Source of the DNA: an uncultured SAR86 cluster bacterium
Lineage (GTDB): Bacteria; Pseudomonadota; Gammaproteobacteria; Magnimaribacterales; Magnimaribacteraceae
Reading direction: 5' to 3'
DNA length: 64,000 bases
Assembly: GCA_902517565.1 (NCBI GenBank)
Contig: CABYCU010000002.1
Coordinates: 115,428-179,427 of the forward strand
The position numbers and the translations under genes are program-made. Below, in pieces: positions 1 through 64,000 of this stretch (positions are counted from its first letter, which is position 1; the number at the start of each line of letters is the position of its first letter). The notes under the pieces were generated by a model that made no database searches, was not told the DNA's origin, and saw only the letters and a list, made by a program, of their open reading frames with translations.

Positions 1-705
1 GTTACCTCTAATATCAAAAGTATGATTGTCATTTTCCCATCTTAAAGCTAGGGTATAGTTTTCATCTTCGTAACTATCAAGGTCCTCGCCAGCTCCCAGA
101 TCTTTAATTACACCATCTCTGCTTCTGTTAACAACAATAAGTCTTGCACTGAGATTGTCAGTTAGACCGCCATTAATATATCCATATCCCTCTGCCATAC
201 CATAGCTACCAACCAGAGTCCTTACCTCAGCTGAAAAATCTTGTGAAGGTTTTGTGGTAATAAAGTTAACAGCTCCACCGATACTATTTCTTCCATATAG
301 AGTTCCTTGAGGTCCTCTAAGGATTTCTATCCTTTCAACATCGTACAGTCCGTTATCTGTAGAAGCGATTCCAAAATCCACGGAATAAGCACCATCAACA
401 TAAGTACCTACACCCGGATCTCCACCTAATGCTCTAAACATACGTCCAATACCTCTAATAGAAATATCGTATGGTTGAATAGTTGTTGCAGGTATATAAT
501 TTTGCAAGTCTTCCTGATTTCTTAAATTAAGAGATTCAATTAATGTGGAATCAAAAGCCGTTATTGATATCGCTGTATCTTGAATAGAAGATGCTTGCCT
601 TTCAGCAGTAACTATTACCTCTTCAATCCCCCCTGTATCTTCATCAGCTGAAAAAACAAGAAGTGGTGATAAGGCAAAAGAAATAAGAAAAATTAATTTT
701 TTCAT
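1..705 (-). CDS. TonB-dependent receptor, N-terminal part (cut by window edge)
   Basis: This is the first 235 codons of an outer-membrane TonB-dependent receptor; the barrel lies beyond base 1, so the ORF track misses it. I read it from the reverse strand. A signal peptide (MKKLIFLISFALSPLLVFSA) is followed by a TonB-box-like segment IEEVIVTAERQ near residue 28. The plug domain then shows the family signature RGPQGTLYGRNSIGGAVNF around residues 117-135. The start is set by a strong Shine-Dalgarno GGGGAGG six bases before the ATG. Receptors of this family import chelated metals, vitamins or glycans using energy from TonB-ExbBD; the substrate cannot be told here. The upstream leader contains two inverted repeats, listed separately. 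Confidence 0.93.
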   Translation of the reverse strand, partial: MKKLIFLISFALSPLLVFSADEDTGGIEEVIVTAERQASSIQDTAISITAFDSTLIESLNLRNQEDLQNYIPATTIQPYDISIRGIGRMFRALGGDPGVGTYVDGAYSVDFGIASTDNGLYDVERIEILRGPQGTLYGRNSIGGAVNFITTKPSQDFSAEVRTLVGSYGMAEGYGYINGGLTDNLSARLIVVNRSRDGVIKDLGAGEDLDSYEDENYTLALRWENDNHTFDIRGN

Positions 706-726
706 GAAACCTCCCCAAAAGTTTCG

Positions 727-756
727 TCTAAACTTTGCTTCCCTGATTAGTTTAGA
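727..756 (-). repeat. Inverted repeat in the leader of the first TonB receptor
   Basis: TCTAAACT and AGTTTAGA form perfect 8-base arms around a 14-base loop, about 20 bases upstream of the receptor start codon. In RNA this would be a stem just before the Shine-Dalgarno. It could be a leader hairpin affecting translation or stability, or a protein operator. No known riboswitch is recognised. Confidence 0.4.
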
Positions 757-793
757 TTGTATTTTTTATCCCTAAACAGTCCTTTGTGAAGAT

Positions 794-817
794 ATATAGG
801 TAATAAAGTACCTATAT
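794..817. repeat. 9-base perfect inverted repeat between CPBP gene and TonB receptor
   Basis: ATATAGGTA, a 6-base spacer and TACCTATAT form a perfect 9+9 palindrome in the 135-base gap between the CPBP protease gene and the receptor gene, both on the minus strand. It has no T-run after it on the minus strand, so it is a poor intrinsic terminator. It may be an operator for the receptor gene. Function is unknown. Confidence 0.4.
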
Positions 818-840
818 TCTTTGAATGTATCAAGATATAT

Positions 841-1560
841 CTAGGAGAAATAAAAAGCTATGCTAAAAGCAAATAGATTATTAATAGCATGAATAATAAT
901 GGGGAGTCCTAAGGATTTATAAGCTATCCTGAGGTATCCCAAGAAAAGACCGAAAAAGAATAACACAACCAAAATCTTAATTTCATATTGGAAGTGAATG
1001 ATCGTCCAAAAAAAACTGGTTAAGCCTACCGATCCCCATGGACCTAATTTAGTTCGACTCAATTGAGAATATAAAAAACCTCTAAAAATGAATTCTTCAG
1101 CAATAGGTGCGATGATTATTACGGATATAAGGCTTAGTAAAATAGGATCAGATAACATAAATTCTATAAAGCCTTGAGGAATCTCAATATCTAAAAGAAG
1201 CATGTATATTTCTTCAAAGGCTATAAAAATAGCTAAGATAAATATACTTAAATACAAATCTCTAGGATTAAAATCTAATGCACCAATATCGGAGTAAGGT
1301 ATGTTCCTTATTTTCATTCTCCATAAAATAAAAAATACCAAAGTTGTCATGGAGAGAATGGAAATTAAATTATCGGCTATAGGATGCATGCTTACCGACC
1401 CAAGGTATGACATATCTACAGTGACTGGGTTTAGGTAAACCCAATCTCCTAAAGAATCAATTAATAAAGCAAAAGGTAATGGGAAAAGATTGAGTGATAA
1501 TAAAATGAATAATAAGGCCCACCATCCACTGAAATATCTTGTCTCATTTTTTTCACTCAT
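841..1560 (-). CDS. CPBP-family intramembrane metalloprotease
   Basis: The 239-residue protein is very hydrophobic with about six to eight membrane segments. It carries the CPBP (CAAX protease / bacteriocin-processing, Abi) motifs: motif 1 EEFIFRG with Glu155-Glu156 and Arg160, motif 2 FFWTIIHF with His189, and motif 3 with His224 in IIIHAINN. Members are membrane glutamic-type proteases; bacterial roles range from peptide maturation to immunity, and nothing nearby points to a substrate. It is transcribed toward the TonB receptor but separated from it by 135 bases that contain inverted repeats, so co-transcription is uncertain. The family assignment is secure and the role unknown. Confidence 0.87.
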   Translation of the reverse strand: MSEKNETRYFSGWWALLFILLSLNLFPLPFALLIDSLGDWVYLNPVTVDMSYLGSVSMHPIADNLISILSMTTLVFFILWRMKIRNIPYSDIGALDFNPRDLYLSIFILAIFIAFEEIYMLLLDIEIPQGFIEFMLSDPILLSLISVIIIAPIAEEFIFRGFLYSQLSRTKLGPWGSVGLTSFFWTIIHFQYEIKILVVLFFFGLFLGYLRIAYKSLGLPIIIHAINNLFAFSIAFYFS

Positions 1561-1620
1561 TTAAAAAATTATTAATTTAAATTTTTAAGAGATAGGTAAT
1601 ATGAAACGAAGTATTAGAGG

Positions 1621-2016
1621 TTATTTGGTATCAAGGTAAGCTATGCATTTTATTTCAATTTTTAGATCTGGTGAAACTAGTGCAGTTGTTCCAACTAAGG
1701 TTTGACTGACTTCTGGCTTGCAACCGTAAATTGATTCCCTTTCAGAAAAAAGCTCAGCAACATTATCCATAACGTCGTCAACGTCTGTTACAAACCAAGT
1801 TTCGTCAATTATGTTCTCCATATTTGCATCAAAATGATCCAGTATGCGTTGGATATTCTTATAACAACTTATCATTTGGTCTTTTATACCGTCTGGAACA
1901 TTACCATTTTCATCGGTTGCTATTTGTCCGGCAAGTGTTAAGACATTGCCCGCCAAGACACCTTGAGAAAAAAAGTCTGCATACGGTCCTTCTCTTAATA
2001 ATTTTTTTGTAACCAT
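1621..2016 (-). CDS. Rid (YjgF/YER057c/UK114) family protein, divergent
   Basis: The 131-residue protein has the Rid fold hallmarks: TLAGQIATDENGN near residues 27-39, the central KNIQRIL helix, the MENIIDETWFVTD strand and the terminal KIEIKCIAYL. True RidA deaminates reactive 2-aminoacrylate using a conserved arginine in a P-x-R-S/A motif. Here the matching segment reads PEVSQTLVG, with no arginine, so imine deaminase activity is doubtful and it better fits one of the Rid subfamilies lacking that residue. It stands alone, divergent from the SDR gene at 2088. Confidence 0.85.
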   Translation of the reverse strand: MVTKKLLREGPYADFFSQGVLAGNVLTLAGQIATDENGNVPDGIKDQMISCYKNIQRILDHFDANMENIIDETWFVTDVDDVMDNVAELFSERESIYGCKPEVSQTLVGTTALVSPDLKIEIKCIAYLDTK

Positions 2017-2087
2017 AGTCTTAAATAATTTGTTTATTTGATTAAACTATAAACTAATTTAATCTATCTTCTAAATTAAATAACAAA

Positions 2088-2858
2088 TTGACCATCATTA
2101 AACCAAAACCAACCGCCCTGATAACTGGATTTTCTTCAGGGATAGGTTTGGCTTATGCTAAATACTTAGCGTCAAAAGATTGGGATCTGCATTTAGTATC
2201 GCATGATGAATCTAGAGCAGAAATAGGGCTTAAAGCACTCAATTACTCAAATACAAATGTGTATCTCTATGATTTATCAAAACCTGAGTCCATAAAAGAA
2301 TTAAGTAAAAGTATCCCTACACCTAATTTAATTGTCGCTAATGCCGGAATTACAAAATACGGAGAAGCTGGTACTTTATCTTCAAATGAGAAATTAGACC
2401 TTTTTTATCTTTTGTGTAACGGCGTAATAGATCTCATTGAATCTTATTTGCCAGAAATGAAAAAACAAAATAGCGCCAGAATTGTCATAATTTCCAGTAT
2501 CGGGGCAATTACACCTATGCCTAAATCCTCTATCTATGCAGCTGCAAAATCTGCTGTCCACTCTTATGGTGAGTCCCTATCAAAGGAACTGAAAGATAGA
2601 AATATTTCGGTCACAGTCAGTCTTCCCGGTTACGTAAGAACTAAAGCTCATAAAAGAGCAGGATTGGATCATCTTATTAAGAAAGTTCCTAGCTGGATGT
2701 GGATTGAAGCTGATCAAGTAGTAAAAGAAACCGAAAAAGCCTCTTTAAAGGGTAAATCAAATATTATTCCTGGATTAGTCTACAAGCTTGTGCGACCTTT
2801 CTTACAGATGGCGTTGGCAAATAGTCTGTGGAATAGGATAACTAGAAGAAGAACTTAA
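2088..2858 (+). CDS. Short-chain dehydrogenase/reductase (SDR), TTG start
   Basis: A 256-residue classical SDR. The NAD(P) motif TGFSSGIG is at residues 13-20, the NAG motif near 85-87, the catalytic serine in IISSIGA near 136, and the YAAAK active-site pair at Tyr150/Lys154. The start must be the TTG at 2088, because the nucleotide-binding motif begins only 12 residues later and no ATG lies upstream in frame. A TTAAAT hexamer ends six bases before that codon, so the message may be leaderless. The substrate is unknown; C-terminal hydrophobic and basic residues suggest membrane association. The stop codon interlocks with that of the convergent hydrolase (TTAA). Confidence 0.87.
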   Translation: MTIIKPKPTALITGFSSGIGLAYAKYLASKDWDLHLVSHDESRAEIGLKALNYSNTNVYLYDLSKPESIKELSKSIPTPNLIVANAGITKYGEAGTLSSNEKLDLFYLLCNGVIDLIESYLPEMKKQNSARIVIISSIGAITPMPKSSIYAAAKSAVHSYGESLSKELKDRNISVTVSLPGYVRTKAHKRAGLDHLIKKVPSWMWIEADQVVKETEKASLKGKSNIIPGLVYKLVRPFLQMALANSLWNRITRRRT

Positions 2859-3826
2859 AGTTTTGATCTTAAAAAATCTTTGATATCGCTTGCCAAATTC
2901 AATGGAGCTTCATACATGGGCAAGTGACCAATGTCTGGATAAATCTTCATGTCAACATCCTTAATATTTTCTTGAAAAATAAATGAAGACTGAAAGGGTA
3001 TTATATTGTCCTCTCTTCCGTGTATCACGAGAGTAGGTACCTGGATGGACTTTAAAATCTCAGGGTCATTAAAGTAACTGCGTCTATTCTTAAACATGGA
3101 AAGGATTGCTTTCCTAGAACCTGAAAGCAAAACCAAATCATGAAAATGCATAGCTAATTCAGTTGTAGCAAGACTTTCGTCAAATACGGAACTTCTGAGT
3201 CCTTGAGTAGCAAAAAATTTAGGAGTGTAATAAGAAAGTACAAAATTTGTTAAGTCAGAACGCATTAATTTCCATACCCAAGGGGTTTGTCTACTTTGAG
3301 CTTCTATGTTTTTTCTTTCTTCTTTTCTTAAGATGCTACTTGAGGCAAGAAGTATCAGAGAATTAATTTTTTCTGGGTATGACAATGTATACCGCCAAGC
3401 TACGCCGCCGCCCATAGAATTTCCTGCTATTGAGAAATTAGTAATATTTAAATGGTCAACCACTTCATTTACGGTATCCATAAAGCTTTCATTAGAATAA
3501 TTTTTTGAAGGAATGGCGCCTGTTAAGCCAAAACCCGGAAGATCTAAACTTACAATTCTGAATTCACCACTTAATAAAGGCGTTAATCTCTCAAAATTGA
3601 ATAAGGATCCATTAAAACCATGTAAGAAAACAATGACAGGTAGGTCTAAATTACCTTCATCTCTGTAATGTATTATTTTTCCATCAGACATTTTCAAAAA
3701 ACGTGAGGGTTCTGATGCATACTTCTGCTCTAGCTCAGTTCTTGAAATATCAAAAAATATACCACTATAGATAAATATGCCTATGCCAATAGCTGTTATA
3801 AGAAAGATTGCGTTAACTCTTTTCAT
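2855..3826 (-). CDS. Alpha/beta hydrolase with N-terminal membrane anchor
   Basis: The 323-residue protein begins with one hydrophobic anchor (residues 5-25) and then a complete alpha/beta hydrolase domain. The oxyanion motif FLHGFNGS is near residues 67-74, the nucleophile Ser137 sits in GNSMGG, the acid is near Asp273 in HGREDN and the base His301 in GHLP. It resembles lipases or esterases and meta-cleavage-type hydrolases facing the periplasm. The physiological ester is unknown. Its last codons overlap those of the SDR gene by four bases. No operon partner follows it. Confidence 0.86.
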   Translation of the reverse strand: MKRVNAIFLITAIGIGIFIYSGIFFDISRTELEQKYASEPSRFLKMSDGKIIHYRDEGNLDLPVIVFLHGFNGSLFNFERLTPLLSGEFRIVSLDLPGFGLTGAIPSKNYSNESFMDTVNEVVDHLNITNFSIAGNSMGGGVAWRYTLSYPEKINSLILLASSSILRKEERKNIEAQSRQTPWVWKLMRSDLTNFVLSYYTPKFFATQGLRSSVFDESLATTELAMHFHDLVLLSGSRKAILSMFKNRRSYFNDPEILKSIQVPTLVIHGREDNIIPFQSSFIFQENIKDVDMKIYPDIGHLPMYEAPLNLASDIKDFLRSKL

Positions 3827-3896
3827 TAAATTCTTTTATCTAAAACCCCGTTGTATTTATATCACCCATATAAATATATACGAAATTATTTAAAGG

Positions 3897-3902
3897 TATA
3901 AT
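3897..3902 (+). promoter_or_regulatory. -10 element TATAAT placed for a leaderless message
   Basis: A perfect TATAAT ends six bases before the ATG at 3909, which puts transcription start on or next to the A of ATG. No recognisable -35 or Shine-Dalgarno is present. Confidence 0.6.
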
Positions 3903-3908
3903 TAATCT

Positions 3909-4763
3909 ATGGATTTAAAGAAACTTCTAATTTGCACATTGTTTATATCTATAAACCTATTTTCTAATGAGCATGTAAAAGAAGATATCTTAAAAATATT
4001 GGTTTATAACACTCATGGACTGCCTGAGATATTTATCGATGATGATCCCAAGATGCGTTTTCCAATAATTGGTCGTAAAACAGGCCAATATGATATTTCA
4101 CTTATTCAAGAAGACTATGCACATCATGAAGAGTTTTCATCTAGTTTCGTAAAAGAAAGTAAGTTCTTTCGAGGGCCAATGGGGGGGACATTGCTATGCC
4201 CCTTCTGCACAGGCTCTGGATTAACATCTATTTTTAATCTGCCTCAGGAATGGAAGATAGAAGTAGTTAATGAGGCCTATCAGACTTGCTCTGGTTGGCT
4301 CAGAGGAGCCAATGATTGTTTTGCATATAAAGGCTTCCAAATAATAAAAATTACAACTTCAAAAAACAAAAGTTTTTTTATAGTTAATACACACATGGAT
4401 GCAGGCAGGAGAGATTCTGATAGAGCATCTAGAAAGATACAATTAGAGCATATAGTTTCAATGATTAATAAAAAAAGGATAAACGGTGCTTTGATCGTTG
4501 CAGGAGATCTAAATCTTAACTCTAAGGATCCTGAGGATATGAAGCTTTTAGAAAAGTTTAAAAATGATCTTGGTCTTAACGACGCCTTTAAAGGATACGA
4601 AATAGATGAAAAATGGTCTATCTTGGACTATATTCTCTTCAGGCAAGGTAAAGAAATTAACCTTTCGATAGTAACTGCTGGGGAAGACGAATCATTTGTC
4701 ACTGCAGAAGGCCCTCTTAGTGATCACCCTGCTCTTTTTTTAGAATTATTAATCAAGGAATAA
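3909..4763 (+). CDS. Secreted endonuclease/exonuclease/phosphatase (EEP) family protein
   Basis: A 284-residue protein with a signal peptide (hydrophobic residues 5-19). The EEP metal-phosphoesterase fold is shown in order by ILVYNTHGLPE, the metal-binding Glu in LIQEDYAHH, VNTHMDAG, the AGDLNLN Asp/Asn pair and the terminal SDHPALF His. This superfamily includes DNase I-like nucleases, sphingomyelinases and inositol phosphatases. Secretion plus a short cysteine-containing loop (CPFCTGSG, TCSGW) suggests an extracellular phosphodiesterase, perhaps for scavenging phosphate or lipid head groups, but the substrate cannot be read from sequence. It is followed four bases later by an NTF2-like gene, probably in the same transcript. 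Confidence 0.83.
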   Translation: MDLKKLLICTLFISINLFSNEHVKEDILKILVYNTHGLPEIFIDDDPKMRFPIIGRKTGQYDISLIQEDYAHHEEFSSSFVKESKFFRGPMGGTLLCPFCTGSGLTSIFNLPQEWKIEVVNEAYQTCSGWLRGANDCFAYKGFQIIKITTSKNKSFFIVNTHMDAGRRDSDRASRKIQLEHIVSMINKKRINGALIVAGDLNLNSKDPEDMKLLEKFKNDLGLNDAFKGYEIDEKWSILDYILFRQGKEINLSIVTAGEDESFVTAEGPLSDHPALFLELLIKE

Positions 4764-4767
4764 AAAA

Positions 4768-5199
4768 ATGACAAATAATATGGATTTAAACTACAAGGAA
4801 GCAGAATCATTAATAGCGAAAATGTGGGAATCATTTGAAAAAGGAGATCTTGATCAGTTCTCTCAAACAATGTCTCAAGAAAATGATATGGTTTCGTTTG
4901 GTACTGATGCATCTGAGAGATGGGATGGTTGGAAGAATTTAGAAGAGTCTGTGCGTTTACAATTTGAGTCGTTTAAAGTGGTTAGTGTTAAGAGAAAAGA
5001 TAAAACACTTAAAATAAGTAATACCAATAGAACAGCTTGGTTTTCTGAGATTGTTGACTGGGAAATGGCCGGGGAAGATGGAAATGATATTATTGAAGGT
5101 ATTAGATACACAGGTGTAATGGAAAAAATTGCTGAAAACTGGAAAATAGTCCAATTTCACTGTTCGGTAGGTGTTGAGGGTCAGGTTCTAGAATATTAA
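4768..5199 (+). CDS. SnoaL/NTF2-like domain protein
   Basis: A 143-residue soluble protein with the cone-shaped NTF2-like pattern: an N-terminal helix (EAESLIAKMWESFEKGD), a loop with WDGWKNLEESV and alternating strands ending in NWKIVQFHCSVGV. Such proteins bind or isomerise small hydrophobic molecules, or only act as dimerisation modules; catalytic residues are not diagnostic here. It lies directly after the EEP gene, four bases away, so the two are likely co-transcribed. Its 3' end faces the small mntR-linked gene with a 24-base gap. Confidence 0.7.
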   Translation: MTNNMDLNYKEAESLIAKMWESFEKGDLDQFSQTMSQENDMVSFGTDASERWDGWKNLEESVRLQFESFKVVSVKRKDKTLKISNTNRTAWFSEIVDWEMAGEDGNDIIEGIRYTGVMEKIAENWKIVQFHCSVGVEGQVLEY

Positions 5200-5223
5200 C
5201 GGTGGCATAAGAGAGTTAATTTC

Positions 5224-5421
5224 TTAGCTTTCGGTTTCCTCTCTTGCTTTTTTTGCATCAAAAGCCGCCTGGTCCCTTTTCCATTCCTCAAGATACCATC
5301 CGTCATTACCAATTTTATTTAGATATGAATAAAAAATGCGGCCAGTTTGATCAACAAAACCTTGTTCGAAAGGCTGACCAGTAATTTGATTTATTCTTTT
5401 ATGCTCTTCCTTTAACTCCAC
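5224..5421 (-). CDS. Small 65-residue protein downstream of mntR
   Basis: I do not recognise this family. The protein is short, charged and soluble (VDQTGRIFYSYLNKIGNDGW, then a Lys/Glu-rich helix). It starts with GTG nine bases after the mntR stop, so it should be read from the mntR transcript. No cysteine or histidine cluster suggests metal binding. The tight coupling with mntR hints at a linked role, but this could be only a positional effect in a compact genome. Confidence that it is coding comes from its operon-like placement and a sensible protein-like composition. Confidence 0.55.
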   Translation of the reverse strand: MELKEEHKRINQITGQPFEQGFVDQTGRIFYSYLNKIGNDGWYLEEWKRDQAAFDAKKAREETES

Positions 5422-5430
5422 AGTAATTGA

Positions 5431-5856
5431 CTATTTAAGGAACCTTTTCATCGCATCTAATGTCTTTGAACTTACATGATGCTCTATACCTTCACTATCT
5501 ATCTCAGCATTAGCCTTATCAACGCCTAACTTGATCAAGAAATCTAAGACAATTTCATGTCGCTTTTTACTTTTTTTTGCGAGTTTATATCCTTTCTCAG
5601 TGAGCTCGATAGGTTTGTAGGATTGTGTGAGCAAAAGATCTTGATCGTTCAATCTTTTAACAGTGCGCGAGACGGTTACATGGCTAACATTAAAGAAGCG
5701 CGCCAAATCTAGTACTCTGCACTCTCCTGTTTCATCAATTAGGTCCATGACAGCTTCGACATAATCTTCTGCAGTCTCACTAGCATGACGAGTTCGGGTT
5801 TGGGAAAAAGGGACTGAACGCGCCTTGATCTTCTCTTTTGCCTTTTTCTTTTTCAT
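5431..5856 (-). CDS. mntR: MntR, manganese-responsive transcriptional repressor (DtxR family)
   Basis: A 141-residue DtxR/MntR-family repressor. After a basic N-terminus, the winged helix DNA-binding domain runs from ETAEDYVEAVMDLIDETGE through the recognition helix NVSHVTVSRTVKRL and the wing. The metal-binding and dimer part shows KKRHEIVLDFLIKLGV and DSEGIEHHVSSKTLDAM. These segments follow E. coli MntR closely from memory (RHQIV..FL..LGV, EGMEHHVS..TLDA). With Mn2+ bound it should repress uptake genes. A TATAAT -10 precedes it, and an MntR-box-like palindrome lies in the 55-base gap shared with the divergent membrane protein gene, so autoregulation and control of that gene are likely. Confidence 0.9.
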   Translation of the reverse strand: MKKKKAKEKIKARSVPFSQTRTRHASETAEDYVEAVMDLIDETGECRVLDLARFFNVSHVTVSRTVKRLNDQDLLLTQSYKPIELTEKGYKLAKKSKKRHEIVLDFLIKLGVDKANAEIDSEGIEHHVSSKTLDAMKRFLK

Positions 5857-5867
5857 AACAAATTTAA

Positions 5868-5873
5868 ATTATA
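5868..5873 (-). promoter_or_regulatory. -10 element of mntR
   Basis: On the minus strand TATAAT lies eleven bases before the mntR ATG, giving a leader of only about five bases. The MntR-box-like palindrome covers where the -35 would be, consistent with autorepression. Confidence 0.55.
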
Positions 5874-5876
5874 CTC

Positions 5877-5905
5877 TTGACATCATCCGTAGCCATTGCT
5901 ACATT
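5877..5905 (+). promoter_or_regulatory. Sigma-70 promoter of the MntX-like gene (leaderless)
   Basis: TTGACA, a 17-base spacer and TACATT make the best sigma-70 promoter in the window. Six bases separate the -10 from the GTG at 5912, so the start codon should coincide with the transcription start. The spacer contains the proposed MntR operator, so bound repressor would block polymerase. Confidence 0.7.
5889..5902. promoter_or_regulatory. Putative MntR box
   Basis: GTAGC-CATT-GCTAC is a perfect 5-4-5 palindrome between mntR and the divergent gene. It shares the core TAGC-N4-GCTA and the same geometry with the E. coli mntH MntR box as I remember it (CATAGC-N4-GCTATG). It occupies the -35/-10 spacer of the rightward promoter. 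Confidence 0.65.
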
Positions 5906-5911
5906 TGTCCC

Positions 5912-6382
5912 GTGAAAGATTACCTAAAATACGATGATATAAAGGTTTTTAAGTACGAGAATCTTTATCTAGCGATTATTTACACGATTGGTCATATTCT
6001 AATTGCAATGACTTGCAATAGGATAATTACTGGTGCCTCCCTAGATATGGCAGCTGCAGATGCTTTTGTCGAACCGATAATCAATGGCTTCTGGTTTTAT
6101 TTTCTTCTGGTTTACTTGAAAAAGATATTCGTCAAGAAAATTGAGTCAAATGACCTAACATTCGTAAATCCGAATCAAATAGGTTTTTTGTTAGCTTTTA
6201 TCTATACAGTTGGTCATATTCTAATTGCTATGACATGTAATAGATTACTTACAGGTGCACCTCTGAATCTTGCAGCTATAGACGCTTTCGTTGAGCCAAT
6301 AATTAATGGTTTCTGGTTTTTTCTGCTATTTGAGATTGTAAATAAATTTAAAGCAAAGAAAGCACTCGGCACCGCAGCATAA
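5912..6382 (+). CDS. MntX-like small inner-membrane protein, tandem DUF2061-type repeats
   Basis: A 156-residue membrane protein, starting at the GTG at 5912 rather than the ATG at 5825 of the ORF track, because the latter lies inside mntR and upstream of the promoter. It has two copies of a 44-residue unit, about 34 positions identical: IYTxGHILIAMTCNR..TGA, then DAFVEPIINGFWF. Each unit gives two membrane helices and looks like a DUF2061 domain. Divergence from mntR across an MntR-box-like palindrome makes a manganese importer of the marine MntX type the best guess; MntX was described in Roseobacters, Vibrios and SAR11. The link to MntX is from memory of its small size, membrane location and Mn-repressor control, so the substrate is inferred. 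Confidence 0.7.
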   Translation: MKDYLKYDDIKVFKYENLYLAIIYTIGHILIAMTCNRIITGASLDMAAADAFVEPIINGFWFYFLLVYLKKIFVKKIESNDLTFVNPNQIGFLLAFIYTVGHILIAMTCNRLLTGAPLNLAAIDAFVEPIINGFWFFLLFEIVNKFKAKKALGTAA

Positions 6383-6388
6383 ACCTAT

Positions 6389-6405
6389 GAAGTTCATAGA
6401 ACTTC
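6389..6405 (+). terminator. Weak intrinsic terminator after the MntX-like gene
   Basis: GAAGTTC-ATA-GAACTTC forms a 7-base-pair stem with a tight loop seven bases after the stop codon, followed only by TTTAG. The T-run is short, so termination is likely inefficient. Confidence 0.4.
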
Positions 6406-6453
6406 TTTAGATAAATTATTCCCACCTTCTCGGCTAAGGTCAAAATCATAGGG

Positions 6454-6459
6454 TATAGT
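6454..6459 (+). promoter_or_regulatory. -10 element TATAGT placed for a leaderless message
   Basis: TATAGT (5/6 to consensus) ends six bases before the ATG at 6466. There is no Shine-Dalgarno between it and the start codon, so the message is probably leaderless. Confidence 0.55.
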
Positions 6460-6465
6460 TATCCT

Positions 6466-8736
6466 ATGGAAAAAAATAATACCTTACCTATTTACGCAAT
6501 TATTTTCAGTGTATTCCTATTTTTTTTACAACACTTGAGTCAGCTACCTCCAGAAGCAAAAGGGCTCGAATCACCTCCAGAAGTATTTTCTGCAGAACGT
6601 GCCTATGAGACTTTAAGATATCTTTTAAAAGAAAATAAGCCTCATCCTGTGGGCTCTGATTTAAATAAATTAGTTAAAGAGAGACTTATCGAAGAGTTAG
6701 ATAAGCTAGAAATAAAGCATAAAGTTCAAAAAACATGGGCATGCGCTTCCAGATACGCTGCATGCGCTGAAGTTGAAAACTTAATAGGCATCATTCCTGG
6801 TAAAACTAATGCTCCTTATCTCGCTCTAATGGCTCACTATGACTCAGTGCCAATGGCACCCGGAGCGGGTGATGATGGAGCCGGTGTGGTTGCAATTCTT
6901 GAAGCAGCAAGAGTTTTAAAGCTTGAAGCACCTTATGATTATCCAATAATGCTACTTTTAACAGATGCTGAGGAGAATGGCTTAATAGGTGCAGAAGCTT
7001 TCTTCGGTCAGCATCCGTTAGCTAAAGAAGTGGGTGTGGTGCTAAATATAGAAGGAAGTGGAACTGCGGGAGGAAGCATGGTATTTCGGACTTCTGAAAA
7101 TAACGAACTTCTTATAAAAAGCTTATCGCATGAACATGATCATGCATATGGCTTTTCTTTAGCAAATGAAATCTTCAAAAGAATGCCTAATGATACAGAT
7201 TTTAGTGTGGCCATGAGAGCTAATATTCCAGGGATGGACTTTGCTTTTGTCGGTGAAAGAAATCATTACCATACTCCAAATGATAGTTTAGAGAATTTAG
7301 ATATAAGAACTATTCAGCACCATGGAGAAAATATATTAAGTGCTTCTCGAGATCTTCTTTCAAAGGACTGGAATAGCATGGGTGACAAATATGTTTATTT
7401 AGGCGGGACGTATGGACTTTGGTCTCAATGGAAATCAAGTAATAGTTTAATTGCCTTAATACTCTCAACTTTAGTTTTTATTGCAGCATTTATTCGCTCC
7501 AAAATAAAATTAAGTAGACTAACTCTGGGATTTGTTCTTTCACCTATTACATTATTTACAACTATTTTTTCTGGTCTCTTAAGCTTCTACCTTTTATCTA
7601 TCTTTTCAGGAAATGTAATAAGCTGGCCCGGTATAGATTGGCCCTATCGACTGCTTCTTATTGGATCAACATCTCTAGGACTATTAGTAGGCTGTGCTCT
7701 TAGTAGAAAATTTCTACAAGAATTAGAGATGATTTATGGAGCCTGGTTTTTTTGGATATTACTAACTTTAGTTATGACTCTATTTTTACCCGATGCTGCC
7801 AACTTATTTATATTGCCTTTAGTTTTCGGAAGTTTAATTTTACTAATTTCCAATTATGTAAAAGAGCAATACAAATTAACTTTCTTACTTTTAACTTTAG
7901 TTGTAGCTTTACCAAGCACATTAGGTCTAATATTTTCTTTGGAACAAAGTCAGGGTTATAAGCTTGTCTTGGCAGTTTTACCCTTTGCGGGACTGTATGC
8001 AATATTGATTTCACCATTCTTGTTTTCAATAAATATAAAACCTACCCTTTCAATTGTTGGCTTGATAACTTTATTCTCTCTTACTTCTGGAAGTACACTA
8101 AATCTTTATACAGAAATGAGGCCACAACACGTAAATATTCATTTTTATGAGAATTTGGATGACAAAGACTCTTTTATCCACTTATCAGGAAATTATAAAA
8201 ATATGGCAGCCTCTGATCCCGAACCTCTTATTGAACCTTTGACTTCTTACGTCGAAATGACAAATAGTAAGGCCATTGCTTCTTATGCTTCTGATTATCA
8301 ATTTAGATATTGGGCAGATAGTATTTCTAGTGAATGGATAGAGCCTTCGATTGTAGTTAAAGAAAAAATTAAAGACTCTCACTCAATTGCAGTGCGGTTA
8401 AAAAGCAATAGAAATGCAAGCAGGATCGCACTTTTACTTCCTGAAGCATCAAAATTAAAGTCTTTTAATATTGGATCTCAAACTATAAGCGTATCACCTT
8501 CAACTAGGGGTGCTTACAAAGGTTACTACTTAATTTATCTTAATGGAATGTATGATAAGAAAGTAGATTTGATACTAAATTTTGAAGATTATACAAACGA
8601 GATTGAAGGTTACCTTTTGGATATCAGCACAAAATTGCCTGGACATCTAAATGAATTATATAAAGCACGCTCTGGAATATTTTCTCCTGTACACAGAGGA
8701 GATCAGGCAATCCTAGTCAAGGCTATAAAGATCTAG
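6466..8736 (+). CDS. M28-family membrane aminopeptidase (ERMP1/FXNA-like layout)
   Basis: A 756-residue protein in three parts. An N-terminal anchor (residues 9-25) is followed by an M28 zinc peptidase domain to about residue 310. The zinc ligands are His/Asp in LMAHYDSVP, Asp in GAGDDGAG, Glu-Glu in TDAEENG and His in NHYHTPND. About eight membrane helices follow (residues 325-570), then a C-terminal soluble region of some 180 residues. The order peptidase, multi-span region, C-terminal domain resembles eukaryotic ER metallopeptidase 1. It should trim peptides at the periplasmic face of the inner membrane, fitting the peptide import genes further on. It ends six bases from the convergent tRNA-Ala. 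Confidence 0.88.
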   Translation: MEKNNTLPIYAIIFSVFLFFLQHLSQLPPEAKGLESPPEVFSAERAYETLRYLLKENKPHPVGSDLNKLVKERLIEELDKLEIKHKVQKTWACASRYAACAEVENLIGIIPGKTNAPYLALMAHYDSVPMAPGAGDDGAGVVAILEAARVLKLEAPYDYPIMLLLTDAEENGLIGAEAFFGQHPLAKEVGVVLNIEGSGTAGGSMVFRTSENNELLIKSLSHEHDHAYGFSLANEIFKRMPNDTDFSVAMRANIPGMDFAFVGERNHYHTPNDSLENLDIRTIQHHGENILSASRDLLSKDWNSMGDKYVYLGGTYGLWSQWKSSNSLIALILSTLVFIAAFIRSKIKLSRLTLGFVLSPITLFTTIFSGLLSFYLLSIFSGNVISWPGIDWPYRLLLIGSTSLGLLVGCALSRKFLQELEMIYGAWFFWILLTLVMTLFLPDAANLFILPLVFGSLILLISNYVKEQYKLTFLLLTLVVALPSTLGLIFSLEQSQGYKLVLAVLPFAGLYAILISPFLFSINIKPTLSIVGLITLFSLTSGSTLNLYTEMRPQHVNIHFYENLDDKDSFIHLSGNYKNMAASDPEPLIEPLTSYVEMTNSKAIASYASDYQFRYWADSISSEWIEPSIVVKEKIKDSHSIAVRLKSNRNASRIALLLPEASKLKSFNIGSQTISVSPSTRGAYKGYYLIYLNGMYDKKVDLILNFEDYTNEIEGYLLDISTKLPGHLNELYKARSGIFSPVHRGDQAILVKAIKI

Positions 8737-8742
8737 AATTAA

Positions 8743-8818
8743 TGGTGGAGCTAGGCGGGATCGAACCGCCGACCTCAACACTGCCAGTGTTGCGCTCTCC
8801 CAGCTGAGCTATAGCCCC
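8743..8818 (-). tRNA. tRNA-Ala(GGC)
   Basis: The reverse strand folds as a 76-nt tRNA: acceptor GGGGCTA/TAGCTCC, D-arm AGCTCAGCTGGGAGAGC, anticodon stem CAACA/TGTTG around loop CTGGCAG (anticodon GGC), T-arm GGCGGTTCGATCCCGCC and an encoded CCA. It is a single tRNA with its own promoter. Confidence 0.97.
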
Positions 8819-8835
8819 GTATCGATGATTGAACT

Positions 8836-8841
8836 ATTATA
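8836..8841 (-). promoter_or_regulatory. -10 element of tRNA-Ala
   Basis: A perfect TATAAT on the minus strand lies 17 bases upstream of the mature tRNA 5' end, giving a leader of about ten bases. The -35 is weak (CTTTCT at 17-base spacing). Confidence 0.5.
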
Positions 8842-8899
8842 CTTACCAATACTTAATCAGAAAGGTTTAAAAAACAACAAAAGCATATAAAAATTCAAG

Positions 8900-9856
8900 T
8901 TGAATACTCAATTGATAAAAGCACCACTATGTGAAACAGATAAACTTTCTTGTTCTGGAGGAGAGGCTTATTTTTTTCCAATCAATGAGAAAGATTATGT
9001 AAGAGTAGCTTTCTGGAATTTGGAAAGCACTAAAGGAACCATCATCCTGCAATCCGGTAGAACAGAATTTATAGAAAAATACTATGAAGTGGTTTCTGAA
9101 TTTATTCAGAGAGGTTATGCAGTTGCTATGATGGACTGGAGAGGCCAAGGTCTTTCTTCTAGAATTTCAGCTAATAAAAGAATCGGTCACATAGATAAAT
9201 TTGGTACTTATGATAATGATTTAGTCAAAGTCATGAATGAGTATTTCATTTTAAAATGTCCCAAGCCCTACATAGGATTTGGGCATTCAATGGGGGGATG
9301 TCTTCTAACATCATATTTCATTTCATCTAATAATTTGCTGGATAAATGTATTCTTTGTGCTCCTATGCTTTCCATAAGAGCCAATGCCCTTTCGAGAAGG
9401 ATTGTAAGAACCTTAGGTTTGCTAGAAATTTTTGGCTTAGGTACCTTTTCAATGAGAAAGCCGACTTGGGATCATATAAATGATGTTTGGTTTGAAGAAC
9501 CTTTTGAAGAGAATGCGCTAACTACTGATGTAAATAGATTCAACAGAACCTATGAATTACTTTCAAATTTTCCCGAATTAGGCATTAGAGGTATGACAGT
9601 TGGTTGGTTAAAACATGCACTTAAGAGAACTGATGAATTTAAAAGCTTAGATTGGGGTGTTGCAATAAAAAAACCTCTACTATTACTGGATGCAACGAAT
9701 GATAAATTAGTAAACAGTAAATCTAATGTAGATCTTTTAGGTCAATCTGAAATGGTCACAATTGCCTCGTTCGATGCTGAACATGAAATAATGATGGAAA
9801 ATAATGAGATACGCAGTCAAGCCTGGGAGGCTATAGATCTTTTTCTTGATCGTTAA
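8900..9856 (+). CDS. Alpha/beta hydrolase, lysophospholipase-like, TTG start
   Basis: A 318-residue soluble alpha/beta hydrolase of the lysophospholipase L2/monoacylglycerol lipase group. The DWRGQGLSSR segment is near residues 78-87, the nucleophile serine is in GFGHSMGG near residue 130, an acid is in LLDATNDKLV and the base histidine is in DAEHEIMME. No signal peptide is seen. TTG at 8900 is the only reasonable start, since the next methionine falls past conserved strands. It probably releases fatty acids from membrane or dietary lipids, with the real substrate unknown. The last 26 bases overlap the convergent gltX. Confidence 0.85.
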   Translation: MNTQLIKAPLCETDKLSCSGGEAYFFPINEKDYVRVAFWNLESTKGTIILQSGRTEFIEKYYEVVSEFIQRGYAVAMMDWRGQGLSSRISANKRIGHIDKFGTYDNDLVKVMNEYFILKCPKPYIGFGHSMGGCLLTSYFISSNNLLDKCILCAPMLSIRANALSRRIVRTLGLLEIFGLGTFSMRKPTWDHINDVWFEEPFEENALTTDVNRFNRTYELLSNFPELGIRGMTVGWLKHALKRTDEFKSLDWGVAIKKPLLLLDATNDKLVNSKSNVDLLGQSEMVTIASFDAEHEIMMENNEIRSQAWEAIDLFLDR

Positions 9857-11168
9857 GAAACAGTAAAAAACTATCTAATCTTTTAATTGTCTCCTCTCTT
9901 CCAAGTATCTCACAAACTAAATCTATTGAAGGTGAATTTGTAGAAGCTGTTAAGGCCAGCCTCAGAGGAAGACCGATTTTTCCGAAACCCACTTCAAGAT
10001 CCGAAGCAATCCTATCGATCACTTCTTTTATTGCAGATTGATTCCAACTATCCTTATCTACTAAAGAGCTTTTTAGTTTATTCAAATAACCGCTAGTTGC
10101 GTCTGAGCAATGTTTTTTTATTAACTTCTGATCATAAATTTCAGGTTCATTAAAAAAATAATCTGTTTGAGTAGAAAAATCATTCAAAGTTTCACATCTA
10201 TCCCTTACGGCATTAATGACCATCTTTGAGTATTCACTTTTATCAATATGGTTAAGATTAATCTTTTGGATCAACTCTTCAGTATTCATTTGATCTAAAT
10301 AGTGCTTGTTAAACCAAAGTAATTTATCCATAGAGAAAGTGGCTGGAGACTTATTCATTACTCCATCTTGAAAGCTTGCAGTCATTTCTTTGTCAGAAAA
10401 TATTTCCGTATCGCCTTTAGCCCACCCGAGTCTCAATAAATAATTTTTCAATGCTTCCGGTAAAATGCCTAACGCTTCATACTCTTGCACCCCCAGAGCA
10501 CCATGCCTTTTGGATAATCTTTTTCCGTCTTCTCCTAAAATCATCGGGACATGACCATATTGAGGGATTATTTGATTAAGAGCTTTAAATACATTGATCT
10601 GTTTGAACGTATTATTAATATGATCATCCCCTCGTATAACGTGAGAAATCTCAGAATCAATATCATCAACAACCACACAAAAATTATATGTAGCTGAACC
10701 ATCACTTCTTTCGATTATAAAATCATCAAGTTGATCATTGGAAACTTCAATTTTACCCTTCACTAAATCTTCGAAAGCTGTCGAGCCAGTTTCGGGCATT
10801 TTGAAGCGAATAACTGTATCTTCATCTTTTGAGAGTTTTAGGTCTCTATACTCTTTATCCTTTTCAGGATCTTCTCCCTTACACACGTAGGCTGTATTAT
10901 TGGCAAGAAGAGACTCTACTACCTCTCTATATCTCGTGGCATTATTAGATTGATAAACGATTTCGGCATCAAATTCAACGCCAAGCCATTTAAAGCTATT
11001 AATGATCTCTTGTGTATATTCTGCCTTGGACCTCTCTTTATCGGTATCTTCAATTCGCAGCAAACAGTCCCCTTTTAAAGATTTAGCAAATAACCAAGCA
11101 AACAGAGCTGTCCTTGCTCCACCAATGTGTAGATAGCCGGTAGGACTTGGTGCAAATCTTGTTTTCAT
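9831..11168 (-). CDS. gltX: Glutamyl-tRNA synthetase
   Basis: A 445-residue class I aminoacyl-tRNA synthetase that charges tRNA-Glu. The HIGH-type motif is in PSPTGYLHIGGARTALFAW at residues 7-25 and the KMSKS equivalent is KRLSKRHGA near 215-223. The C-terminal alpha-helical anticodon-binding region runs from about 300 to the end. It is slightly shorter than E. coli GltX (471). It is the third gene of the rnhA-dnaQ-gltX set on the minus strand, starting four bases after the dnaQ stop. No zinc-binding cysteine cluster is apparent in the insert. It overlaps the 3' end of the convergent hydrolase. Confidence 0.95.
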   Translation of the reverse strand: MKTRFAPSPTGYLHIGGARTALFAWLFAKSLKGDCLLRIEDTDKERSKAEYTQEIINSFKWLGVEFDAEIVYQSNNATRYREVVESLLANNTAYVCKGEDPEKDKEYRDLKLSKDEDTVIRFKMPETGSTAFEDLVKGKIEVSNDQLDDFIIERSDGSATYNFCVVVDDIDSEISHVIRGDDHINNTFKQINVFKALNQIIPQYGHVPMILGEDGKRLSKRHGALGVQEYEALGILPEALKNYLLRLGWAKGDTEIFSDKEMTASFQDGVMNKSPATFSMDKLLWFNKHYLDQMNTEELIQKINLNHIDKSEYSKMVINAVRDRCETLNDFSTQTDYFFNEPEIYDQKLIKKHCSDATSGYLNKLKSSLVDKDSWNQSAIKEVIDRIASDLEVGFGKIGLPLRLALTASTNSPSIDLVCEILGREETIKRLDSFLLFLNDQEKDL

Positions 11169-11172
11169 CTAG

Positions 11173-11889
11173 TTAAGATTCTTTCAAAAGCCAAACTGGT
11201 GTAACACCAGTCTCGTCTTCCATTCGTTGAAGGTATTCCAAATGAGATTGATCCTCTTCTTCAGAAACACTTGCAATAGTGAGATTTAAATTTATATTTT
11301 CGGAAGAAGTGCTTTGAGTAATTTGATCTCCATTGTCTTTGCTATTTGTAAAGTCTAAGTTACTTTGCCCCCCAGTCATGGCTAGATAAACATCCCCTAG
11401 AATTTTTGAATCCAATAAAGCGCCATGGAGTTCTCTATCATAACCACCTACTTCGTATCTATTTACAAGAGCATCAAGACTATTTCTTTGACCAGGATGC
11501 TTCTCACGGGCTATTTGTAAAGTATCTATTATGACAGAAACGTGTTTATCAACAGGATCAAATTTTTTTGAAAGCAACTTAATCTCATGATTTAAAAACC
11601 CTATATCAAATTCAGCATTATGGATAAGTAACTCTGCGTCTTTTACGAATTCGATAAAGTCATTATAAATTTCTGCAAATTTTGGTTTATCCGATAGAAA
11701 TTCAGTAGTTAGACCATGCACTTCTAATGCTCCAGGATCGCTATCTCTTTCAGGGTTTACATAGACATGAAATTCGTTCCCGGTATATTTTCTATTTATA
11801 ATTTCAACACATCCTATTTCTATAATTCTGTGTCCAGACTTACGATCAAGTCCTGTTGTTTCAGTATCAAGGATAATCTGTCTAATCAT
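11173..11889 (-). CDS. dnaQ: DNA polymerase III epsilon subunit (proofreading exonuclease)
   Basis: A 238-residue DnaQ. The exonuclease motifs are in order: ExoI DTETTGL at residues 8-14, ExoII HNAEFDIGFLNHEI near 90-103 and ExoIII HGALLDSKILGDVYL near 155-169, giving the DEDDh residues. A variable linker leads to a C-terminal peptide (TGVTPVWLLKES) that may bind the alpha subunit. It removes misincorporated bases during replication. Its start ATG shares its first base with the end of rnhA, so translation is coupled. In E. coli rnhA and dnaQ are adjacent but divergent; here they are in the same direction. Confidence 0.95.
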   Translation of the reverse strand: MIRQIILDTETTGLDRKSGHRIIEIGCVEIINRKYTGNEFHVYVNPERDSDPGALEVHGLTTEFLSDKPKFAEIYNDFIEFVKDAELLIHNAEFDIGFLNHEIKLLSKKFDPVDKHVSVIIDTLQIAREKHPGQRNSLDALVNRYEVGGYDRELHGALLDSKILGDVYLAMTGGQSNLDFTNSKDNGDQITQSTSSENINLNLTIASVSEEEDQSHLEYLQRMEDETGVTPVWLLKES

Positions 11890-12323
11890 TAAAGTTCGTC
11901 AATTCCTTTATTAGCAAGCATGTCAGCCATCTCATTTTCTCTATGTCCGCTGTGACCTTTTACCCAATTCCACGCAACATTATGAAAATTATTAAGCTCA
12001 TCAAGTCTTACCCAAAGATCTTTGTTTTTTACAGGTTTTTTGGAGGCTGTTTTCCAGCCATTCTTCTTCCATCCATCAATCCAGTTTTCTATTCCATCCT
12101 TTACGTAATTAGAATCGGTAGTTAAATGAATATCAGTACTTTCCTTAAAGTATTCTAAAGCTTTAATTGCAGCTGTCATTTCCATCTTATTATTTGTCGT
12201 ATCTCTTTCTCCTCCCCAAAGAGAGAATTCTTGTTCTTTATCAATAATTAAAGCACCCCAACCACCCGGTCCTGGATTGCCTCTACAAGCTCCATCGGTA
12301 AAAATTATAATGGATTCGGTCAT
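11889..12323 (-). CDS. rnhA: Ribonuclease HI
   Basis: A 144-residue RNase HI that removes RNA from RNA-DNA hybrids. The acidic residues are visible: Asp in [16 protein letters not shown], Glu in [11 protein letters not shown], Asp in [12 protein letters not shown] and Asp in NEMADMLA, with the flexible His in [11 protein letters not shown]. The basic handle ([20 protein letters not shown]) is complete. It heads the rnhA-dnaQ-gltX unit. A TACAAT -10 lies exactly six bases before the ATG, predicting a leaderless message. The 59-base gap to divergent gloB holds both promoters. Confidence 0.96.
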
Positions 12324-12329
12324 ACAGAA

Positions 12330-12335
12330 ATTGTA
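12330..12335 (-). promoter_or_regulatory. -10 element TACAAT of rnhA (leaderless placement)
   Basis: TACAAT on the minus strand is separated by six bases (TTCTGT) from the rnhA ATG. No Shine-Dalgarno can fit, and the -35 is weak. Confidence 0.58.
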
Positions 12336-12370
12336 TTACACTTGGACTAACTATTCTCACTTTCTAAGTG

Positions 12371-12376
12371 TAAAAT
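12371..12376 (+). promoter_or_regulatory. -10 element TAAAAT of gloB (leaderless placement)
   Basis: TAAAAT lies six bases (TCACCT) before the gloB ATG at 12383, the same geometry as the divergent rnhA promoter on the other side of this gap. Confidence 0.55.
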
Positions 12377-12382
12377 TCACCT

Positions 12383-13150
12383 ATGTTTGAAATTATTCCG
12401 GTGCGTGCTTTCTCAGATAATTACATCTGGACTCTAATAAAAGATGACGAAGTGACTGTAGTAGATCCAGGTGATTCTGGACCTGTAAAAGAATTTTTGA
12501 AGGATAAAGCATTAAACTTAAAAAATATTCTTATTACACACCATCACTTTGATCATACGGGTGGTATAGAAGATCTTTCTAGAAATTTTAACTGCACTGT
12601 TTATGGCCCTAAAGGTGATCACATAAATGGAATTGATAAGACTTTAGTTGAAGGTGACCGGTTTGAAATCTCAAATGTTACTTTCAATGTTCTTGCTACT
12701 CCTGGTCATACTTTGGATCATTTATCTTTTTTTACTAATAATAGTCAACCTCTACTTTTTTCAGGAGATACACTTTTTTTTGGTGGATGCGGAAGATTGT
12801 TTGAAGGGACACCAGAACAGATGTTTCAATCTTTATCAAAACTTTCTATGCTTTCAAAAGAAACACAGGTATTTTGCGGTCATGAATATACTGAATCTAA
12901 TTTAAATTTTGCAGCCGAAGTAGAGCCTCTAAATCAAGAACTTAACAACCAATTGAATGAAGTAAGAAATTTAAGGAAAGAAGATCAAATTACCCTACCT
13001 TCATCTATAGCAATGGAGCTTAGCGTCAATCCATTTATGAGGTGTGAAGAAAATGATGTAATCATGGCGGCACAAGAATATTCTAAAAGAGAAGTTAGCC
13101 AACCTGATGAAGTTTTAGAAGTGATTCGTAACTGGAAAGACAACTTTTAA
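12383..13150 (+). CDS. gloB: Hydroxyacylglutathione hydrolase (glyoxalase II)
   Basis: A 255-residue metallo-beta-lactamase-fold enzyme that hydrolyses S-lactoylglutathione in methylglyoxal detoxification. The binuclear metal motif THHHFDHTGG is near residues 52-61, with further ligands in PGHTLDH, FSGDTLFFGGCGR and VFCGHEYTESN. The C-terminal GloB domain with the glutathione-contacting basic residues covers residues 165-255. mltD follows one base after its stop, matching the gloB-mltD neighbourhood of E. coli and implying co-transcription. Confidence 0.95.
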   Translation: MFEIIPVRAFSDNYIWTLIKDDEVTVVDPGDSGPVKEFLKDKALNLKNILITHHHFDHTGGIEDLSRNFNCTVYGPKGDHINGIDKTLVEGDRFEISNVTFNVLATPGHTLDHLSFFTNNSQPLLFSGDTLFFGGCGRLFEGTPEQMFQSLSKLSMLSKETQVFCGHEYTESNLNFAAEVEPLNQELNNQLNEVRNLRKEDQITLPSSIAMELSVNPFMRCEENDVIMAAQEYSKREVSQPDEVLEVIRNWKDNF

Positions 13151-13151
13151 A

Positions 13152-14630
13152 ATGTATAAAATATATATCTTTATATTCTTATTCCTCTTCAATGGCTGTT
13201 CGGCAATAACCAGCAAAGAGATTCTGAGTATTGATTCTCAGTCCATAACCGCAGAAGAACCTGAAGAAATTGAATCTAACTTTGTAGAGGTTCCTTTCGA
13301 TATATGGGAAAGAATTAGAGTGGAATTAACATTAACTATCCCTGAAGATCAAATAGCAGCAACTTCCTTATACAGGGAGAGGTTATATAAAAATCAATCA
13401 GCTGTTAATAGGATTAGTAAATCAGGACAAAGATATCTTCACCATACACTCTCAAGGGCTGAGGCTTTGGGGTTACCAGTAGAACTAGCACTATTACCTT
13501 TTGTGGAAAGTGAGTTCGATCCTTATGCAAAATCAGTAGATGGGGCAACTGGTATATGGCAGTTTATGCCAGCTACTGGAAAAGAATGGGGACTAAAAAC
13601 TAACTGGTGGTATGACGGAAAAAAAGATGTTTTAGCATCGACAGAAGCAGCACTACAATTTTTAACTTATTTGAATAAAAAATTTGATGGAGATTGGCTT
13701 TTAGCCATGGCAGCTTATAACACAGGTCCTACAAGAGTTAATCGAGCTATTAGGAAAAATAAAAGACAAGATAAACCTACTAGATTCTGGGATCTTGATT
13801 TACCAAAAGAAACAACAGCTTATGTACCTAAATTATTGGTTTTGTGCGAATTAATAAAAGATCCAAATTCTTTTGGTGTTAATTTACCTTCAATAGCTAA
13901 TAGACCATATTTCCAAAGAGTTAAAATACCCGGACAATTAGATCTAATGCAAGCTGCAGATCTTGCAGGATTAAAACCTGAAACAATATATGAACTCAAT
14001 CCAGGTTTTAATCAATGGGCAACTGACCCAAGCGGTCCTCATTATCTTCTACTACCTATAGGAGTATCTGATCGATTTATAACTCAATTAGAATCACTTG
14101 ACCAAAAGGACTTGGTTAGATGGGATAGATATAAAATAAGACGTGGAGACAATCTATATAGAATCGCTTCGAGATATAAAATTGAAGTAGCTGTTCTCAA
14201 AGAAATTAATGGTATGGATTCCGACCTCATTATTGCAGGTAAAGAGATTATGGTGCCAAGAGGTGCGGCCTGGGCAAATAATCAAGAACCTAGAGAAAGG
14301 GTCTACAAAGTTCTTAAAGGAGACACTTTGTGGAATATATCTAAAAAATTCAAAGTATCAATTGAAGACGTAGTACTCTGGAATGAACTGAATATAGCAA
14401 CACCTCTACAAATTGATCAAGAAGTTAAGATTTTTTCCCGATATGAAAGGATACGACAAGATGTTCCTTCAAGAGAATTACGAACTATGCTCTATCCAGT
14501 TAAATCAGGCGACACAATAAGCAGGATAGCCTCTAAATTTGATATAAGTTCAGCTCAAATTCAAGAGTGGAATGAAATAGAAGATGTTTCTAAAATCTTC
14601 CCCGGACAAGTCCTTAAACTATTTCTTTAA
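13152..14630 (+). CDS. mltD: Membrane-bound lytic murein transglycosylase D
   Basis: A 492-residue lipoprotein: the signal peptide ends at a lipobox FLFNGC, so Cys16 should be acylated. The SLT domain (about 95-210) has the catalytic Glu in LPFVESEFDPYA and the GIWQFMPATG and AMAAYNTG motifs. Three LysM repeats follow, beginning YKIRRGDNLYRIA, YKVLKGDTLWNIS and YPVKSGDTISRIA. It cleaves peptidoglycan glycan strands from the outer membrane side. It is the second gene of the gloB-mltD pair. Its stop interlocks with that of oppC in a TTAA. Confidence 0.95.
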   Translation: MYKIYIFIFLFLFNGCSAITSKEILSIDSQSITAEEPEEIESNFVEVPFDIWERIRVELTLTIPEDQIAATSLYRERLYKNQSAVNRISKSGQRYLHHTLSRAEALGLPVELALLPFVESEFDPYAKSVDGATGIWQFMPATGKEWGLKTNWWYDGKKDVLASTEAALQFLTYLNKKFDGDWLLAMAAYNTGPTRVNRAIRKNKRQDKPTRFWDLDLPKETTAYVPKLLVLCELIKDPNSFGVNLPSIANRPYFQRVKIPGQLDLMQAADLAGLKPETIYELNPGFNQWATDPSGPHYLLLPIGVSDRFITQLESLDQKDLVRWDRYKIRRGDNLYRIASRYKIEVAVLKEINGMDSDLIIAGKEIMVPRGAAWANNQEPRERVYKVLKGDTLWNISKKFKVSIEDVVLWNELNIATPLQIDQEVKIFSRYERIRQDVPSRELRTMLYPVKSGDTISRIASKFDISSAQIQEWNEIEDVSKIFPGQVLKLFL

Positions 14631-15475
14631 GAGTCAGAAGTTCTAGGATCTAACGCATCTCTTAAGCCGTCCCCTATAAAATTAAGAGAAAAGAGTGTTA
14701 GAGAAAACGCTAAAGAAGGGAAAATTAATAGCCACCAGTACTCTTCCATAGAAACAGCACCATCTCTTATCAACAGTCCCCAAGAACTTAGGGGAGCTTG
14801 GACGCCCAAACCTAAGAAACTTAAAAACGCTTCAAGCAACATGATCTGCGGAACTGTCAAAGTAGCGTAAACAATGACTGGTCCTATTGTATTAGGAATA
14901 AGATGTTTATAAATAATACCTAGTTTACTGACACCCATAGCCTCAGCAGCAAGAATGAATTCCTGTTTGCTTAATGACATAACCTGGCTCCTGACGATCC
15001 TTGCCATCGTGAGCCATTCAACCGCTCCTATAGCCATGAATAATAGAATTAAATTTCTACCAAATATCACCATCAAGAGTATGACAAATATAATGAAAGG
15101 GATTCCGTAAAGAATATCTACGATTCTCATCATTATTGTATCTGTTTTTCCTCCGGAAAAGCCAGCAACTGTTCCCCAAGTTACCCCAATGGTAAGAGCA
15201 ACTATAGTTGCAAGGAAACCTACCATAAGAGACACCCTACTTCCGTACATCATTCGGGTAAGAAGATCTCTTCCTAGTGTGTCTGTCCCTAGCCAGTGAT
15301 CGAAAGAAGGTGGAGAAGGTCCTAATTCTAGGTTTTGATAGGCGTAATCATAAGGGGCTATTAAAGGAGTAATTAAGGCTAGGAAGATAATGAAAAGAAT
15401 ATATAAAGAGCCAACAAAGGAAAGTTTATTTGATACGAGTCTATCAAGTGCATCCTTCCAGGAATTATTATTCAT
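14627..15475 (-). CDS. oppC: Peptide ABC transporter permease (OppC/DppC type)
   Basis: A 282-residue inner-membrane permease with the short N-terminal OppC region (DALDRLVSNKLSFVGSLYI) and about six helices. The family segment LIAPYDYAYQNLELGPSPPS...WLGTDTLGRDLLTRMMYGSR is present. The EAA coupling loop reads EAMGVSKLGIIYKHLIPN. With OppB it forms the channel for oligopeptides delivered by OppA. It is the last gene of the operon and starts one base after oppB. No OppD or OppF ATPase gene follows here, so the ATPase must come from elsewhere. Confidence 0.92.
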   Translation of the reverse strand: MNNNSWKDALDRLVSNKLSFVGSLYILFIIFLALITPLIAPYDYAYQNLELGPSPPSFDHWLGTDTLGRDLLTRMMYGSRVSLMVGFLATIVALTIGVTWGTVAGFSGGKTDTIMMRIVDILYGIPFIIFVILLMVIFGRNLILLFMAIGAVEWLTMARIVRSQVMSLSKQEFILAAEAMGVSKLGIIYKHLIPNTIGPVIVYATLTVPQIMLLEAFLSFLGLGVQAPLSSWGLLIRDGAVSMEEYWWLLIFPSLAFSLTLFSLNFIGDGLRDALDPRTSDS

Positions 15476-15476
15476 A

Positions 15477-16394
15477 TTAATCTCTCAATCTAGGATTTAA
15501 TGCCGCAGCAACTAAATCAGAAATTAAATTAAAGAAAATAATTAAAAATGAGAAAAAGATGGAAGAGCCAAGTATCATTGTGTAATCACGGTTAAAGGCA
15601 GCTTCTACATAAAATCTACCTAATCCAGGAATTCCGAAAATAGTTTCAACAACAAATGATCCTGCTAATAAACCTGCCATAGCTGGGCCTAAAAAAGCAA
15701 TAACGGGTGTGAGGCCTCCTCTTAATGCGTGGACTATAACTACTCTTGTTTCAGAAAGGCCTTTTGCTCGAGCTGTTCTAATGAAATCTTGATTTAGAAT
15801 TTCCAACATCCCACCCCTTGTTAACCTAGCGCAGTAGGCAGCGTATGCGGTTCCTAATGTTAAAGTTGGCAAAAGCTTGTCACCAGGCATGTAACCCCAT
15901 CCTGAAACTGGAACCCATTCAAGCCAGATTCCAAAAATAAGAATTAAAGAAGGCCCTAGTATGATGGATGGAATACATATACCGATCATCGCTGTAGACA
16001 TGGGGATATAGTCTAAAGGTGTATTAGGCTTCAAAGCCCCCAAGATTCCTGCTAATAAGCCTACTGCAAGAGCAAATAATATTGAATATAAAGCCAGTTC
16101 AAAAGTAACAGGCAAACCTATAGAAATTAATTCAGTAACTGACCTTCCGGGATATCTAAAAGAAGGGCCAAAATCACCAACTAAAATTCCTGAAAGATAG
16201 TCGAAGTATTGAACTGATAAAGGCTGGTCTAAGTTATATTTCTCATTAAGCTTTATTAAAACTTCAGGAGATACTGCCCTCTCCTCATCGAAGGGCCCTC
16301 CAGGAGCTGAGTGGACCATTAAAAAAGTGAGGGTTATTACTGTTAAAAGAACTGGAATAGCTATTCCAATTCGTCTCAAGATAAGACTAAACAT
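15477..16394 (-). CDS. oppB: Peptide ABC transporter permease (OppB/DppB type)
   Basis: A 305-residue permease with six predicted helices. N-terminal RRIGIAIPVLLTVITLTFLM, a periplasmic loop with SAPGGPFDEERAVSPE and the EAA-like loop RTARAKGLSETRVVIVHALR mark it as OppB/DppB. It pairs with OppC as the transmembrane part of the peptide importer. It lies between oppA (11 bases upstream) and oppC (one base downstream) in the peptidase-transporter operon. Confidence 0.92.
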   Translation of the reverse strand: MFSLILRRIGIAIPVLLTVITLTFLMVHSAPGGPFDEERAVSPEVLIKLNEKYNLDQPLSVQYFDYLSGILVGDFGPSFRYPGRSVTELISIGLPVTFELALYSILFALAVGLLAGILGALKPNTPLDYIPMSTAMIGICIPSIILGPSLILIFGIWLEWVPVSGWGYMPGDKLLPTLTLGTAYAAYCARLTRGGMLEILNQDFIRTARAKGLSETRVVIVHALRGGLTPVIAFLGPAMAGLLAGSFVVETIFGIPGLGRFYVEAAFNRDYTMILGSSIFFSFLIIFFNLISDLVAAALNPRLRD

Positions 16395-16405
16395 ATTGAA
16401 ATTAT

Positions 16406-18004
16406 CTATTCTATTGTTATGTATTGGTAGGCGTGTGAATCAAGTAAATTAGGCTCCCAACCTTTTACAGATTCGTGCTTCATATAAATTCTTGTATAAG
16501 TATATATCGGTATTATAGGCAACTCATCGATGAGGATCTTTTCGGCTTCATATAGGTGCTGATATCTTTCCTTCTGAGTTGTAGACTGTGCTGCCTTTTC
16601 TAGTAATCCATCATAAGTTTTATTAGACCAGCCAGTCTTGTTATTTCCTCTATCGGAAACCATCATGTCTAAAAATGTTTTAGGATCTTGATAATCTCCA
16701 ATCCAACCGGCTCTTGAAATTTCGAAGTCTCCAGTATTCTCTCTTGATAAATAAACTTTCCAATCAGTATTAGTCAAAACTATATTAACCCCTAGTGCTT
16801 CTTTCCACATTTGTTGCATTGCCTCTGCAATTTTTTGGTGCCCTTCGCTTGTGTTATAGAGCAGTTCAAAGGTGAGAGAATCACTTTCTGAATAACCAGC
16901 CTGTTTTAAAAGTTCCTTGGCTTTTGATGGATTATATTCAAGTCTTGTAGGGGGGAAATATCCATCGGGGTCAGGGGGAGTAAAAGAAAAAGCTGGAATC
17001 TGACCTCCTTTAGCTACTTTTTCTGTAATCAATTCACGGTCTATAGATAAAGATAGTGCCTTGCGTATTAATTTATTATTTAGAGGCTCCTTGTTTAGAT
17101 TAATTCTATAGTAATAGGTACCGTAATACGGACTTATGCTTATATTGTCAGGATATTGCTCTTTATATACTTCTATTTTTTCTGTGGGGATTGAACTAGT
17201 AATGTGTATCTGCCCTGCTCTAAACATAAAATCTTCTCTAGATACATTATCAATTGGCAAAAAGTGTATCTCATTGAGTTGTACTCTTTCTGCATCCCAA
17301 TAATTAGGATTCTTCTTAACTATTATAACTTGGTTTAATTTCCATTCTTCAAGAGTAAATGGACCATTCCCAATAAAATTACCTGGCCTTGTCCACTGAT
17401 TACCCAATGTATCAATCTCTCCAAACTTTTCAATGGTAGGTCGATGAACGGGTCTAGTGGTGTAATGTGCCAAAAGTTCTACAAAATAAGGAGCTGGATT
17501 CTTTAGCTTAACTTGTAAAGTTTTTGCATCTAATGCCTTGACGCCAACCAGACTAAAATCAGTTATTTTCCCTTTATTAAAATCTTCAGCGTTTAGAACA
17601 TCGTAGAGCATATCAGGGTATTGAGAACCTAAAGAAGGCATTAACATTCGATTCCAAGCATAAACGAAGTCATCTGCAGTGACTGGATCTCCATTGGACC
17701 AAGAAGCTTCTCTTAAATTAAAAATATACTCTTTTCCATCATAAGATATATCCCAACTCTGAGCCATACCAGGAAGCGGATCTAAGCCTTCAGGGTGTCT
17801 AATGACCAGACCTTCAATTAAAGCCATCAAAATTTTACTTTCTGGTACTCCTGTAACGGTATGAGGATCTAAATCCTTCGGTTCAGTACCATTACCCAAA
17901 TAAAGAATCTTTGTTTGAGGAGAAAGATCTACAGGTGGAGTGTTATCTCCACACGAACTTATTAGCGATAATAATACTAATATCCCAAAGATTTTTAATT
18001 TCAT
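16406..18004 (-). CDS. oppA: Oligopeptide-binding lipoprotein (OppA/SBP family 5)
   Basis: A 532-residue periplasmic binding protein of SBP family 5, lipid-anchored through the lipobox LISSC near Cys18. Family signatures include NGTEPKDLDPHTVTG, LRYASW-like LREASWSNGDPVTADDFVYAWNRML (shown in part), LKNPAPYF, NPNYWDAERVQLNEIHF, and the C-terminal RAGWIGDYQDPKTFLDM. These match E. coli OppA/MppA-type peptide binders. It sits two bases after an S9 peptidase gene, which suggests that peptides released by that peptidase are captured here. Confidence 0.92.
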   Translation of the reverse strand: MKLKIFGILVLLSLISSCGDNTPPVDLSPQTKILYLGNGTEPKDLDPHTVTGVPESKILMALIEGLVIRHPEGLDPLPGMAQSWDISYDGKEYIFNLREASWSNGDPVTADDFVYAWNRMLMPSLGSQYPDMLYDVLNAEDFNKGKITDFSLVGVKALDAKTLQVKLKNPAPYFVELLAHYTTRPVHRPTIEKFGEIDTLGNQWTRPGNFIGNGPFTLEEWKLNQVIIVKKNPNYWDAERVQLNEIHFLPIDNVSREDFMFRAGQIHITSSIPTEKIEVYKEQYPDNISISPYYGTYYYRINLNKEPLNNKLIRKALSLSIDRELITEKVAKGGQIPAFSFTPPDPDGYFPPTRLEYNPSKAKELLKQAGYSESDSLTFELLYNTSEGHQKIAEAMQQMWKEALGVNIVLTNTDWKVYLSRENTGDFEISRAGWIGDYQDPKTFLDMMVSDRGNNKTGWSNKTYDGLLEKAAQSTTQKERYQHLYEAEKILIDELPIIPIYTYTRIYMKHESVKGWEPNLLDSHAYQYITIE

Positions 18005-18006
18005 GA

Positions 18007-20031
18007 TTAATTAAGATGTTCTTTAAAAAAATTGATCAATTCCATATTACTCTCGTACCTAACTGTTTCATCAGAATAGCCATGGCCCTCTTTAGCAATG
18101 AATAAAGTTTTATGATCAAAACCTAAACTATTAAGCTTTTTTGAAAATTTAACAGCATCTTCGTAAGGCGCTCTTATATCTTTTTCGCCATGGATCATAA
18201 AAAAAGGAACTTTTAGTTTCTCTGCATTGTACTGAGGTGACATCTCTTTATGACGATCTTCATCATCACCGAGACGGATTGCAAGCTGAGCCATCCCCCC
18301 TCTTGAGTCTTGTATATCACCAACATTAAATAGATTGACCAAGTCATATACCCCAACATCACTTACTGAACATTTAAAAAGGTCTGGTCTCATTATTGCG
18401 CTTTGGGTTGCGGCATAGCCGCCATAACTACCTCCGTACACACAGGAATTATATTTATCAATTATGCCTTCAGAATGGAGATAATCCATTCCATCAAAAA
18501 GATCATTTAAGACGCCATCCCAATTTGCTCTAATAAACCTCTCATATGCAAGTCCGTATCCGCCGGAACCTCTGAAATTTATTTGTAAAACATTGAAACC
18601 TTCAGATGCCAGCATTTGACTCCTGTGATCGAATCCCCATGAATCTCTAATACCCTCAGGCCCACCATGTGGATGAACTATTGTTGGTGAATCAGATGAT
18701 TCTCCTATTCTACTCCTTGTTATGTATCCATAAACAGTAGCGCCATCTCTAGTAGTAAATTCTATTGGATCCATAGTGGCTAAATTTTGATAATCAATGC
18801 TTCCCCAATACTTACCAAGGGGTGTAACTTGGTCTGTTTCTTCATCCAAAAGATAATAAATTCCTGGGTTGGTGTCGGATGAAACCATAAAAATGGATTT
18901 CTTTTCATCATCGCTAGTGCTGGTAGGTGTGATCATACTTCCAGAGAAAAGATTTTTTAAATACTTCAGTCTTTCCTTTTGTTTGCTCTCACCTTTAAAG
19001 AAGACTAGAGATGGAAAACCATCCATAAAAGTAGCTCCATAAACTCCGCTTTCTTCATCAACTAAGGCAGATCCAACATCTACGGTGTCATGACGATAAA
19101 TCAATTTTCTTTTTCCACTTAGTAAATCTGTTTTGAAGATACCTGATAAATCATTTCCGTCATTTTCAATAGTCACTAAACTTTTTGCTTCTGCATTGTA
19201 AGCAACTAATTCTAGTCGATCATCCCAAGAAGTAGATTTCCAAAAACTCCAGTCGGAGTTAGTAGATTTCTTAGACATACCTAATTTTGTTCCTGTTACC
19301 TCTAAACAATCAGTTGTTTGACCGGAGCAAGCTGAACCAACTAGATAATCAGCAAGATTATTCTTTTTGTATATGTATATTTCAAAATTAAATGTGTCAG
19401 GATCAACTCCTTGCACAGCCACTAGATTTCCACTGTCGTCAAAAAGATAAAATGGTTGTTTTACTGGAGGGCTTACAAATCTCTCCATTTTTCCATCGTA
19501 GACATTTAGCTTGTATAACTTATAAAATCCGTCAGAGGAAAAGAATTGAACGATTATATGCTCATCATCATCTTCTAGCATATCCATAACAAAAGCGGGT
19601 TGCTTTGGATCATCTTTTACAGTGTCGCTTGATCGCTTTGCTTGCCTGCCAGTCAGCATTATTGATTTCTTACCGTCTATATTGACAGCATAAAGCTCCC
19701 CAGTAGGAAAACGACTATTACGAGTTGAAAATTTCGTAACTTTGGAAAGAAGTATTCGTTCGTCAGAAAGCCACCAAAAGCCTCCGATTTCTCCCTTCTT
19801 AATAAATCTATGGTTATAGATTAGTTCTTTTGTATCTAAGTTTATAATTGAGAGTACAAGTTCATCATCCACCTTTCTATGAACACCAATCATCTCGCCA
19901 TTTGGTGATATTTGTATATCGTATATATCCGGTAATTTAGAAAAGTTTTGAATATTTTCATTACCGAATAAAAAGGAAATATTTAAGAATAGAATAGCTA
20001 CAAGTATTCTTCCTATTTTAGATATGTTCAT
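18007..20031 (-). CDS. S9 family prolyl oligopeptidase, exported
   Basis: A 674-residue serine peptidase with a signal peptide (residues 5-22). Residues about 30-400 form a beta-propeller that gates substrate size. The C-terminal alpha/beta hydrolase catalytic domain has HPHGGPEG, the nucleophile Ser near 536 in GGSYGGYA, the acid in IHGEKDIRAPY and the base His in EGHGYSD. It should cut short peptides in the periplasm. Its start overlaps the stop of the upstream 159-residue gene by four bases, and oppA begins two bases after its end. The unit therefore couples peptide cleavage with import. Confidence 0.91.
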   Translation of the reverse strand: MNISKIGRILVAILFLNISFLFGNENIQNFSKLPDIYDIQISPNGEMIGVHRKVDDELVLSIINLDTKELIYNHRFIKKGEIGGFWWLSDERILLSKVTKFSTRNSRFPTGELYAVNIDGKKSIMLTGRQAKRSSDTVKDDPKQPAFVMDMLEDDDEHIIVQFFSSDGFYKLYKLNVYDGKMERFVSPPVKQPFYLFDDSGNLVAVQGVDPDTFNFEIYIYKKNNLADYLVGSACSGQTTDCLEVTGTKLGMSKKSTNSDWSFWKSTSWDDRLELVAYNAEAKSLVTIENDGNDLSGIFKTDLLSGKRKLIYRHDTVDVGSALVDEESGVYGATFMDGFPSLVFFKGESKQKERLKYLKNLFSGSMITPTSTSDDEKKSIFMVSSDTNPGIYYLLDEETDQVTPLGKYWGSIDYQNLATMDPIEFTTRDGATVYGYITRSRIGESSDSPTIVHPHGGPEGIRDSWGFDHRSQMLASEGFNVLQINFRGSGGYGLAYERFIRANWDGVLNDLFDGMDYLHSEGIIDKYNSCVYGGSYGGYAATQSAIMRPDLFKCSVSDVGVYDLVNLFNVGDIQDSRGGMAQLAIRLGDDEDRHKEMSPQYNAEKLKVPFFMIHGEKDIRAPYEDAVKFSKKLNSLGFDHKTLFIAKEGHGYSDETVRYESNMELINFFKEHLN

Positions 20032-20507
20032 TTTTGTCTCCTAACTCTTAATTTTATTTTCTTTCCTGAAACCCGCAATGTGTAACCGCTCATGAAGCCT
20101 TCTTTAATCTCAACTTCATATCCGTCCCTCAATCTAATATCTCTAATTTTTTCAACGGACTGCCATATTTGGCCATTTTCTAAGATTATTATTAATTGTA
20201 AATTTAATCTTTGAGATACACTTTCTATTTTAGATACTATCTTAAGTTCCTCGACTTGCTCTTTTTGTCTAAGCTTTGTAGATAAACCGAAGTTCTTTTC
20301 TTCGTATTCTTGTACTGTAATCTCTTCTGATTTTTTCTCTTCGGCTATTATATCGTTATTGATAACTAGCACATTGTCTTTATTTAAAAAGAAACTGTCG
20401 TAACATTCCAATCTCTTATTGTCTTCTTCTATCTGAATACATTTTTCCATTTCTGCAAATGAGTATGTGCAAGTAAAAATCAGTGTGGTAATTAAAGAAT
20501 ACTTCAT
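20028..20507 (-). CDS. Secreted protein of unknown function heading the peptide operon
   Basis: A 159-residue exported protein. I start it at the ATG at 20507 (MKYSLITTLIFTCTYSFA, a clean signal peptide) because the longer start at 20543 of the ORF track runs through an intrinsic terminator. The N-terminal segment EKCIQIEEDNKRLECYDSFF is the common C-x(n)-D-x-x-R-L-x-C-Y-D motif of small secreted proteobacterial proteins. The C-terminal half (GQIWQSVE, LRDGYEVEI, GYTLRVSG) looks like a small beta domain. The biochemical role is unknown. It is translationally coupled (ATGA) to the S9 peptidase. Confidence 0.75.
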   Translation of the reverse strand: MKYSLITTLIFTCTYSFAEMEKCIQIEEDNKRLECYDSFFLNKDNVLVINNDIIAEEKKSEEITVQEYEEKNFGLSTKLRQKEQVEELKIVSKIESVSQRLNLQLIIILENGQIWQSVEKIRDIRLRDGYEVEIKEGFMSGYTLRVSGKKIKLRVRRQK

Positions 20508-20528
20508 TTTTATAATTAGAAATAAAAA

Positions 20529-20546
20529 GGGTTGCCTAAGCAACCC
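20529..20546 (-). terminator. Intrinsic terminator of the 994-residue TonB receptor gene
   Basis: GGGTTGC-CTAA-GCAACCC is a 7-bp GC-rich stem about 20 bases after the receptor stop. It is followed on the minus strand by five T and flanked on the other side by A-rich sequence, so it could act in both directions. It separates the receptor from the downstream peptide operon. Confidence 0.85.
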
Positions 20547-20567
20547 TTTTTTCTTTTAGATTTATAA

Positions 20568-23552
20568 CTACAGAGTGAGCTTAAATCCGACCTGGAAGTA
20601 CCTTCCGATTATATCGTAAGTATTCTGTGGTGTTTGGATCTGAGGATCAACAAAACCAAAGAAGTCTTTATAATAAGGAGGTTCCTTATCGAATAAGTTA
20701 CTCACTGCGAGAGTTAATTGAACACTATCAGAATACCTGTAACCAACATTCAAATATGTATAAGTTATATCAGGTATTGAATAGGCATCATAAATATCAT
20801 CAAGCTGAGCTTGAGTGTATGTTCCCTCTCCGTAAGCGCCACCTTCTCCACTGAAGTAGTCAACTACTCCATCTTGGACAGGTATTTCGCTTAAGTATCT
20901 TGTTGAAATTCCGACATTCCAATCTTCATTTCTCCATCTTACAGCAAGATTTACTCTATCTCTGTTGAAACAAGATTCACCGAAGTTGTAACAATCTCCA
21001 ACAACATCTTCACTTATACCCGTCGCGGTTACAGTAACGTTTTCTTCGAAGTGAGTTCCAATAAGATCAACTTCAATGCTTCCACCGATCATAGCAACAT
21101 CTTCAAAAGTCAGGTTGAATGAGAAGTCAGTTCCTTTGAATAGGTCGATTGCTGCACTGTTTAAGTTAGCTGTTCTGACAGAAGTAATATCACCACCATA
21201 AGAACGTTCAATTAATGCGCAAGATCCCTGATTACCATCTAGGTAACATCCATTAAGTGTTGCTGCAACACCAGAACCAACTACTGCATTAGCAATTTCC
21301 ATTTCAAATTTATCAACAGCCATTCTGAAATCAACAGCTTCTAAGAAAGAAATACTTGTAGGCTCCCAAACGATTCCATATGTTTGGTTTTTACCAGCTT
21401 CAGGGGTAAGGTTAGGATTACCAACTTCTAGCTCAAGAATCTGATTATTTTCAGTTGAGTAAGTGTTAGCATCAATACCTTCTGCAGCACATTGTGCAAA
21501 CGCAGTCTGTCTTTGAACACCTGTGTAAGTACCGAATTGATTTTGCTCACAAGGATCAACATAAGTAGGGAAATTGCCGCCACCACCGAAATAAAGATCA
21601 GAAATAGTAGGAGCTTTGTAGGAAGTTGAATCCGTAGCTCTAATCGTTAAGTCATTAATTGGTTTCCATTTAATGGCTAATCTATCTACACTCTCAGAAT
21701 CAAACTGACTGTAGGAAGTTGCTCTGTATGCGTAATCAACGTTTAGTTCTTGGAAGCCAGGTATATCAACTAACAAAGGAATAGATATCTCTGCGTAGAT
21801 ATCCCTACTGTCATAGGAACCTTTTGTAGAAAGTCTGGGATTACCAGACGATCCGCCAGCTTCAGTTAGTCCGTCAACCGTTTCATAACCCGCAAGATCA
21901 ACAATTTCGATACCACCGGCCATTAATATTTCGCCTGCTGGCAATTCATATAGAGGTATGTTTGTTAGGTTAAAAGCGTAACCATGATAAGTAGTTCCAT
22001 AGGTATTCTTTTCATTTTGTCTGATGTAATCAGCTGCACCTTCAGTGATACTGTTAGGTCCAAACATATTCAAAGGCACACAACCCAATTGGCGAGCTAT
22101 TTCGTCTTTACATCTATATTGTGTTCCATTTACATCAATTCCTGCTCCGGCTTCAACATCAAAGGCATTTTCAACAGCAAGCATATTGATGTAATTTCTT
22201 GTAACTTGTGCTTGATGGAAATTTTGATATGTGTAGTAAGCTTCCCAGTCTGCTCCAAGCAAATCCAAAGTACCCGTAGCACCGAATTCCATTCTGTAGG
22301 TATTTGCTTCTTGATTAAAGAGTCTAGGTCCTACATCTAACATTCTTTTTCTGTAAGATAGACCGGCATCAGGAGTCTCAGCTCTTATGCTTTCTGGCAT
22401 AAAAGGATTGTTTTTAGGGATCAAAGTTCCATAAGTAACTTGAGCTCCACGTCCCATAGGAACTGGGGCCATAACTAAATCAGATTCTCTTTTAGAGACA
22501 CCAATCTGATAATCAAGAACAACACCGCTGTCAGTTTCAAAGGTACCAGCAGCCCATGCTTGCCTGTTTTCTCTTTCACCGAGTAATTGCATCCACTCAC
22601 TGTAGTTGTACATACCTTGATTATTCTCAGGATCTCCCATTCTGTTTCCAGAATAAGTAGCAAATGAGAAAGATGATACATCACCTGTTGGTCCTACACC
22701 GTCGAATAACGTTTTTGAACCAGCATTAGTATAAAATCTTCCGGTAGGGATGAAAGTTGAAGCTCCACAAGATGCTTGATGTTGCATTTTATCGCCTGTG
22801 TCTCCATGTCCAGGAACGCCATAAGCTTGGAAGTAGAGCATGTAATCTGGCTCAACTCTTGGACAGAAAGAAAAATCTCTATCCCACATATCTAAACTGT
22901 CTTGCGTCTGTTGCGCTAAAGTAGCTACCATGCTCGATCTTTCACCGGCAGTACCGAAAGATAGTGAAATTAGGTCTTGTTTGGCATCTCCTTTATTAGA
23001 GGATCCTTCACTTATATAAGCTTCGAATCCTTCAAATTGTCTAAGTTTTATATTCAGTACACCTGAAATAGCATCTGAGCCATATACTGCAGAAGCTCCA
23101 TCTTTTAAAACCTCAACTGAATCAATGAGTGATAGTGGGAAGATCTGTAAATCCACAGCTCCGCCAGTACCGGTTCCAGAAGGAGCAACCCTTCTGCCAT
23201 TAATTAGTGTTAGAAGTCTTCCAGAACCAGCACCACGAAGGTTAAGCTCTGTAGTACCACTGTTACCGTTGTTGACTGAACGTTGGTTTGATGCAAGGTT
23301 AGCAGAAGGTAACTCTATTAGAAAGTCACCAATACTTGTTTTACCAGCATCTAGTACTTGTTGTGCAGTGAACACTTCCACAGGACCAGTCGAGTCATAA
23401 TTCGATGTTCTTTTAATCCTCGAACCTGTTACAACAACCTCTTCTACAGTATTAGCTGAATCTTCCTCTTCATCAGCCACAACAGTGTTGAAGCCAAATG
23501 AAAGGAGAGCAACCACTGCAAATGCGGTAGTAGATTTGAACAAATTTTTCAT
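20568..23552 (-). CDS. TonB-dependent receptor
   Basis: A 994-residue outer-membrane receptor with a signal peptide (residues 1-26). A TonB-box-like VEEVVVTGSRIKR opens the plug domain, with LINGRRVAP, DSVEVLKDGASAVYG and DAISGVLNI around residues 115-170. The rest is beta-barrel, ending in the typical aromatic terminus (IIGRYFQVGFKLTL). The VVVTGSRIKR opening and very long barrel are shared with two other receptors in this window. The substrate is unknown; peptides are one option, since the next operon downstream handles peptides. A GGGGGA ribosome site precedes the ATG and an intrinsic terminator follows. Confidence 0.95.
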   Translation of the reverse strand: MKNLFKSTTAFAVVALLSFGFNTVVADEEEDSANTVEEVVVTGSRIKRTSNYDSTGPVEVFTAQQVLDAGKTSIGDFLIELPSANLASNQRSVNNGNSGTTELNLRGAGSGRLLTLINGRRVAPSGTGTGGAVDLQIFPLSLIDSVEVLKDGASAVYGSDAISGVLNIKLRQFEGFEAYISEGSSNKGDAKQDLISLSFGTAGERSSMVATLAQQTQDSLDMWDRDFSFCPRVEPDYMLYFQAYGVPGHGDTGDKMQHQASCGASTFIPTGRFYTNAGSKTLFDGVGPTGDVSSFSFATYSGNRMGDPENNQGMYNYSEWMQLLGERENRQAWAAGTFETDSGVVLDYQIGVSKRESDLVMAPVPMGRGAQVTYGTLIPKNNPFMPESIRAETPDAGLSYRKRMLDVGPRLFNQEANTYRMEFGATGTLDLLGADWEAYYTYQNFHQAQVTRNYINMLAVENAFDVEAGAGIDVNGTQYRCKDEIARQLGCVPLNMFGPNSITEGAADYIRQNEKNTYGTTYHGYAFNLTNIPLYELPAGEILMAGGIEIVDLAGYETVDGLTEAGGSSGNPRLSTKGSYDSRDIYAEISIPLLVDIPGFQELNVDYAYRATSYSQFDSESVDRLAIKWKPINDLTIRATDSTSYKAPTISDLYFGGGGNFPTYVDPCEQNQFGTYTGVQRQTAFAQCAAEGIDANTYSTENNQILELEVGNPNLTPEAGKNQTYGIVWEPTSISFLEAVDFRMAVDKFEMEIANAVVGSGVAATLNGCYLDGNQGSCALIERSYGGDITSVRTANLNSAAIDLFKGTDFSFNLTFEDVAMIGGSIEVDLIGTHFEENVTVTATGISEDVVGDCYNFGESCFNRDRVNLAVRWRNEDWNVGISTRYLSEIPVQDGVVDYFSGEGGAYGEGTYTQAQLDDIYDAYSIPDITYTYLNVGYRYSDSVQLTLAVSNLFDKEPPYYKDFFGFVDPQIQTPQNTYDIIGRYFQVGFKLTL

Positions 23553-23709
23553 GTTTATCCCCCAAATATATAATTGTTAAGTCCAAAATGGACCTTTGTG
23601 ACGCTACATTAGTCAAATTCACCTGAATTTGCAACATTTTAGTGTAGTTTGGTTAACAATAAAAAGTCTAAAAAAAGCTAAATAAGATAGGTTTAATTGT
23701 AAAAAACAT

Positions 23710-23715
23710 TAAAAT
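23710..23715 (+). promoter_or_regulatory. -10 element TAAAAT of fabI (leaderless placement)
   Basis: TAAAAT ends six bases (ATAAGT) before the fabI ATG at 23722. There is no room for a ribosome site, so the message is likely leaderless. Confidence 0.52.
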
Positions 23716-23721
23716 ATAAGT

Positions 23722-24519
23722 ATGAATTTATTAGAAAATAAGAACATTTTAATTGTAGGAGTTGCAAATAAGCATTCTATAGCTTCAGGAATAGCAGAAT
23801 CTATGTCTAAAAATGGTGCAAATATAGTTTTAACTTACCAAAATGATAGATTAAAAAGTAATGTCGAGAAAATAGGCAATGAAATAGGAGTAGAAACATT
23901 CATCCCTTGCGATGTTTCCAGTGACGAAGAAATAGAAAGCACTTTTAATCAGTTAGGTCGTAAATGGGATGGTCTAGACTGTGTTGTTCATGCTGTCGGT
24001 TTTGCTCCAAGAGAGGAACTTGATGGAGACTTTTTAGAAGCAACCACTAGAGAAGGCTTCGCAATAGCGCATGATGTTAGTAGCTATAGCTTTATTGCAC
24101 TAGCAAAAGCGGCAAAAGATATGATGAAAGGCCGACAAGGCTCTCTTCTGACTCTATCTTACCTGGGTTCAACAAAAACCTTACCTAACTATAATGTTAT
24201 GGGTTTAGCGAAAGCAAGTCTTGAAGCAAGTGTTCGTTATTTGGCTGTTTCTGCTGGAAAAGACGGACATAGAGTTAATGCAATATCAGCAGGTCCCATA
24301 AAGACATTGGCCGCATCAGGAGTAAAGAATTTTAGAAAGATGCTGTCTTACAATGCAGAAAGATCTCCTTCAGGTCGCAATGTCACAACCAAAGAAGTAG
24401 GAGACGCTGCAACATTTTTAAGTTCTGATATGGCTAGTGGAATTAATGGAGAAATTCTTTATGTTGATGGAGGTTTCAACATCACTGCAATGGGTTCCAT
24501 TGAGGAAGCAGAGAGTTAG
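23722..24519 (+). CDS. fabI: Enoyl-ACP reductase (NADH)
   Basis: A 265-residue divergent SDR that carries out the last step of each fatty acid elongation cycle. FabI markers are the modified nucleotide motif [13 protein letters not shown] at residues 12-24, [11 protein letters not shown] near 92-102, and the active site [20 protein letters not shown], with Tyr and Lys separated by the FabI spacing. The C-terminal [14 protein letters not shown] loop covers the substrate. It stands alone with its own promoter. Its stop interlocks with that of ppiD (TTAG). Together with the FabY-like synthase at 44.6 kb it belongs to type II fatty acid synthesis. Confidence 0.95.
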
Positions 24520-26390
24520 TTATATCTTTCTATATTCAAATCGTTCTGCAAAGAAAGCTGTATTTCAGCTGTTTCAGAAACTGATTTTTGTTGGGTAAGA
24601 AACCCTGTTAAGCTCTTCATTTGTTCTGAATTAAGGTCACTTTGACCGGACTGTACTGAATCTAATCTATAGATTATAAAATCTCCATTAGATAGCCTTG
24701 CATTACTAAATGCCACGCCTGCCTCAGATCTGGGCAAAGAGAATATGTCATCGATAGCACTAGCAGGTAAAAGAGAGCTATCTCTCTTTAATCGTTTATA
24801 ACTTTCTATAATCTGAGTGTTTTCTATTGCCAAAGACTCTAGTGATTTACCATCATCTAAGCCTCTGATCTGATCTGAAATAAATGCAGAGGATATATTC
24901 GAGACAGTTTCATTAATGTAATCATTAGTTACATCTGCTAGAGATACTTCGAAACTTAATTGAGTTTGCGGTTTACTTTCCTTTACCTGCACAAGTATTG
25001 CATTCAGACCTTCAAATTCAAATAATTCAGGGTAATCGCCCTCTTCGCTTATATTAAACAGAAAGTCTTTTATATTAGCTTTATTGAGAGCTTCGGGAAC
25101 GTTGTTTTCTGAAAAGAAGTTAGATTCAATTTCAGAAAAAGGAATAAGTTCTGATATTTCTTGTAAATCAGTTGCTGAAAAACTCAATTCAGAAACTTGA
25201 TCAAGGAGTGAGAAATATTCTTCTTCAGCATATTCAGATGCCAGTTTTTCAATAATTAGTTCAGATCTTTCTTCAATAGAGGATGGAGAAGGTTTATCCT
25301 GGTCGTCCAGTTTAATTAAATGCACACTATTTAGTAGGCTAATAGGTTCGCTAACCTCTCCTATAGACATTTTTTCCAATGCCGATTCAAACTCGGGTGG
25401 TAATAAGGTACCGTCAGTAATACCTAGACTACCACCGATTTCTTTTGTTCCTTCATCTTCTGAAATTTCTATAACCAGGTCTTCAAAGTCTGTTCCAGAA
25501 TCAATTTTCTTTTTTGCATTAATTAAAGCAACAGTAGCTTCTTCAAGAGTTTTATCTTGATCAATATTTATCATGATATGGGATACAGATTTTCTAATAG
25601 TGTCATCAAAGTCAGAGAGGTAATCTTCGTAACTTGTTCTTATTGCTTCTTCAGAAACATTACCTTCATCAATCAAACTATCTCTATCAATTTGAATATA
25701 AGTGACTTTAACTTGCTGAGGATCAATATAAGAATTTGAATTTGAATTGTAATAATCACTTAAGTCCTCTTCTCTATATTCAAGAGAATTTCTGAAATCA
25801 CTCATAGGAAATTTAATGAAGGATATATCCCTCTCCTGTTCCGCTAAGTTTATTGAATTCTTTATCTCTAGGTCAGTAATGAAAGATGAGTTTAATAAAG
25901 ACAATCTCCAAATATTGCTTTTGAGATCTTCTCTAATTCTCTCAAGATAATCGCTCGGTATAAAACCATTACTTCTAGCAAAAGCGTCAAAGTTTGCTCT
26001 ACTAAAATTTCCATTTTCTAAGAATTGTTCTGTATCAGATAATTGTTGAAAAATATATTGGTCTGGTAAATCCATACCTCTTTGATCTAGATAATTGAGT
26101 ACGGAGAATTTACTAATGAGTGAATTAGTGGAAATTTCAACTAGCAACTCTTCATCTATGACTTCATCTGGGAACCTTTCGGCTATTAGAGATTGTTGGG
26201 TACTAAATTCAAAACTAAGATCAGAAGTGCTTATGTTCTTGGAGCCTACTTTAACCACAACATTAGAATTGGATTCAGAAAAGAATCCAGCCCAACCGAC
26301 TGAGCCGATGAATGTGATAATAATTGCAATTACAATTACTTTTGTAACATTGCCTGTAAGGCTATTTCTTATACTCTGTATACCTGACAT
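24516..26390 (-). CDS. ppiD: Periplasmic folding chaperone PpiD
   Basis: A 624-residue protein, almost the size of E. coli PpiD (623). One N-terminal anchor (residues 15-35, [19 protein letters not shown]) is followed by a SurA-like chaperone region. A parvulin domain (about 265-365: [39 protein letters not shown]) and a long C-terminal helical region complete it. It helps outer-membrane proteins fold as they leave the translocon, relevant in a genome rich in TonB receptors. It lies downstream of hupB as in E. coli but behind the hupB terminator. A TAGATT hexamer six bases before its ATG may be its own promoter. Confidence 0.92.
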
Positions 26391-26413
26391 ATTATCAATC
26401 TATAACTAAAAAA

Positions 26414-26433
26414 AGCGCGCCTTTAGGCGCGCT
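26414..26433 (-). terminator. Intrinsic terminator of hupB
   Basis: AGCGCGCC-TTTA-GGCGCGCT is a perfect 8-bp GC-rich stem, followed on the minus strand by a run of seven T. It is 20 bases past the hupB stop and is the strongest terminator in the window. Confidence 0.93.
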
Positions 26434-26452
26434 CTTTATAAACTTTTTTGGG

Positions 26453-26722
26453 TTATAAGCTTTCTTTAAGTGCCTTCCCTGCTTTAAATCCAACAGATTT
26501 AGATGCAGCGATTTGGATAGTTGCTCCCGTTTGAGGATTTCTTCCTTGTCTTGCTGCTCTATGTCTTACATTGAAAGTACCGAAACCTACTAGAGAAACA
26601 CTATCTCCACCAGCTAAGCTTCCAGCTATTGCATTTAAAGTTGCTTCGACCGCTCTTCCGGCTTCAGCTTTTGAACTGTCAGTTGCTGCTGCTACTGCGT
26701 CTGTTAATTGGGCTTTATTCAC
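26453..26722 (-). CDS. hupB: Histone-like DNA-binding protein HU (beta type)
   Basis: An 89-residue HU protein: MNKAQLTDAVAAAT helix, VSLVGFGTFNVRHRAARQGRNPQTG arm and KSVGFKAGKALKESL terminus. It bends and compacts DNA as a dimer. It follows lon as in many gammaproteobacteria but has its own near-consensus sigma-70 promoter and an AGGAG ribosome site, as expected for one of the most abundant proteins. A strong terminator ends the transcript. Confidence 0.97.
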   Translation of the reverse strand: MNKAQLTDAVAAATDSSKAEAGRAVEATLNAIAGSLAGGDSVSLVGFGTFNVRHRAARQGRNPQTGATIQIAASKSVGFKAGKALKESL

Positions 26723-26779
26723 ATTAATCTCCTAGAGTCTTGTTATGCCGACTTGTTCTTTGCAAAGTCAGTCATAACG

Positions 26780-26808
26780 ATTAAAACCCTACGTTAGAGC
26801 CTTGTCAA
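26780..26808 (-). promoter_or_regulatory. Sigma-70 promoter of hupB
   Basis: On the minus strand TTGACA, a 17-base spacer and TTTAAT (5/6) lie in the lon-hupB gap. Transcription should start near 26773, giving a leader of about 50 bases with a standard Shine-Dalgarno. This leadered promoter contrasts with the leaderless ones elsewhere. Confidence 0.75.
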
Positions 26809-26825
26809 GGGAGAATTTGCTTTTC

Positions 26826-29222
26826 TTAGTGCGCTTCTACAGAGCTTTTTTTCTGTCTAGATTTTTTGCTAGGTACTTTGTCATTTTCTTCATCTTTTTC
26901 CCATGGTATGGGTTGCCTAGTTAAAACTATATCTAAGACTTCATCTATCCATCTGACGGGTTTAATTTCTAGTTCTGCTTTGATGTTATCGGGTATTTCT
27001 TTTAGATCTCTAACATTACCTTCAGGTATTATTACAGTCTTTATTCCACCCCTTCTAGCAGCCAAAAGTTTTTCTTTTAATCCACCAATTTTAAGGACTT
27101 CTCCTCTCAGAGTAATTTCACCTGTCATGGCCACATCTGATCTAACAGGTATCTTCGATAACACAGATGTCATAGCCGTAGCCATAGCTGCTCCTGCACT
27201 TGGGCCATCTTTTGGCGTAGCGCCTTCTGGAACATGAATGTGGATATCTTGCTCTTCATAGAACTTAGGATCTATTCCTAAAGATTCTGATCTTGATCTA
27301 ACTACAGACAAAGCAGCCTGAATGGACTCTTGCATCACATCACCTAGGGAACCAGTCTTAATTATCTTGCCCTTACCTATAAAGCTTGATGCTTCTATTG
27401 TTAGAAGCTCTCCTCCTACTTGGGTCCAAGCAAGACCGGTAACTTGTCCAATTCTGTCTTCCTCTTCAGCTTCCCCGAATTCAAATTTTCTTACCCCACA
27501 ATAATCCTCCAAAAGAGCAGGCTTTATTGTTGTGTTTTTACTCTTGGTATTGTCTGCATTTTGTTTTACTACTTTTCTGCATATTTTTGCTATTTCTCTT
27601 TCTAAAGACCTCACACCAGCTTCTCTTGTAAAATATCTAATTAAGTCTTTGATAGTGGATTTAGATATAGAAAGCTCTTTTTCTTTTAATCCATTATTCT
27701 TCTTTTGTTTCTCTACAAGATATTTTTCTGCGATGTTTACCTTTTCATCTTCTGTATAGCCTGGAAGTGTAATAATTTCCATACGGTCCATTAAGGCTGA
27801 AGGGATATTTAAGCTATTAGCAGTGCATACGAACATAATGTCTGAGAGGTCATAGTCAACCTCCAAATAATGGTCATTAAATGTATGGTTTTGCTCTGGG
27901 TCCAGAACCTCTAAGAGAGCAGAAGCAGGATCTCCTCTGAAATCCATTCCCATTTTGTCTATTTCATCCAATAAGAAAAGAGGGTTCTTAACTCCAGTTT
28001 TAGAAAGTTTTTGAAGAATACGGCCTGGCATTGATCCAATATATGTTCTTCTATGACCTCTTATTTCAGCCTCATCTCTAACTCCTCCTAAAGACATTCT
28101 TACAAACTTTCTGTTTGTTGCTCTCGCAATAGATTCTCCTAAAGAAGTCTTTCCAACACCAGGAGGTCCAACTAAACAAAGAACAGGTCCTTTTAATTTC
28201 TTAACTCTTTTTTGTACTGCTAAGTACTCTAAAATCCTCTCTTTCACTTCTTCGAGACCAAAATGATCCTCATTTAAAACGTCACTGGCTTTATTTAGAT
28301 TAGATTGTATTTTGCTCTTTTTCTTCCAAGGAATATTGAGCATCCAGTCGATGTAACTTCTTACGACAGAAGCTTCAGCGGACATGGGTGACATCATTTT
28401 ATATTTCTGAAGCTCTCCCATAGCTTTTTCTTGAGCTTCTTTGGTCATGCCTGCTTCATTAATTTTTGCCTCTAGTTGCTCTGCCTCTTCGGCATCATCT
28501 ATCTCACCTAATTCCTTCTTTAAGGCTTTCATTTGTTCGTTTAAGTAATACTCTTTCTGGCTTTTTTCCATCTGACTTTTTACTCTTCCTCGAATCTTCT
28601 TTTCAACTTTGGAAAGATCTAGTTGTGAGTCAAGATGTTCAAGTATTCTATTGGCTCTATCTGAGAGATTAACCATCTCTAAGATTTCTTGTTTTTGGCT
28701 GATGTCTATAGAGAGATGGCCTACAAGTGTATCGGTGAGTCTAGATAGCGAATCAATAGCATTAACAGTATTTAAAACTTCCGGAGTTGCTTTTCTAGTT
28801 AACTTTACATATTCCTGAAATTGCTTTTTCAATGAAGGTAAAAAATGCTTCAAATTGTCAGACTCTGTCTCTTCTTCTAGTGTGTTAACTTTAACTGATA
28901 GAAAATCTTCAGAATCCTCGATCGATTCTATAGAAGCTCTTTTGTTGCCTTCCACCAATACCTTGAGTGTTCCATCTGGTAACTTAATAAGCTGTAAAAT
29001 AGTTGAAAGAGTTCCTATGGAGTATAAGTCACCTAACTTTGGATCATCTTGTTGCGCTGTCTTTTGAGCTACAAGCATAATTTGTTTGTCACCAGCCATT
29101 GCTGCTTGAAGGGCAGTTATGGATTTTTCTCTTCCTACAAAAAGTGGTGTGACGACTGAAGGGAAGATCACGACGTCTCTAAGTGGCAATAGTGGGATAT
29201 TCAAATTTTTTGTATCAGACAT
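26826..29222 (-). CDS. lon: ATP-dependent protease Lon
   Basis: A 798-residue LonA, close to the E. coli length (784). The N-terminal substrate-binding domain (PLLPLRDVVIFPSVVTPLFVGR) and coiled coil (about 190-260) precede the AAA+ module with Walker A GPPGVGKTS near 355 and Walker B FLLDEIDKM. The protease domain has the catalytic Ser in PKDGPSAGAAMA and Lys in GGLKEKLLAARR. It degrades misfolded and regulatory proteins. The order tig-clpP-clpX-lon-hupB is the standard gammaproteobacterial one. A GAGGT ribosome site supports the start. Confidence 0.97.
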   Translation of the reverse strand: MSDTKNLNIPLLPLRDVVIFPSVVTPLFVGREKSITALQAAMAGDKQIMLVAQKTAQQDDPKLGDLYSIGTLSTILQLIKLPDGTLKVLVEGNKRASIESIEDSEDFLSVKVNTLEEETESDNLKHFLPSLKKQFQEYVKLTRKATPEVLNTVNAIDSLSRLTDTLVGHLSIDISQKQEILEMVNLSDRANRILEHLDSQLDLSKVEKKIRGRVKSQMEKSQKEYYLNEQMKALKKELGEIDDAEEAEQLEAKINEAGMTKEAQEKAMGELQKYKMMSPMSAEASVVRSYIDWMLNIPWKKKSKIQSNLNKASDVLNEDHFGLEEVKERILEYLAVQKRVKKLKGPVLCLVGPPGVGKTSLGESIARATNRKFVRMSLGGVRDEAEIRGHRRTYIGSMPGRILQKLSKTGVKNPLFLLDEIDKMGMDFRGDPASALLEVLDPEQNHTFNDHYLEVDYDLSDIMFVCTANSLNIPSALMDRMEIITLPGYTEDEKVNIAEKYLVEKQKKNNGLKEKELSISKSTIKDLIRYFTREAGVRSLEREIAKICRKVVKQNADNTKSKNTTIKPALLEDYCGVRKFEFGEAEEEDRIGQVTGLAWTQVGGELLTIEASSFIGKGKIIKTGSLGDVMQESIQAALSVVRSRSESLGIDPKFYEEQDIHIHVPEGATPKDGPSAGAAMATAMTSVLSKIPVRSDVAMTGEITLRGEVLKIGGLKEKLLAARRGGIKTVIIPEGNVRDLKEIPDNIKAELEIKPVRWIDEVLDIVLTRQPIPWEKDEENDKVPSKKSRQKKSSVEAH

Positions 29223-29272
29223 ATAGTTACCTCTATATCTAATATTGGGGTTTTATTCTAAAAATTCAAGTA

Positions 29273-30550
29273 TTAACCTGTTTTAGTTTTGGATGATTTC
29301 TCGTAAACCATCAATGGTTCGGACTCACCTTTAACAACTGAGCCATCTAAAACAACCTTCTGTAAAGATTCTTCGGAGGGCACTTTGTACATTGTTTCCA
29401 TCAAAATGCTTTCCAAGATTGACCTAAGACCTCTCGCACCTGTCTTTCTTTCAACTGCTTTTTTGGCTATTTCAGAAAGCGCATCTTTTCTAATATCTAG
29501 TTCCACCTCTTCCATTTCAAATAGCTTAGAAAATTGTTTGGTCAATGAATTTTTAGGTTCAGTTAAGATCTTAATAAGAGCTTCTTCGTCCAACTGCTCT
29601 AAAGTTGTAATGACAGGTAATCTACCAATGAATTCTGGGATCAAACCAAACTTTATTAGATCTTCTGGTCTGACTTGACTTATTAATTTGTCCGTCTCAT
29701 TCTCAGATTTAATTGACGTTACATTTGCACCAAAGCCTATGCCGGTTTCTTCGCATCTTTGTTGAATAACCGATTCAAGCCCAGAAAATGCGCCGCCGCA
29801 GATAAAAAGTATATTTGAAGTATCTACCTGTAAAAATTCTTGTTGTGGATGTTTTCTACCACCCTGTGGAGGAACTGAAGCGATAGTTCCTTCAATAAGC
29901 TTCAATAAAGCCTGTTGAACGCCCTCTCCTGAAACATCTCTAGTGATAGAAGGATTATCAGACTTACGAGCAATCTTATCTATTTCATCGATATAAACTA
30001 TACCGAGTTGTGCTTTTTCAATGTCGTAGTCACATTTCTGTAAAAGTTTTTGTATTATATTTTCTACATCCTCTCCTACATATCCAGCTTCAGTAAGAGT
30101 AGTGGCATCGGCTATTGTGAAAGGCACATCTAATAGTCGAGCTAAGGTTTGAGCTAATAAAGTTTTTCCGGAACCGGTAGGGCCTAGAAGTAATATATTA
30201 CTCTTAGTTAATTCAACGCCGTCCTCAGATTCGAGCTTTTTGCTACCCTTTAACCTTTTATAGTGATTATATACGGCTACAGAAAGGTTCTTTTTAGCCT
30301 CTTCTTGTCCTATTACATATTCGTCAAGAGTTTCTTTTATTTCTTTAGGTACAGGGAAGTGTTCTTCATCAACCTCTGTAGTTTCAGAAATTTCTTCTTT
30401 GATTATGTCATTACAAAGATCTATGCACTCATTACAAATATAGACAGAAGGTCCTGCTATTAACTTTCTAACTTCGTTCTGATTTTTTCCACAGAAAGAG
30501 CAATATAAAAGCTTATCATCTTCGTTACCTGTATTGTCTTTGTCTGACAT
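29273..30550 (-). CDS. clpX: ClpX, ATP-dependent unfoldase of ClpXP
   Basis: A 425-residue AAA+ unfoldase. The N-terminal zinc finger uses four cysteines (CSFCGKN and CNECIDLC). Walker A is [14 protein letters not shown] near 122 and Walker B is [10 protein letters not shown]. Pore loops include GYVGEDV and the RKH loop [10 protein letters not shown], and the ClpP-docking IGF loop is GIGFGANV. It unfolds tagged substrates and feeds them to ClpP, whose gene is 12 bases upstream. An AGGAG ribosome site precedes the ATG. Confidence 0.97.
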
Positions 30551-30562
30551 TTAAACTCCTGT

Positions 30563-31183
30563 TTATTTTTTAGTTGAGCGACTATCTACAACTTCATCAA
30601 TTAAACCATACTTTTGTGCATCGGTAGGAGACATAAAATTATCTCTATCACTATCTTTCGCTACTTTGTCAACTTTTTGACCAGTATGGTGAGCTAAGAT
30701 TTCGTTTAGTCTTTTCTTAATAGAAAGGATTTCTTTGGTGTGAATCTCTATATCACTTGCTTGACCTTGGAAACCACCTAATACTTGATGAATCATAACC
30801 CTTGAGTTTGGAAGAGCTTGTCTTTTTCCTGACGCACCTCCTGAAAGCAATACTGCTCCCATGCTGGCGGCTTGTCCTATGCATAGGGTAGAAACATCAG
30901 GTTTAATAAACTGCATAGTATCGTAGATAGACAGGCCGGCGGTTACTGAACCACCTGGAGAATTTATATATAAATGAATATCTTTATCTGGGTTTTCTGC
31001 TTCAAGGTAAAGCAACTGTGCAACAATTAAGTTAGCCCCATAATCCTCAACTGGTCCAGTTAGAAAGATCACTCGCTCTTTTAAAAGCCTAGAGTAAATA
31101 TCATAAGCTCTTTCTCCTCTGGGAGTTTGCTCAACTACCATTGGCACTAACTGATTGAATGTTTGGGATACTTCTTTTGTCAT
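30563..31183 (-). CDS. clpP: ClpP, proteolytic subunit of Clp protease
   Basis: A 206-residue serine peptidase. The catalytic Ser is in [11 protein letters not shown] near 110, His in [13 protein letters not shown] near 135 and Asp in [12 protein letters not shown] near 184. An N-terminal propeptide-like stretch precedes [17 protein letters not shown]. Fourteen subunits form the chamber used by ClpX. It sits between tig and clpX in the conserved order, and one copy is seen here. Confidence 0.97.
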
Positions 31184-31224
31184 TATATTTTCCTAATATC
31201 TATGTGGGGACGTTAACTTGATTT

Positions 31225-32532
31225 TCAACCATATGTTCCTGAAACGCAATCTTCATATGATATCAACTCATCAGATGATTTAGCTTCGGCTCTTAAAGTA
31301 TCTACAACCTGCTCTTCTAATGAAATAGATTCTATGTTTTTTAGCTGCTCATCATCAGAATAAAAATAGTTAATCACCTGTTGAGGATCTTTATAATTCT
31401 TAGCTCTATCTTCGATAATCTCTTTTACCTTATCGCCATCGGGTTTAAGTTCATTGTCTTCGATAATCTTGTTCAACAAGATCCCAATTTTAACTCTCTT
31501 CATTGCCTCTTCTTTAAATGTTTCATCTGGAAATAGTCCCTCATCCATATCTTTTGGATCCATGCCCATTCTTCTTGCAGTATCCTGTTTCATGTTTGAA
31601 ATTTCTGAATTAACCATAGAAGAAGGAACTTCAAATTCATTAATTTCTAACAAAGAATCGAATAGGCTCTGCTTAATCTTACCGTTTAATATATTCACTA
31701 AATCCTCTTCGAGTTTAGTTCTAACCTCTGTCTTGAAAGAATCAATATCTTTAGCCTCTATTCCTGTACTCATAAAAAAATCTTCAGTCAGTTCAGGTAA
31801 TTGAGGAGAAAGGACTTCTGTAACTTCTGTATCAAATTGAACTGGTTTAGAAGCAAGCTCTTTTTTTCCATAATCTTCTGGAAAAGTAAGATCGAGTATT
31901 TTCTTGTCCCCTTTCTTTAATCCAATAAGGCCAGACTCAAAACCTTCTATCATTGATTTAGAACCTAGTTCCACTAAGAAATCATTAGCAGATCCACCTT
32001 CAAATTCTTCACCATCAATTGTACCTACAAAATTTATTTTGATTTGGTCACCATCTTTAGATATTTGATCAATCGGTTCCCATTTGCTCATCCTCTTTTG
32101 TAGATTATTTATTGTCTTATCTAAGTCTTCATCAGAGATATTGCAAAGAAAATTTGTAAAAGATAGTTTGCTAAGTTTTGCTACCGAAACTTCAGGATAG
32201 ATTTCAAAAGTTGCTTTAAATTTTGCATCTTTACCCTCGTCTATGGCTTCCGGCAGCAAGTTGGGTCTGCTGACAATCTTTAACTTCTTTTCCTCCGCTA
32301 ACTTTGAAAAAGATTTTGTGGCTAAGTCCCAAATTACATCCTGCCTTATTTCAGGACCATAAACACTAGTCACAACGTCCATGGGGGCCTTACCTTTTCT
32401 AAAACCTTTCAGCTTGGCATCTTTTTGTACGACTTTAAGTTTACTTAATACTTGAGATTCTATTTCTGCTTTAGGAACAACTATATCTAAACTTTGGTTA
32501 ATTTCAGTTTTTGATTTAAAGGAAAATTTCAT
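31225..32532 (-). CDS. tig: Trigger factor (ribosome-bound chaperone)
   Basis: A 435-residue trigger factor. The ribosome-binding N-domain has the signature KGFRKGKAPMDVVTSVYG, close to the GFRxGKxP docking loop. The FKBP-like isomerase domain is at about 150-240 (GDQIKINFVGTIDGEEFEGG) and the C-terminal helical chaperone arms follow. It meets nascent chains at the exit tunnel. Its ATG lies only 13 bases after the CCA end of tRNA-His, so the gene is probably read from the tRNA promoter and freed by tRNA 3' processing. A weak GGAT may serve as ribosome site. Confidence 0.95.
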   Translation of the reverse strand: MKFSFKSKTEINQSLDIVVPKAEIESQVLSKLKVVQKDAKLKGFRKGKAPMDVVTSVYGPEIRQDVIWDLATKSFSKLAEEKKLKIVSRPNLLPEAIDEGKDAKFKATFEIYPEVSVAKLSKLSFTNFLCNISDEDLDKTINNLQKRMSKWEPIDQISKDGDQIKINFVGTIDGEEFEGGSANDFLVELGSKSMIEGFESGLIGLKKGDKKILDLTFPEDYGKKELASKPVQFDTEVTEVLSPQLPELTEDFFMSTGIEAKDIDSFKTEVRTKLEEDLVNILNGKIKQSLFDSLLEINEFEVPSSMVNSEISNMKQDTARRMGMDPKDMDEGLFPDETFKEEAMKRVKIGILLNKIIEDNELKPDGDKVKEIIEDRAKNYKDPQQVINYFYSDDEQLKNIESISLEEQVVDTLRAEAKSSDELISYEDCVSGTYG

Positions 32533-32545
32533 ATCTTATCCAGTT

Positions 32546-32622
32546 TGGGGTGGACGATGGGGCTCGAACCCACGACCACTGGAATCACAATCCAGGGCTC
32601 TACCAACTGAGCTACGCCCACC
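32546..32622 (-). tRNA. tRNA-His(GTG)
   Basis: The reverse strand folds as tRNA-His with the extra G-1 opposite the discriminator C (GGTGGGCG...CGTCCACCCCA). The D-arm is AGCTCAGTTGGTAGAGC, the anticodon loop TTGTGAT (GTG) is closed by CTGGA/TCCAG, and the T-arm is CGTGGGTTCGAGCCCCATCG. CCA is encoded. It is directly upstream of tig. Confidence 0.97.
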
Positions 32623-32633
32623 AAAAAATTAAT

Positions 32634-32642
32634 ATTTTAGCA
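32634..32642 (-). promoter_or_regulatory. Extended -10 promoter of tRNA-His (and probably tig)
   Basis: On the minus strand TGC-TAAAAT (extended -10) ends 11 bases before the mature tRNA 5' end. No other promoter is visible between the tRNA and tig, so it probably drives both. Confidence 0.5.
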
Positions 32643-32668
32643 TCTTATAAAAATAGGAGATGATTATT

Positions 32669-32938
32669 TTAATAAATTCGAAATCCAGTTAGTGATTCAT
32701 CTACAGCAGCATCTTGTACCAAAACATCTTCTACATGAGAGTAAGATGGACCATCCCAACATAAAGATATAAATGCTGTGAGAGCGTCTTCGTCTCCTTG
32801 TACAAAAATTTCAATAGATCCATCTGAAGCTTTACGGCCCCAACCGACTAAATTGAGCTTCAAGCTTCGTTCTTTTGCCCAAGACCTAAACCCTGAACCC
32901 TGAACTTCACCGTAAATTGAAATGTGTGAACCGACCAT
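32669..32938 (-). CDS. acyP: Acylphosphatase
   Basis: An 89-residue acylphosphatase that hydrolyses acyl phosphates. The phosphate-binding loop reads YGEVQGSGFRSWAKERS, with the catalytic Arg in SGFRSW, and the catalytic Asn is expected in the KLNLVGWGRKASDGSIEIFVQG strand. The core is complete, with a slightly degenerate VQGVGFR motif (VQGSGFR). It stands between tRNA-Arg/lipoprotein and tRNA-His. A TATTAT -10 lies six bases before the ATG, again the leaderless arrangement. Confidence 0.9.
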   Translation of the reverse strand: MVGSHISIYGEVQGSGFRSWAKERSLKLNLVGWGRKASDGSIEIFVQGDEDALTAFISLCWDGPSYSHVEDVLVQDAAVDESLTGFRIY

Positions 32939-32944
32939 CTAGAA

Positions 32945-32950
32945 ATAATA
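32945..32950 (-). promoter_or_regulatory. -10 element TATTAT of acyP (leaderless placement)
   Basis: TATTAT (5/6) on the minus strand is followed by six bases (TTCTAG) and then the acyP ATG. Confidence 0.52.
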
Positions 32951-33006
32951 TAAAAACTTAAATTATTTTATCTCCCTAACTTTAAGGCTTCAACAGTTTT
33001 AGGTAA

Positions 33007-33840
33007 CTAGAACTGAGGGCCTGTATCTGGATCACTACTTGAATACAAAACCCAAGAGTTAAAAGTATCTGGCTCTTCTAAACAAGATCCTATTTTATCA
33101 AATTCTTCAAATACATCTTGAAAGTTATCATTAAAATTTTGATTCTGGACTTCCATAGTCTCTTGTGAAGTAGCCCACTCTCCCCATACAAGATTAGCCT
33201 GAACATCTGCATGTGAAGCATCTAGTGATCTTCTATCAAAATAAACTCCATAGTGGTAACCGGTGCCCTGAAGTTCTGAAGATTCAACCTTGGCAGTATG
33301 AAGAGGAAGAAAGTCTTCAAGCTCTTTTCTACCGGCGTCATTTTTATAAGAACACGTCCAATATTGGCTATAAAAATAGCCAGACTCATTAGCCTCACCA
33401 AAGAAAGTTGAAGAAATAGGCACTACAATGTCCCAAGCGTTGCGACCTTCTCCATTACAAGACATTACGTCTTGATATTTTTCAGACCATTTCGCAAAAG
33501 CTTCATCTTGACTAGAATCTTGCCATTCCTTATCGGCCGAATCTTTTGAAGACCATTCAAGCTCCCACCACATACTTGGACCAAAAGCATTCTGCTCTTC
33601 TATAGGATCGTAGAGATAAGATCCTCTTAGATCTGAAGATTTAGGGAGACTTCTCCATTCACTTATCATATTAGAAAGATTTGATTTACTGAATTCATTT
33701 CCTTTAGTGCAAGAGACAAATTCTACGTAAAAAGGTCCTTGGTCTTGCGCTTGAACAGAATCAGAATCCGTCCCAGAGGAGCATGATAAAAGTGATCCGA
33801 TGAGTAGAAAACAAAATAAGATTTGATAGATTTTTTTCAT
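33007..33840 (-). CDS. Lipoprotein of unknown function with two internal repeats
   Basis: A 277-residue lipoprotein with lipobox LLSC at Cys20. I do not recognise the family. The mature part looks like two diverged copies of a domain of about 115 residues. Each begins near a Cys (FVSCTKG; YWTCSYK), continues with a WELEW or WGEW segment and an Asn/Gln/Lys-rich helix, and closes with C-x(n)-W (MSCNGEGRNAWD; GSCLEEPDTFNSW). The shape recalls dimeric ferredoxin-like (EthD/ABM-type) folds, which is only a guess. An AAGGAT ribosome site sets the start, 65 bases after tRNA-Arg. Confidence 0.75.
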   Translation of the reverse strand: MKKIYQILFCFLLIGSLLSCSSGTDSDSVQAQDQGPFYVEFVSCTKGNEFSKSNLSNMISEWRSLPKSSDLRGSYLYDPIEEQNAFGPSMWWELEWSSKDSADKEWQDSSQDEAFAKWSEKYQDVMSCNGEGRNAWDIVVPISSTFFGEANESGYFYSQYWTCSYKNDAGRKELEDFLPLHTAKVESSELQGTGYHYGVYFDRRSLDASHADVQANLVWGEWATSQETMEVQNQNFNDNFQDVFEEFDKIGSCLEEPDTFNSWVLYSSSDPDTGPQF

Positions 33841-33905
33841 AGGTTAATCCTTTATTAGTTCTGGCTATCTTAAACCAAAGAACCGTTTTATTCATTTTTT
33901 GATCA

Positions 33906-33983
33906 TGGCCTCCTCGGCAGGACTCGAACCTGCGACCCACTGCTTAGAAGGCAGTTGCTCTAATCCAACTGAGCTACGAGGAG
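33906..33983 (-). tRNA. tRNA-Arg(TCT)
   Basis: Reverse-strand fold: acceptor CTCCTCG/CGAGGAG, D-arm AGCTCAGTTGGATTAGAGC, anticodon stem ACTGC/GCAGT around CTTCTAA (TCT), T-arm CGCAGGTTCGAGTCCTGC(G) and encoded CCA. It reads AGA codons, important in an AT-rich genome. Confidence 0.97.
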
Positions 33984-33991
33984 ACGGGCGA

Positions 33992-33997
33992 ATTATA
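33992..33997 (-). promoter_or_regulatory. -10 element of tRNA-Arg
   Basis: A perfect TATAAT on the minus strand lies eight bases before the tRNA 5' end, in the short gap after dadA. This tRNA therefore has its own promoter. Confidence 0.5.
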
Positions 33998-34027
33998 TAG
34001 TAACAAGAAGAATTAAAATCTATTTTT

Positions 34028-35299
34028 TTATAAGGACCTTTTGGCAAGATAAGGCTCTATATTAATTTCAGATTTTATACCCTGTAATTCATCAGCCAGT
34101 AAATTTGCCGAACCCATAGCTAGGGTCCATCCCAAGTGTCCCTGTCCACAATTTACAAATAAACCATCTATCTTGGTTTTACCTATAAAAGGCAATCCAT
34201 CAGCGCTCATAGGTCGGAAACCATGCCAAATCCTTCCTTCATTTACATCGATTTGAGAAAAAAGATTAGGATAAACATTTTCTAACATATTATTTAAGTA
34301 GGTTATTCTTTTTGGATGGATCTGATCATCAAATCCAACAAACTCAGCGCTACCTGCGACCCTTATTCTATTGGCAAAAGGAGTTATCGCAGTATGAATA
34401 CTTTCATCGACAATTGCGTAATTAGGCTTGTTATTTAAACCCGCAGTCTCATAGGTTAACGAATAGCCTTTCACAGGTCTTACAGGGAGGTTGAGACTGA
34501 TATTCTTCAATAAATCTCTTGACCAGCTGCCAGCACAAACCACAACTCTGTTTGTTTGTAATATTGCCCTATCAGTAACTATGCAGTTAACCTTTCCTTT
34601 ATTAACTAAAATTTTATTTATCTTTGTATTGGTTAATATTCTACCGCCGTTATTACGAATTAAATCTTCCAGATTTTTACAAAACTTATAAGCATCTCCT
34701 ATCTCATCATCTGGGAAATGCATACCTCCAACCAATTGGTCTTCAATATCCTTGAGTTGAGGTTCCATTTTAACTAGTTGTTTTCTATTCAACAGCTTTG
34801 CATTTTTTGAATCCTTAAAGATTCTTTCTTGCAGAGAAACAGCTTTATCTAGATTTTTTTGACTTCTATAAAACTTTATCGTTCCTGTTGTTGATTCATC
34901 ATACGTAAGATTAAGGTTGTCTCTAAAATCCTTGGTTATATCTTTACTATATGACCCTAATTCATATAAATTTTTTGTTATAGAATCAAATTTTTTAGGA
35001 GTTGAATTCCATATAAATTTAAAACTCCAAAAAAACAGAGACGGTAATGCTTTTGCACTTAACGACATAGGCGAATCTTTTCTTCCAAAACCAGATAAGA
35101 TTTGAAAGATATCAGAAGAAGAATTCCAAGGCATCGATTGTGAAGGAGTGAGCATGCCAGCATTAGCAAAACTAGCAGAAGAGGCTACATCTGAATCTCT
35201 TTCAAGAATGAGTACATCTTCTCCTCTAGACATTAAAGTGTAAGCAGTCGCTAACCCTTGAAGTCCCCCGCCTATTATGACAATTTGATCTTTTTTCAC
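34028..35299 (-). CDS. dadA: D-amino acid dehydrogenase (DadA-type FAD oxidoreductase), GTG start
   Basis: A 423-residue FAD enzyme of the DAO family. The dinucleotide motif GGGLQGLATAYTLMSRG is at residues 8-24, followed by the DadA-like SSASFANAGMLTPSQSMPW. The C-terminal signature is GRIWHGFRPMSADGLPFIG with GHLGWTLAMGSANLLAD. It should oxidise D-amino acids, feeding electrons to the respiratory chain; glycine oxidase-like activity is a weaker option. The GTG start lies six bases after the CCA end of tRNA-Pro, so its message seems to be released by tRNA 3' processing. It separates tRNA-Pro from tRNA-Arg. Confidence 0.83.
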   Translation of the reverse strand: MKKDQIVIIGGGLQGLATAYTLMSRGEDVLILERDSDVASSASFANAGMLTPSQSMPWNSSSDIFQILSGFGRKDSPMSLSAKALPSLFFWSFKFIWNSTPKKFDSITKNLYELGSYSKDITKDFRDNLNLTYDESTTGTIKFYRSQKNLDKAVSLQERIFKDSKNAKLLNRKQLVKMEPQLKDIEDQLVGGMHFPDDEIGDAYKFCKNLEDLIRNNGGRILTNTKINKILVNKGKVNCIVTDRAILQTNRVVVCAGSWSRDLLKNISLNLPVRPVKGYSLTYETAGLNNKPNYAIVDESIHTAITPFANRIRVAGSAEFVGFDDQIHPKRITYLNNMLENVYPNLFSQIDVNEGRIWHGFRPMSADGLPFIGKTKIDGLFVNCGQGHLGWTLAMGSANLLADELQGIKSEINIEPYLAKRSL

Positions 35300-35305
35300 T
35301 TTAAG

Positions 35306-35382
35306 TGGTCGGGGCAGCAGGATTTGAACCTGCGACCACCTGCTCCCAAAGCAGGTGCGCTACCAGGCTGCGCTATGCCCCG
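35306..35382 (-). tRNA. tRNA-Pro(TGG)
   Basis: Reverse-strand fold: acceptor CGGGGCA/TGCCCCG, D-arm AGCGCAGCCTGGTAGCGC, anticodon stem CCTGC/GCAGG around TTTGGGA (TGG), T-arm CGCAGGTTCAAATCCTGC and encoded CCA. dadA begins six bases after its 3' end. Confidence 0.97.
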
Positions 35383-35393
35383 AAAAAACTTGA

Positions 35394-35399
35394 ATTATA
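35394..35399 (-). promoter_or_regulatory. -10 element of tRNA-Pro/dadA
   Basis: TATAAT on the minus strand lies 11 bases before the tRNA-Pro 5' end, with TTCAAC at a short 15-base spacing as possible -35. It follows the terminator of the upstream receptor gene. Confidence 0.55.
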
Positions 35400-35436
35400 C
35401 AGGTAAAAAAAGGTGTTGAAGAAATTTAAATAAAAA

Positions 35437-35460
35437 AAAGGCCCCTTAAAAGGAGCCTTT
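35437..35460 (-). terminator. Intrinsic terminator of the 926-residue TonB receptor gene
   Basis: On the minus strand AAAGGCTCCTT and AAGGGGCCTTT form a stem with one mismatch, followed by a T-rich run. It lies 14 bases past the receptor stop and isolates it from tRNA-Pro. Confidence 0.82.
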
Positions 35461-35474
35461 TTCTTTATTACTCT

Positions 35475-38255
35475 TTAGAAAGAATATTTGATTGCCATTG
35501 TTGTCACTCTTCCAAGTGGAGAATGCGCAAAAGCATCATATCCTTGCTCATGAGGAGCCATTGGAGGATCTTCATCAGCCACATTGACTATAGATAGAGA
35601 TAAATCCAACTCATCATTAAATGCGTAAGAATAGTGTAAATCCACCGTTACCATGTCATCAACTGATGAAGCATCATAACCTTGTGGTGATGCAGCCCAT
35701 AGTCCTGCATTAGCAAAACTTTCAGCGACATCATAGTCACTCACATACCTTACAAAAGCTCTCATGAAATGAGGTCCATTTAAGAGACTAGCCATAAAAT
35801 TCATCTTAAGTTCTGGCATAGATCTTAGTCTTATAGGACTTCCAGAAGCTCTTGTGTTGTATTTACCAGCTGCATCATATTTATCACAACCAGCAGATAA
35901 ACAACCACCTACATCATAAGTCATTAGATATACACCATTAACTCCAACTTGAGCTTGACCCATAGAAGTATCGAAGTCATATAAGGCCTGGAAATCTATT
36001 CCATCAGTCTCAATACCTTCACCGTTAATTGAATTAGTGGTGATATTAATCAAGTTACAGCTATCAGGTTTGGCCGCAGGTGGATTATAAGACGTTCCAT
36101 CCGCGCAATTATATATAGCTAAAGGACTTGTTGTAGAAACCTTACCAATTGGATCAACCATGTCTAAAGAGTAGTAATCAAGATTCACTCTCATTCCTTC
36201 AACAGGAGTCCATATTAAACCAATATTAATATTGTCTGAACTCTCAGGCTCTAAATTAGTAGGAATTGGAGTTTGAACTTCGTAGTACTCACCATAAACT
36301 CTTTCTAAAGACGTATCGATAGAGCTTGGCAATACAGGAGATCTAAACACCTCTTCATAAGAAGCTCTGAAAGCTAAAGTTTCTGAAGCTTTATAGAATG
36401 CAGATGCTTTAGGCACTACAATATCATCCGCCTCATAGTCTTCGTATCTAACACCAAAATCAATGTCTAGATTTTCAGAAATAGGTAATGAGACCTCACC
36501 AAAGAAAGCGAAGTTTTTACCTTCATTTTCTGAATCATATGTCATAGGTAAGAAGTGTAACTCTGGCTCGCAAGGCTTATTATCAGCACATCTTGCATCA
36601 CCATAGTTTTTGTTACTCACGTCATCTTGACGGTATTGCATACCCGCAGCAAATGCGACGGCATTACCATCGATTTCATAATCTAAGTCACCATTAACAA
36701 TGAAATCGAATACTAGTAATGATCTTGAAGTATTAGCTCCCATATCACCAGTAATATAATCAATTTCATCAGCGCTATTATGTAGAGCTGATCCTGGGGC
36801 AGCAGTTAAATGACTTCCGAATACGTTGTAGTAATAACATCCTTTAGAAGCATCTCCTGCATCAGCTGCATCTCTTGTACACTGAGTTCCACCTAAACCA
36901 TTAACGGCATTAACCCATCTTGAAGACATAATGTCGTAGTAACTGTATTTGTTATTCATAGTTGAATAAGTTACTGATGCATCAAATCCAGTATCTGTTC
37001 CAGGAAGTGTTCCCCTGGCTCCAACAGCCCAACGAGATGTGTCATTTTGGTTTTGGAATACAGCAGAAGGTCCTTCAATAGCCTTTGCTCTTCCCCACCA
37101 ATAAACTGAACCAGCACCTGCTTCTCTTGCATTGTATGCAGCTTGCATATCAGCAGATAGAGTTGGCAATGTATTAGCCTTAAAGTCTTGGTATCCAGGA
37201 GAAGCCGTAGGAACTACTGTGAAATAGCCAGCGTTCGTTGGAGGATAAGACGGAGATCCCATGTAATCTGCTCTTAATTGTGTATGCAACGCTTCTGCGT
37301 AAAGCTCAACATCGTCATTGATTTCCATTGTCATAGAAGCAAAAAACTTATGTCTTTCCTGAGGATCTATATAGTTTCCAAAAGGAACGTAGTTATATCC
37401 ACATTTACTGTAGCCATTAAAAGCAAACGGTATAGAAGCTGCTCCGCCAGCTACACCCTGTGCTGGAAGCACTGTTCCACATGCGGGATCAGCTAAAACA
37501 TTAGCAGCAGGTGTTGTTTGAAAAGTACCAGGATTACCAAAGCTAGATGGTCCTAAAGGCCATCCACCAGCCATATCTACAAACGGTTTCTCTGGTACTG
37601 ATAAAGGATTATGGTTTTGCCACTCAGCAGCAACTACTAAGTGTGCTCCGCCGTTGTTAAAGCCGGCAATAAATGCAGCTTCTTGAACACCGTCAGATCC
37701 ATCAATTTCTTGATGACTCGCAGTAGCTTCAAATCCTTCAAATTTTGATCGTGTTATGAAGTTAAAAACTCCACCCATAGCATCCGTTCCGTGAGATACC
37801 GCTCCACCATTTTTTAGAACTTCGATTCGTTCCATGGCGATCATTGGAAAGTTACCAACGTCTACAAACGCATTACCTTCTTTAGTAGTACCCGCACTGT
37901 TAACGATACGCTTACCATTAAAGAGAACAAGAGTTCTAGGTATACCTAAACTTCTTATATTGACATTTTTCAGACCAACAATAGTTCCACCACCATCACT
38001 AAATTGTTCTGATTGGTTTATTGTTCCTGAGATTGCAGGCATGTTCCTAAGAACTTCCCTCATATTTGGAGCACCTGCTGCTCCATATTCGCCTCTATCA
38101 AAGACGTCTACAGGAATATCTATTTCTTCACGGTCAGTTTTTATGTAACTACCAGTTACGACAACAGCCTCTACATCTTCATCATCAGAATACAGAAAAG
38201 AGTTGAAAGTAACTAAAGGTAATAACGCAAGAAAAGCGAGAATTTTTTTATTCAT
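35475..38255 (-). CDS. TonB-dependent receptor
   Basis: A 926-residue outer-membrane receptor with signal peptide (1-23), TonB-box-like VEAVVVTGSYIK and a plug domain. The plug has VLFNGKRIVN and RIEVLKNGGAVSHGTDAMGGVFNF near residues 110-165. The barrel contains several Cys pairs in predicted loops (for example CGTVLP/KCGYNY and CLSAGCDKY), which may be disulfide-braced. It ends with the aromatic terminus MAIKYSF. The ligand is not identifiable. A GGGGA ribosome site precedes the ATG and an intrinsic terminator follows. Confidence 0.94.
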   Translation of the reverse strand: MNKKILAFLALLPLVTFNSFLYSDDEDVEAVVVTGSYIKTDREEIDIPVDVFDRGEYGAAGAPNMREVLRNMPAISGTINQSEQFSDGGGTIVGLKNVNIRSLGIPRTLVLFNGKRIVNSAGTTKEGNAFVDVGNFPMIAMERIEVLKNGGAVSHGTDAMGGVFNFITRSKFEGFEATASHQEIDGSDGVQEAAFIAGFNNGGAHLVVAAEWQNHNPLSVPEKPFVDMAGGWPLGPSSFGNPGTFQTTPAANVLADPACGTVLPAQGVAGGAASIPFAFNGYSKCGYNYVPFGNYIDPQERHKFFASMTMEINDDVELYAEALHTQLRADYMGSPSYPPTNAGYFTVVPTASPGYQDFKANTLPTLSADMQAAYNAREAGAGSVYWWGRAKAIEGPSAVFQNQNDTSRWAVGARGTLPGTDTGFDASVTYSTMNNKYSYYDIMSSRWVNAVNGLGGTQCTRDAADAGDASKGCYYYNVFGSHLTAAPGSALHNSADEIDYITGDMGANTSRSLLVFDFIVNGDLDYEIDGNAVAFAAGMQYRQDDVSNKNYGDARCADNKPCEPELHFLPMTYDSENEGKNFAFFGEVSLPISENLDIDFGVRYEDYEADDIVVPKASAFYKASETLAFRASYEEVFRSPVLPSSIDTSLERVYGEYYEVQTPIPTNLEPESSDNINIGLIWTPVEGMRVNLDYYSLDMVDPIGKVSTTSPLAIYNCADGTSYNPPAAKPDSCNLINITTNSINGEGIETDGIDFQALYDFDTSMGQAQVGVNGVYLMTYDVGGCLSAGCDKYDAAGKYNTRASGSPIRLRSMPELKMNFMASLLNGPHFMRAFVRYVSDYDVAESFANAGLWAASPQGYDASSVDDMVTVDLHYSYAFNDELDLSLSIVNVADEDPPMAPHEQGYDAFAHSPLGRVTTMAIKYSF

Positions 38256-38431
38256 TTATTTCCCCATTAAATTAAATTTATTTCAAAGTTTTAATAACTT
38301 TAAAAACCTCTAACTCAACACTCTAAACCATATTTCACTATATAGCACTAATTTTTAATTGTTTTTTATTCTTGAAAAAATCAGTAAATATATATATTTC
38401 AATTAGTTTTATGGCATGAGAAAATCTCCAA

Positions 38432-39268
38432 ATGGGAAAAATTCTAGATGGGAAGAAAGTAGCAGCCGAAACTGAAGATTTACTAAAAAATAGAGTAGAT
38501 TCTCTAAAGTCCACTAAAGGATATACTCCAACGTTAGCGACTATTTTAGTAGGGAATGATCCTGCATCAGCTACGTATGTCAAAATGAAAGGGAATGCCT
38601 GTGAAAGAGTTGGCATGAACTCTCTAAAAGTAGAATTATCTGAATCAACCACAACCAAAGAACTTTTAAATAAAATTTTTGAATTAAACAACAATCCTGA
38701 AATAAGTGGTATTCTGCTGCAGCATCCTGTTCCTCCTCAAATCAATGAAAGGGCTTGTTTTGACGCTATTGATGTTAGTAAAGATGTAGACGGTGTCACC
38801 TGTCTTGGATTTGGAAATATGGCAATGGGTGAAGAAGCCTTTGGATCGTGCACTCCCCAAGGGATTATTCGTCTATTGGACTACTATGAAATAAACTTAG
38901 AGGGAAAACATGCGGTAGTCATCGGAAGAAGTCCAATTTTAGGAAAGCCTATGGCTATGATGTTACTTAATAAAAATGCCACAGTTACTATTTGTCATTC
39001 GAGAACAATAGATTTAAAAGATCATGTTTTAAGAGCAGACATAGTCGTAGGTGCGGTTGGAATTCCAAAGTTTATAAAATCTGATTGGATTAAGAATGAC
39101 GCTATTGTTATTGATGCAGGGTATCATCCTGAAAAATGCGGCGATATAGATTTGGAAGGAGTAATTGACAGATGCCATGCTTATACACCAGTACCGGGTG
39201 GTGTGGGGCCAATGACTATTAATACTTTGATACTTCAAACCGTTGAGGCTTCTGAAAAATCTAAATAA
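38432..39268 (+). CDS. folD: FolD, methylenetetrahydrofolate dehydrogenase/cyclohydrolase
   Basis: A 278-residue bifunctional folate enzyme making 10-formyl-THF from methylene-THF with NADP. Signatures are [21 protein letters not shown] (the second lysine is the catalytic one), [32 protein letters not shown], the nucleotide motif [17 protein letters not shown] and the C-terminal [14 protein letters not shown]. It is followed 11 bases later by a flavin monooxygenase gene with its own AAGGAT ribosome site; the functional link, if any, is unclear. Confidence 0.95.
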
Positions 39269-39279
39269 GGATATTTAAT

Positions 39280-40830
39280 ATGAAAAAATTTGATGTTGTC
39301 ATAATAGGAAGTGGTTTTTCTGGTTTGACTTGTGGCCATTTCTTAAAAGAAGAAGGTATTGAAAACTTTTGCATTGTAGAAAAGAATAAATCTTTAGGTG
39401 GTGTATGGAGTCATGGAGGTGTTGGCTCTTATCCTGGAGCCGCTTGTGATGTTCAATCTTATACTTACCTACCTTTTTTGGACGAAACAGGGTTCATTCC
39501 TTCAAAAAGATATGTAAGCCAAACGGAAATAGCAGATTATGCAGAGCTATTGGCAGAGCACTTTGATATAAGAAAACACATAGAATTTCAGCAAAAGGTA
39601 ACAGCTTTAGAGTATGTTGATTTTGGAAACTGGAGAGTTGAAATCATAAATCTAGGTGATGATAAGACAACTGAAGTTTTTGCTAAACATGTGGTTTGCG
39701 CAAACGGTCCATTATCAAGTCCAAGGATGCCTGAATTTGGTGGAATGGAAAAATTCAAAGGTGAAAGTTTTCATACAGCAGAATGGGATAAGAATGCTGA
39801 TCTAAAAGGTAAAAAAGTAGGCATAATCGGAACTGGTGCATCTGCCGCACAAGTAATTACATCAATTGCTGACCAAGTAGAATCCTTGACAGTATTTCAA
39901 AGAACCGCAACTTGGGCTATAGAAAGAGAAGACCAGCCCACTCCACCAGATATAATCAATGCTTTCAAGGCAGGTGGATACAGTTCCAAACTTCGATATG
40001 TTGATTGGAAAGGTGAATTTCCGCCTGATCCAAACTTGCCATTTACTTTCGAGCAATTACACGACAAACAATGGAATTCTGCAGTTTGTGACCTTTTAAG
40101 CGAGAGAATAAAGAATGATGTTAATGATCCTGAATTAGCAAAATTGCTGACGCCTGATTATCCTTTCTTCTGTAAGAGAGTCCTTATAATTGATGACTAC
40201 TTCACTACTTTTAATAAAGAAAATGTTCATTTGGTAAATGATCCTGGAGGAGTAGTTGCTGTTAATGAAACTGGACTTGAGATGTCATCAGGAGATTTAC
40301 ATGATCTGGATGTCATCATTTATGCTACGGGCTTCGATGCAGGCCTTATTCCTTTTTCCGTTACAGGAAAAGACGGTATTACTTTATCAGAAAAATTTGG
40401 AGCCACTTCGGAGAACAACTATCAGATGGTCGAACCGAAAACATTATGGGGACTTCATGTTAATGATATGCCTAATTTTTATATGATGATTGGACCCCAG
40501 AGTCTCAATCCTGTTACGAATGTAACCTTGATATGTGAAGAACAGGGAAAATACATTGCACAGCTGATTTCATCAATGCATAAAAATAAAAAGGAAGAGG
40601 TTCAGCCCTCTCTAGAAGCAGTCAATGACTGGACAGACAGATGCAATGCATCTTCAAGTGGAAAGATTTGGCTTCAATGTAATAATTGGTACATGAAAGG
40701 CACCAAAGATGATGTGAATGCGGGAAGAGAAAAATCTAAAGTGATGTGGATGGATTCTCATGAGTCCTATCTTAAATTCTTATTAGGAGAAGAAGGCGGA
40801 ACTCAGGAAGAGTTATTACAATTTTCATAA
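39280..40830 (+). CDS. Flavin monooxygenase, Baeyer-Villiger type
   Basis: A 516-residue FAD/NADPH monooxygenase. The FAD motif GSGFSGLTCGHFL is at residues 11-23, the Baeyer-Villiger fingerprint-like FKGESFHTAEWD near 163-174, and the NADPH motif GIIGTGASAAQV near 185. The conserved IYATGFDAG segment is near 350. Such enzymes insert oxygen next to a ketone to make esters or lactones, or hydroxylate heteroatoms. A second monooxygenage-type gene follows after 64 bases. Downstream acyl-CoA genes suggest the products enter hydroxy acid catabolism, which is inference. Confidence 0.87.
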   Translation: MKKFDVVIIGSGFSGLTCGHFLKEEGIENFCIVEKNKSLGGVWSHGGVGSYPGAACDVQSYTYLPFLDETGFIPSKRYVSQTEIADYAELLAEHFDIRKHIEFQQKVTALEYVDFGNWRVEIINLGDDKTTEVFAKHVVCANGPLSSPRMPEFGGMEKFKGESFHTAEWDKNADLKGKKVGIIGTGASAAQVITSIADQVESLTVFQRTATWAIEREDQPTPPDIINAFKAGGYSSKLRYVDWKGEFPPDPNLPFTFEQLHDKQWNSAVCDLLSERIKNDVNDPELAKLLTPDYPFFCKRVLIIDDYFTTFNKENVHLVNDPGGVVAVNETGLEMSSGDLHDLDVIIYATGFDAGLIPFSVTGKDGITLSEKFGATSENNYQMVEPKTLWGLHVNDMPNFYMMIGPQSLNPVTNVTLICEEQGKYIAQLISSMHKNKKEEVQPSLEAVNDWTDRCNASSSGKIWLQCNNWYMKGTKDDVNAGREKSKVMWMDSHESYLKFLLGEEGGTQEELLQFS

Positions 40831-40894
40831 ATTTAATTTTCTGAATTATTGTATCTCTGGTTTAATATGAGATAACTGTTTTAAGGAAATTTTA

Positions 40895-42349
40895 ATGATG
40901 AATTATGACGTTGTAATTGTAGGAGCTGGAATCTCTGGAATTGGGGCCGCTTTTAATCTCCAAAAATCTTGCCCAAAAAAATCTTTTGCTGTATTCGAGG
41001 GAAGAGAGAATATCGGAGGGACTTGGGACCTTTTTAAATATCCAGGTATAAGATCAGATTCTGATATGCACACTATGGGTTTCAGATTCAAGCCCTGGAC
41101 TGATCCTAAAACTATTGCTGATGGCCCTTCTATTCTTAAGTATTTAAATGAAGCTGCGGATGAAAATAATCTCAGAGAAAAAATACAATTTAAAACCAAA
41201 GTAAAAACGGCTCAATGGGACAGTTCATCAGCCACTTGGAAGCTCGGGGTAGAAAAAGGGAATGAAGAACGATTAGTAGATGTCACATGTAAAATTCTTT
41301 ATTTATGTGGCGGTTACTATAATTACGATGAAGGCTATCTTCCAGAATTTAAAGGTTATGATGAATTTGAAGGTCAATTAATACACCCTCAAAAATGGCC
41401 TGAAGACCTTAATTATGAGGATAAAAAGGTTGTTGTCATAGGAAGTGGAGCAACTGCTGTAACAATAGTGCCTGCTATGGCCGAAAAGGTATCAAAAATA
41501 ACTATGCTGCAGAGATCCCCTACTTATTACATGTCTGCACCAGACCAAAGGCCGTTTGATGGCACCATAAAGAAATATACTTCTGATAGAATTGGTTACT
41601 TTCTGATCAGATGGAAAAATATCCTGTTAGGAAGATTTTTTGTTTCTCAGATAAAAAAGAAGCCAGAAAAATACAGAGATATGCTTATCCAAGGAGTCAG
41701 GAGTCAACTAGGCGAAGGTTATGACATTGATAAACATTTCACACCTAAATACAAACCTTGGGATCAGCGGTTATGCTTTGTTCCAAATGGCGATATGTTT
41801 CAAGCCATAAGAAAGGGGAAAGCTGAAGTTGTAACAGATACGATTGATAAATTTACGAAGGACGGGATTCTTTTAGATTCGGGAAATAAAATAGAAGCGG
41901 ATATTATTGTTACTGCTACCGGACTTAATATGCAGCTTTTGAATGGCATAGATATAACTATCGATAATCAAAAACTAGATATTGCGGAACGGATTCAATA
42001 CAAAACTATGATGTTTAGTGATGTACCAAATTTAATAGCAACTTTTGGGTACACAACAGCCTCTTGGACATTAGGCGCTGATCTAACTAGCGAATATGCC
42101 TGTAAGCTGATCAATTTAATGGATGCTAAGGGTATGGATTATTTTTATCCTGAAGCTGGGCCTGATGTAAAAGGTGATGGAGACTTTATGGATCTAAACT
42201 CTGGCTACATTCAAAGAGTAGCAGATAAACTCCCAAAGCAAGGTTCAAGAGATCCCTGGATCAATACTCAAAATTATCTTAAGGACTTATTCCAAGTAAG
42301 ATTTAAAAGTATAGAAGATTCTGATCTAAAATTTAAAAAAGCAAGCTAG
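40895..42349 (+). CDS. Flavin monooxygenase, Baeyer-Villiger type (second copy)
   Basis: A 484-residue FAD/NADPH monooxygenase from a different branch than its neighbour. The FAD motif GAGISGIGAAFNL is at 10-22, with GGTWDLFKYPGIRSDSDMHT near 43-62, which is typical of cyclohexanone-monooxygenase relatives. The fingerprint FEGQLIHPQKWP is near 157-168 and the NADPH motif VIGSGATAVTI near 181. The last third carries TATGLNMQLLNG. It has an AAGGA ribosome site. Two bases separate its stop from that of the convergent NAD(P)-binding protein. Substrates are unknown but probably hydrophobic ketones. Confidence 0.88.
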   Translation: MMNYDVVIVGAGISGIGAAFNLQKSCPKKSFAVFEGRENIGGTWDLFKYPGIRSDSDMHTMGFRFKPWTDPKTIADGPSILKYLNEAADENNLREKIQFKTKVKTAQWDSSSATWKLGVEKGNEERLVDVTCKILYLCGGYYNYDEGYLPEFKGYDEFEGQLIHPQKWPEDLNYEDKKVVVIGSGATAVTIVPAMAEKVSKITMLQRSPTYYMSAPDQRPFDGTIKKYTSDRIGYFLIRWKNILLGRFFVSQIKKKPEKYRDMLIQGVRSQLGEGYDIDKHFTPKYKPWDQRLCFVPNGDMFQAIRKGKAEVVTDTIDKFTKDGILLDSGNKIEADIIVTATGLNMQLLNGIDITIDNQKLDIAERIQYKTMMFSDVPNLIATFGYTTASWTLGADLTSEYACKLINLMDAKGMDYFYPEAGPDVKGDGDFMDLNSGYIQRVADKLPKQGSRDPWINTQNYLKDLFQVRFKSIEDSDLKFKKAS

Positions 42350-42351
42350 AG

Positions 42352-43017
42352 TTAGGTACTAATTAAGTCTTCGAAGTAATAGACCTTTTTACCTTGCTGT
42401 TTTCCAGAATAATCTTTTAGAGAAACAGCTAGATCTATAGCTTTTACGCTCTTGTATTTTTTTGCAGCGCCTTGTAGAAATGGATCAATAAGCCAAGGTT
42501 GTAGAAATTGTGCTATCGATTCTCCCACTCGTCTTTCTTCTCTAGCTCCAATAAGAAGGCCAGGTCTGAAGATAGATAAAGACTTAAAATCAAGTGCTGA
42601 AACCTTATCTTCAATTTCACCTTTGCATTTCAGATAGAAATTATTGGAACTAGAATCTGCCCCTATAGATGTAACTATAGAGATATTAGGTACTCCAGCC
42701 TGCGATGCAGCTTTAGCTAAAGAAAAACAATAATCCACATCAACTTTACGGAAATCATCTTGAGATCCTGCTTTCTTAATTGTAGTTCCAAGGCAAATAA
42801 AAGCGTCACTTATATCTAAGAATAAATCTTTAAAACTCTCCTCATTTTCAAAATCTATCTTCCTAAAAGTTAAAAGTTCATCTGTAGAAGATAACTCATA
42901 TCTGCTCAGAGCAGTTACTTGATCATTTGAGTTGACTAACTCTTTAGTTAAAAGATTTCCAATTAATCCTGTTGATCCGGCAACCAAGCAATTTCTTGGT
43001 GAAGTATTCACTTCCAA
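42352..43017 (-). CDS. NAD(P)-binding atypical SDR (HTATIP2/YwnB-like)
   Basis: A 221-residue protein with the atypical SDR nucleotide motif VAGSTGLIGNLLTKEL near residues 12-27, an acidic/LGTT segment (DAFICLGTTIKKAGS) and FRPGLLIGAREERRVGE in the C-terminal half. This matches the oxidoreductase HTATIP2 / nucleoside-diphosphate-sugar epimerase-like group. The classical Tyr-x3-Lys is replaced by SNNFYLKCKGEIE, with Tyr and Lys in YLKCK. Substrate unknown. Its start overlaps the end of the acyl-CoA synthetase gene by ten bases, so they form one transcript. Confidence 0.8.
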   Translation of the reverse strand: MEVNTSPRNCLVAGSTGLIGNLLTKELVNSNDQVTALSRYELSSTDELLTFRKIDFENEESFKDLFLDISDAFICLGTTIKKAGSQDDFRKVDVDYCFSLAKAASQAGVPNISIVTSIGADSSSNNFYLKCKGEIEDKVSALDFKSLSIFRPGLLIGAREERRVGESIAQFLQPWLIDPFLQGAAKKYKSVKAIDLAVSLKDYSGKQQGKKVYYFEDLIST

Positions 43018-44543
43018 TATTTATCCTTCAAGAGACGCTTGTATAATTTACCCGTTGGGTGCCTTGGTAATTCCTCTTCAAAATCAATGCTTCTTGGACT
43101 TTTTATGGAAGACATGTTCTCTTTACAATAGGCAATCAGCTCAGCTTCCAAAGCTGGACCTGCTTCATTTAAATCCGCAGGTTGAACAACAGCTTTAACC
43201 TCCTCTCCCATCTCTTCATTTGGCACACCAAAAACTGCAACATCTGCAACTTTTGGATGCATTACAAGCAAATCTTCAGTCTCTTTCGGATAAATATTTA
43301 CGCCTCCAGAAATGATCATAAAAGACTTCCTGTCTGTTAGATAAAGAAAACCATCATCATCTAGGTATCCTACATCCCCTAAAGAACTATAACCTTGGTC
43401 CGTCATAGCACTTTTAGTTTTTTCTTCATCATTATGGTATTCGAAGGTCGTAGCAGTCTCGCCACCAAAATAAACACCTCCAACTTCACCGATTGGTAAC
43501 TCTATTCCATCATCATCCAAAATATGTAAAGAGCCAAATAAGGGTCTTCCTACACTACCCTTATGATCAAGCCATTCTTGAGAGTTAATCATAGTAATGC
43601 CGTTGTATTCTGTACCGGCATAATACTCATGTAGTATTGGTCCCCACCAATCAATCATTTGTTCTTTTACCGCAACTGGACATGGTGCAGCTGCATGAAT
43701 TGCTACTTGATGACTAGATAAATCATATTGAGTTCTGATCGAAGGATCGACTTTCAAGAATCTAACAAACATAGTTGGTACCCATTGAGAGTGTGTTACT
43801 TGATATTTTTCAATTGACTCAAGTGCTGTCTCTTCATCAAATTTTTCTAGAATTATTGAAGTGCCGCCAGCAGCTAAAAAGCCGGTATTAAAATTTAAAG
43901 GTGCAGCGTGATAAAGAGGAGCTGGCGATAAATATATACTCTCTTCTCCGGCACCGTAAAGTAAAAGAACTCTTGCCAAGCCAGGATCCTCGTCTTCAAC
44001 TTCGTAAGGCAAAGGTGTTAAGGGTAATTCGCGTTTGACCCCTTTTGGCTTACCAGTAGTCCCTGAAGAATATAGCATTGAACCGCCTTGGCATTCGTCT
44101 TCAATTGATTCTTTAGGCATTTCTGCGATTGCACTCTCATAAGATTCATATCCATCTGTTGTACCTTCAAGCATAAACTTATGTACACCATCTAAGACTG
44201 GGTTTAGATCATTAGCTGTCTCTTCTAGAAATTTAGAAGTAATTAGAATTTTTGCATCACAGTCTTTGACTATGTATTCAACTTCTGAAGGTTGCAACCT
44301 CCAACTTATAGTTGTGTATCTCAAGCCACTTCTCCAGGCAGCAAAGACGATCGGGAAAAACAAAAAATGGTTTTCCAGCATGATTGCTATTGAGTCTCCA
44401 GGTTTAAGGCCTAAAGATCGAAATAGTTGTGCCCCTTGATTTGATAGCTCATTTAACTCTCCATGAGTTACTATTTTTTCGCTTCCTGCCATAATTATGG
44501 CTGGTTTTTCAGGAAATTTTTTTCCGTTGACTCCTGGATGCAT
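43008..44543 (-). CDS. Acyl-CoA synthetase (AMP-binding, ANL family)
   Basis: A 511-residue adenylate-forming enzyme. The phosphate-binding motif MLYSSGTTGKPKGVKR is near 157-172, the acid side AEYNGIT-like YAGTEYNGIT near 305, the hinge TDRKSFMIISGGVNIYPKE near 410, and the catalytic Lys lies in HPTGKLYKR near the C-terminus. It activates a carboxylic acid to its CoA thioester. In the levulinate (lva) system a synthetase of this kind starts the route, which fits the kinase/dehydrogenase/DUF6285 genes that begin 1.8 kb away. A GGGAG ribosome site precedes the ATG. Confidence 0.9.
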   Translation of the reverse strand: MHPGVNGKKFPEKPAIIMAGSEKIVTHGELNELSNQGAQLFRSLGLKPGDSIAIMLENHFLFFPIVFAAWRSGLRYTTISWRLQPSEVEYIVKDCDAKILITSKFLEETANDLNPVLDGVHKFMLEGTTDGYESYESAIAEMPKESIEDECQGGSMLYSSGTTGKPKGVKRELPLTPLPYEVEDEDPGLARVLLLYGAGEESIYLSPAPLYHAAPLNFNTGFLAAGGTSIILEKFDEETALESIEKYQVTHSQWVPTMFVRFLKVDPSIRTQYDLSSHQVAIHAAAPCPVAVKEQMIDWWGPILHEYYAGTEYNGITMINSQEWLDHKGSVGRPLFGSLHILDDDGIELPIGEVGGVYFGGETATTFEYHNDEEKTKSAMTDQGYSSLGDVGYLDDDGFLYLTDRKSFMIISGGVNIYPKETEDLLVMHPKVADVAVFGVPNEEMGEEVKAVVQPADLNEAGPALEAELIAYCKENMSSIKSPRSIDFEEELPRHPTGKLYKRLLKDKYWK

Positions 44544-44628
44544 TGCTTCTCCCTTGTTATATACTTAAAAACTTTGTGAATATTGCCATACAATATAAGA
44601 ATCTGTAAGCGTAAAATAATTAATTAAT

Positions 44629-46368
44629 ATGAGTACACAATCTCTAGCATTAATAACTGGTTTTGGTGGAATAAATTCAGCAGGAAGAAGTTCTTCTTAC
44701 CTGTCTTATAAAAATATGGTATTCAATTCACTATCAAGCAAAGAGCAGCTTGAAGTACTGCAAGATTTAGCTGTTCTTCAAGGAAGAATTGAACCTATAG
44801 GTAGATCTTGGGAAACTAATTCTGGTGATTCTATTGATCTTAAAAAATATTTAACTGATAACGCCTCAAATATAAGATCTGATTCAATGGTAAGAGAATT
44901 AGACAGAGATTTATATGATAAAGATGGCATTATTCTTGACAAAATTGGTGCTAGTGCCGCAGGACAACTACCTAAAGGTTTTGATCCAGCAAGTTTATAT
45001 CCTGCAAGACAACATCCTAAAGCTCTACAAATGACTGTATTTGGAATGGGAGATGCGCTGGGTCAGCTTGGGATTGATTGGAAAAATATTCAAGAAAAAA
45101 TTGCTCCTGATGAAATGGCCGTTTTTAGTGGGGCCGCAATTGGTCAACTTGATAATTTTGGTTTTGGTGGCTTGATGCAATCAAGATTGAAGGGATCTAG
45201 ATCTAGCTCCAAAAATCTTGCATTGGGTTTAGTGGAGATGTCGGCAGATTTTATAAATGCCTATATTTTAGGTAGCGTTGGAAGAACCGGACATGTAGTT
45301 GGAGCTTGTGCAACTTTTTTATATAACTTACAAATGGGGAAAGAAGCTATTGAGTCTGGATCAGCAAGATTTGTAGTTGTGGGTGGTGCTGAAGCTCCGA
45401 TAACTCCAGAAATAGTTGATGGCTTTTATGCAATGAGTGCCTTATCGGATGACAAAAGGATGATGGAAATGCAAGCTCATCATAATGAAAACTTAAATGA
45501 AGGACCAAATCAAGAAAAGGCTTGTAGACCTTTTGGACAAAATGTTGGGATGGTATTAGGGGAGTCAGCGCAATTCATCATTCTCATGGATGATGCGTTA
45601 GCAATTGAATTAGGTGCTGAAATATATGGTTGTGTTTCGGCTGTTTCTTCTCATTCAGATGGATTTAAAAGTTCAATCAGTGGTCCGGGAGTTGGTAATT
45701 ATATAACCATGGCTAAATGTGTGGCGCAGGCAGAAAAAATAATTGGCTTAGGAAAATTAAGAAGTCGAACCTTCGTTCATGCTCATGGAACTGGAACCCC
45801 TGCTAATAGAACAACTGAATCCCATATTTTAAATGAGGTTGCCAAAACCTATGGAATCAAATCTCTCCCTGTAACTGGTATTAAATCTTATTTAGGGCAC
45901 AGTATGGCTCCTGCTTCAGGTGATCAGCTAACAGCCACATTGGGGACTTGGAACAAAGGAATAGTTCCGGGAATACACTCAACAGATTTAGTAGCAGGTG
46001 ATGTGCATCATGAAAATTTAAATATCCTTTTGGAGAATAAACACGAAGAAAAAGGATTTTTTAGCGCGGCATTTCTAAATGCAAAAGGGTTCGGGGGTAA
46101 TAATGCTTCGGCATTAATTCTCTCTCCAGAAGAATCGATGGCACTCGTGTTAAAAAAACACTCAACTGCAAAATTAAAAAAATACCAATCTGCTAATGAG
46201 GACGTTAAAGCTAATAGCTCTCAACATAACAAGCAATGTTTAAAAGGAAAATATAATATCATTTATAAATTCAACGAAAATGTTCTGCAGGGTGAAGAGG
46301 ATGTAAAACTAGAAAAGAATAAACTGACACTCAAAGGGTTTAAGCAATCAATAAATTTAAAAAAATAA
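44629..46368 (+). CDS. FabY-like beta-ketoacyl-ACP synthase
   Basis: A 579-residue ketosynthase, longer than FabB/FabF (about 410). The N-terminal ITGFGGINSAGRSSSY resembles the start of Pseudomonas FabY (about 634 residues) as I remember it. The catalytic Cys is in VGACATFLYN near 226, with two histidines in HAHGTGTP near 385 and KSYLGHSMAP near 425. FabY uses acetyl-CoA and malonyl-ACP to start fatty acid synthesis in place of FabH. The C-terminal 70 residues are a charged extension outside the thiolase fold. It heads a rightward gene string with the dehydrogenase 12 bases later, so a catabolic condensing role is a weaker alternative. Confidence 0.8.
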   Translation: MSTQSLALITGFGGINSAGRSSSYLSYKNMVFNSLSSKEQLEVLQDLAVLQGRIEPIGRSWETNSGDSIDLKKYLTDNASNIRSDSMVRELDRDLYDKDGIILDKIGASAAGQLPKGFDPASLYPARQHPKALQMTVFGMGDALGQLGIDWKNIQEKIAPDEMAVFSGAAIGQLDNFGFGGLMQSRLKGSRSSSKNLALGLVEMSADFINAYILGSVGRTGHVVGACATFLYNLQMGKEAIESGSARFVVVGGAEAPITPEIVDGFYAMSALSDDKRMMEMQAHHNENLNEGPNQEKACRPFGQNVGMVLGESAQFIILMDDALAIELGAEIYGCVSAVSSHSDGFKSSISGPGVGNYITMAKCVAQAEKIIGLGKLRSRTFVHAHGTGTPANRTTESHILNEVAKTYGIKSLPVTGIKSYLGHSMAPASGDQLTATLGTWNKGIVPGIHSTDLVAGDVHHENLNILLENKHEEKGFFSAAFLNAKGFGGNNASALILSPEESMALVLKKHSTAKLKKYQSANEDVKANSSQHNKQCLKGKYNIIYKFNENVLQGEEDVKLEKNKLTLKGFKQSINLKK

Positions 46369-46380
46369 AGTGGTGAAAAA

Positions 46381-47580
46381 ATGGAAAGAAACTGGAAAGA
46401 AGTTAGATCAGAAGTAAAAAGATTTGTAGAAGAAGAAGTCTATCCGGCTGAGTCAATACTTCACAAAGGGGATGATGATTCTAAGTCTAAACTTTCAGAA
46501 CTTATGCAAAAGGCAAAAGATAATTCTCTATGGGCTTTAGGCCATCCTAAAGATATAGGAGGTGAAGGTATGCCTTTTATGGAATATGTTTACATCAATG
46601 AAGTAGTTGGAAGATCTTCTAGTGCTATGGTTGCATTAGGAACTCACTCACTTCAAGACTCTATTATGTTGAGAGAGTTTGCCCCAAAAAAATGGAGAGA
46701 TGAATATCTAGAACCCTTAGTGCAAGGAGAAATATTTCCAAGTTTCGCAATGACAGAACCAGATATATCTAGTTCAGACCCTACCCAGCTCCAGACTACA
46801 GCAACCCTTGACGGAGATGAATGGGTTATTAATGGAACAAAGTGGTTTACTACTGGAGCAGCAAGAGCAGCTTATACAACAGTGATGTGTCGAACTGAGT
46901 TAGACGTACCTAGTCACGGAGCCTTTAGTATGATTATTGTTCCAACTGATAATCCTGGTTATAAGATAGTAAGAGAAACTCCAGTTCTTGGAATCAACGG
47001 AGGTCATTATGAAGTTAATTATGACAATGTCCGTGTGCCAAAAGAAAATCTTTTAGGGCCTAGGGGACAAGGTTTTTTAATTGCACAGAGAAGACTGGGA
47101 CCTGGAAGAATCTTTCATTGCATGAGATGGCTTGGCCAGGCACAAAGAGCATTTGATTTAATGTGCGAAAGATTGCATTCAAGAGAAACTTTTGGAACAC
47201 CATTGGCTGACAAGCAGCTGCTTCAAAAATTTGTTTTTGATAGTGCGTGTGAAATACAAGCGAGTAGGCATCTTACATTAGATGCTGCTAAGAGAATTGA
47301 TCAAGGAGATGATGCCAGAATTGAAATAGGAATGATAAAAGTTGTCGGGGCTGAAATGGTCCACAATGTAATTGATAGAGCTATACAGGTACATGGCGCA
47401 AAAGGCCTTACTGACGACACACCTCTGAGTTTGATGTATAGACATGCCAGAGAAGCAAGAATATACGATGGTCCCGATGAAGTTCATGTTCAATCTGTTG
47501 CTAGAAGAATACTTAAGAATTATCAGAATAATGGTGCCGGTTGGGATTTCGGTGAAAGAGATGCAAGCTTAATAGACTAA
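46381..47580 (+). CDS. Acyl-CoA dehydrogenase (ACAD10/11- or LvaC-like)
   Basis: A 399-residue FAD acyl-CoA dehydrogenase. The FAD/substrate segment FAMTEPDISSSDPTQLQT is near 120-137, with INGTKWFTTGA and the C-terminal QVHGAKGLTDDTPLSLMYRHAREARIYDGPDEVHVQSVARRIL; the Glu in DGPDE lies where the catalytic base is expected. Its neighbours are a kinase-fold protein (stop-start junction TAAATG, no gap) and DUF6285. That trio is found in the lva levulinate operon and, as a fusion, in mammalian ACAD10/11, where the dehydrogenase fold eliminates phosphate from a 4-phosphoacyl-CoA. I infer the same here. Confidence 0.9.
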   Translation: MERNWKEVRSEVKRFVEEEVYPAESILHKGDDDSKSKLSELMQKAKDNSLWALGHPKDIGGEGMPFMEYVYINEVVGRSSSAMVALGTHSLQDSIMLREFAPKKWRDEYLEPLVQGEIFPSFAMTEPDISSSDPTQLQTTATLDGDEWVINGTKWFTTGAARAAYTTVMCRTELDVPSHGAFSMIIVPTDNPGYKIVRETPVLGINGGHYEVNYDNVRVPKENLLGPRGQGFLIAQRRLGPGRIFHCMRWLGQAQRAFDLMCERLHSRETFGTPLADKQLLQKFVFDSACEIQASRHLTLDAAKRIDQGDDARIEIGMIKVVGAEMVHNVIDRAIQVHGAKGLTDDTPLSLMYRHAREARIYDGPDEVHVQSVARRILKNYQNNGAGWDFGERDASLID

Positions 47581-48564
47581 ATGACAGAAGATCTAGGAAA
47601 TATTCTAAAAGAAAAACTTGCAAATACATCTATAGAGGGAGAGATAGTGAATCTTGAACCTCTAACCGGGGGAGCCTCAAAGGAAATTTGGAAGTTTGAA
47701 GTTAATGCAAATGGTAAATCTGATAGATATATTCTGAGGCGAGGTTCAGGAGTTGAAGGACCTTTAGCAATTAAGACTTCCGACGAAGCTAAAATCCAAA
47801 AAACGGTAAGGAAACTTGGGGCACAAGTTCCAGAAATAATTGCCGTTTCTTCCTTAGATGAAGAACTAGGAGATGCTTACATCATGAAGTTTGTGGACGG
47901 TGAATCAATCGCAAGAAAAATTCTAAGAGATGAAGAATATAAAAACACATTGCCCAAGTTAGCTTTTGAATGTGGGCAATCCATAGCAAAAATTCATCAA
48001 GCAGATATAAATGAGTTCCCTTTCCTTCCATCTAAGACTGTATTCGAACAGATAAATGATTTATACCAAACCTATGTTTCATTTAATCAGCCATCTCCTG
48101 TATTTGAGTACACACATTTATGGTTAAAAAAACAGAATTTTGGTGAAATAAATGATGCTCTTGTTCATGGAGACTTTAGGCTAGGCAATATCATTGTAGA
48201 TAAAGATGGATTGAAATCAGTCATTGACTGGGAATTAGCACATATAGGTAACCCTCTTCAGGACCTAGGGTGGATTTGTGGGAACTCTTGGAGATTCGGA
48301 AATACGGATAAAGTAGTTGGTGGGTTTGGTGATTTAGCCGACCTCTTAAAGGGCTATAATTCTGTCAGTAATAGTCAAGTGGACGAAAACATGGTCAAAG
48401 CTTGGCAAGTATTTGGAACTTTTAGGTGGGGGGTAATATGCCTCATACAAGCATCTGCGCATTTAACGGGCTCTGTAAACTCAGTAGAAAAAGCAGCTAT
48501 AGGTAGAAGAGTATCTGAAACTGAAATTGATATAGTTGATTTGCTATTTTTGGGAGGAAAGTAA
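47581..48564 (+). CDS. Aminoglycoside-phosphotransferase-fold kinase (LvaA-like)
   Basis: A 327-residue small-molecule kinase. The N-lobe has LEPLTGGASKEIWKFEV and YILRRG, with Lys/Arg for ATP. The catalytic loop is LVHGDFRLGNIIVD, with the Asp and Asn of the APH family, and the metal Asp is in SVIDWELAHIGNPLQDLGW. This C-terminal motif is typical of the acyl-CoA-linked branch (ACAD10/11 kinase domain, LvaA) rather than antibiotic resistance. It should phosphorylate the hydroxyl of a 4-hydroxyacyl-CoA. It follows the dehydrogenase without a gap and overlaps the DUF6285 gene by one base. Confidence 0.87.
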   Translation: MTEDLGNILKEKLANTSIEGEIVNLEPLTGGASKEIWKFEVNANGKSDRYILRRGSGVEGPLAIKTSDEAKIQKTVRKLGAQVPEIIAVSSLDEELGDAYIMKFVDGESIARKILRDEEYKNTLPKLAFECGQSIAKIHQADINEFPFLPSKTVFEQINDLYQTYVSFNQPSPVFEYTHLWLKKQNFGEINDALVHGDFRLGNIIVDKDGLKSVIDWELAHIGNPLQDLGWICGNSWRFGNTDKVVGGFGDLADLLKGYNSVSNSQVDENMVKAWQVFGTFRWGVICLIQASAHLTGSVNSVEKAAIGRRVSETEIDIVDLLFLGGK

Positions 48565-48926
48565 TGATTTTTGATAGACCCTCGAGTATAGAGTTACTGA
48601 AGGCAGTTAATCACTTCCTAGATAACAAGATTAAAAGTGAAGTACCGGCCCATTTAGCTTTCAAATTGAGGATTGTCGAAAATGTTTTAAATATTGTCAT
48701 TCGAGAAATAGAACTTGGACAAGAATTATCTGAAGATGTGATAAAAGATCTAAAAGAATTGATTGAGCTTGATACGGCCAATATAGATGACCTTGCTTCT
48801 TTAATAAAAGAAGAAAAAATAAATATTGAAGACGAAAGTCTTAAGAACCTTCTGGTAAAACTATCTAAAAATAAAATAGCGGTAGATAACCCAAAATATT
48901 CTACTTTCAAGAAATTAGTCGAGTGA
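48564..48926 (+). CDS. DUF6285 protein (LvaB-like kinase partner)
   Basis: A 120-residue all-helical protein with the family opening RPSSIELLKAVNHFLDNKI, then HLAFKLRIVENVLNIVIREIELG. In the Pseudomonas putida levulinate operon the small LvaB is needed for the kinase LvaA, and I believe it belongs to this family (from memory). The gene starts inside the stop codon of the kinase gene (TAATG), so translation is coupled and the two proteins probably act as a complex. Its end overlaps the convergent SDR by 12 bases. Confidence 0.8.
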   Translation: MIFDRPSSIELLKAVNHFLDNKIKSEVPAHLAFKLRIVENVLNIVIREIELGQELSEDVIKDLKELIELDTANIDDLASLIKEEKINIEDESLKNLLVKLSKNKIAVDNPKYSTFKKLVE

Positions 48927-49817
48927 TTTGAGAGGTTTTTTATCTCTAAAAATCATTAATGGAACCATGAAGTATCTCCAAGTACTATGATATTTTCTTG
49001 GAAACCATCTTTGTGACATATCGAGAAGTTTTGCATCCAAACCAATAAAAATTCTGCTTTTATTTTTCTTTACTCCATTCAATATTATTTCAGCAGCTTT
49101 ACTGGGATGCATTCCTCCTTCTCTAAAAAGATCACCCATTTCCTTTTGAGTTTTGGGAGCATTCCTTGTGAATATAGAATCTCTTGAACCCTCATCACGA
49201 TTAAAATCTTCTTCATTCATTCTGGCTGTAGCAGCAATATTTGTACCAATGTGACCCGGGTGAACGCAGTGTATCTGTAGATTAGGATTTGTTTCTCTCA
49301 TTTCAAGAGCAAGGCTTTCTGTAAAACCTCTCACTGCAAATTTAGTTGCGTGATAAACCGTTTGGCCAGGAACGGCCACCATACCAAATATCGAAGATGT
49401 ATTCACAATTGCGGCTTCAGTATTATTGATCATATGAGGTATGAAGGCTCTTGTACTATTTACCACTCCATTAAAATTAATACCCATAACCCAATCCCAA
49501 TTATCTTCATCCATATCTTTAAAATGGGAGCCTGTTGTAACACCGGCGTTGTTAAATACTAAGTCTACTTTTCCATGTTGATCTATAACCTTTTTAGGCA
49601 AGGCCTCTACTGACTCTTTATCTGAAACATCGAGGATTTGTGAAGAGACAGATACATTATATTTTCGTAACATCTCAACTGTTTCATTCAAGGTCTCTTC
49701 GTTAACGTCGCAAACACAAACATCTGCGCCATCCTTTGCTAGCAGTATTGCCAAGTACCTTCCCATGCCTGACCCAGCCCCAGTGATAACTGCAACTTTA
49801 TCTCTAAATGTTTTCAT
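48915..49817 (-). CDS. Short-chain dehydrogenase/reductase
   Basis: A 300-residue classical SDR with TGAGSGMGRYLA at 13-24, the NNAGVTTG motif near 91, the serine in VNTSSIFGM near 140 and YHATK (Tyr near 155). The C-terminal tail (ILNGVKKNKSRIFIGLDAKLLDMSQRWFPRKYHS) is the type seen in SDRs that act on acyl or sterol substrates. It overlaps the upstream SDR gene by four bases (ATGA), so the two are coupled, and it is the last gene of the gpsA-DUF4389-SDR-SDR string. It may reduce or oxidise a keto/hydroxyacyl intermediate for the adjoining acyl-CoA genes. Confidence 0.88.
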   Translation of the reverse strand: MKTFRDKVAVITGAGSGMGRYLAILLAKDGADVCVCDVNEETLNETVEMLRKYNVSVSSQILDVSDKESVEALPKKVIDQHGKVDLVFNNAGVTTGSHFKDMDEDNWDWVMGINFNGVVNSTRAFIPHMINNTEAAIVNTSSIFGMVAVPGQTVYHATKFAVRGFTESLALEMRETNPNLQIHCVHPGHIGTNIAATARMNEEDFNRDEGSRDSIFTRNAPKTQKEMGDLFREGGMHPSKAAEIILNGVKKNKSRIFIGLDAKLLDMSQRWFPRKYHSTWRYFMVPLMIFRDKKPLKSLD

Positions 49818-50752
49818 AATATGTTTTCTCCCCTTCTTTCACCATGGAAGCTTATATTATAGGCTTCTTCAGGATCATTCCTTACGTATTGATCTAGAGC
49901 TTTTGCGTCATCGCCAACAAGAATTCTCCATTTCTTTTGTTTTACAGCGTCGAGTATTATTTTGGATGCCTCAGCAGAAGATGTAGGTGCATTCTTCGCA
50001 AAAGCTTCCGCATTTTCTTTCATTGCCTCTCTTATTTGGTCAAGAGAAAAGTTATGAACTGGAAGACCCATTTTGATCATATTTTGCTTTGAAGTTTCAA
50101 TTTCTTCATCTGATCTTTCGATTTCTAGTATTTTTCCAGTATTGATAGCAATGGAAGTTCCAATATGCCCCGGCATAACAACTGAAACGCCAACATGAGG
50201 AGCGTTTACTCTAAAATCGTCTATTAAGGCCTCACTAAAACCCTTAACTGCAAACTTGGCTGCCGAATATGAAGTATGTGGAGTACCACCTAAACTGGCC
50301 CAAAATCCATTAATACTGCTGGTATTAATTATATGAGCCTCGTCACTTGCAATGATGTAAGGCATAAATGCTCTCGAACAATAATAAACACCATACCAGC
50401 ATACAGCGAAGCATCTTTCCCATTCTTCACGTGAGCTATGAATAAAACTCCCACCACCGCCAATGCCAGCATTGTTAAAAAGTAAATTTACGTGATCAGT
50501 TTGTTGTTGAGTCAGAACTTCGTCTCTAAATCTAATCACATCTTCTTCATTTGAGACATCACAAACATGTTTAGTAATTTTTACATCTGGAAATTGCTTA
50601 GTGACCATGTCGAAAGTCTCTTGCATATTTTCCTCAATAATATCGCACATAGATACGTGGCAACCATCATTTGCTAGCTGTAAAACTAGCTCTCGACCCA
50701 TGCCGGTTCCGCCTCCTGTTACGACAGCAATTTTATTTTTAAAATCTTCCAT
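49814..50752 (-). CDS. Short-chain dehydrogenase/reductase (paralogue of the next gene)
   Basis: A 312-residue SDR clearly related to its downstream neighbour: TGGGTGMGRELV at 13-24, NNAGIGGGGSF near 93, INTSSINGF near 142, YSAAK near 158, and the same C-terminal style (ILDAVKQKKWRILVGDDAKALDQYVRNDPEEAY). The two genes probably arose by tandem duplication and may form a heteromer or handle related substrates. It starts eight bases after the DUF4389 gene. Substrate unknown. Confidence 0.88.
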   Translation of the reverse strand: MEDFKNKIAVVTGGGTGMGRELVLQLANDGCHVSMCDIIEENMQETFDMVTKQFPDVKITKHVCDVSNEEDVIRFRDEVLTQQQTDHVNLLFNNAGIGGGGSFIHSSREEWERCFAVCWYGVYYCSRAFMPYIIASDEAHIINTSSINGFWASLGGTPHTSYSAAKFAVKGFSEALIDDFRVNAPHVGVSVVMPGHIGTSIAINTGKILEIERSDEEIETSKQNMIKMGLPVHNFSLDQIREAMKENAEAFAKNAPTSSAEASKIILDAVKQKKWRILVGDDAKALDQYVRNDPEEAYNISFHGERRGENIL

Positions 50753-50759
50753 GATTTTA

Positions 50760-51104
50760 TTACTTTTCTTCCTCCGTAGATTTCGGAAAATCGCTAAAAG
50801 GGAAAGGTTTATCTCCTGTTTGATAGTTTAAATAGTCTAGAATCTGAACCATATAATTTCTAAAACCAATTGATATCTTAGATACATTTTCACTTCGTTT
50901 ATCGGTAAATAAGACGAATAAAAACTGAAGAAATACAATAATCCAAAGAACAGTCATAGCAACATAATAGACAAACGAGAATGCAACCATGAATAAGAGC
51001 CTTAACCATTTTCCTTGCTTGAGAAAATTATCTTTCCACTCTTCGCTATCTATGAATTCTTCGTTTCCTACATCAATTATCTTTTCTTCTTCTGTATCTG
51101 CCAT
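50760..51104 (-). CDS. DUF4389 membrane protein
   Basis: A 114-residue protein with an acidic N-terminus, a central hydrophobic pair of helices (WLRLLFMVAFSFVYYVAMTV and onward, residues 32-67), then FRNYMVQILDYLNYQTGDKPFPFSDFP. This C-terminal motif identifies DUF4389, a small gammaproteobacterial membrane protein of unknown function. It starts four bases after gpsA, a neighbourhood I have seen in other gammaproteobacteria, suggesting a link to phospholipid metabolism or the envelope. Confidence 0.82.
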   Translation of the reverse strand: MADTEEEKIIDVGNEEFIDSEEWKDNFLKQGKWLRLLFMVAFSFVYYVAMTVLWIIVFLQFLFVLFTDKRSENVSKISIGFRNYMVQILDYLNYQTGDKPFPFSDFPKSTEEEK

Positions 51105-51108
51105 TTTC

Positions 51109-52116
51109 TTAATTTATAAATTCAACATCTTTTAGTATGTCTTTACCCAAGACATTCTGAATTGACCCATCCAGATTACTACCTTTATAGATGATTTTGT
51201 AAAGAGAATCCACTATAGGCATCTCTACTTTATGTTCATCTGAAATATTTTTGACTACTTTCAAAGTTTTTAAGCCTTCAATTGTTTGTCCAATCTTCTC
51301 TTTAGCTTCATCAACAGATAACCCCATGCCAATGAATTTACCAAACTGATGATTTCTGCTCAAAGGAGAAGCACAAGTAGTTATTAGGTCACCAACTCCT
51401 GAAAGTCCTAAGAAAGTTTGGGGGTTTGCTCCTAAGTCAGTTGCTAAACGACCCATCTCTCCCAAACCTCTTGTCATAATCATACCAATAGTATTTTCTC
51501 CGGAGTCTAATCCATCGGCAATACCGCAAGCAATGGCATAAATATTCTTTAATGCTCCACCCATTTCAACTCCATATGGATCTTCGTTCTCATAAACTTT
51601 AAAAAAATCAGTAGAAAAATCTGCTATGACACAGTCTCTCAATGATTTATCTTTGCTAGCGATAACGGTTCCTGATAAATGATGAGAAGCTATTTCTTCT
51701 GCTAAATTGGGTCCACTTAAAACTCCGATAGGATTACCAGGATAATGTTCTTCTAATATTTTACTCATTAATTTGAACCCCTCTTTCTCTACTCCTTTGG
51801 TTGCAGTTATTAAATAAGAGCTTTCTCTTATAAATTTTGTAGAAAGCTGTGATACCTCTCTAAAAGCGTCACTTGGTACACAAAAAATGATAATATCAGA
51901 TTCAGATATGTCCTCCATAGAAGAAGTAGCGGTAACATTAGAGCCAAGATTTAAATAAGGTAAATATTTCTTGTTAATATTCTTTTGATTTATTTCTTCA
52001 GCAACTTTTTTATCGCGCATCCATAAATAAACCAGATTTCCATTTAGTGAAGCTAAATAAGCTAATACAGTCCCCCAGCTGCCTCCGCCAAGGACTGATA
52101 TCTTTTTTTTATTCAT
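51109..52116 (-). CDS. gpsA: Glycerol-3-phosphate dehydrogenase [NAD(P)+]
   Basis: A 335-residue GpsA that makes sn-glycerol 3-phosphate for phospholipids. Signatures are VLGGGSWGTVLAYLAS at residues 6-21, ATKGVEKEG, GVLSGPNLAEEIA, the catalytic Lys in GGALKNIYAIACGI near 190 and LSGVGDLITTCASPLSRNHQFG near 240. Length matches E. coli (339). It heads the minus-strand string gpsA-DUF4389-SDR-SDR. The 92-base gap to the divergent glutamine-synthetase-like gene is AT-rich and holds no clear hairpin. Confidence 0.95.
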   Translation of the reverse strand: MNKKKISVLGGGSWGTVLAYLASLNGNLVYLWMRDKKVAEEINQKNINKKYLPYLNLGSNVTATSSMEDISESDIIIFCVPSDAFREVSQLSTKFIRESSYLITATKGVEKEGFKLMSKILEEHYPGNPIGVLSGPNLAEEIASHHLSGTVIASKDKSLRDCVIADFSTDFFKVYENEDPYGVEMGGALKNIYAIACGIADGLDSGENTIGMIMTRGLGEMGRLATDLGANPQTFLGLSGVGDLITTCASPLSRNHQFGKFIGMGLSVDEAKEKIGQTIEGLKTLKVVKNISDEHKVEMPIVDSLYKIIYKGSNLDGSIQNVLGKDILKDVEFIN

Positions 52117-52208
52117 TAATTTTTAACAATTAAAGGTAAGAAGTTACAATTCAAAAAGAATTCTAACAGTTTGTATTTGTTTTATGCTAAAACCGTTATG
52201 TAGTAGAC

Positions 52209-53606
52209 ATGGAAATTAGAAAATTAAAGTCAGCGAAAGATATAAAAAAATTCTTAGATTCCCGTAAGACAGAATACGTAAAAGTAGCTATCACTGATAT
52301 AGATGGTGTTCTGCGCGGAAAATACATGCATGTTGATAAGTTTATTAAATCTTCAGAAAAAGGTTTTGGGTTTTGTGACGTTATTTTTGGATGGGATAGT
52401 AATGATGAATTGTATGAATTAAGGAATGTATCCGAAGATGAGTTATTTACTGGATGGCATACAGGATTTCCAGATGTAAAAACCAGCATTGTCGTTGAAT
52501 CTGGAAGGCTTAATCCATTTGAGGAAAATATCCCATTTTTCTTAGCTGAATTATCTGATGAGGAAGTTTGTCCTCGTGGGATATTAAATAAGATTTTGGG
52601 TTTAATGGAAAATGAAGGCATAAAATCTAAATCTGCATTTGAATATGAATTCTTTCTTTTTGACGAAACACCTCACTCGGTGAGAGAAAAGAAATTTTCT
52701 AATCTCAAAAATTTTACCCCCGGTATGTACGGGTATTCAATTTTGAGAAATTCCGTACATTCTGATCTGTACAATAAACTCCTTAACCTTTGCGCTGAAA
52801 TGGATTTACCTTTAGAAGGTTTACACACAGAAACCGGGCCCGGTGTTATAGAAGCGGCCATAATGGTTGATCATTCAATCAATGCTGCAGATAAAGCTGT
52901 GTTGTTCAAAACTTTCTCAAAAGTTCTATTCCAAAAAAACGATCAGATGGCAAATTTTATGGCCAAGTGGTCTGATAAATATCCGGGACAATCAGGTCAT
53001 ATCCATGCTTCGCTTCAAGATCTAGACGGGCAATCTTTATTTAGCACCAAAGAAGAAGCATTGCCAAAAACTCTTCTTTATTTTGTAGGTGGCTTACAGA
53101 AATATATGAGGGAATTTGCAGTTATGATTGCTCCAACTGTTAACTCCTATAAACGACTCTGTCCTGGAGCATGGGCTCCAATAAATATGACTTGGGGAAT
53201 TGAAAATAGAACAACAGCTTTTAGAGTAATCCAAGGGGATTCTGCGAGTCAAAGAGTAGAAAATAGACTACCAGGTGCAGATTCAAACCCCTATCTTGCA
53301 TTGGCTGCTACTCTGGGTGCAGGGCTTTTAGGAATTAAAGAGGAGATTGAGCCTTCGGCCGAGACTGTAGGAGGCGCATACGAATTGAAATTAGAAAGAA
53401 AGTATCAAGTACCCTCCGACTTAGGAGAAGCTGCAAAGCTTTTTAAAAACTCTGATCCAGCTAAAGACCTTTTTGGAGAAAAATTTGTAAACCATTTTGC
53501 CAATTCTAGAATTTGGGAATTTGAAGAATATCAGAAAAGTAAGAGCTTAATTGAATCTTCTTCCATTTCTCTATGGGAGCTAGAAAGATACTTTGAAATA
53601 ATTTAA
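52209..53606 (+). CDS. Glutamine-synthetase-like ligase (gamma-glutamylamide synthetase type)
   Basis: A 465-residue protein with both glutamine synthetase domains. The beta-grasp N-domain has VAITDIDGVLRGKYMHVDKF (residues 26-45). The catalytic domain has FEYEFFLFDE, GLHTETGPGVIEAAI, QSGHIHASL, the NSYKRLCPGAWAP loop and ENRTTAFRV/SQRVENRLPGADSNPYLALAA. The DIDGVLRGK opening and lack of a C-terminal adenylylation tyrosine motif point to the PuuA/GlnA-like group that joins glutamate to amines, rather than the nitrogen-assimilating enzyme. The deacetylase gene begins two bases later (TAACTATG), so both are coupled. Confidence 0.85.
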   Translation: MEIRKLKSAKDIKKFLDSRKTEYVKVAITDIDGVLRGKYMHVDKFIKSSEKGFGFCDVIFGWDSNDELYELRNVSEDELFTGWHTGFPDVKTSIVVESGRLNPFEENIPFFLAELSDEEVCPRGILNKILGLMENEGIKSKSAFEYEFFLFDETPHSVREKKFSNLKNFTPGMYGYSILRNSVHSDLYNKLLNLCAEMDLPLEGLHTETGPGVIEAAIMVDHSINAADKAVLFKTFSKVLFQKNDQMANFMAKWSDKYPGQSGHIHASLQDLDGQSLFSTKEEALPKTLLYFVGGLQKYMREFAVMIAPTVNSYKRLCPGAWAPINMTWGIENRTTAFRVIQGDSASQRVENRLPGADSNPYLALAATLGAGLLGIKEEIEPSAETVGGAYELKLERKYQVPSDLGEAAKLFKNSDPAKDLFGEKFVNHFANSRIWEFEEYQKSKSLIESSSISLWELERYFEII

Positions 53607-53608
53607 CT

Positions 53609-54709
53609 ATGAAAACAGGGATAGTATTTCACGAACTTTATTTGTGGCATCACACAGGCAATCATGCTGATTATGTACCTTATGGCTTTCCGGTTGAACC
53701 CTTTCATCATTCAGAAAGTCCTGATACGAAAAGAAGAATTAAAAACCTAATGGAGGTTTCTGGGCTTTATGACAGACTATTGCCTATAGTTCCTAGAAAG
53801 GCCACCAAAGAAGAAATACTATTCTTTCATACAGAAAATCATTACGAACATATTCGATCATTAAACGATTCGATAAGTGTAAATGCAGGTATCAGTGCTC
53901 CGACAGGTATAGGTAGTTTTGATATTGCCCTTCTTTCTACTGGAGGTGTTATAGAAGCCATCGATCGAGTAATTGATGGAGAAGTTGATAATGCCTATGC
54001 ACTTGTTAGGCCACCTGGACATCATGCAATGCCAAATAAAGCAATGGGATTTTGTCTATTTGGAAATGCAGCTATAGCTGGTAAATATGCTTTACAAAAA
54101 AAAGGTCTCAATAAGATAGCTTTTGTTGACTGGGATGTGCACCATGGAAATGGCACTCAAACAGCTTTCTATAAAGATTCAAATGCATTAACTATTTCAA
54201 TTCACCAAGATAGAAATTTTCCAACGAATTCGGGTTTCATTTCAGAGAATGGTGAAGGAAATGGTTCTGGTTACAACATCAACATACCACTGCCGCCCGG
54301 CTCTGGAGTTGGAGCATATGAGGCTGCGTTCGATAGAGTCGTTATACCTGCTCTGGAAGCTTATAAGCCAGATTTAATTATTGTTCCATCAGGTTTTGAC
54401 GGAGGTGCAGGAGATCCTATAGGTAGGCAGATGATGACTAGTGAAGGATTTAGATCTTTAACTAAAAAATTAATGCTATCAGCCGAAGAAATTTGTAATG
54501 GCAAAATTTTAATGACTCACGAAGGTGGATATAGCGCAGCTACAGTTCCTTTCTTGGCGCACGCAGTTATTGAAACACTAGCTCAAGAAGATATGGGTAT
54601 AAAAGATCCTTTCCAGAATATTATTGGCAATCTAGGGCAGCAAGAACTACAACCCCACCAAGATAAACTCATTTCAGAGGTGGAGAATTTATTAAAGAAT
54701 ATTAAATAA
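53609..54709 (+). CDS. Class II histone deacetylase-like amidohydrolase
   Basis: A 366-residue zinc deacetylase of the arginase/deacetylase fold. Signature residues are the His-His pair in RPPGHHAMP near 134-142, zinc ligands Asp and His in VDWDVHHGNGTQ near 175, and Asp in PSGFDGGAGDP near 263. Bacteria have no histones; enzymes of this group remove acetyl groups from polyamines or other small amides. Placement between a gamma-glutamylamide synthetase-like gene and an SDR fits catabolism of acetylated amines. The flanking junctions are identical TAACTATGAAA sequences with two-base gaps. Confidence 0.88.
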   Translation: MKTGIVFHELYLWHHTGNHADYVPYGFPVEPFHHSESPDTKRRIKNLMEVSGLYDRLLPIVPRKATKEEILFFHTENHYEHIRSLNDSISVNAGISAPTGIGSFDIALLSTGGVIEAIDRVIDGEVDNAYALVRPPGHHAMPNKAMGFCLFGNAAIAGKYALQKKGLNKIAFVDWDVHHGNGTQTAFYKDSNALTISIHQDRNFPTNSGFISENGEGNGSGYNINIPLPPGSGVGAYEAAFDRVVIPALEAYKPDLIIVPSGFDGGAGDPIGRQMMTSEGFRSLTKKLMLSAEEICNGKILMTHEGGYSAATVPFLAHAVIETLAQEDMGIKDPFQNIIGNLGQQELQPHQDKLISEVENLLKNIK

Positions 54710-54711
54710 CT

Positions 54712-55470
54712 ATGAAAGATATCTTTGATCTAAGTGGAAAAACAGCAATTATAACCGGAGCTTCATCCGGACTAGGTAAACATTTCGCTAAAACACTCGC
54801 CTCTGCAGGAGCAAATTTAGTGATTTGCGCTAGGAGAGTTCAAAATTTAGAAAAATTAAAAAAAGAAATAAAGGGTGATGTGCTTGTTCTGCCTTTGGAT
54901 GTTACTTCAGAAGAAAGTGTTCTGAATTTCTTCTCGGAAGTAAAAAATTCAATTGGGTCACCCGACATATTAATAAATAATGCCGGAACTTCTGATCCAA
55001 AGAAATTTAAGGACCTAGACGAAGAGAGTTGGAATTACGTTTTAGAGACTAATTTAAATGGTGCTTATAGGGTAGCAAAGAATTTCACGGACGCGTTATT
55101 AGAAGATAAAAAATCTGGAAGCATTGTGAACATCGCTTCGATCCTTGGATTGAGAGTAGGACTTAATCTTACTAGTTATGCAACTGCCAAAGCTGGCTTA
55201 ATTCAACTTACTAAAAGTATGGCACTAGAATTGGCAAGATCAAATATTAGAGTAAATGCTATTGCACCTGGATATATCTTGACCGAAATCAACGATGACT
55301 TCTTTGCAACTGAAGAAGGCCAAAGTTATATAAAAAACATACCCATGAATAGACTGGGTCTTGAATCAGATCTTGATGGTATATTGCTGCTTCTGTCTAG
55401 TGATGCTTCTTCTTTCATGACCGGCTCCATAATTCCAGTGGATGGCGGCCATTTAATAAATCCTCTCTAA
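54712..55470 (+). CDS. Short-chain dehydrogenase/reductase (FabG-like)
   Basis: A 252-residue classical SDR: TGASSGLGKHFA near 15-26, NNAGTSDPKKF near 90, IVNIASILGLRVG near 140, YATAKAGLIQLTKSMALE (Tyr near 157, Lys near 161) and the terminal SFMTGSIIPVDGGHLI. It resembles gluconate 5-dehydrogenase or 3-oxoacyl reductase types. It is the third gene of the ligase-deacetylase-SDR operon, so it may act on an aldehyde or alcohol derived from the amine side chain. One base separates its stop from that of the convergent M48 protease. Confidence 0.88.
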   Translation: MKDIFDLSGKTAIITGASSGLGKHFAKTLASAGANLVICARRVQNLEKLKKEIKGDVLVLPLDVTSEESVLNFFSEVKNSIGSPDILINNAGTSDPKKFKDLDEESWNYVLETNLNGAYRVAKNFTDALLEDKKSGSIVNIASILGLRVGLNLTSYATAKAGLIQLTKSMALELARSNIRVNAIAPGYILTEINDDFFATEEGQSYIKNIPMNRLGLESDLDGILLLLSSDASSFMTGSIIPVDGGHLINPL

Positions 55471-55471
55471 T

Positions 55472-56896
55472 TTATTTAATAATTTTGATAATCCTTCCTA
55501 CAGATAAAGGTTTGTTTGGATAGTCTCCGTTAATAAGACGCAATTGATCTTCAGCATTCATATTTATACTGCTTTTCAAAGCTAGAGAGCTATAGGTATC
55601 CCCTTTCCTGACCTTATAGGAACTAATTCTTAGAGGTTTAGAATAGGCAATCTCATTTTCATTTAATTTTCTAAAAGAATTTATAATTTTTTTAAATTCC
55701 ATATCAAATATTGTGAAATCTGATCTTTCGTCTTTTAAATAACCGATAAATTGGTAAACCTGATTTTGTTTAAAAATTACAGCCATCCTTGTAGTCTTTC
55801 CCGATTGAAATGCCTTTACAGAATAGCCTTTGAAACCATTGATGTTTAGGTCATCTTCTTCTATGACGTTTTGAGCAAAACGTTTTAAGTATTCTTCTGG
55901 TGTTTCCCTGAAATTTAAATCTTCTAATGTCATTTGCAAAATTGCCTCTCCTAAAGGAGAGCTAAAGATCAAAGTATTTGGGGTATTTATGATTTCCCAA
56001 GAATTTGAAGATGACATGAATAAGTCTAAAGGGCCGTGATAGAACTTATTACCTCTTCTTATCCCGGATTCTTCAGAGTCTCCAAAGACCATACCGTCAA
56101 TCTTACTAAGATAATTGTCTTTTCTTTTTTTTGATCCTTGAGGATAGGAACTACTTACATTATTTATCACCTCTTGAAGTCTTTTATCGTTTGAGGGATG
56201 GCTTGCAAACACTCCGTGATAGCTTCTTGACTCCTGACCTCTTTGTTCTGCTATTTTTTTTGCGTACATCTCTTGATCCTTTAGAACAGACAACACTTCG
56301 TACATGCCTTGTGGGGAATAACCATCTTGAAAAATATATTGTGCTCCTAAATCATCTGCTTCAAGTTCCATATCTCGTCCATAGCCTGATAATAAAGCTC
56401 CAGAAGCTAAATTAGCTATATTGCCAGCTGTCCTGCCTGAATTAATTTCGACTGCAGCTGATAAAAGTCCTAACAGTTGAGATTGAGAATATTGTCTTAC
56501 GCTATGTCTTGCAGTTACATGTCCTATCTCATGACCCAAAACAGCAGCAAGCTCTTCTTCAGAAGAGAGGTAACTCATAAGACCTCTATTGATATATATG
56601 TAACCTCCCGGAAGAGCAAAGGCGTTTATATCTGGGCTATCAAGGACTGTAAATCTGTAAAGTAAATTAGGTCTATGACTTTTTAAAGCGAGGGACTCCC
56701 CTATAGATTGAACATACTCTTGAAGTTCTTCATCACTATAAATTGGGTACTGTTTTAGTATCTGAGCATTATACTCTCGACCCATTTGGACTTCTTGACT
56801 CTCACTAATCATTACGAAATCTTGCTTACCTGTAACAGGATTTACTGAACAGGCCGATAAGATAAGCAATATTAGGATAAGTAGATAAGTTCTCAT
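55472..56896 (-). CDS. M48 metalloprotease lipoprotein (BepA/LoiP-like) with C-terminal LysM-like tail
   Basis: I start this at the ATG at 56896, not 56941, because it gives a lipoprotein signal (LLILLILSAC) and a four-base ATGA overlap with the upstream patatin gene. The result is 474 residues. The zinc motif HEIGH is in AVLGHEIGHVTARH, and the third ligand Glu in DMELEADDLGAQY. The middle region is M48-type with a long helical extension. The last 50 residues (YKVRKGDTYSSLALK...LSVGRIIKIIK) resemble a LysM peptidoglycan-binding unit. It probably checks outer-membrane protein assembly in the periplasm, useful for the many TonB receptors. Confidence 0.9.
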   Translation of the reverse strand: MRTYLLILILLILSACSVNPVTGKQDFVMISESQEVQMGREYNAQILKQYPIYSDEELQEYVQSIGESLALKSHRPNLLYRFTVLDSPDINAFALPGGYIYINRGLMSYLSSEEELAAVLGHEIGHVTARHSVRQYSQSQLLGLLSAAVEINSGRTAGNIANLASGALLSGYGRDMELEADDLGAQYIFQDGYSPQGMYEVLSVLKDQEMYAKKIAEQRGQESRSYHGVFASHPSNDKRLQEVINNVSSSYPQGSKKRKDNYLSKIDGMVFGDSEESGIRRGNKFYHGPLDLFMSSSNSWEIINTPNTLIFSSPLGEAILQMTLEDLNFRETPEEYLKRFAQNVIEEDDLNINGFKGYSVKAFQSGKTTRMAVIFKQNQVYQFIGYLKDERSDFTIFDMEFKKIINSFRKLNENEIAYSKPLRISSYKVRKGDTYSSLALKSSINMNAEDQLRLINGDYPNKPLSVGRIIKIIK

Positions 56897-57789
56897 TCTT
56901 GAAGAAGTTGGACAGTTTCTTTTCCAAATTGATCCCACCAATTTTCACCCATTTTAATTATTTTATTTAGGTTGAATTCGCTCCTATCATCTAGTCTTCT
57001 ATTTACACCATTCAAAGAGGAGTTAACTCTTAGATAGTTTTTACCAATTAGATCACCGGCTAGCTCATGATCTAGACTGCTCTCGACCATCAAACCAAAC
57101 AGATCATGCATCATCCAACCTATAATGCCCCAATTCTGAGAAGCTTCTCCTTTTAAAGGTCTTTTACTGAGACCTGTTCCGATGCTTAATACTCTTAGTT
57201 CTGATTTAGGAAATAATTTCTTTGCTTCTGCATAGCCATGCAAAACAGGATGATTAGCAACTATAGCTCCATCTATCAAATATCGATCTCCAACTTTAGC
57301 TGTAGGATAATAGATAGGTGCTGCACTAGTCGCATCCCCTACATCAATTAAAGAAAAGCTTTTATCTTGTTCAACATAAGACTTAAATAAAACTGGAGAT
57401 CTTGATTGAATGTCATAACTCAAAACTGCTACTGGTTTAACTGCGTCACCTAAGGTAGAGCTACCAAAATAATTTTTAAGAACTCTCCTTTTTCCATGGC
57501 TTGAGTACTTAGGTTTTGACTGCAATAAACCGAGTCTTCTGTCCCAAGATGAAGTTCGCATTATTCTTCGAAGATTTGGAGTTCCCCACATACCCTCTAA
57601 CTCTCTCGAAGAGGATTTCTTGACTGCTAAGGCCAAACAAGAAATTGCCCCTGCAGAGGTACCTACAAAGAAATCAAATTTTTCATGAACTTTTATATCA
57701 GTCTCCTTCTCCAATAGCTTTAAAAAAGTTATCGATGCAAGTGTTCTTACACCTCCTCCATCCATGGATAATATGTATTTTTTTTTCAT
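56893..57789 (-). CDS. Patatin-like phospholipase
   Basis: A 298-residue patatin hydrolase. The oxyanion loop is DGGGVRTLASI at residues 8-18, the nucleophile Ser is in GTSAGAISC near 46, and the catalytic Asp is in DGAIVANHP near 167. No signal peptide is seen, so it likely acts in the cytoplasm or on the inner membrane, releasing fatty acids from phospholipids. It overlaps the M48 protease gene by four bases (ATGA). Some patatins are effectors of CBASS immunity, but no nucleotide cyclase is nearby, so housekeeping lipid turnover is more likely. Confidence 0.88.
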   Translation of the reverse strand: MKKKYILSMDGGGVRTLASITFLKLLEKETDIKVHEKFDFFVGTSAGAISCLALAVKKSSSRELEGMWGTPNLRRIMRTSSWDRRLGLLQSKPKYSSHGKRRVLKNYFGSSTLGDAVKPVAVLSYDIQSRSPVLFKSYVEQDKSFSLIDVGDATSAAPIYYPTAKVGDRYLIDGAIVANHPVLHGYAEAKKLFPKSELRVLSIGTGLSKRPLKGEASQNWGIIGWMMHDLFGLMVESSLDHELAGDLIGKNYLRVNSSLNGVNRRLDDRSEFNLNKIIKMGENWWDQFGKETVQLLQE

Positions 57790-57829
57790 AATTTTATTTA
57801 ATTATTCTATACAACTTTTAGTGACTTTT

Positions 57830-57865
57830 GACTGAAGTTAATTAAAATTGAGTCTCCTTTCAGTC
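57830..57865 (+). repeat. Inverted repeat upstream of the fourth TonB receptor
   Basis: GACTGAA and TTCAGTC form perfect 7-base arms around a 22-base AT-rich loop in the 93-base gap between the patatin and receptor genes. It could be an operator site or a leader hairpin. No riboswitch class is recognised. Confidence 0.3.
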
Positions 57866-57882
57866 TAATTTTGGGAAAATTT

Positions 57883-60825
57883 ATGAAAAAAATAACTTTA
57901 ATGGTGTTACTTAGTCTCTTTAATTCACTATACATACTTGCTGCAGAGGAAATTGAAGAAGTTGTTGTAACAGGCTCCCAAATAAAGGGTGCAAAAATTA
58001 CCGGCGCCCTACCGGTTTCAATACTTTCTAATGAGCAACTAGAAGCTTTTGGAATTGATTCAGGAGATGAGCTATTAGACACAATTGCAGAAAATGGAAT
58101 GAATCAATTTAATGAACAAGAATGGAATGGTGGAGTTAATGCATCCAGAGGAGATGTAGGAGCATTTAATTTAAGATCAGTTGGAGTTGGTGATACTCTT
58201 GTTTTGTTAAATGGTAGAAGAGTTATTATGTCTCCCGGTTATCAGACAGAGGCTGTTGGTGGTAGTTTTGTCCCTGTTTCTACAGTTAATTCAAATACAA
58301 TACCTGTGTATGGAGTAGAGAGAACTGAAGTTCTCAAGGATGGAGCATCTGCAATATACGGTGCCGATGCAGTAGCGGGAGTTGTAAATACGGTATTACA
58401 AAACGATTTTGAAGGTTTAACCGTTAGACTGAAAAGTTCAGGTTATGAAACATTTGATGCACAAGATAATCAAGTAAACATTAAGTTTGGCACTAATTTC
58501 AATGAAGGTAGATCAAATATAGGAGTATTTGTCGATTTAACTGACAGGGATAATATCAAAGCTTCAGAGGATCCTCGATGGGCTAATTCAGACCTAAGGC
58601 ATAGACTTCCAAGCGACAACCCCTGGTATAGTAAATTTAGAAACTCTAGCGTGTATTCTGTATACGGCACATGGTTTCAAGGAAGTAATCAATTTATAAA
58701 TTATCCTATTAGTAATTCAAGGTGTGAAGCAAGTTCAGCTATCGACATAATCGATACAACCAATGGCTGTTTAGTCGATAGAAGCGGTTCTTCTGGAGTC
58801 AGGACGAATTTAAATGAATATCGAGATGTTCGAGCCGAATTAGATAGAGTTAATATGTTTGTTTTCCTAAACCACGAATTGAATAATGGAAATGAGGCCT
58901 TCTTTGAGTTGGGCTATTATGATTCAGAAACAAATAGAACTTTATATCCGGAAGCTACTTTGGGAGGATCTGCAGGATACAGTGCGACTCAACCAATGAT
59001 TATTCCTGTAACAAATTATTATGTACCTGATTCTTTAGAAGCAATAGGCACTCCTTTTGCCAAAAGATATCATAGATTTCCAAATACTCGACAAAATATC
59101 AATCAAAGAGATACTTATAGATTACTTGCAGGTATGCGAGGTAATTTAAATAATTGGGATTGGGAGGGTGCTATAACAATATCAGAAGCTAATGCTCATG
59201 ATATTACTTACGGAAGACATTCCATGACATTATTAGATCAAGCATTAGCTGATACAACTTCAGCAGCAATGAATCCTTTTTCAGGTGGAATAAATTCTAA
59301 TCATGAGAGAGCATTAATTACAGAAGGAGTTCATAGAAAGAATGAAACAACTTTAGATATGTTGGATTTCAAAATATCTAATCCAGATATTTTTGATCTA
59401 CCAGCCGGTCCAGTTGGTATGGTTATAGGATTCGAATACAGAGAAGAGAGTTTTACAGACGACCGTGATGACAGACTCGATGGAACTATCAAGTATACAA
59501 CCAATGGCCACACATCAAGTGGTTTAAGGAACAGTAATTTAGATGTCACCTTCCCATATGTATCTGATGTTGTTAATTCTAGCCCGACTCCAGATTCTTA
59601 TGGTGAAAGAGACGTAACATCTCTTTTTGCAGAATTTCAATTACCTCTAACCTCAAAAATCAATGCTCAATTAGCTGTACGACATGAAGACTTTTCAGAT
59701 GTTGGTACAACAACAGTAAGTAAATTTGCAGCTGGTTGGCAGATAACAAACTATGCTTTAATTAGAGGCTCCTTTTCTCAAACTTTTAGAGGACCTAACT
59801 TAATAACAGTGAATGAATCCCAAGTCGCAAGAAATAATGGAAGAACGGATTGGGTTGGTGCATATGTAAGTGGTGACGGAGATACAGATATTACTGAAGG
59901 AACTGGTGATGACGAAAATATTTTATTTGATGTCTACAAATCAACCCAAAGAATAGCTTCAGGTAGTGACAAACTAATTGCTGAAGAGGGTGATAACTGG
60001 AATCTAGGTATTGTGATAGAACCTATAGAGAACTTGATTGTAACTTATGACGAATGGTCGATTGAAAAAGAAAATACGATTGGCCTGTTCGGAGAGGAGA
60101 ATCATACTATTCTAGATTTATTATTGAGATTAAGGGCCGGAACCTCAGGTTGCAACTCAGGTAATCCTAATGTTGTAAGATTTGATCCTGATCCCACTAC
60201 AGCTTCTTATTTTGAAGCAAAAGGTTTATGTAATGTAGGACAAATTCAAAGGATTGAAGATGTATATGTCAATCTAGACACAAGGAAAATTGAAGGCAAA
60301 GATATTGGTTTATATTATGTGACTGAGACAGAGTACGGAGATATCAGTTTCAGATATAACCAATCAAAACTAAAAAAACTTGAACAAACTGCTGGCGGGT
60401 CTGCAGCTGAAATTATAGCCGCACAGGCAGCGGGTGAGCTTTCAGGAATACCTGCGGGTGCGATCACTGGCTTCTCAAGTCAACTTGGGTTGAATGGTAA
60501 CTATGATCGTAAATCTAATATGAGTGTTATTTGGACATATGAAGATTATTACTTAAGTTTATCTCAATTAAGAATAGGAGAATTCTTTGATACAAGACCT
60601 GGTTTAAAGGGAGGGGAATACTGGAAAATACCTTCTATGAAAACCGTTAATATTACAGCAGGCTATAATTTCAAATTAAACGGACTTAAATCAAGAGTAA
60701 GGTTAGGAATTAAAAACCTTGAAGATGAAAGAGCTCCACTTGCTGACAAAACTTATGGTTACTATTCTGATGCTCATAGAGATTATGGAAGAAACTATTA
60801 TGTAGATCTTAGAGTGAGCTTTTAA
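57883..60825 (+). CDS. TonB-dependent receptor
   Basis: A 980-residue outer-membrane receptor. I use the ATG at 57883 (MKKITLMVLLSLFNSLYILA, a good signal peptide with GGGA upstream) instead of the TTG at 57871. TonB-box-like EIEEVVVTGSQIKG precedes the plug domain with LVLLNGRRVIM, RTEVLKDGASAIYGADAVAGVVN near 145-170. The barrel ends in the aromatic terminus RNYYVDLRVSF. An SLC13-type carboxylate transporter follows after 33 bases, so the two may be in one transcript and handle a related substrate. The ligand is unknown. Confidence 0.94.
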   Translation: MKKITLMVLLSLFNSLYILAAEEIEEVVVTGSQIKGAKITGALPVSILSNEQLEAFGIDSGDELLDTIAENGMNQFNEQEWNGGVNASRGDVGAFNLRSVGVGDTLVLLNGRRVIMSPGYQTEAVGGSFVPVSTVNSNTIPVYGVERTEVLKDGASAIYGADAVAGVVNTVLQNDFEGLTVRLKSSGYETFDAQDNQVNIKFGTNFNEGRSNIGVFVDLTDRDNIKASEDPRWANSDLRHRLPSDNPWYSKFRNSSVYSVYGTWFQGSNQFINYPISNSRCEASSAIDIIDTTNGCLVDRSGSSGVRTNLNEYRDVRAELDRVNMFVFLNHELNNGNEAFFELGYYDSETNRTLYPEATLGGSAGYSATQPMIIPVTNYYVPDSLEAIGTPFAKRYHRFPNTRQNINQRDTYRLLAGMRGNLNNWDWEGAITISEANAHDITYGRHSMTLLDQALADTTSAAMNPFSGGINSNHERALITEGVHRKNETTLDMLDFKISNPDIFDLPAGPVGMVIGFEYREESFTDDRDDRLDGTIKYTTNGHTSSGLRNSNLDVTFPYVSDVVNSSPTPDSYGERDVTSLFAEFQLPLTSKINAQLAVRHEDFSDVGTTTVSKFAAGWQITNYALIRGSFSQTFRGPNLITVNESQVARNNGRTDWVGAYVSGDGDTDITEGTGDDENILFDVYKSTQRIASGSDKLIAEEGDNWNLGIVIEPIENLIVTYDEWSIEKENTIGLFGEENHTILDLLLRLRAGTSGCNSGNPNVVRFDPDPTTASYFEAKGLCNVGQIQRIEDVYVNLDTRKIEGKDIGLYYVTETEYGDISFRYNQSKLKKLEQTAGGSAAEIIAAQAAGELSGIPAGAITGFSSQLGLNGNYDRKSNMSVIWTYEDYYLSLSQLRIGEFFDTRPGLKGGEYWKIPSMKTVNITAGYNFKLNGLKSRVRLGIKNLEDERAPLADKTYGYYSDAHRDYGRNYYVDLRVSF

Positions 60826-60858
60826 TCGATTAGTTCAGTCGTTTTTTAGATAGACAAA

Positions 60859-62304
60859 TTGAATTATATTAAAGATAACTTTGGCTTTTTTCTTGGTGTA
60901 TTCCTCGCAATAGTAACTATAGCTTTACCTAGTCCTGGTGAACTCTCTGCCCAAGCACAAGCTACAGCGGCACTTTTCTTGCTTATGGGGACTTGGTGGG
61001 CAACCGAGGCAGTGCCAGTTGCAGTTACAGCACTTGTTCCTCTCGCTCTATTTCCTATCCTTGGAATTACAGATATACAAAATGCTGCTGACCCATATGC
61101 TAACAAAACTATATATCTTTTTTTTGGTGGTTTTCTAATTGCAACTGCAATACAAAAATGGGACTTACACAAAAGGATAGCCTTATTTGTTCTTGAAAAT
61201 GCAGGCTCCAATGGAGCTTCACTAATATTGGGATTCATGCTTACAGCGGCATTGATAAGCATGTGGGTGATGAATACTGCGACTACCATTATGTTGTTAC
61301 CTATTGGTCTAGCGGTTGTAACGGTCGTAAAAACTACAGTAAATAGCCTCTCCGAAACTGAAGTAGAGTCATTCCAATTAGCATTACTTTTGGGCATAGC
61401 TTATGGAGCCACTATCGGAGGCATGTCTACTCTTATAGGCACTGGACCAAACGGAATGTTGGCAGCATTTATGGCAGATAATTATGATTTGGATATTAGT
61501 TTCGTCGATTGGATGAAAGTGGGAGTGCCTTTAAGTGCTGTGATGCTTCCTTGTTGTTGGTTGATTCTTACAAAAATTATCTTCAAAGTTAATTTTGAAA
61601 CTTCTAGTGAAACAAAAGAGTTACTCTCCTCAATGAAAAGTGAGCTAGGAGAACTAAAAGGGCCAGAATTAAAGGTTTTAATAGTTTTTGTGCTAACGGC
61701 TTTAGCTTGGATGTTTAGAACTGTTTTAGATAACTTTTCTTTTCTTAGTGGATTGTCTGATGCCGGGATAGCAATGATTTCTTCACTAGTTCTTTTTCTC
61801 TTACCAAGTGGAAATAAGGAAAAGAAAAGCGCTCTTTTAGAATGGAAAGACGCTCAAGAGAACGTACCCTGGGGTCTTCTTGTTTTGTTTGGCGGCGGAT
61901 TAAGTCTAGCAAATGCCGTTCAATCTACTGGTCTTGCTGTTTGGATAGGCAATCTAATCCCTCAAGGAATTAGTCTAGCTTTAATTGTTATATTAGTTGT
62001 GGCTCTAATAATATTTTTAACGGAATTAACTTCGAATATGGCTACGACTGCCACTTTCTTACCGGTTGTTGCTGCCTTAGCAATTCAATCAAATTTTGAT
62101 CCTATACTCGTTACAGCTGCAGTTGCTTTAGCTGCAAGTTGTGCTTTTATGCTACCTGTAGCTACGCCACCAAATGCAATCGTATTTGGATCGGGTTTAA
62201 TAAGAGTTCCTCAAATGGCTAGGGCAGGATTTTTAGTGAATGTATTAGGAATTATCGTCGTATCTTTTGTGGCCGTCGTATCAGTGCCCTACTTTTTACT
62301 CTAA
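60859..62304 (+). CDS. SLC13/DASS family sodium:carboxylate symporter, TTG start
   Basis: A 481-residue transporter with about eleven membrane helices. DASS-family sodium/substrate motifs are visible: GATIGGMSTLIGTGPNGML near 182-200, TSNMATTATFLP near 394 and PVATPPNAIVFGSG near 433. Family members import dicarboxylates, citrate or sulfate with Na+, suiting a marine cell. The start is TTG at 60859, with no ATG before the first helix. It follows the TonB receptor by 33 bases, so outer- and inner-membrane uptake of one carboxylate is possible. The stop interlocks with the gamma-glutamyltransferase gene (CTAA). Confidence 0.9.
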   Translation: MNYIKDNFGFFLGVFLAIVTIALPSPGELSAQAQATAALFLLMGTWWATEAVPVAVTALVPLALFPILGITDIQNAADPYANKTIYLFFGGFLIATAIQKWDLHKRIALFVLENAGSNGASLILGFMLTAALISMWVMNTATTIMLLPIGLAVVTVVKTTVNSLSETEVESFQLALLLGIAYGATIGGMSTLIGTGPNGMLAAFMADNYDLDISFVDWMKVGVPLSAVMLPCCWLILTKIIFKVNFETSSETKELLSSMKSELGELKGPELKVLIVFVLTALAWMFRTVLDNFSFLSGLSDAGIAMISSLVLFLLPSGNKEKKSALLEWKDAQENVPWGLLVLFGGGLSLANAVQSTGLAVWIGNLIPQGISLALIVILVVALIIFLTELTSNMATTATFLPVVAALAIQSNFDPILVTAAVALAASCAFMLPVATPPNAIVFGSGLIRVPQMARAGFLVNVLGIIVVSFVAVVSVPYFLL

Positions 62305-64000
62305 TTGCCTTTAGCGAGCGCTCCAGGTCTTCTTGTATCTGCTACTCCAAACATATTTTCTTGTTCAAGAAATATTGCCTGAACACTACCCATGGTTGTT
62401 GAAGTCTCAGGTTCATGACCTTTCTGCTTAAGGAGTTCAATCGTATCAGGACTAAAACCTGTTTCTAATTGAAGCTTACTTTCCAATCTTTGATTGATTC
62501 TTGGAGCTATTACTGCCTCTGTGAAGCTCATTTCATGATCAATCACATTACTAATTACTTGAGTAATAATATTTGGAATTCTTCCACCGCCAGGTGAGCC
62601 TAAAATCATCATCAATTCACCTGTTGGTTTAAAAACCAGAGTAGGTGTTTGAGTGCTTATCATTCTTTTTCCGGGTTCTAATTTATTTGCTTCACTGGTT
62701 CCATATTCAGCGTTTTCTTGGCCATAAAAGTGAGAAAAGTTCCTCATTTGATTATTCATAAGAAAACCGCCCTTTTCTATCGTCACTCCTGATCCAAACG
62801 AAGAACCTAAGGTATAAGTATTTGATACTGCATTTCCTTTAGAATCAATTATGGAGAAATGTGTTGTATCTGGACTCTCATCATATTTTGTTAAATTTCC
62901 TTCAAATATTTGACCATCTGGTGTGCGCGTGTCAAAAATAGTTGTAGATAGGTCTGAAGAATACTGTTTATTTAATAATGTTTTAACTGGTACATCAAAA
63001 TAGTCAGGGTCACCGTGATATTCAGCTCTGTCAGCATAGGCTCTTTGCATGGCTTCTGAGAGTATATGAATTGTTTCAGCTGAATTATGTCCTGACCTCT
63101 TGAGATCAAAATTTTCTATTATATTTAAAGTTTGCAGTAGGACCAGACCGCCACTAGCCGCTGGCGGCATAGAAACTATTCTATATCCTCTATAATCGGT
63201 TTCTATGGGTATCCTATATTTAGCTTCATAAGAGGCCATATCCTCTAGAGTTATGAGACCACCATTAGACAGAGATTCTTCAGAAATCCATCTGGCTATC
63301 TCGCCCTCATAAAATATTTCGCTTCCTTTTTTGCTAATCATGAATAATGTTTTGGCTAACTTAGGTTGTTTAAACTTACTTTTTACTTGTACAGGATCTT
63401 CATTAGAATCATAAAACTTATTTCTAGAAGATCGGTTAGCTAGCATGGATTCTTTTCCCCAATCCAAAACAAAATTTAGATCATAAGTTACTTCGAAACC
63501 ATCTCTGGCTAGTCTAATAGCTGGCTTTAAAAGATCAGATAGAGGAAGGCTTCCAAAATCTTCATGAGCTTTCAGAAGTCCAGCAACAGATCCTGGTACT
63601 GCATTTACGAGATGCCCAAACCTTACTACATTTTCTCCTTCAAGAAATAAATCACTAGTAGAGGATTTAGGTGCTGCAGAACGATAGTCTATAGAAGAAA
63701 CTTCATCTTTACTTTTGTTATAAATTAAAATGAATCCACCTCCTCCTAGATTTCCTGCCCTTGGCAAGGTCACTGCTAAAGCAAACCCTACAGCCACTGC
63801 AGCGTCAACTGCATTTCCACCATTTTTTAAAACTTCGTAGCCTACTTCTGTTGCATGTTTATTCTGGGAGACAACCATAAAATCGGAAGAAATTTCAGGA
63901 TGAATTCTGCTTTGATAATCTAGTGTTGTCTGTGTTCTTGCTTGAAGATATCCTTGAAAAAAAAGTATCGTTAGTAAAAGATAGAAAAAAAAATTCTTTT
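62301..64000 (-). CDS. ggt: Gamma-glutamyltransferase, 5' end beyond the window
   Basis: The ORF track begins at Met 63878, but the frame stays open to the window edge and encodes a hydrophobic signal-like stretch (NFFFYLLLTILFFQGYLQA) before MVVSQNKHATEVG, so the true start lies past base 64000. The N-nucleophile family is clear: GGGGFILIYN, DYRSAAP, the self-cleavage and catalytic Thr in TTHFSIID, GSSFGSGV and the substrate pocket GSPGGGRIPNII. The enzyme removes gamma-glutamyl groups from glutathione and related peptides in the periplasm, supplying amino acids. It is complete except for the first few codons. Confidence 0.93.
   Translation of the reverse strand, partial: KNFFFYLLLTILFFQGYLQARTQTTLDYQSRIHPEISSDFMVVSQNKHATEVGYEVLKNGGNAVDAAVAVGFALAVTLPRAGNLGGGGFILIYNKSKDEVSSIDYRSAAPKSSTSDLFLEGENVVRFGHLVNAVPGSVAGLLKAHEDFGSLPLSDLLKPAIRLARDGFEVTYDLNFVLDWGKESMLANRSSRNKFYDSNEDPVQVKSKFKQPKLAKTLFMISKKGSEIFYEGEIARWISEESLSNGGLITLEDMASYEAKYRIPIETDYRGYRIVSMPPAASGGLVLLQTLNIIENFDLKRSGHNSAETIHILSEAMQRAYADRAEYHGDPDYFDVPVKTLLNKQYSSDLSTTIFDTRTPDGQIFEGNLTKYDESPDTTHFSIIDSKGNAVSNTYTLGSSFGSGVTIEKGGFLMNNQMRNFSHFYGQENAEYGTSEANKLEPGKRMISTQTPTLVFKPTGELMMILGSPGGGRIPNIITQVISNVIDHEMSFTEAVIAPRINQRLESKLQLETGFSPDTIELLKQKGHEPETSTTMGSVQAIFLEQENMFGVADTRRPGALAKGN

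Follow-up and report, generated by a model that had tools for sequence, protein, structure and literature searches.

A predicted manganese-uptake switch in SAR86 bacteria pairs an E. coli-type MntR with an MntX-like membrane protein

Two divergent genes of an uncultured SAR86 cluster bacterium, coding for the regulator MntR and an MntX-like membrane protein, are best explained as a self-contained manganese-uptake switch. We consider this explanation quite likely, with MntR, as we infer, repressing the MntX importer at a box between the two genes (Table 1). The genes lie in a 64,000-nucleotide stretch of DNA (hereafter, the window) from a member of one of the most abundant groups of surface-ocean bacteria. 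In the proposed mechanism, MntX would be a small four-helix inner-membrane protein with two DUF2061 repeats that brings Mn(II) into the cell. When Mn is replete, MntR would bind Mn(II) and, as a dimer, occupy the palindrome that separates the -35 from the -10 of the mntX promoter, thereby obstructing RNA polymerase. At low Mn, MntR would come off the DNA, allowing transcription of mntX. The box also overlaps the mntR promoter, so MntR probably restrains its own production as well.

Table 1. Predicted features of the mntR-mntX locus (positions in the window)
Feature	Positions	Strand	Description
mntR	5431-5856	-	141 aa; E. coli-type Mn(II)-responsive regulator, DtxR/MntR family; NF008273 equivalog
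mntR promoter -10 (divergent)	5868-5873	-	TATAAT on the minus strand; conserved where mntR is divergent
mntX promoter -35	5877-5882	+	TTGACA; promoter scan; invariant in 15 loci
MntR box (predicted)	5889-5902	+	GTAGC-CATT-GCTAC = GTAGCCATTGCTAC; with flank CCGTAGCCATTGCTAC, 5887-5902
mntX promoter -10	5900-5905	+	TACATT, TG-extended; overlaps the right half of the box; invariant in 15 loci
mntX-like gene	5912-6382	+	156 aa; GTG start; two-repeat DUF2061 membrane protein; PF09834

The product of mntR scores 161.8 bits against the NF008273 equivalog model (cut-off 153) and is 46% identical to the MntR of E. coli MG1655 across 123 amino acids. We take the Mn ligands of B. subtilis MntR to be D8, E11, H77, E99, E102, and H103. 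The alignment of that protein (1on1) to the window MntR is ungapped, and D, E, H, E, E, and H are kept at the Mn-ligand positions. By these sequence criteria, the regulator is an MntR of the E. coli type and would bind both Mn and DNA.

The gene controlled from the intergenic region had been described, in a sequence-only reading of this DNA, as coding for a small duplicated membrane protein resembling MntX, to be checked against the DUF2061 family, and profile searches place it in that family. The 156-amino acid protein is a tandem duplication of two repeats and exceeds the gathering cut-off of PF09834 (DUF2061) by a small margin (27.0 versus 23.1 bits). Its AlphaFold2 model (mean pLDDT 81) has four helices, two per repeat. 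Each repeat carries an invariant H, D, E, and N (H28, D50, E54, and N58 in the first; H102, D124, E128, and N132 in the second), which are plausible metal ligands, and orthologues share the position of the start codon. Searches of the PDB by fold (Foldseek with the AlphaFold2 model) or by sequence returned no relative, and the plasmid and isolate-phage collections searched for MntX gave no match. Class-wide surveys with a SAR86 profile and PF09834 returned, outside SAR86, only single-repeat DUF2061 proteins among the best matches; the six-frame PF09834 search missed the window's own gene, so these surveys are weak on absence outside SAR86. No MntR lay close to any of the loci retrieved in these surveys. 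The MntX-like protein likely imports Mn; we infer both the direction and the metal of transport.

Searches of the same assembly, which is 1.21 Mb long and 75% complete and may therefore lack other transporters, found no Nramp/MntH and no SitA/ZnuA-type binding protein. Only one Fur-family protein scored above the cut-off, and thus no separate Mur was found in this 75%-complete assembly. Given these results, MntX is the sole recognized Mn importer candidate in the assembly. The earlier idea that a regulator different from Mur controls the transporter is well supported at the sequence level by the E. coli-type MntR and the single Fur-family protein.

The 55-base gap separating the two genes (5857-5911) holds the elements of both promoters. 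The sequence-only reading had placed a palindrome inside the 17-base spacer of a TTGACA/TACATT promoter. The gap, the palindrome, and the promoter with its 17-base spacer all stand, the last with a TG one base ahead of the -10. "Inside" needs amending, as the last three bases of the palindrome are also the first three of the mntX -10. The TAGC-N4-GCTA core (5890-5901), which the sequence-only reading had likened to the E. coli MntR box, indeed occurs in MG1655 before mntH (AAACATAGCAAAGGCTATGTTT) and, in two copies each, at mntS/rybA next to mntR and upstream of mntP. The mntX start codon is only 6 nt downstream of the -10, which suggests that the mRNA is probably leaderless. An Rfam scan of the window returned tRNAs only.

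To follow the locus in relatives, we surveyed 203 genomes of the SAR86 order, 14 of them with mntR and 189 without. Both the mntR-mntX neighborhood and the palindrome proved to be conserved, as the first reading had proposed to check. The pattern CCGTAGC-N4-GCTAC was present in 14/14 mntR-positive versus 4/189 mntR-negative genomes (Fisher p = 2e-18, a nominal value because the genomes are related). Every copy in the mntR-positive genomes sits at the mntR-mntX locus, and no box of this type was found elsewhere in these genomes. MntR is, by this pattern, probably a local Mn sensor for mntX with a single target, and the locus would be a compact Mn switch with one predicted target. The two genes are adjacent in 13 of the 14 mntR-positive genomes, and in the remaining one (G113) the locus is cut by a contig edge. 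Thirteen loci are divergent and one (L034) is tandem, with mntX first.

The mntX promoter is strictly kept: 15 loci share the same TTGACA and TACATT, always 17 bases apart, while the flanks drift. The mntR -10 is TATAAT in 12 of the 13 divergent loci and TATGAT in the other, and has decayed to AATAAT or GATAAT where no divergent mntR is present (two loci). Preservation of the mntR -10 only where mntR is divergent indicates that two overlapping promoters would share one box. In several genomes the box is repeated precisely 25 bp downstream, and the start codon is further on in these. We also identified a SAR86-type mntX with an MntR box on a contig filed under an Opitutia MAG (L040, PKCJ01000090.1), which is probably a misbinned SAR86 contig.

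These data allow the reading of the box to be weighed against alternatives. Taken alone, the 12-base core is not unusual (0.62 copies expected per window) and might pass for a chance match. The perfect 14-mer palindrome, however, has an expected count of 0.03 per 64 kb, was present in 3 of 100 shuffles, and has one copy in the whole assembly, at this locus; retention of the site in every mntR-positive genome refutes coincidence, to which we assign a negligible probability. Nor is it at all likely that the box serves only the autoregulation of mntR, with mntX as a bystander in the cassette. Such a role would suit a box in the common intergenic region that would overlap the mntR -35 region, but the tandem locus (L034) and the contig without mntR (L040) both retain the box together with an intact mntX promoter and have a degraded mntR -10. 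Hence, the box follows mntX.

We also find improbable a reading in which MntX is an exporter, of Mn or another metal, whose gene is activated by Mn-bound MntR in the way that E. coli MntR activates mntP. In every locus the box occupies the spacer and overlaps the -10 of a promoter close to consensus, a position that suits repression rather than activation. Furthermore, the assembly (75% complete) has no other recognized importer, and Roseovarius MntX is reportedly an importer (Green et al. 2013, as cited in PMC13274385). Evidence for export comes from the dual regulatory role of MntR in E. coli (PMC4361602) and from VP1164, an MntX homologue of Vibrio parahaemolyticus that is upregulated approximately 12-fold in Mn excess and is also induced by Cu and Zn limitation (PMC13274385). 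The response of VP1164 to Mn excess misfits simple Mn-repressed import in that organism and counts against our preferred explanation. It also makes the transport direction of MntX disputed, and the SAR86 locus bears on whether these proteins import or export Mn.

The distribution of mntX informs the origin of the proposed MntR-MntX uptake switch. Full-length mntX is present in 39 of the 203 genomes (read from the survey table), including 26 of one genus (g19), all without mntR. The nearest named relatives of the window mntX are in SAR86 cluster genomes. On the tree, the mntR-linked mntX genes are consistent with having arisen once (support 71/86), and the window mntX groups with sequences of another family as well as of its own genus (98/98). 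This grouping, together with the differing gene surroundings, points to mntR-mntX as a cassette that moved between SAR86 lineages. Most SAR86 genomes have mntX or a shorter DUF2061 protein without mntR, and MntR is therefore not essential to the transporter. The shorter form (L003-L018 and others) is a two-repeat DUF2061-like protein that is 40-50% identical, has a repeat spacing of approximately 61 amino acids, and is encoded without mntR. No genome of the window's genus was seen with both the full-length and the shorter form.

The surroundings of mntX tie it to oxidative defense. In one family (f3), genes for a TonB receptor and KatG lie near mntX, joined by Ni-superoxide dismutase (Ni-SOD) where mntR is present. 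For example, mntR-mntX is clustered with Ni-SOD and KatG genes in four loci (L034, L037, L038, and L050), with a TonB receptor nearby. The company of these genes in relatives suggests that Mn supply probably matters for the peroxide defense of SAR86.

In genus g19, mntX is preceded by an element of approximately 65 nt, with a GAGAGGGGTG...CCCC hairpin, then another hairpin that carries a T run; an A/T-rich box resembling a -10 follows, just ahead of the start codon. We found 26 elements in the 25/25 g19 mntX loci that were read (L042, L045-L049, L051, and L053-L070), and a pattern search of the genus's 34 genomes was positive in 23. Among these matches, the element is directly upstream of mntX wherever the survey also placed this gene; the sole other match (G142) has no mntX in that survey. 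The terminator stem covaries and the first hairpin is nearly invariant. Rfam has no match to the element in the loci tested, which returned tRNAs only. One SAR86A contig (L057, JH611157.1) has tandem mntX copies (1962-2462 and 5001-5549), each with its own GAGAGGGG element. We considered and rejected the GAGAGGGG element as a terminator of the TonB-receptor gene: receptors of the same cluster in mntR-positive genomes are without it, and two different receptor clusters precede it, which argues that the element goes with mntX. It may be an attenuator, or merely the end of the receptor transcript. A broader proposal is that two unrelated modes of control act on the same Mn importer in SAR86. One would be the MntR switch with its single target, carried on scattered mobile cassettes; the other, in g19, would be a conserved RNA element not described before, made up of the GAGAGGGGTG hairpin and the terminator, that lies in front of mntX and responds to Mn or oxidative stress. 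We hold this proposal to be doubtful.

Relatives with a single repeat are also common on marine viral contigs. In IMG/VR, 315 viral contigs encode one, and all 80 of those fetched (L151-L230) have a single repeat (e.g., L168:4911-5189 and L153:4962-5204). The L168 gene is near ClpP-like, primase-like, and helicase-like genes. Some of the viral proteins pass PF09834; the three that were tested had no PHROG match, and isolate phages gave no match either. The viral protein may serve in metal uptake, as a dimer of half-transporters.

The closest known counterpart by description is the MntX of Roseovarius nubinhibens, reportedly described by Green, Todd and Johnston in 2013 as a marine Mn importer under the regulator Mur. 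The likeness is one of description: both are small inner-membrane proteins of marine bacteria held to import Mn, with a gene under an Mn-responsive repressor (in SAR86, a predicted one). The repressors differ, Mur having the Fur fold whereas the SAR86 locus has an adjacent gene for a regulator of the DtxR/MntR fold and an MntR box. Two Vibrio proteins are, like the SAR86 protein, called MntX in the literature: VP1164 (PMC13274385) and V. cholerae VC1688, which was named mntX among genes affected by iron and IurV (PMC7600106). Our literature searches found no report of MntR control for either. Neisseria MntX has only the name in common, as it is an exporter of a different family (LysE/DUF204-type, MntP-type; PMC9936198).

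The regulatory side of the locus resembles other MntR systems. The E. coli MntR mini-regulon (mntH, mntS, and mntP) has the same regulator type and TAGC-N4-GCTA core, but its importer is the Nramp protein MntH and it has several targets, whereas the SAR86 box was found at mntX only. In Stenotrophomonas, an MntR box likewise lies between the -35 and -10 of an Mn-repressed target, and mntR and the importer gene mntH are on a bidirectional promoter (PMC13217887). The Stenotrophomonas module differs from the SAR86 locus in its importer, MntH, and in having the box at three loci (PMC13217887). Literature searches found no paper that brings mntX, mntR, and SAR86 together, although an earlier mention elsewhere is possible. 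The comparison suggests that marine lineages have placed the same type of transporter under distinct metal sensors (Mur, control linked to iron, and MntR). Judged by its genes and predicted box, the SAR86 locus would not be a system of a new kind but a known type of transporter, under Mur in Roseobacter and iron-responsive in Vibrio, with a variant form of regulation.
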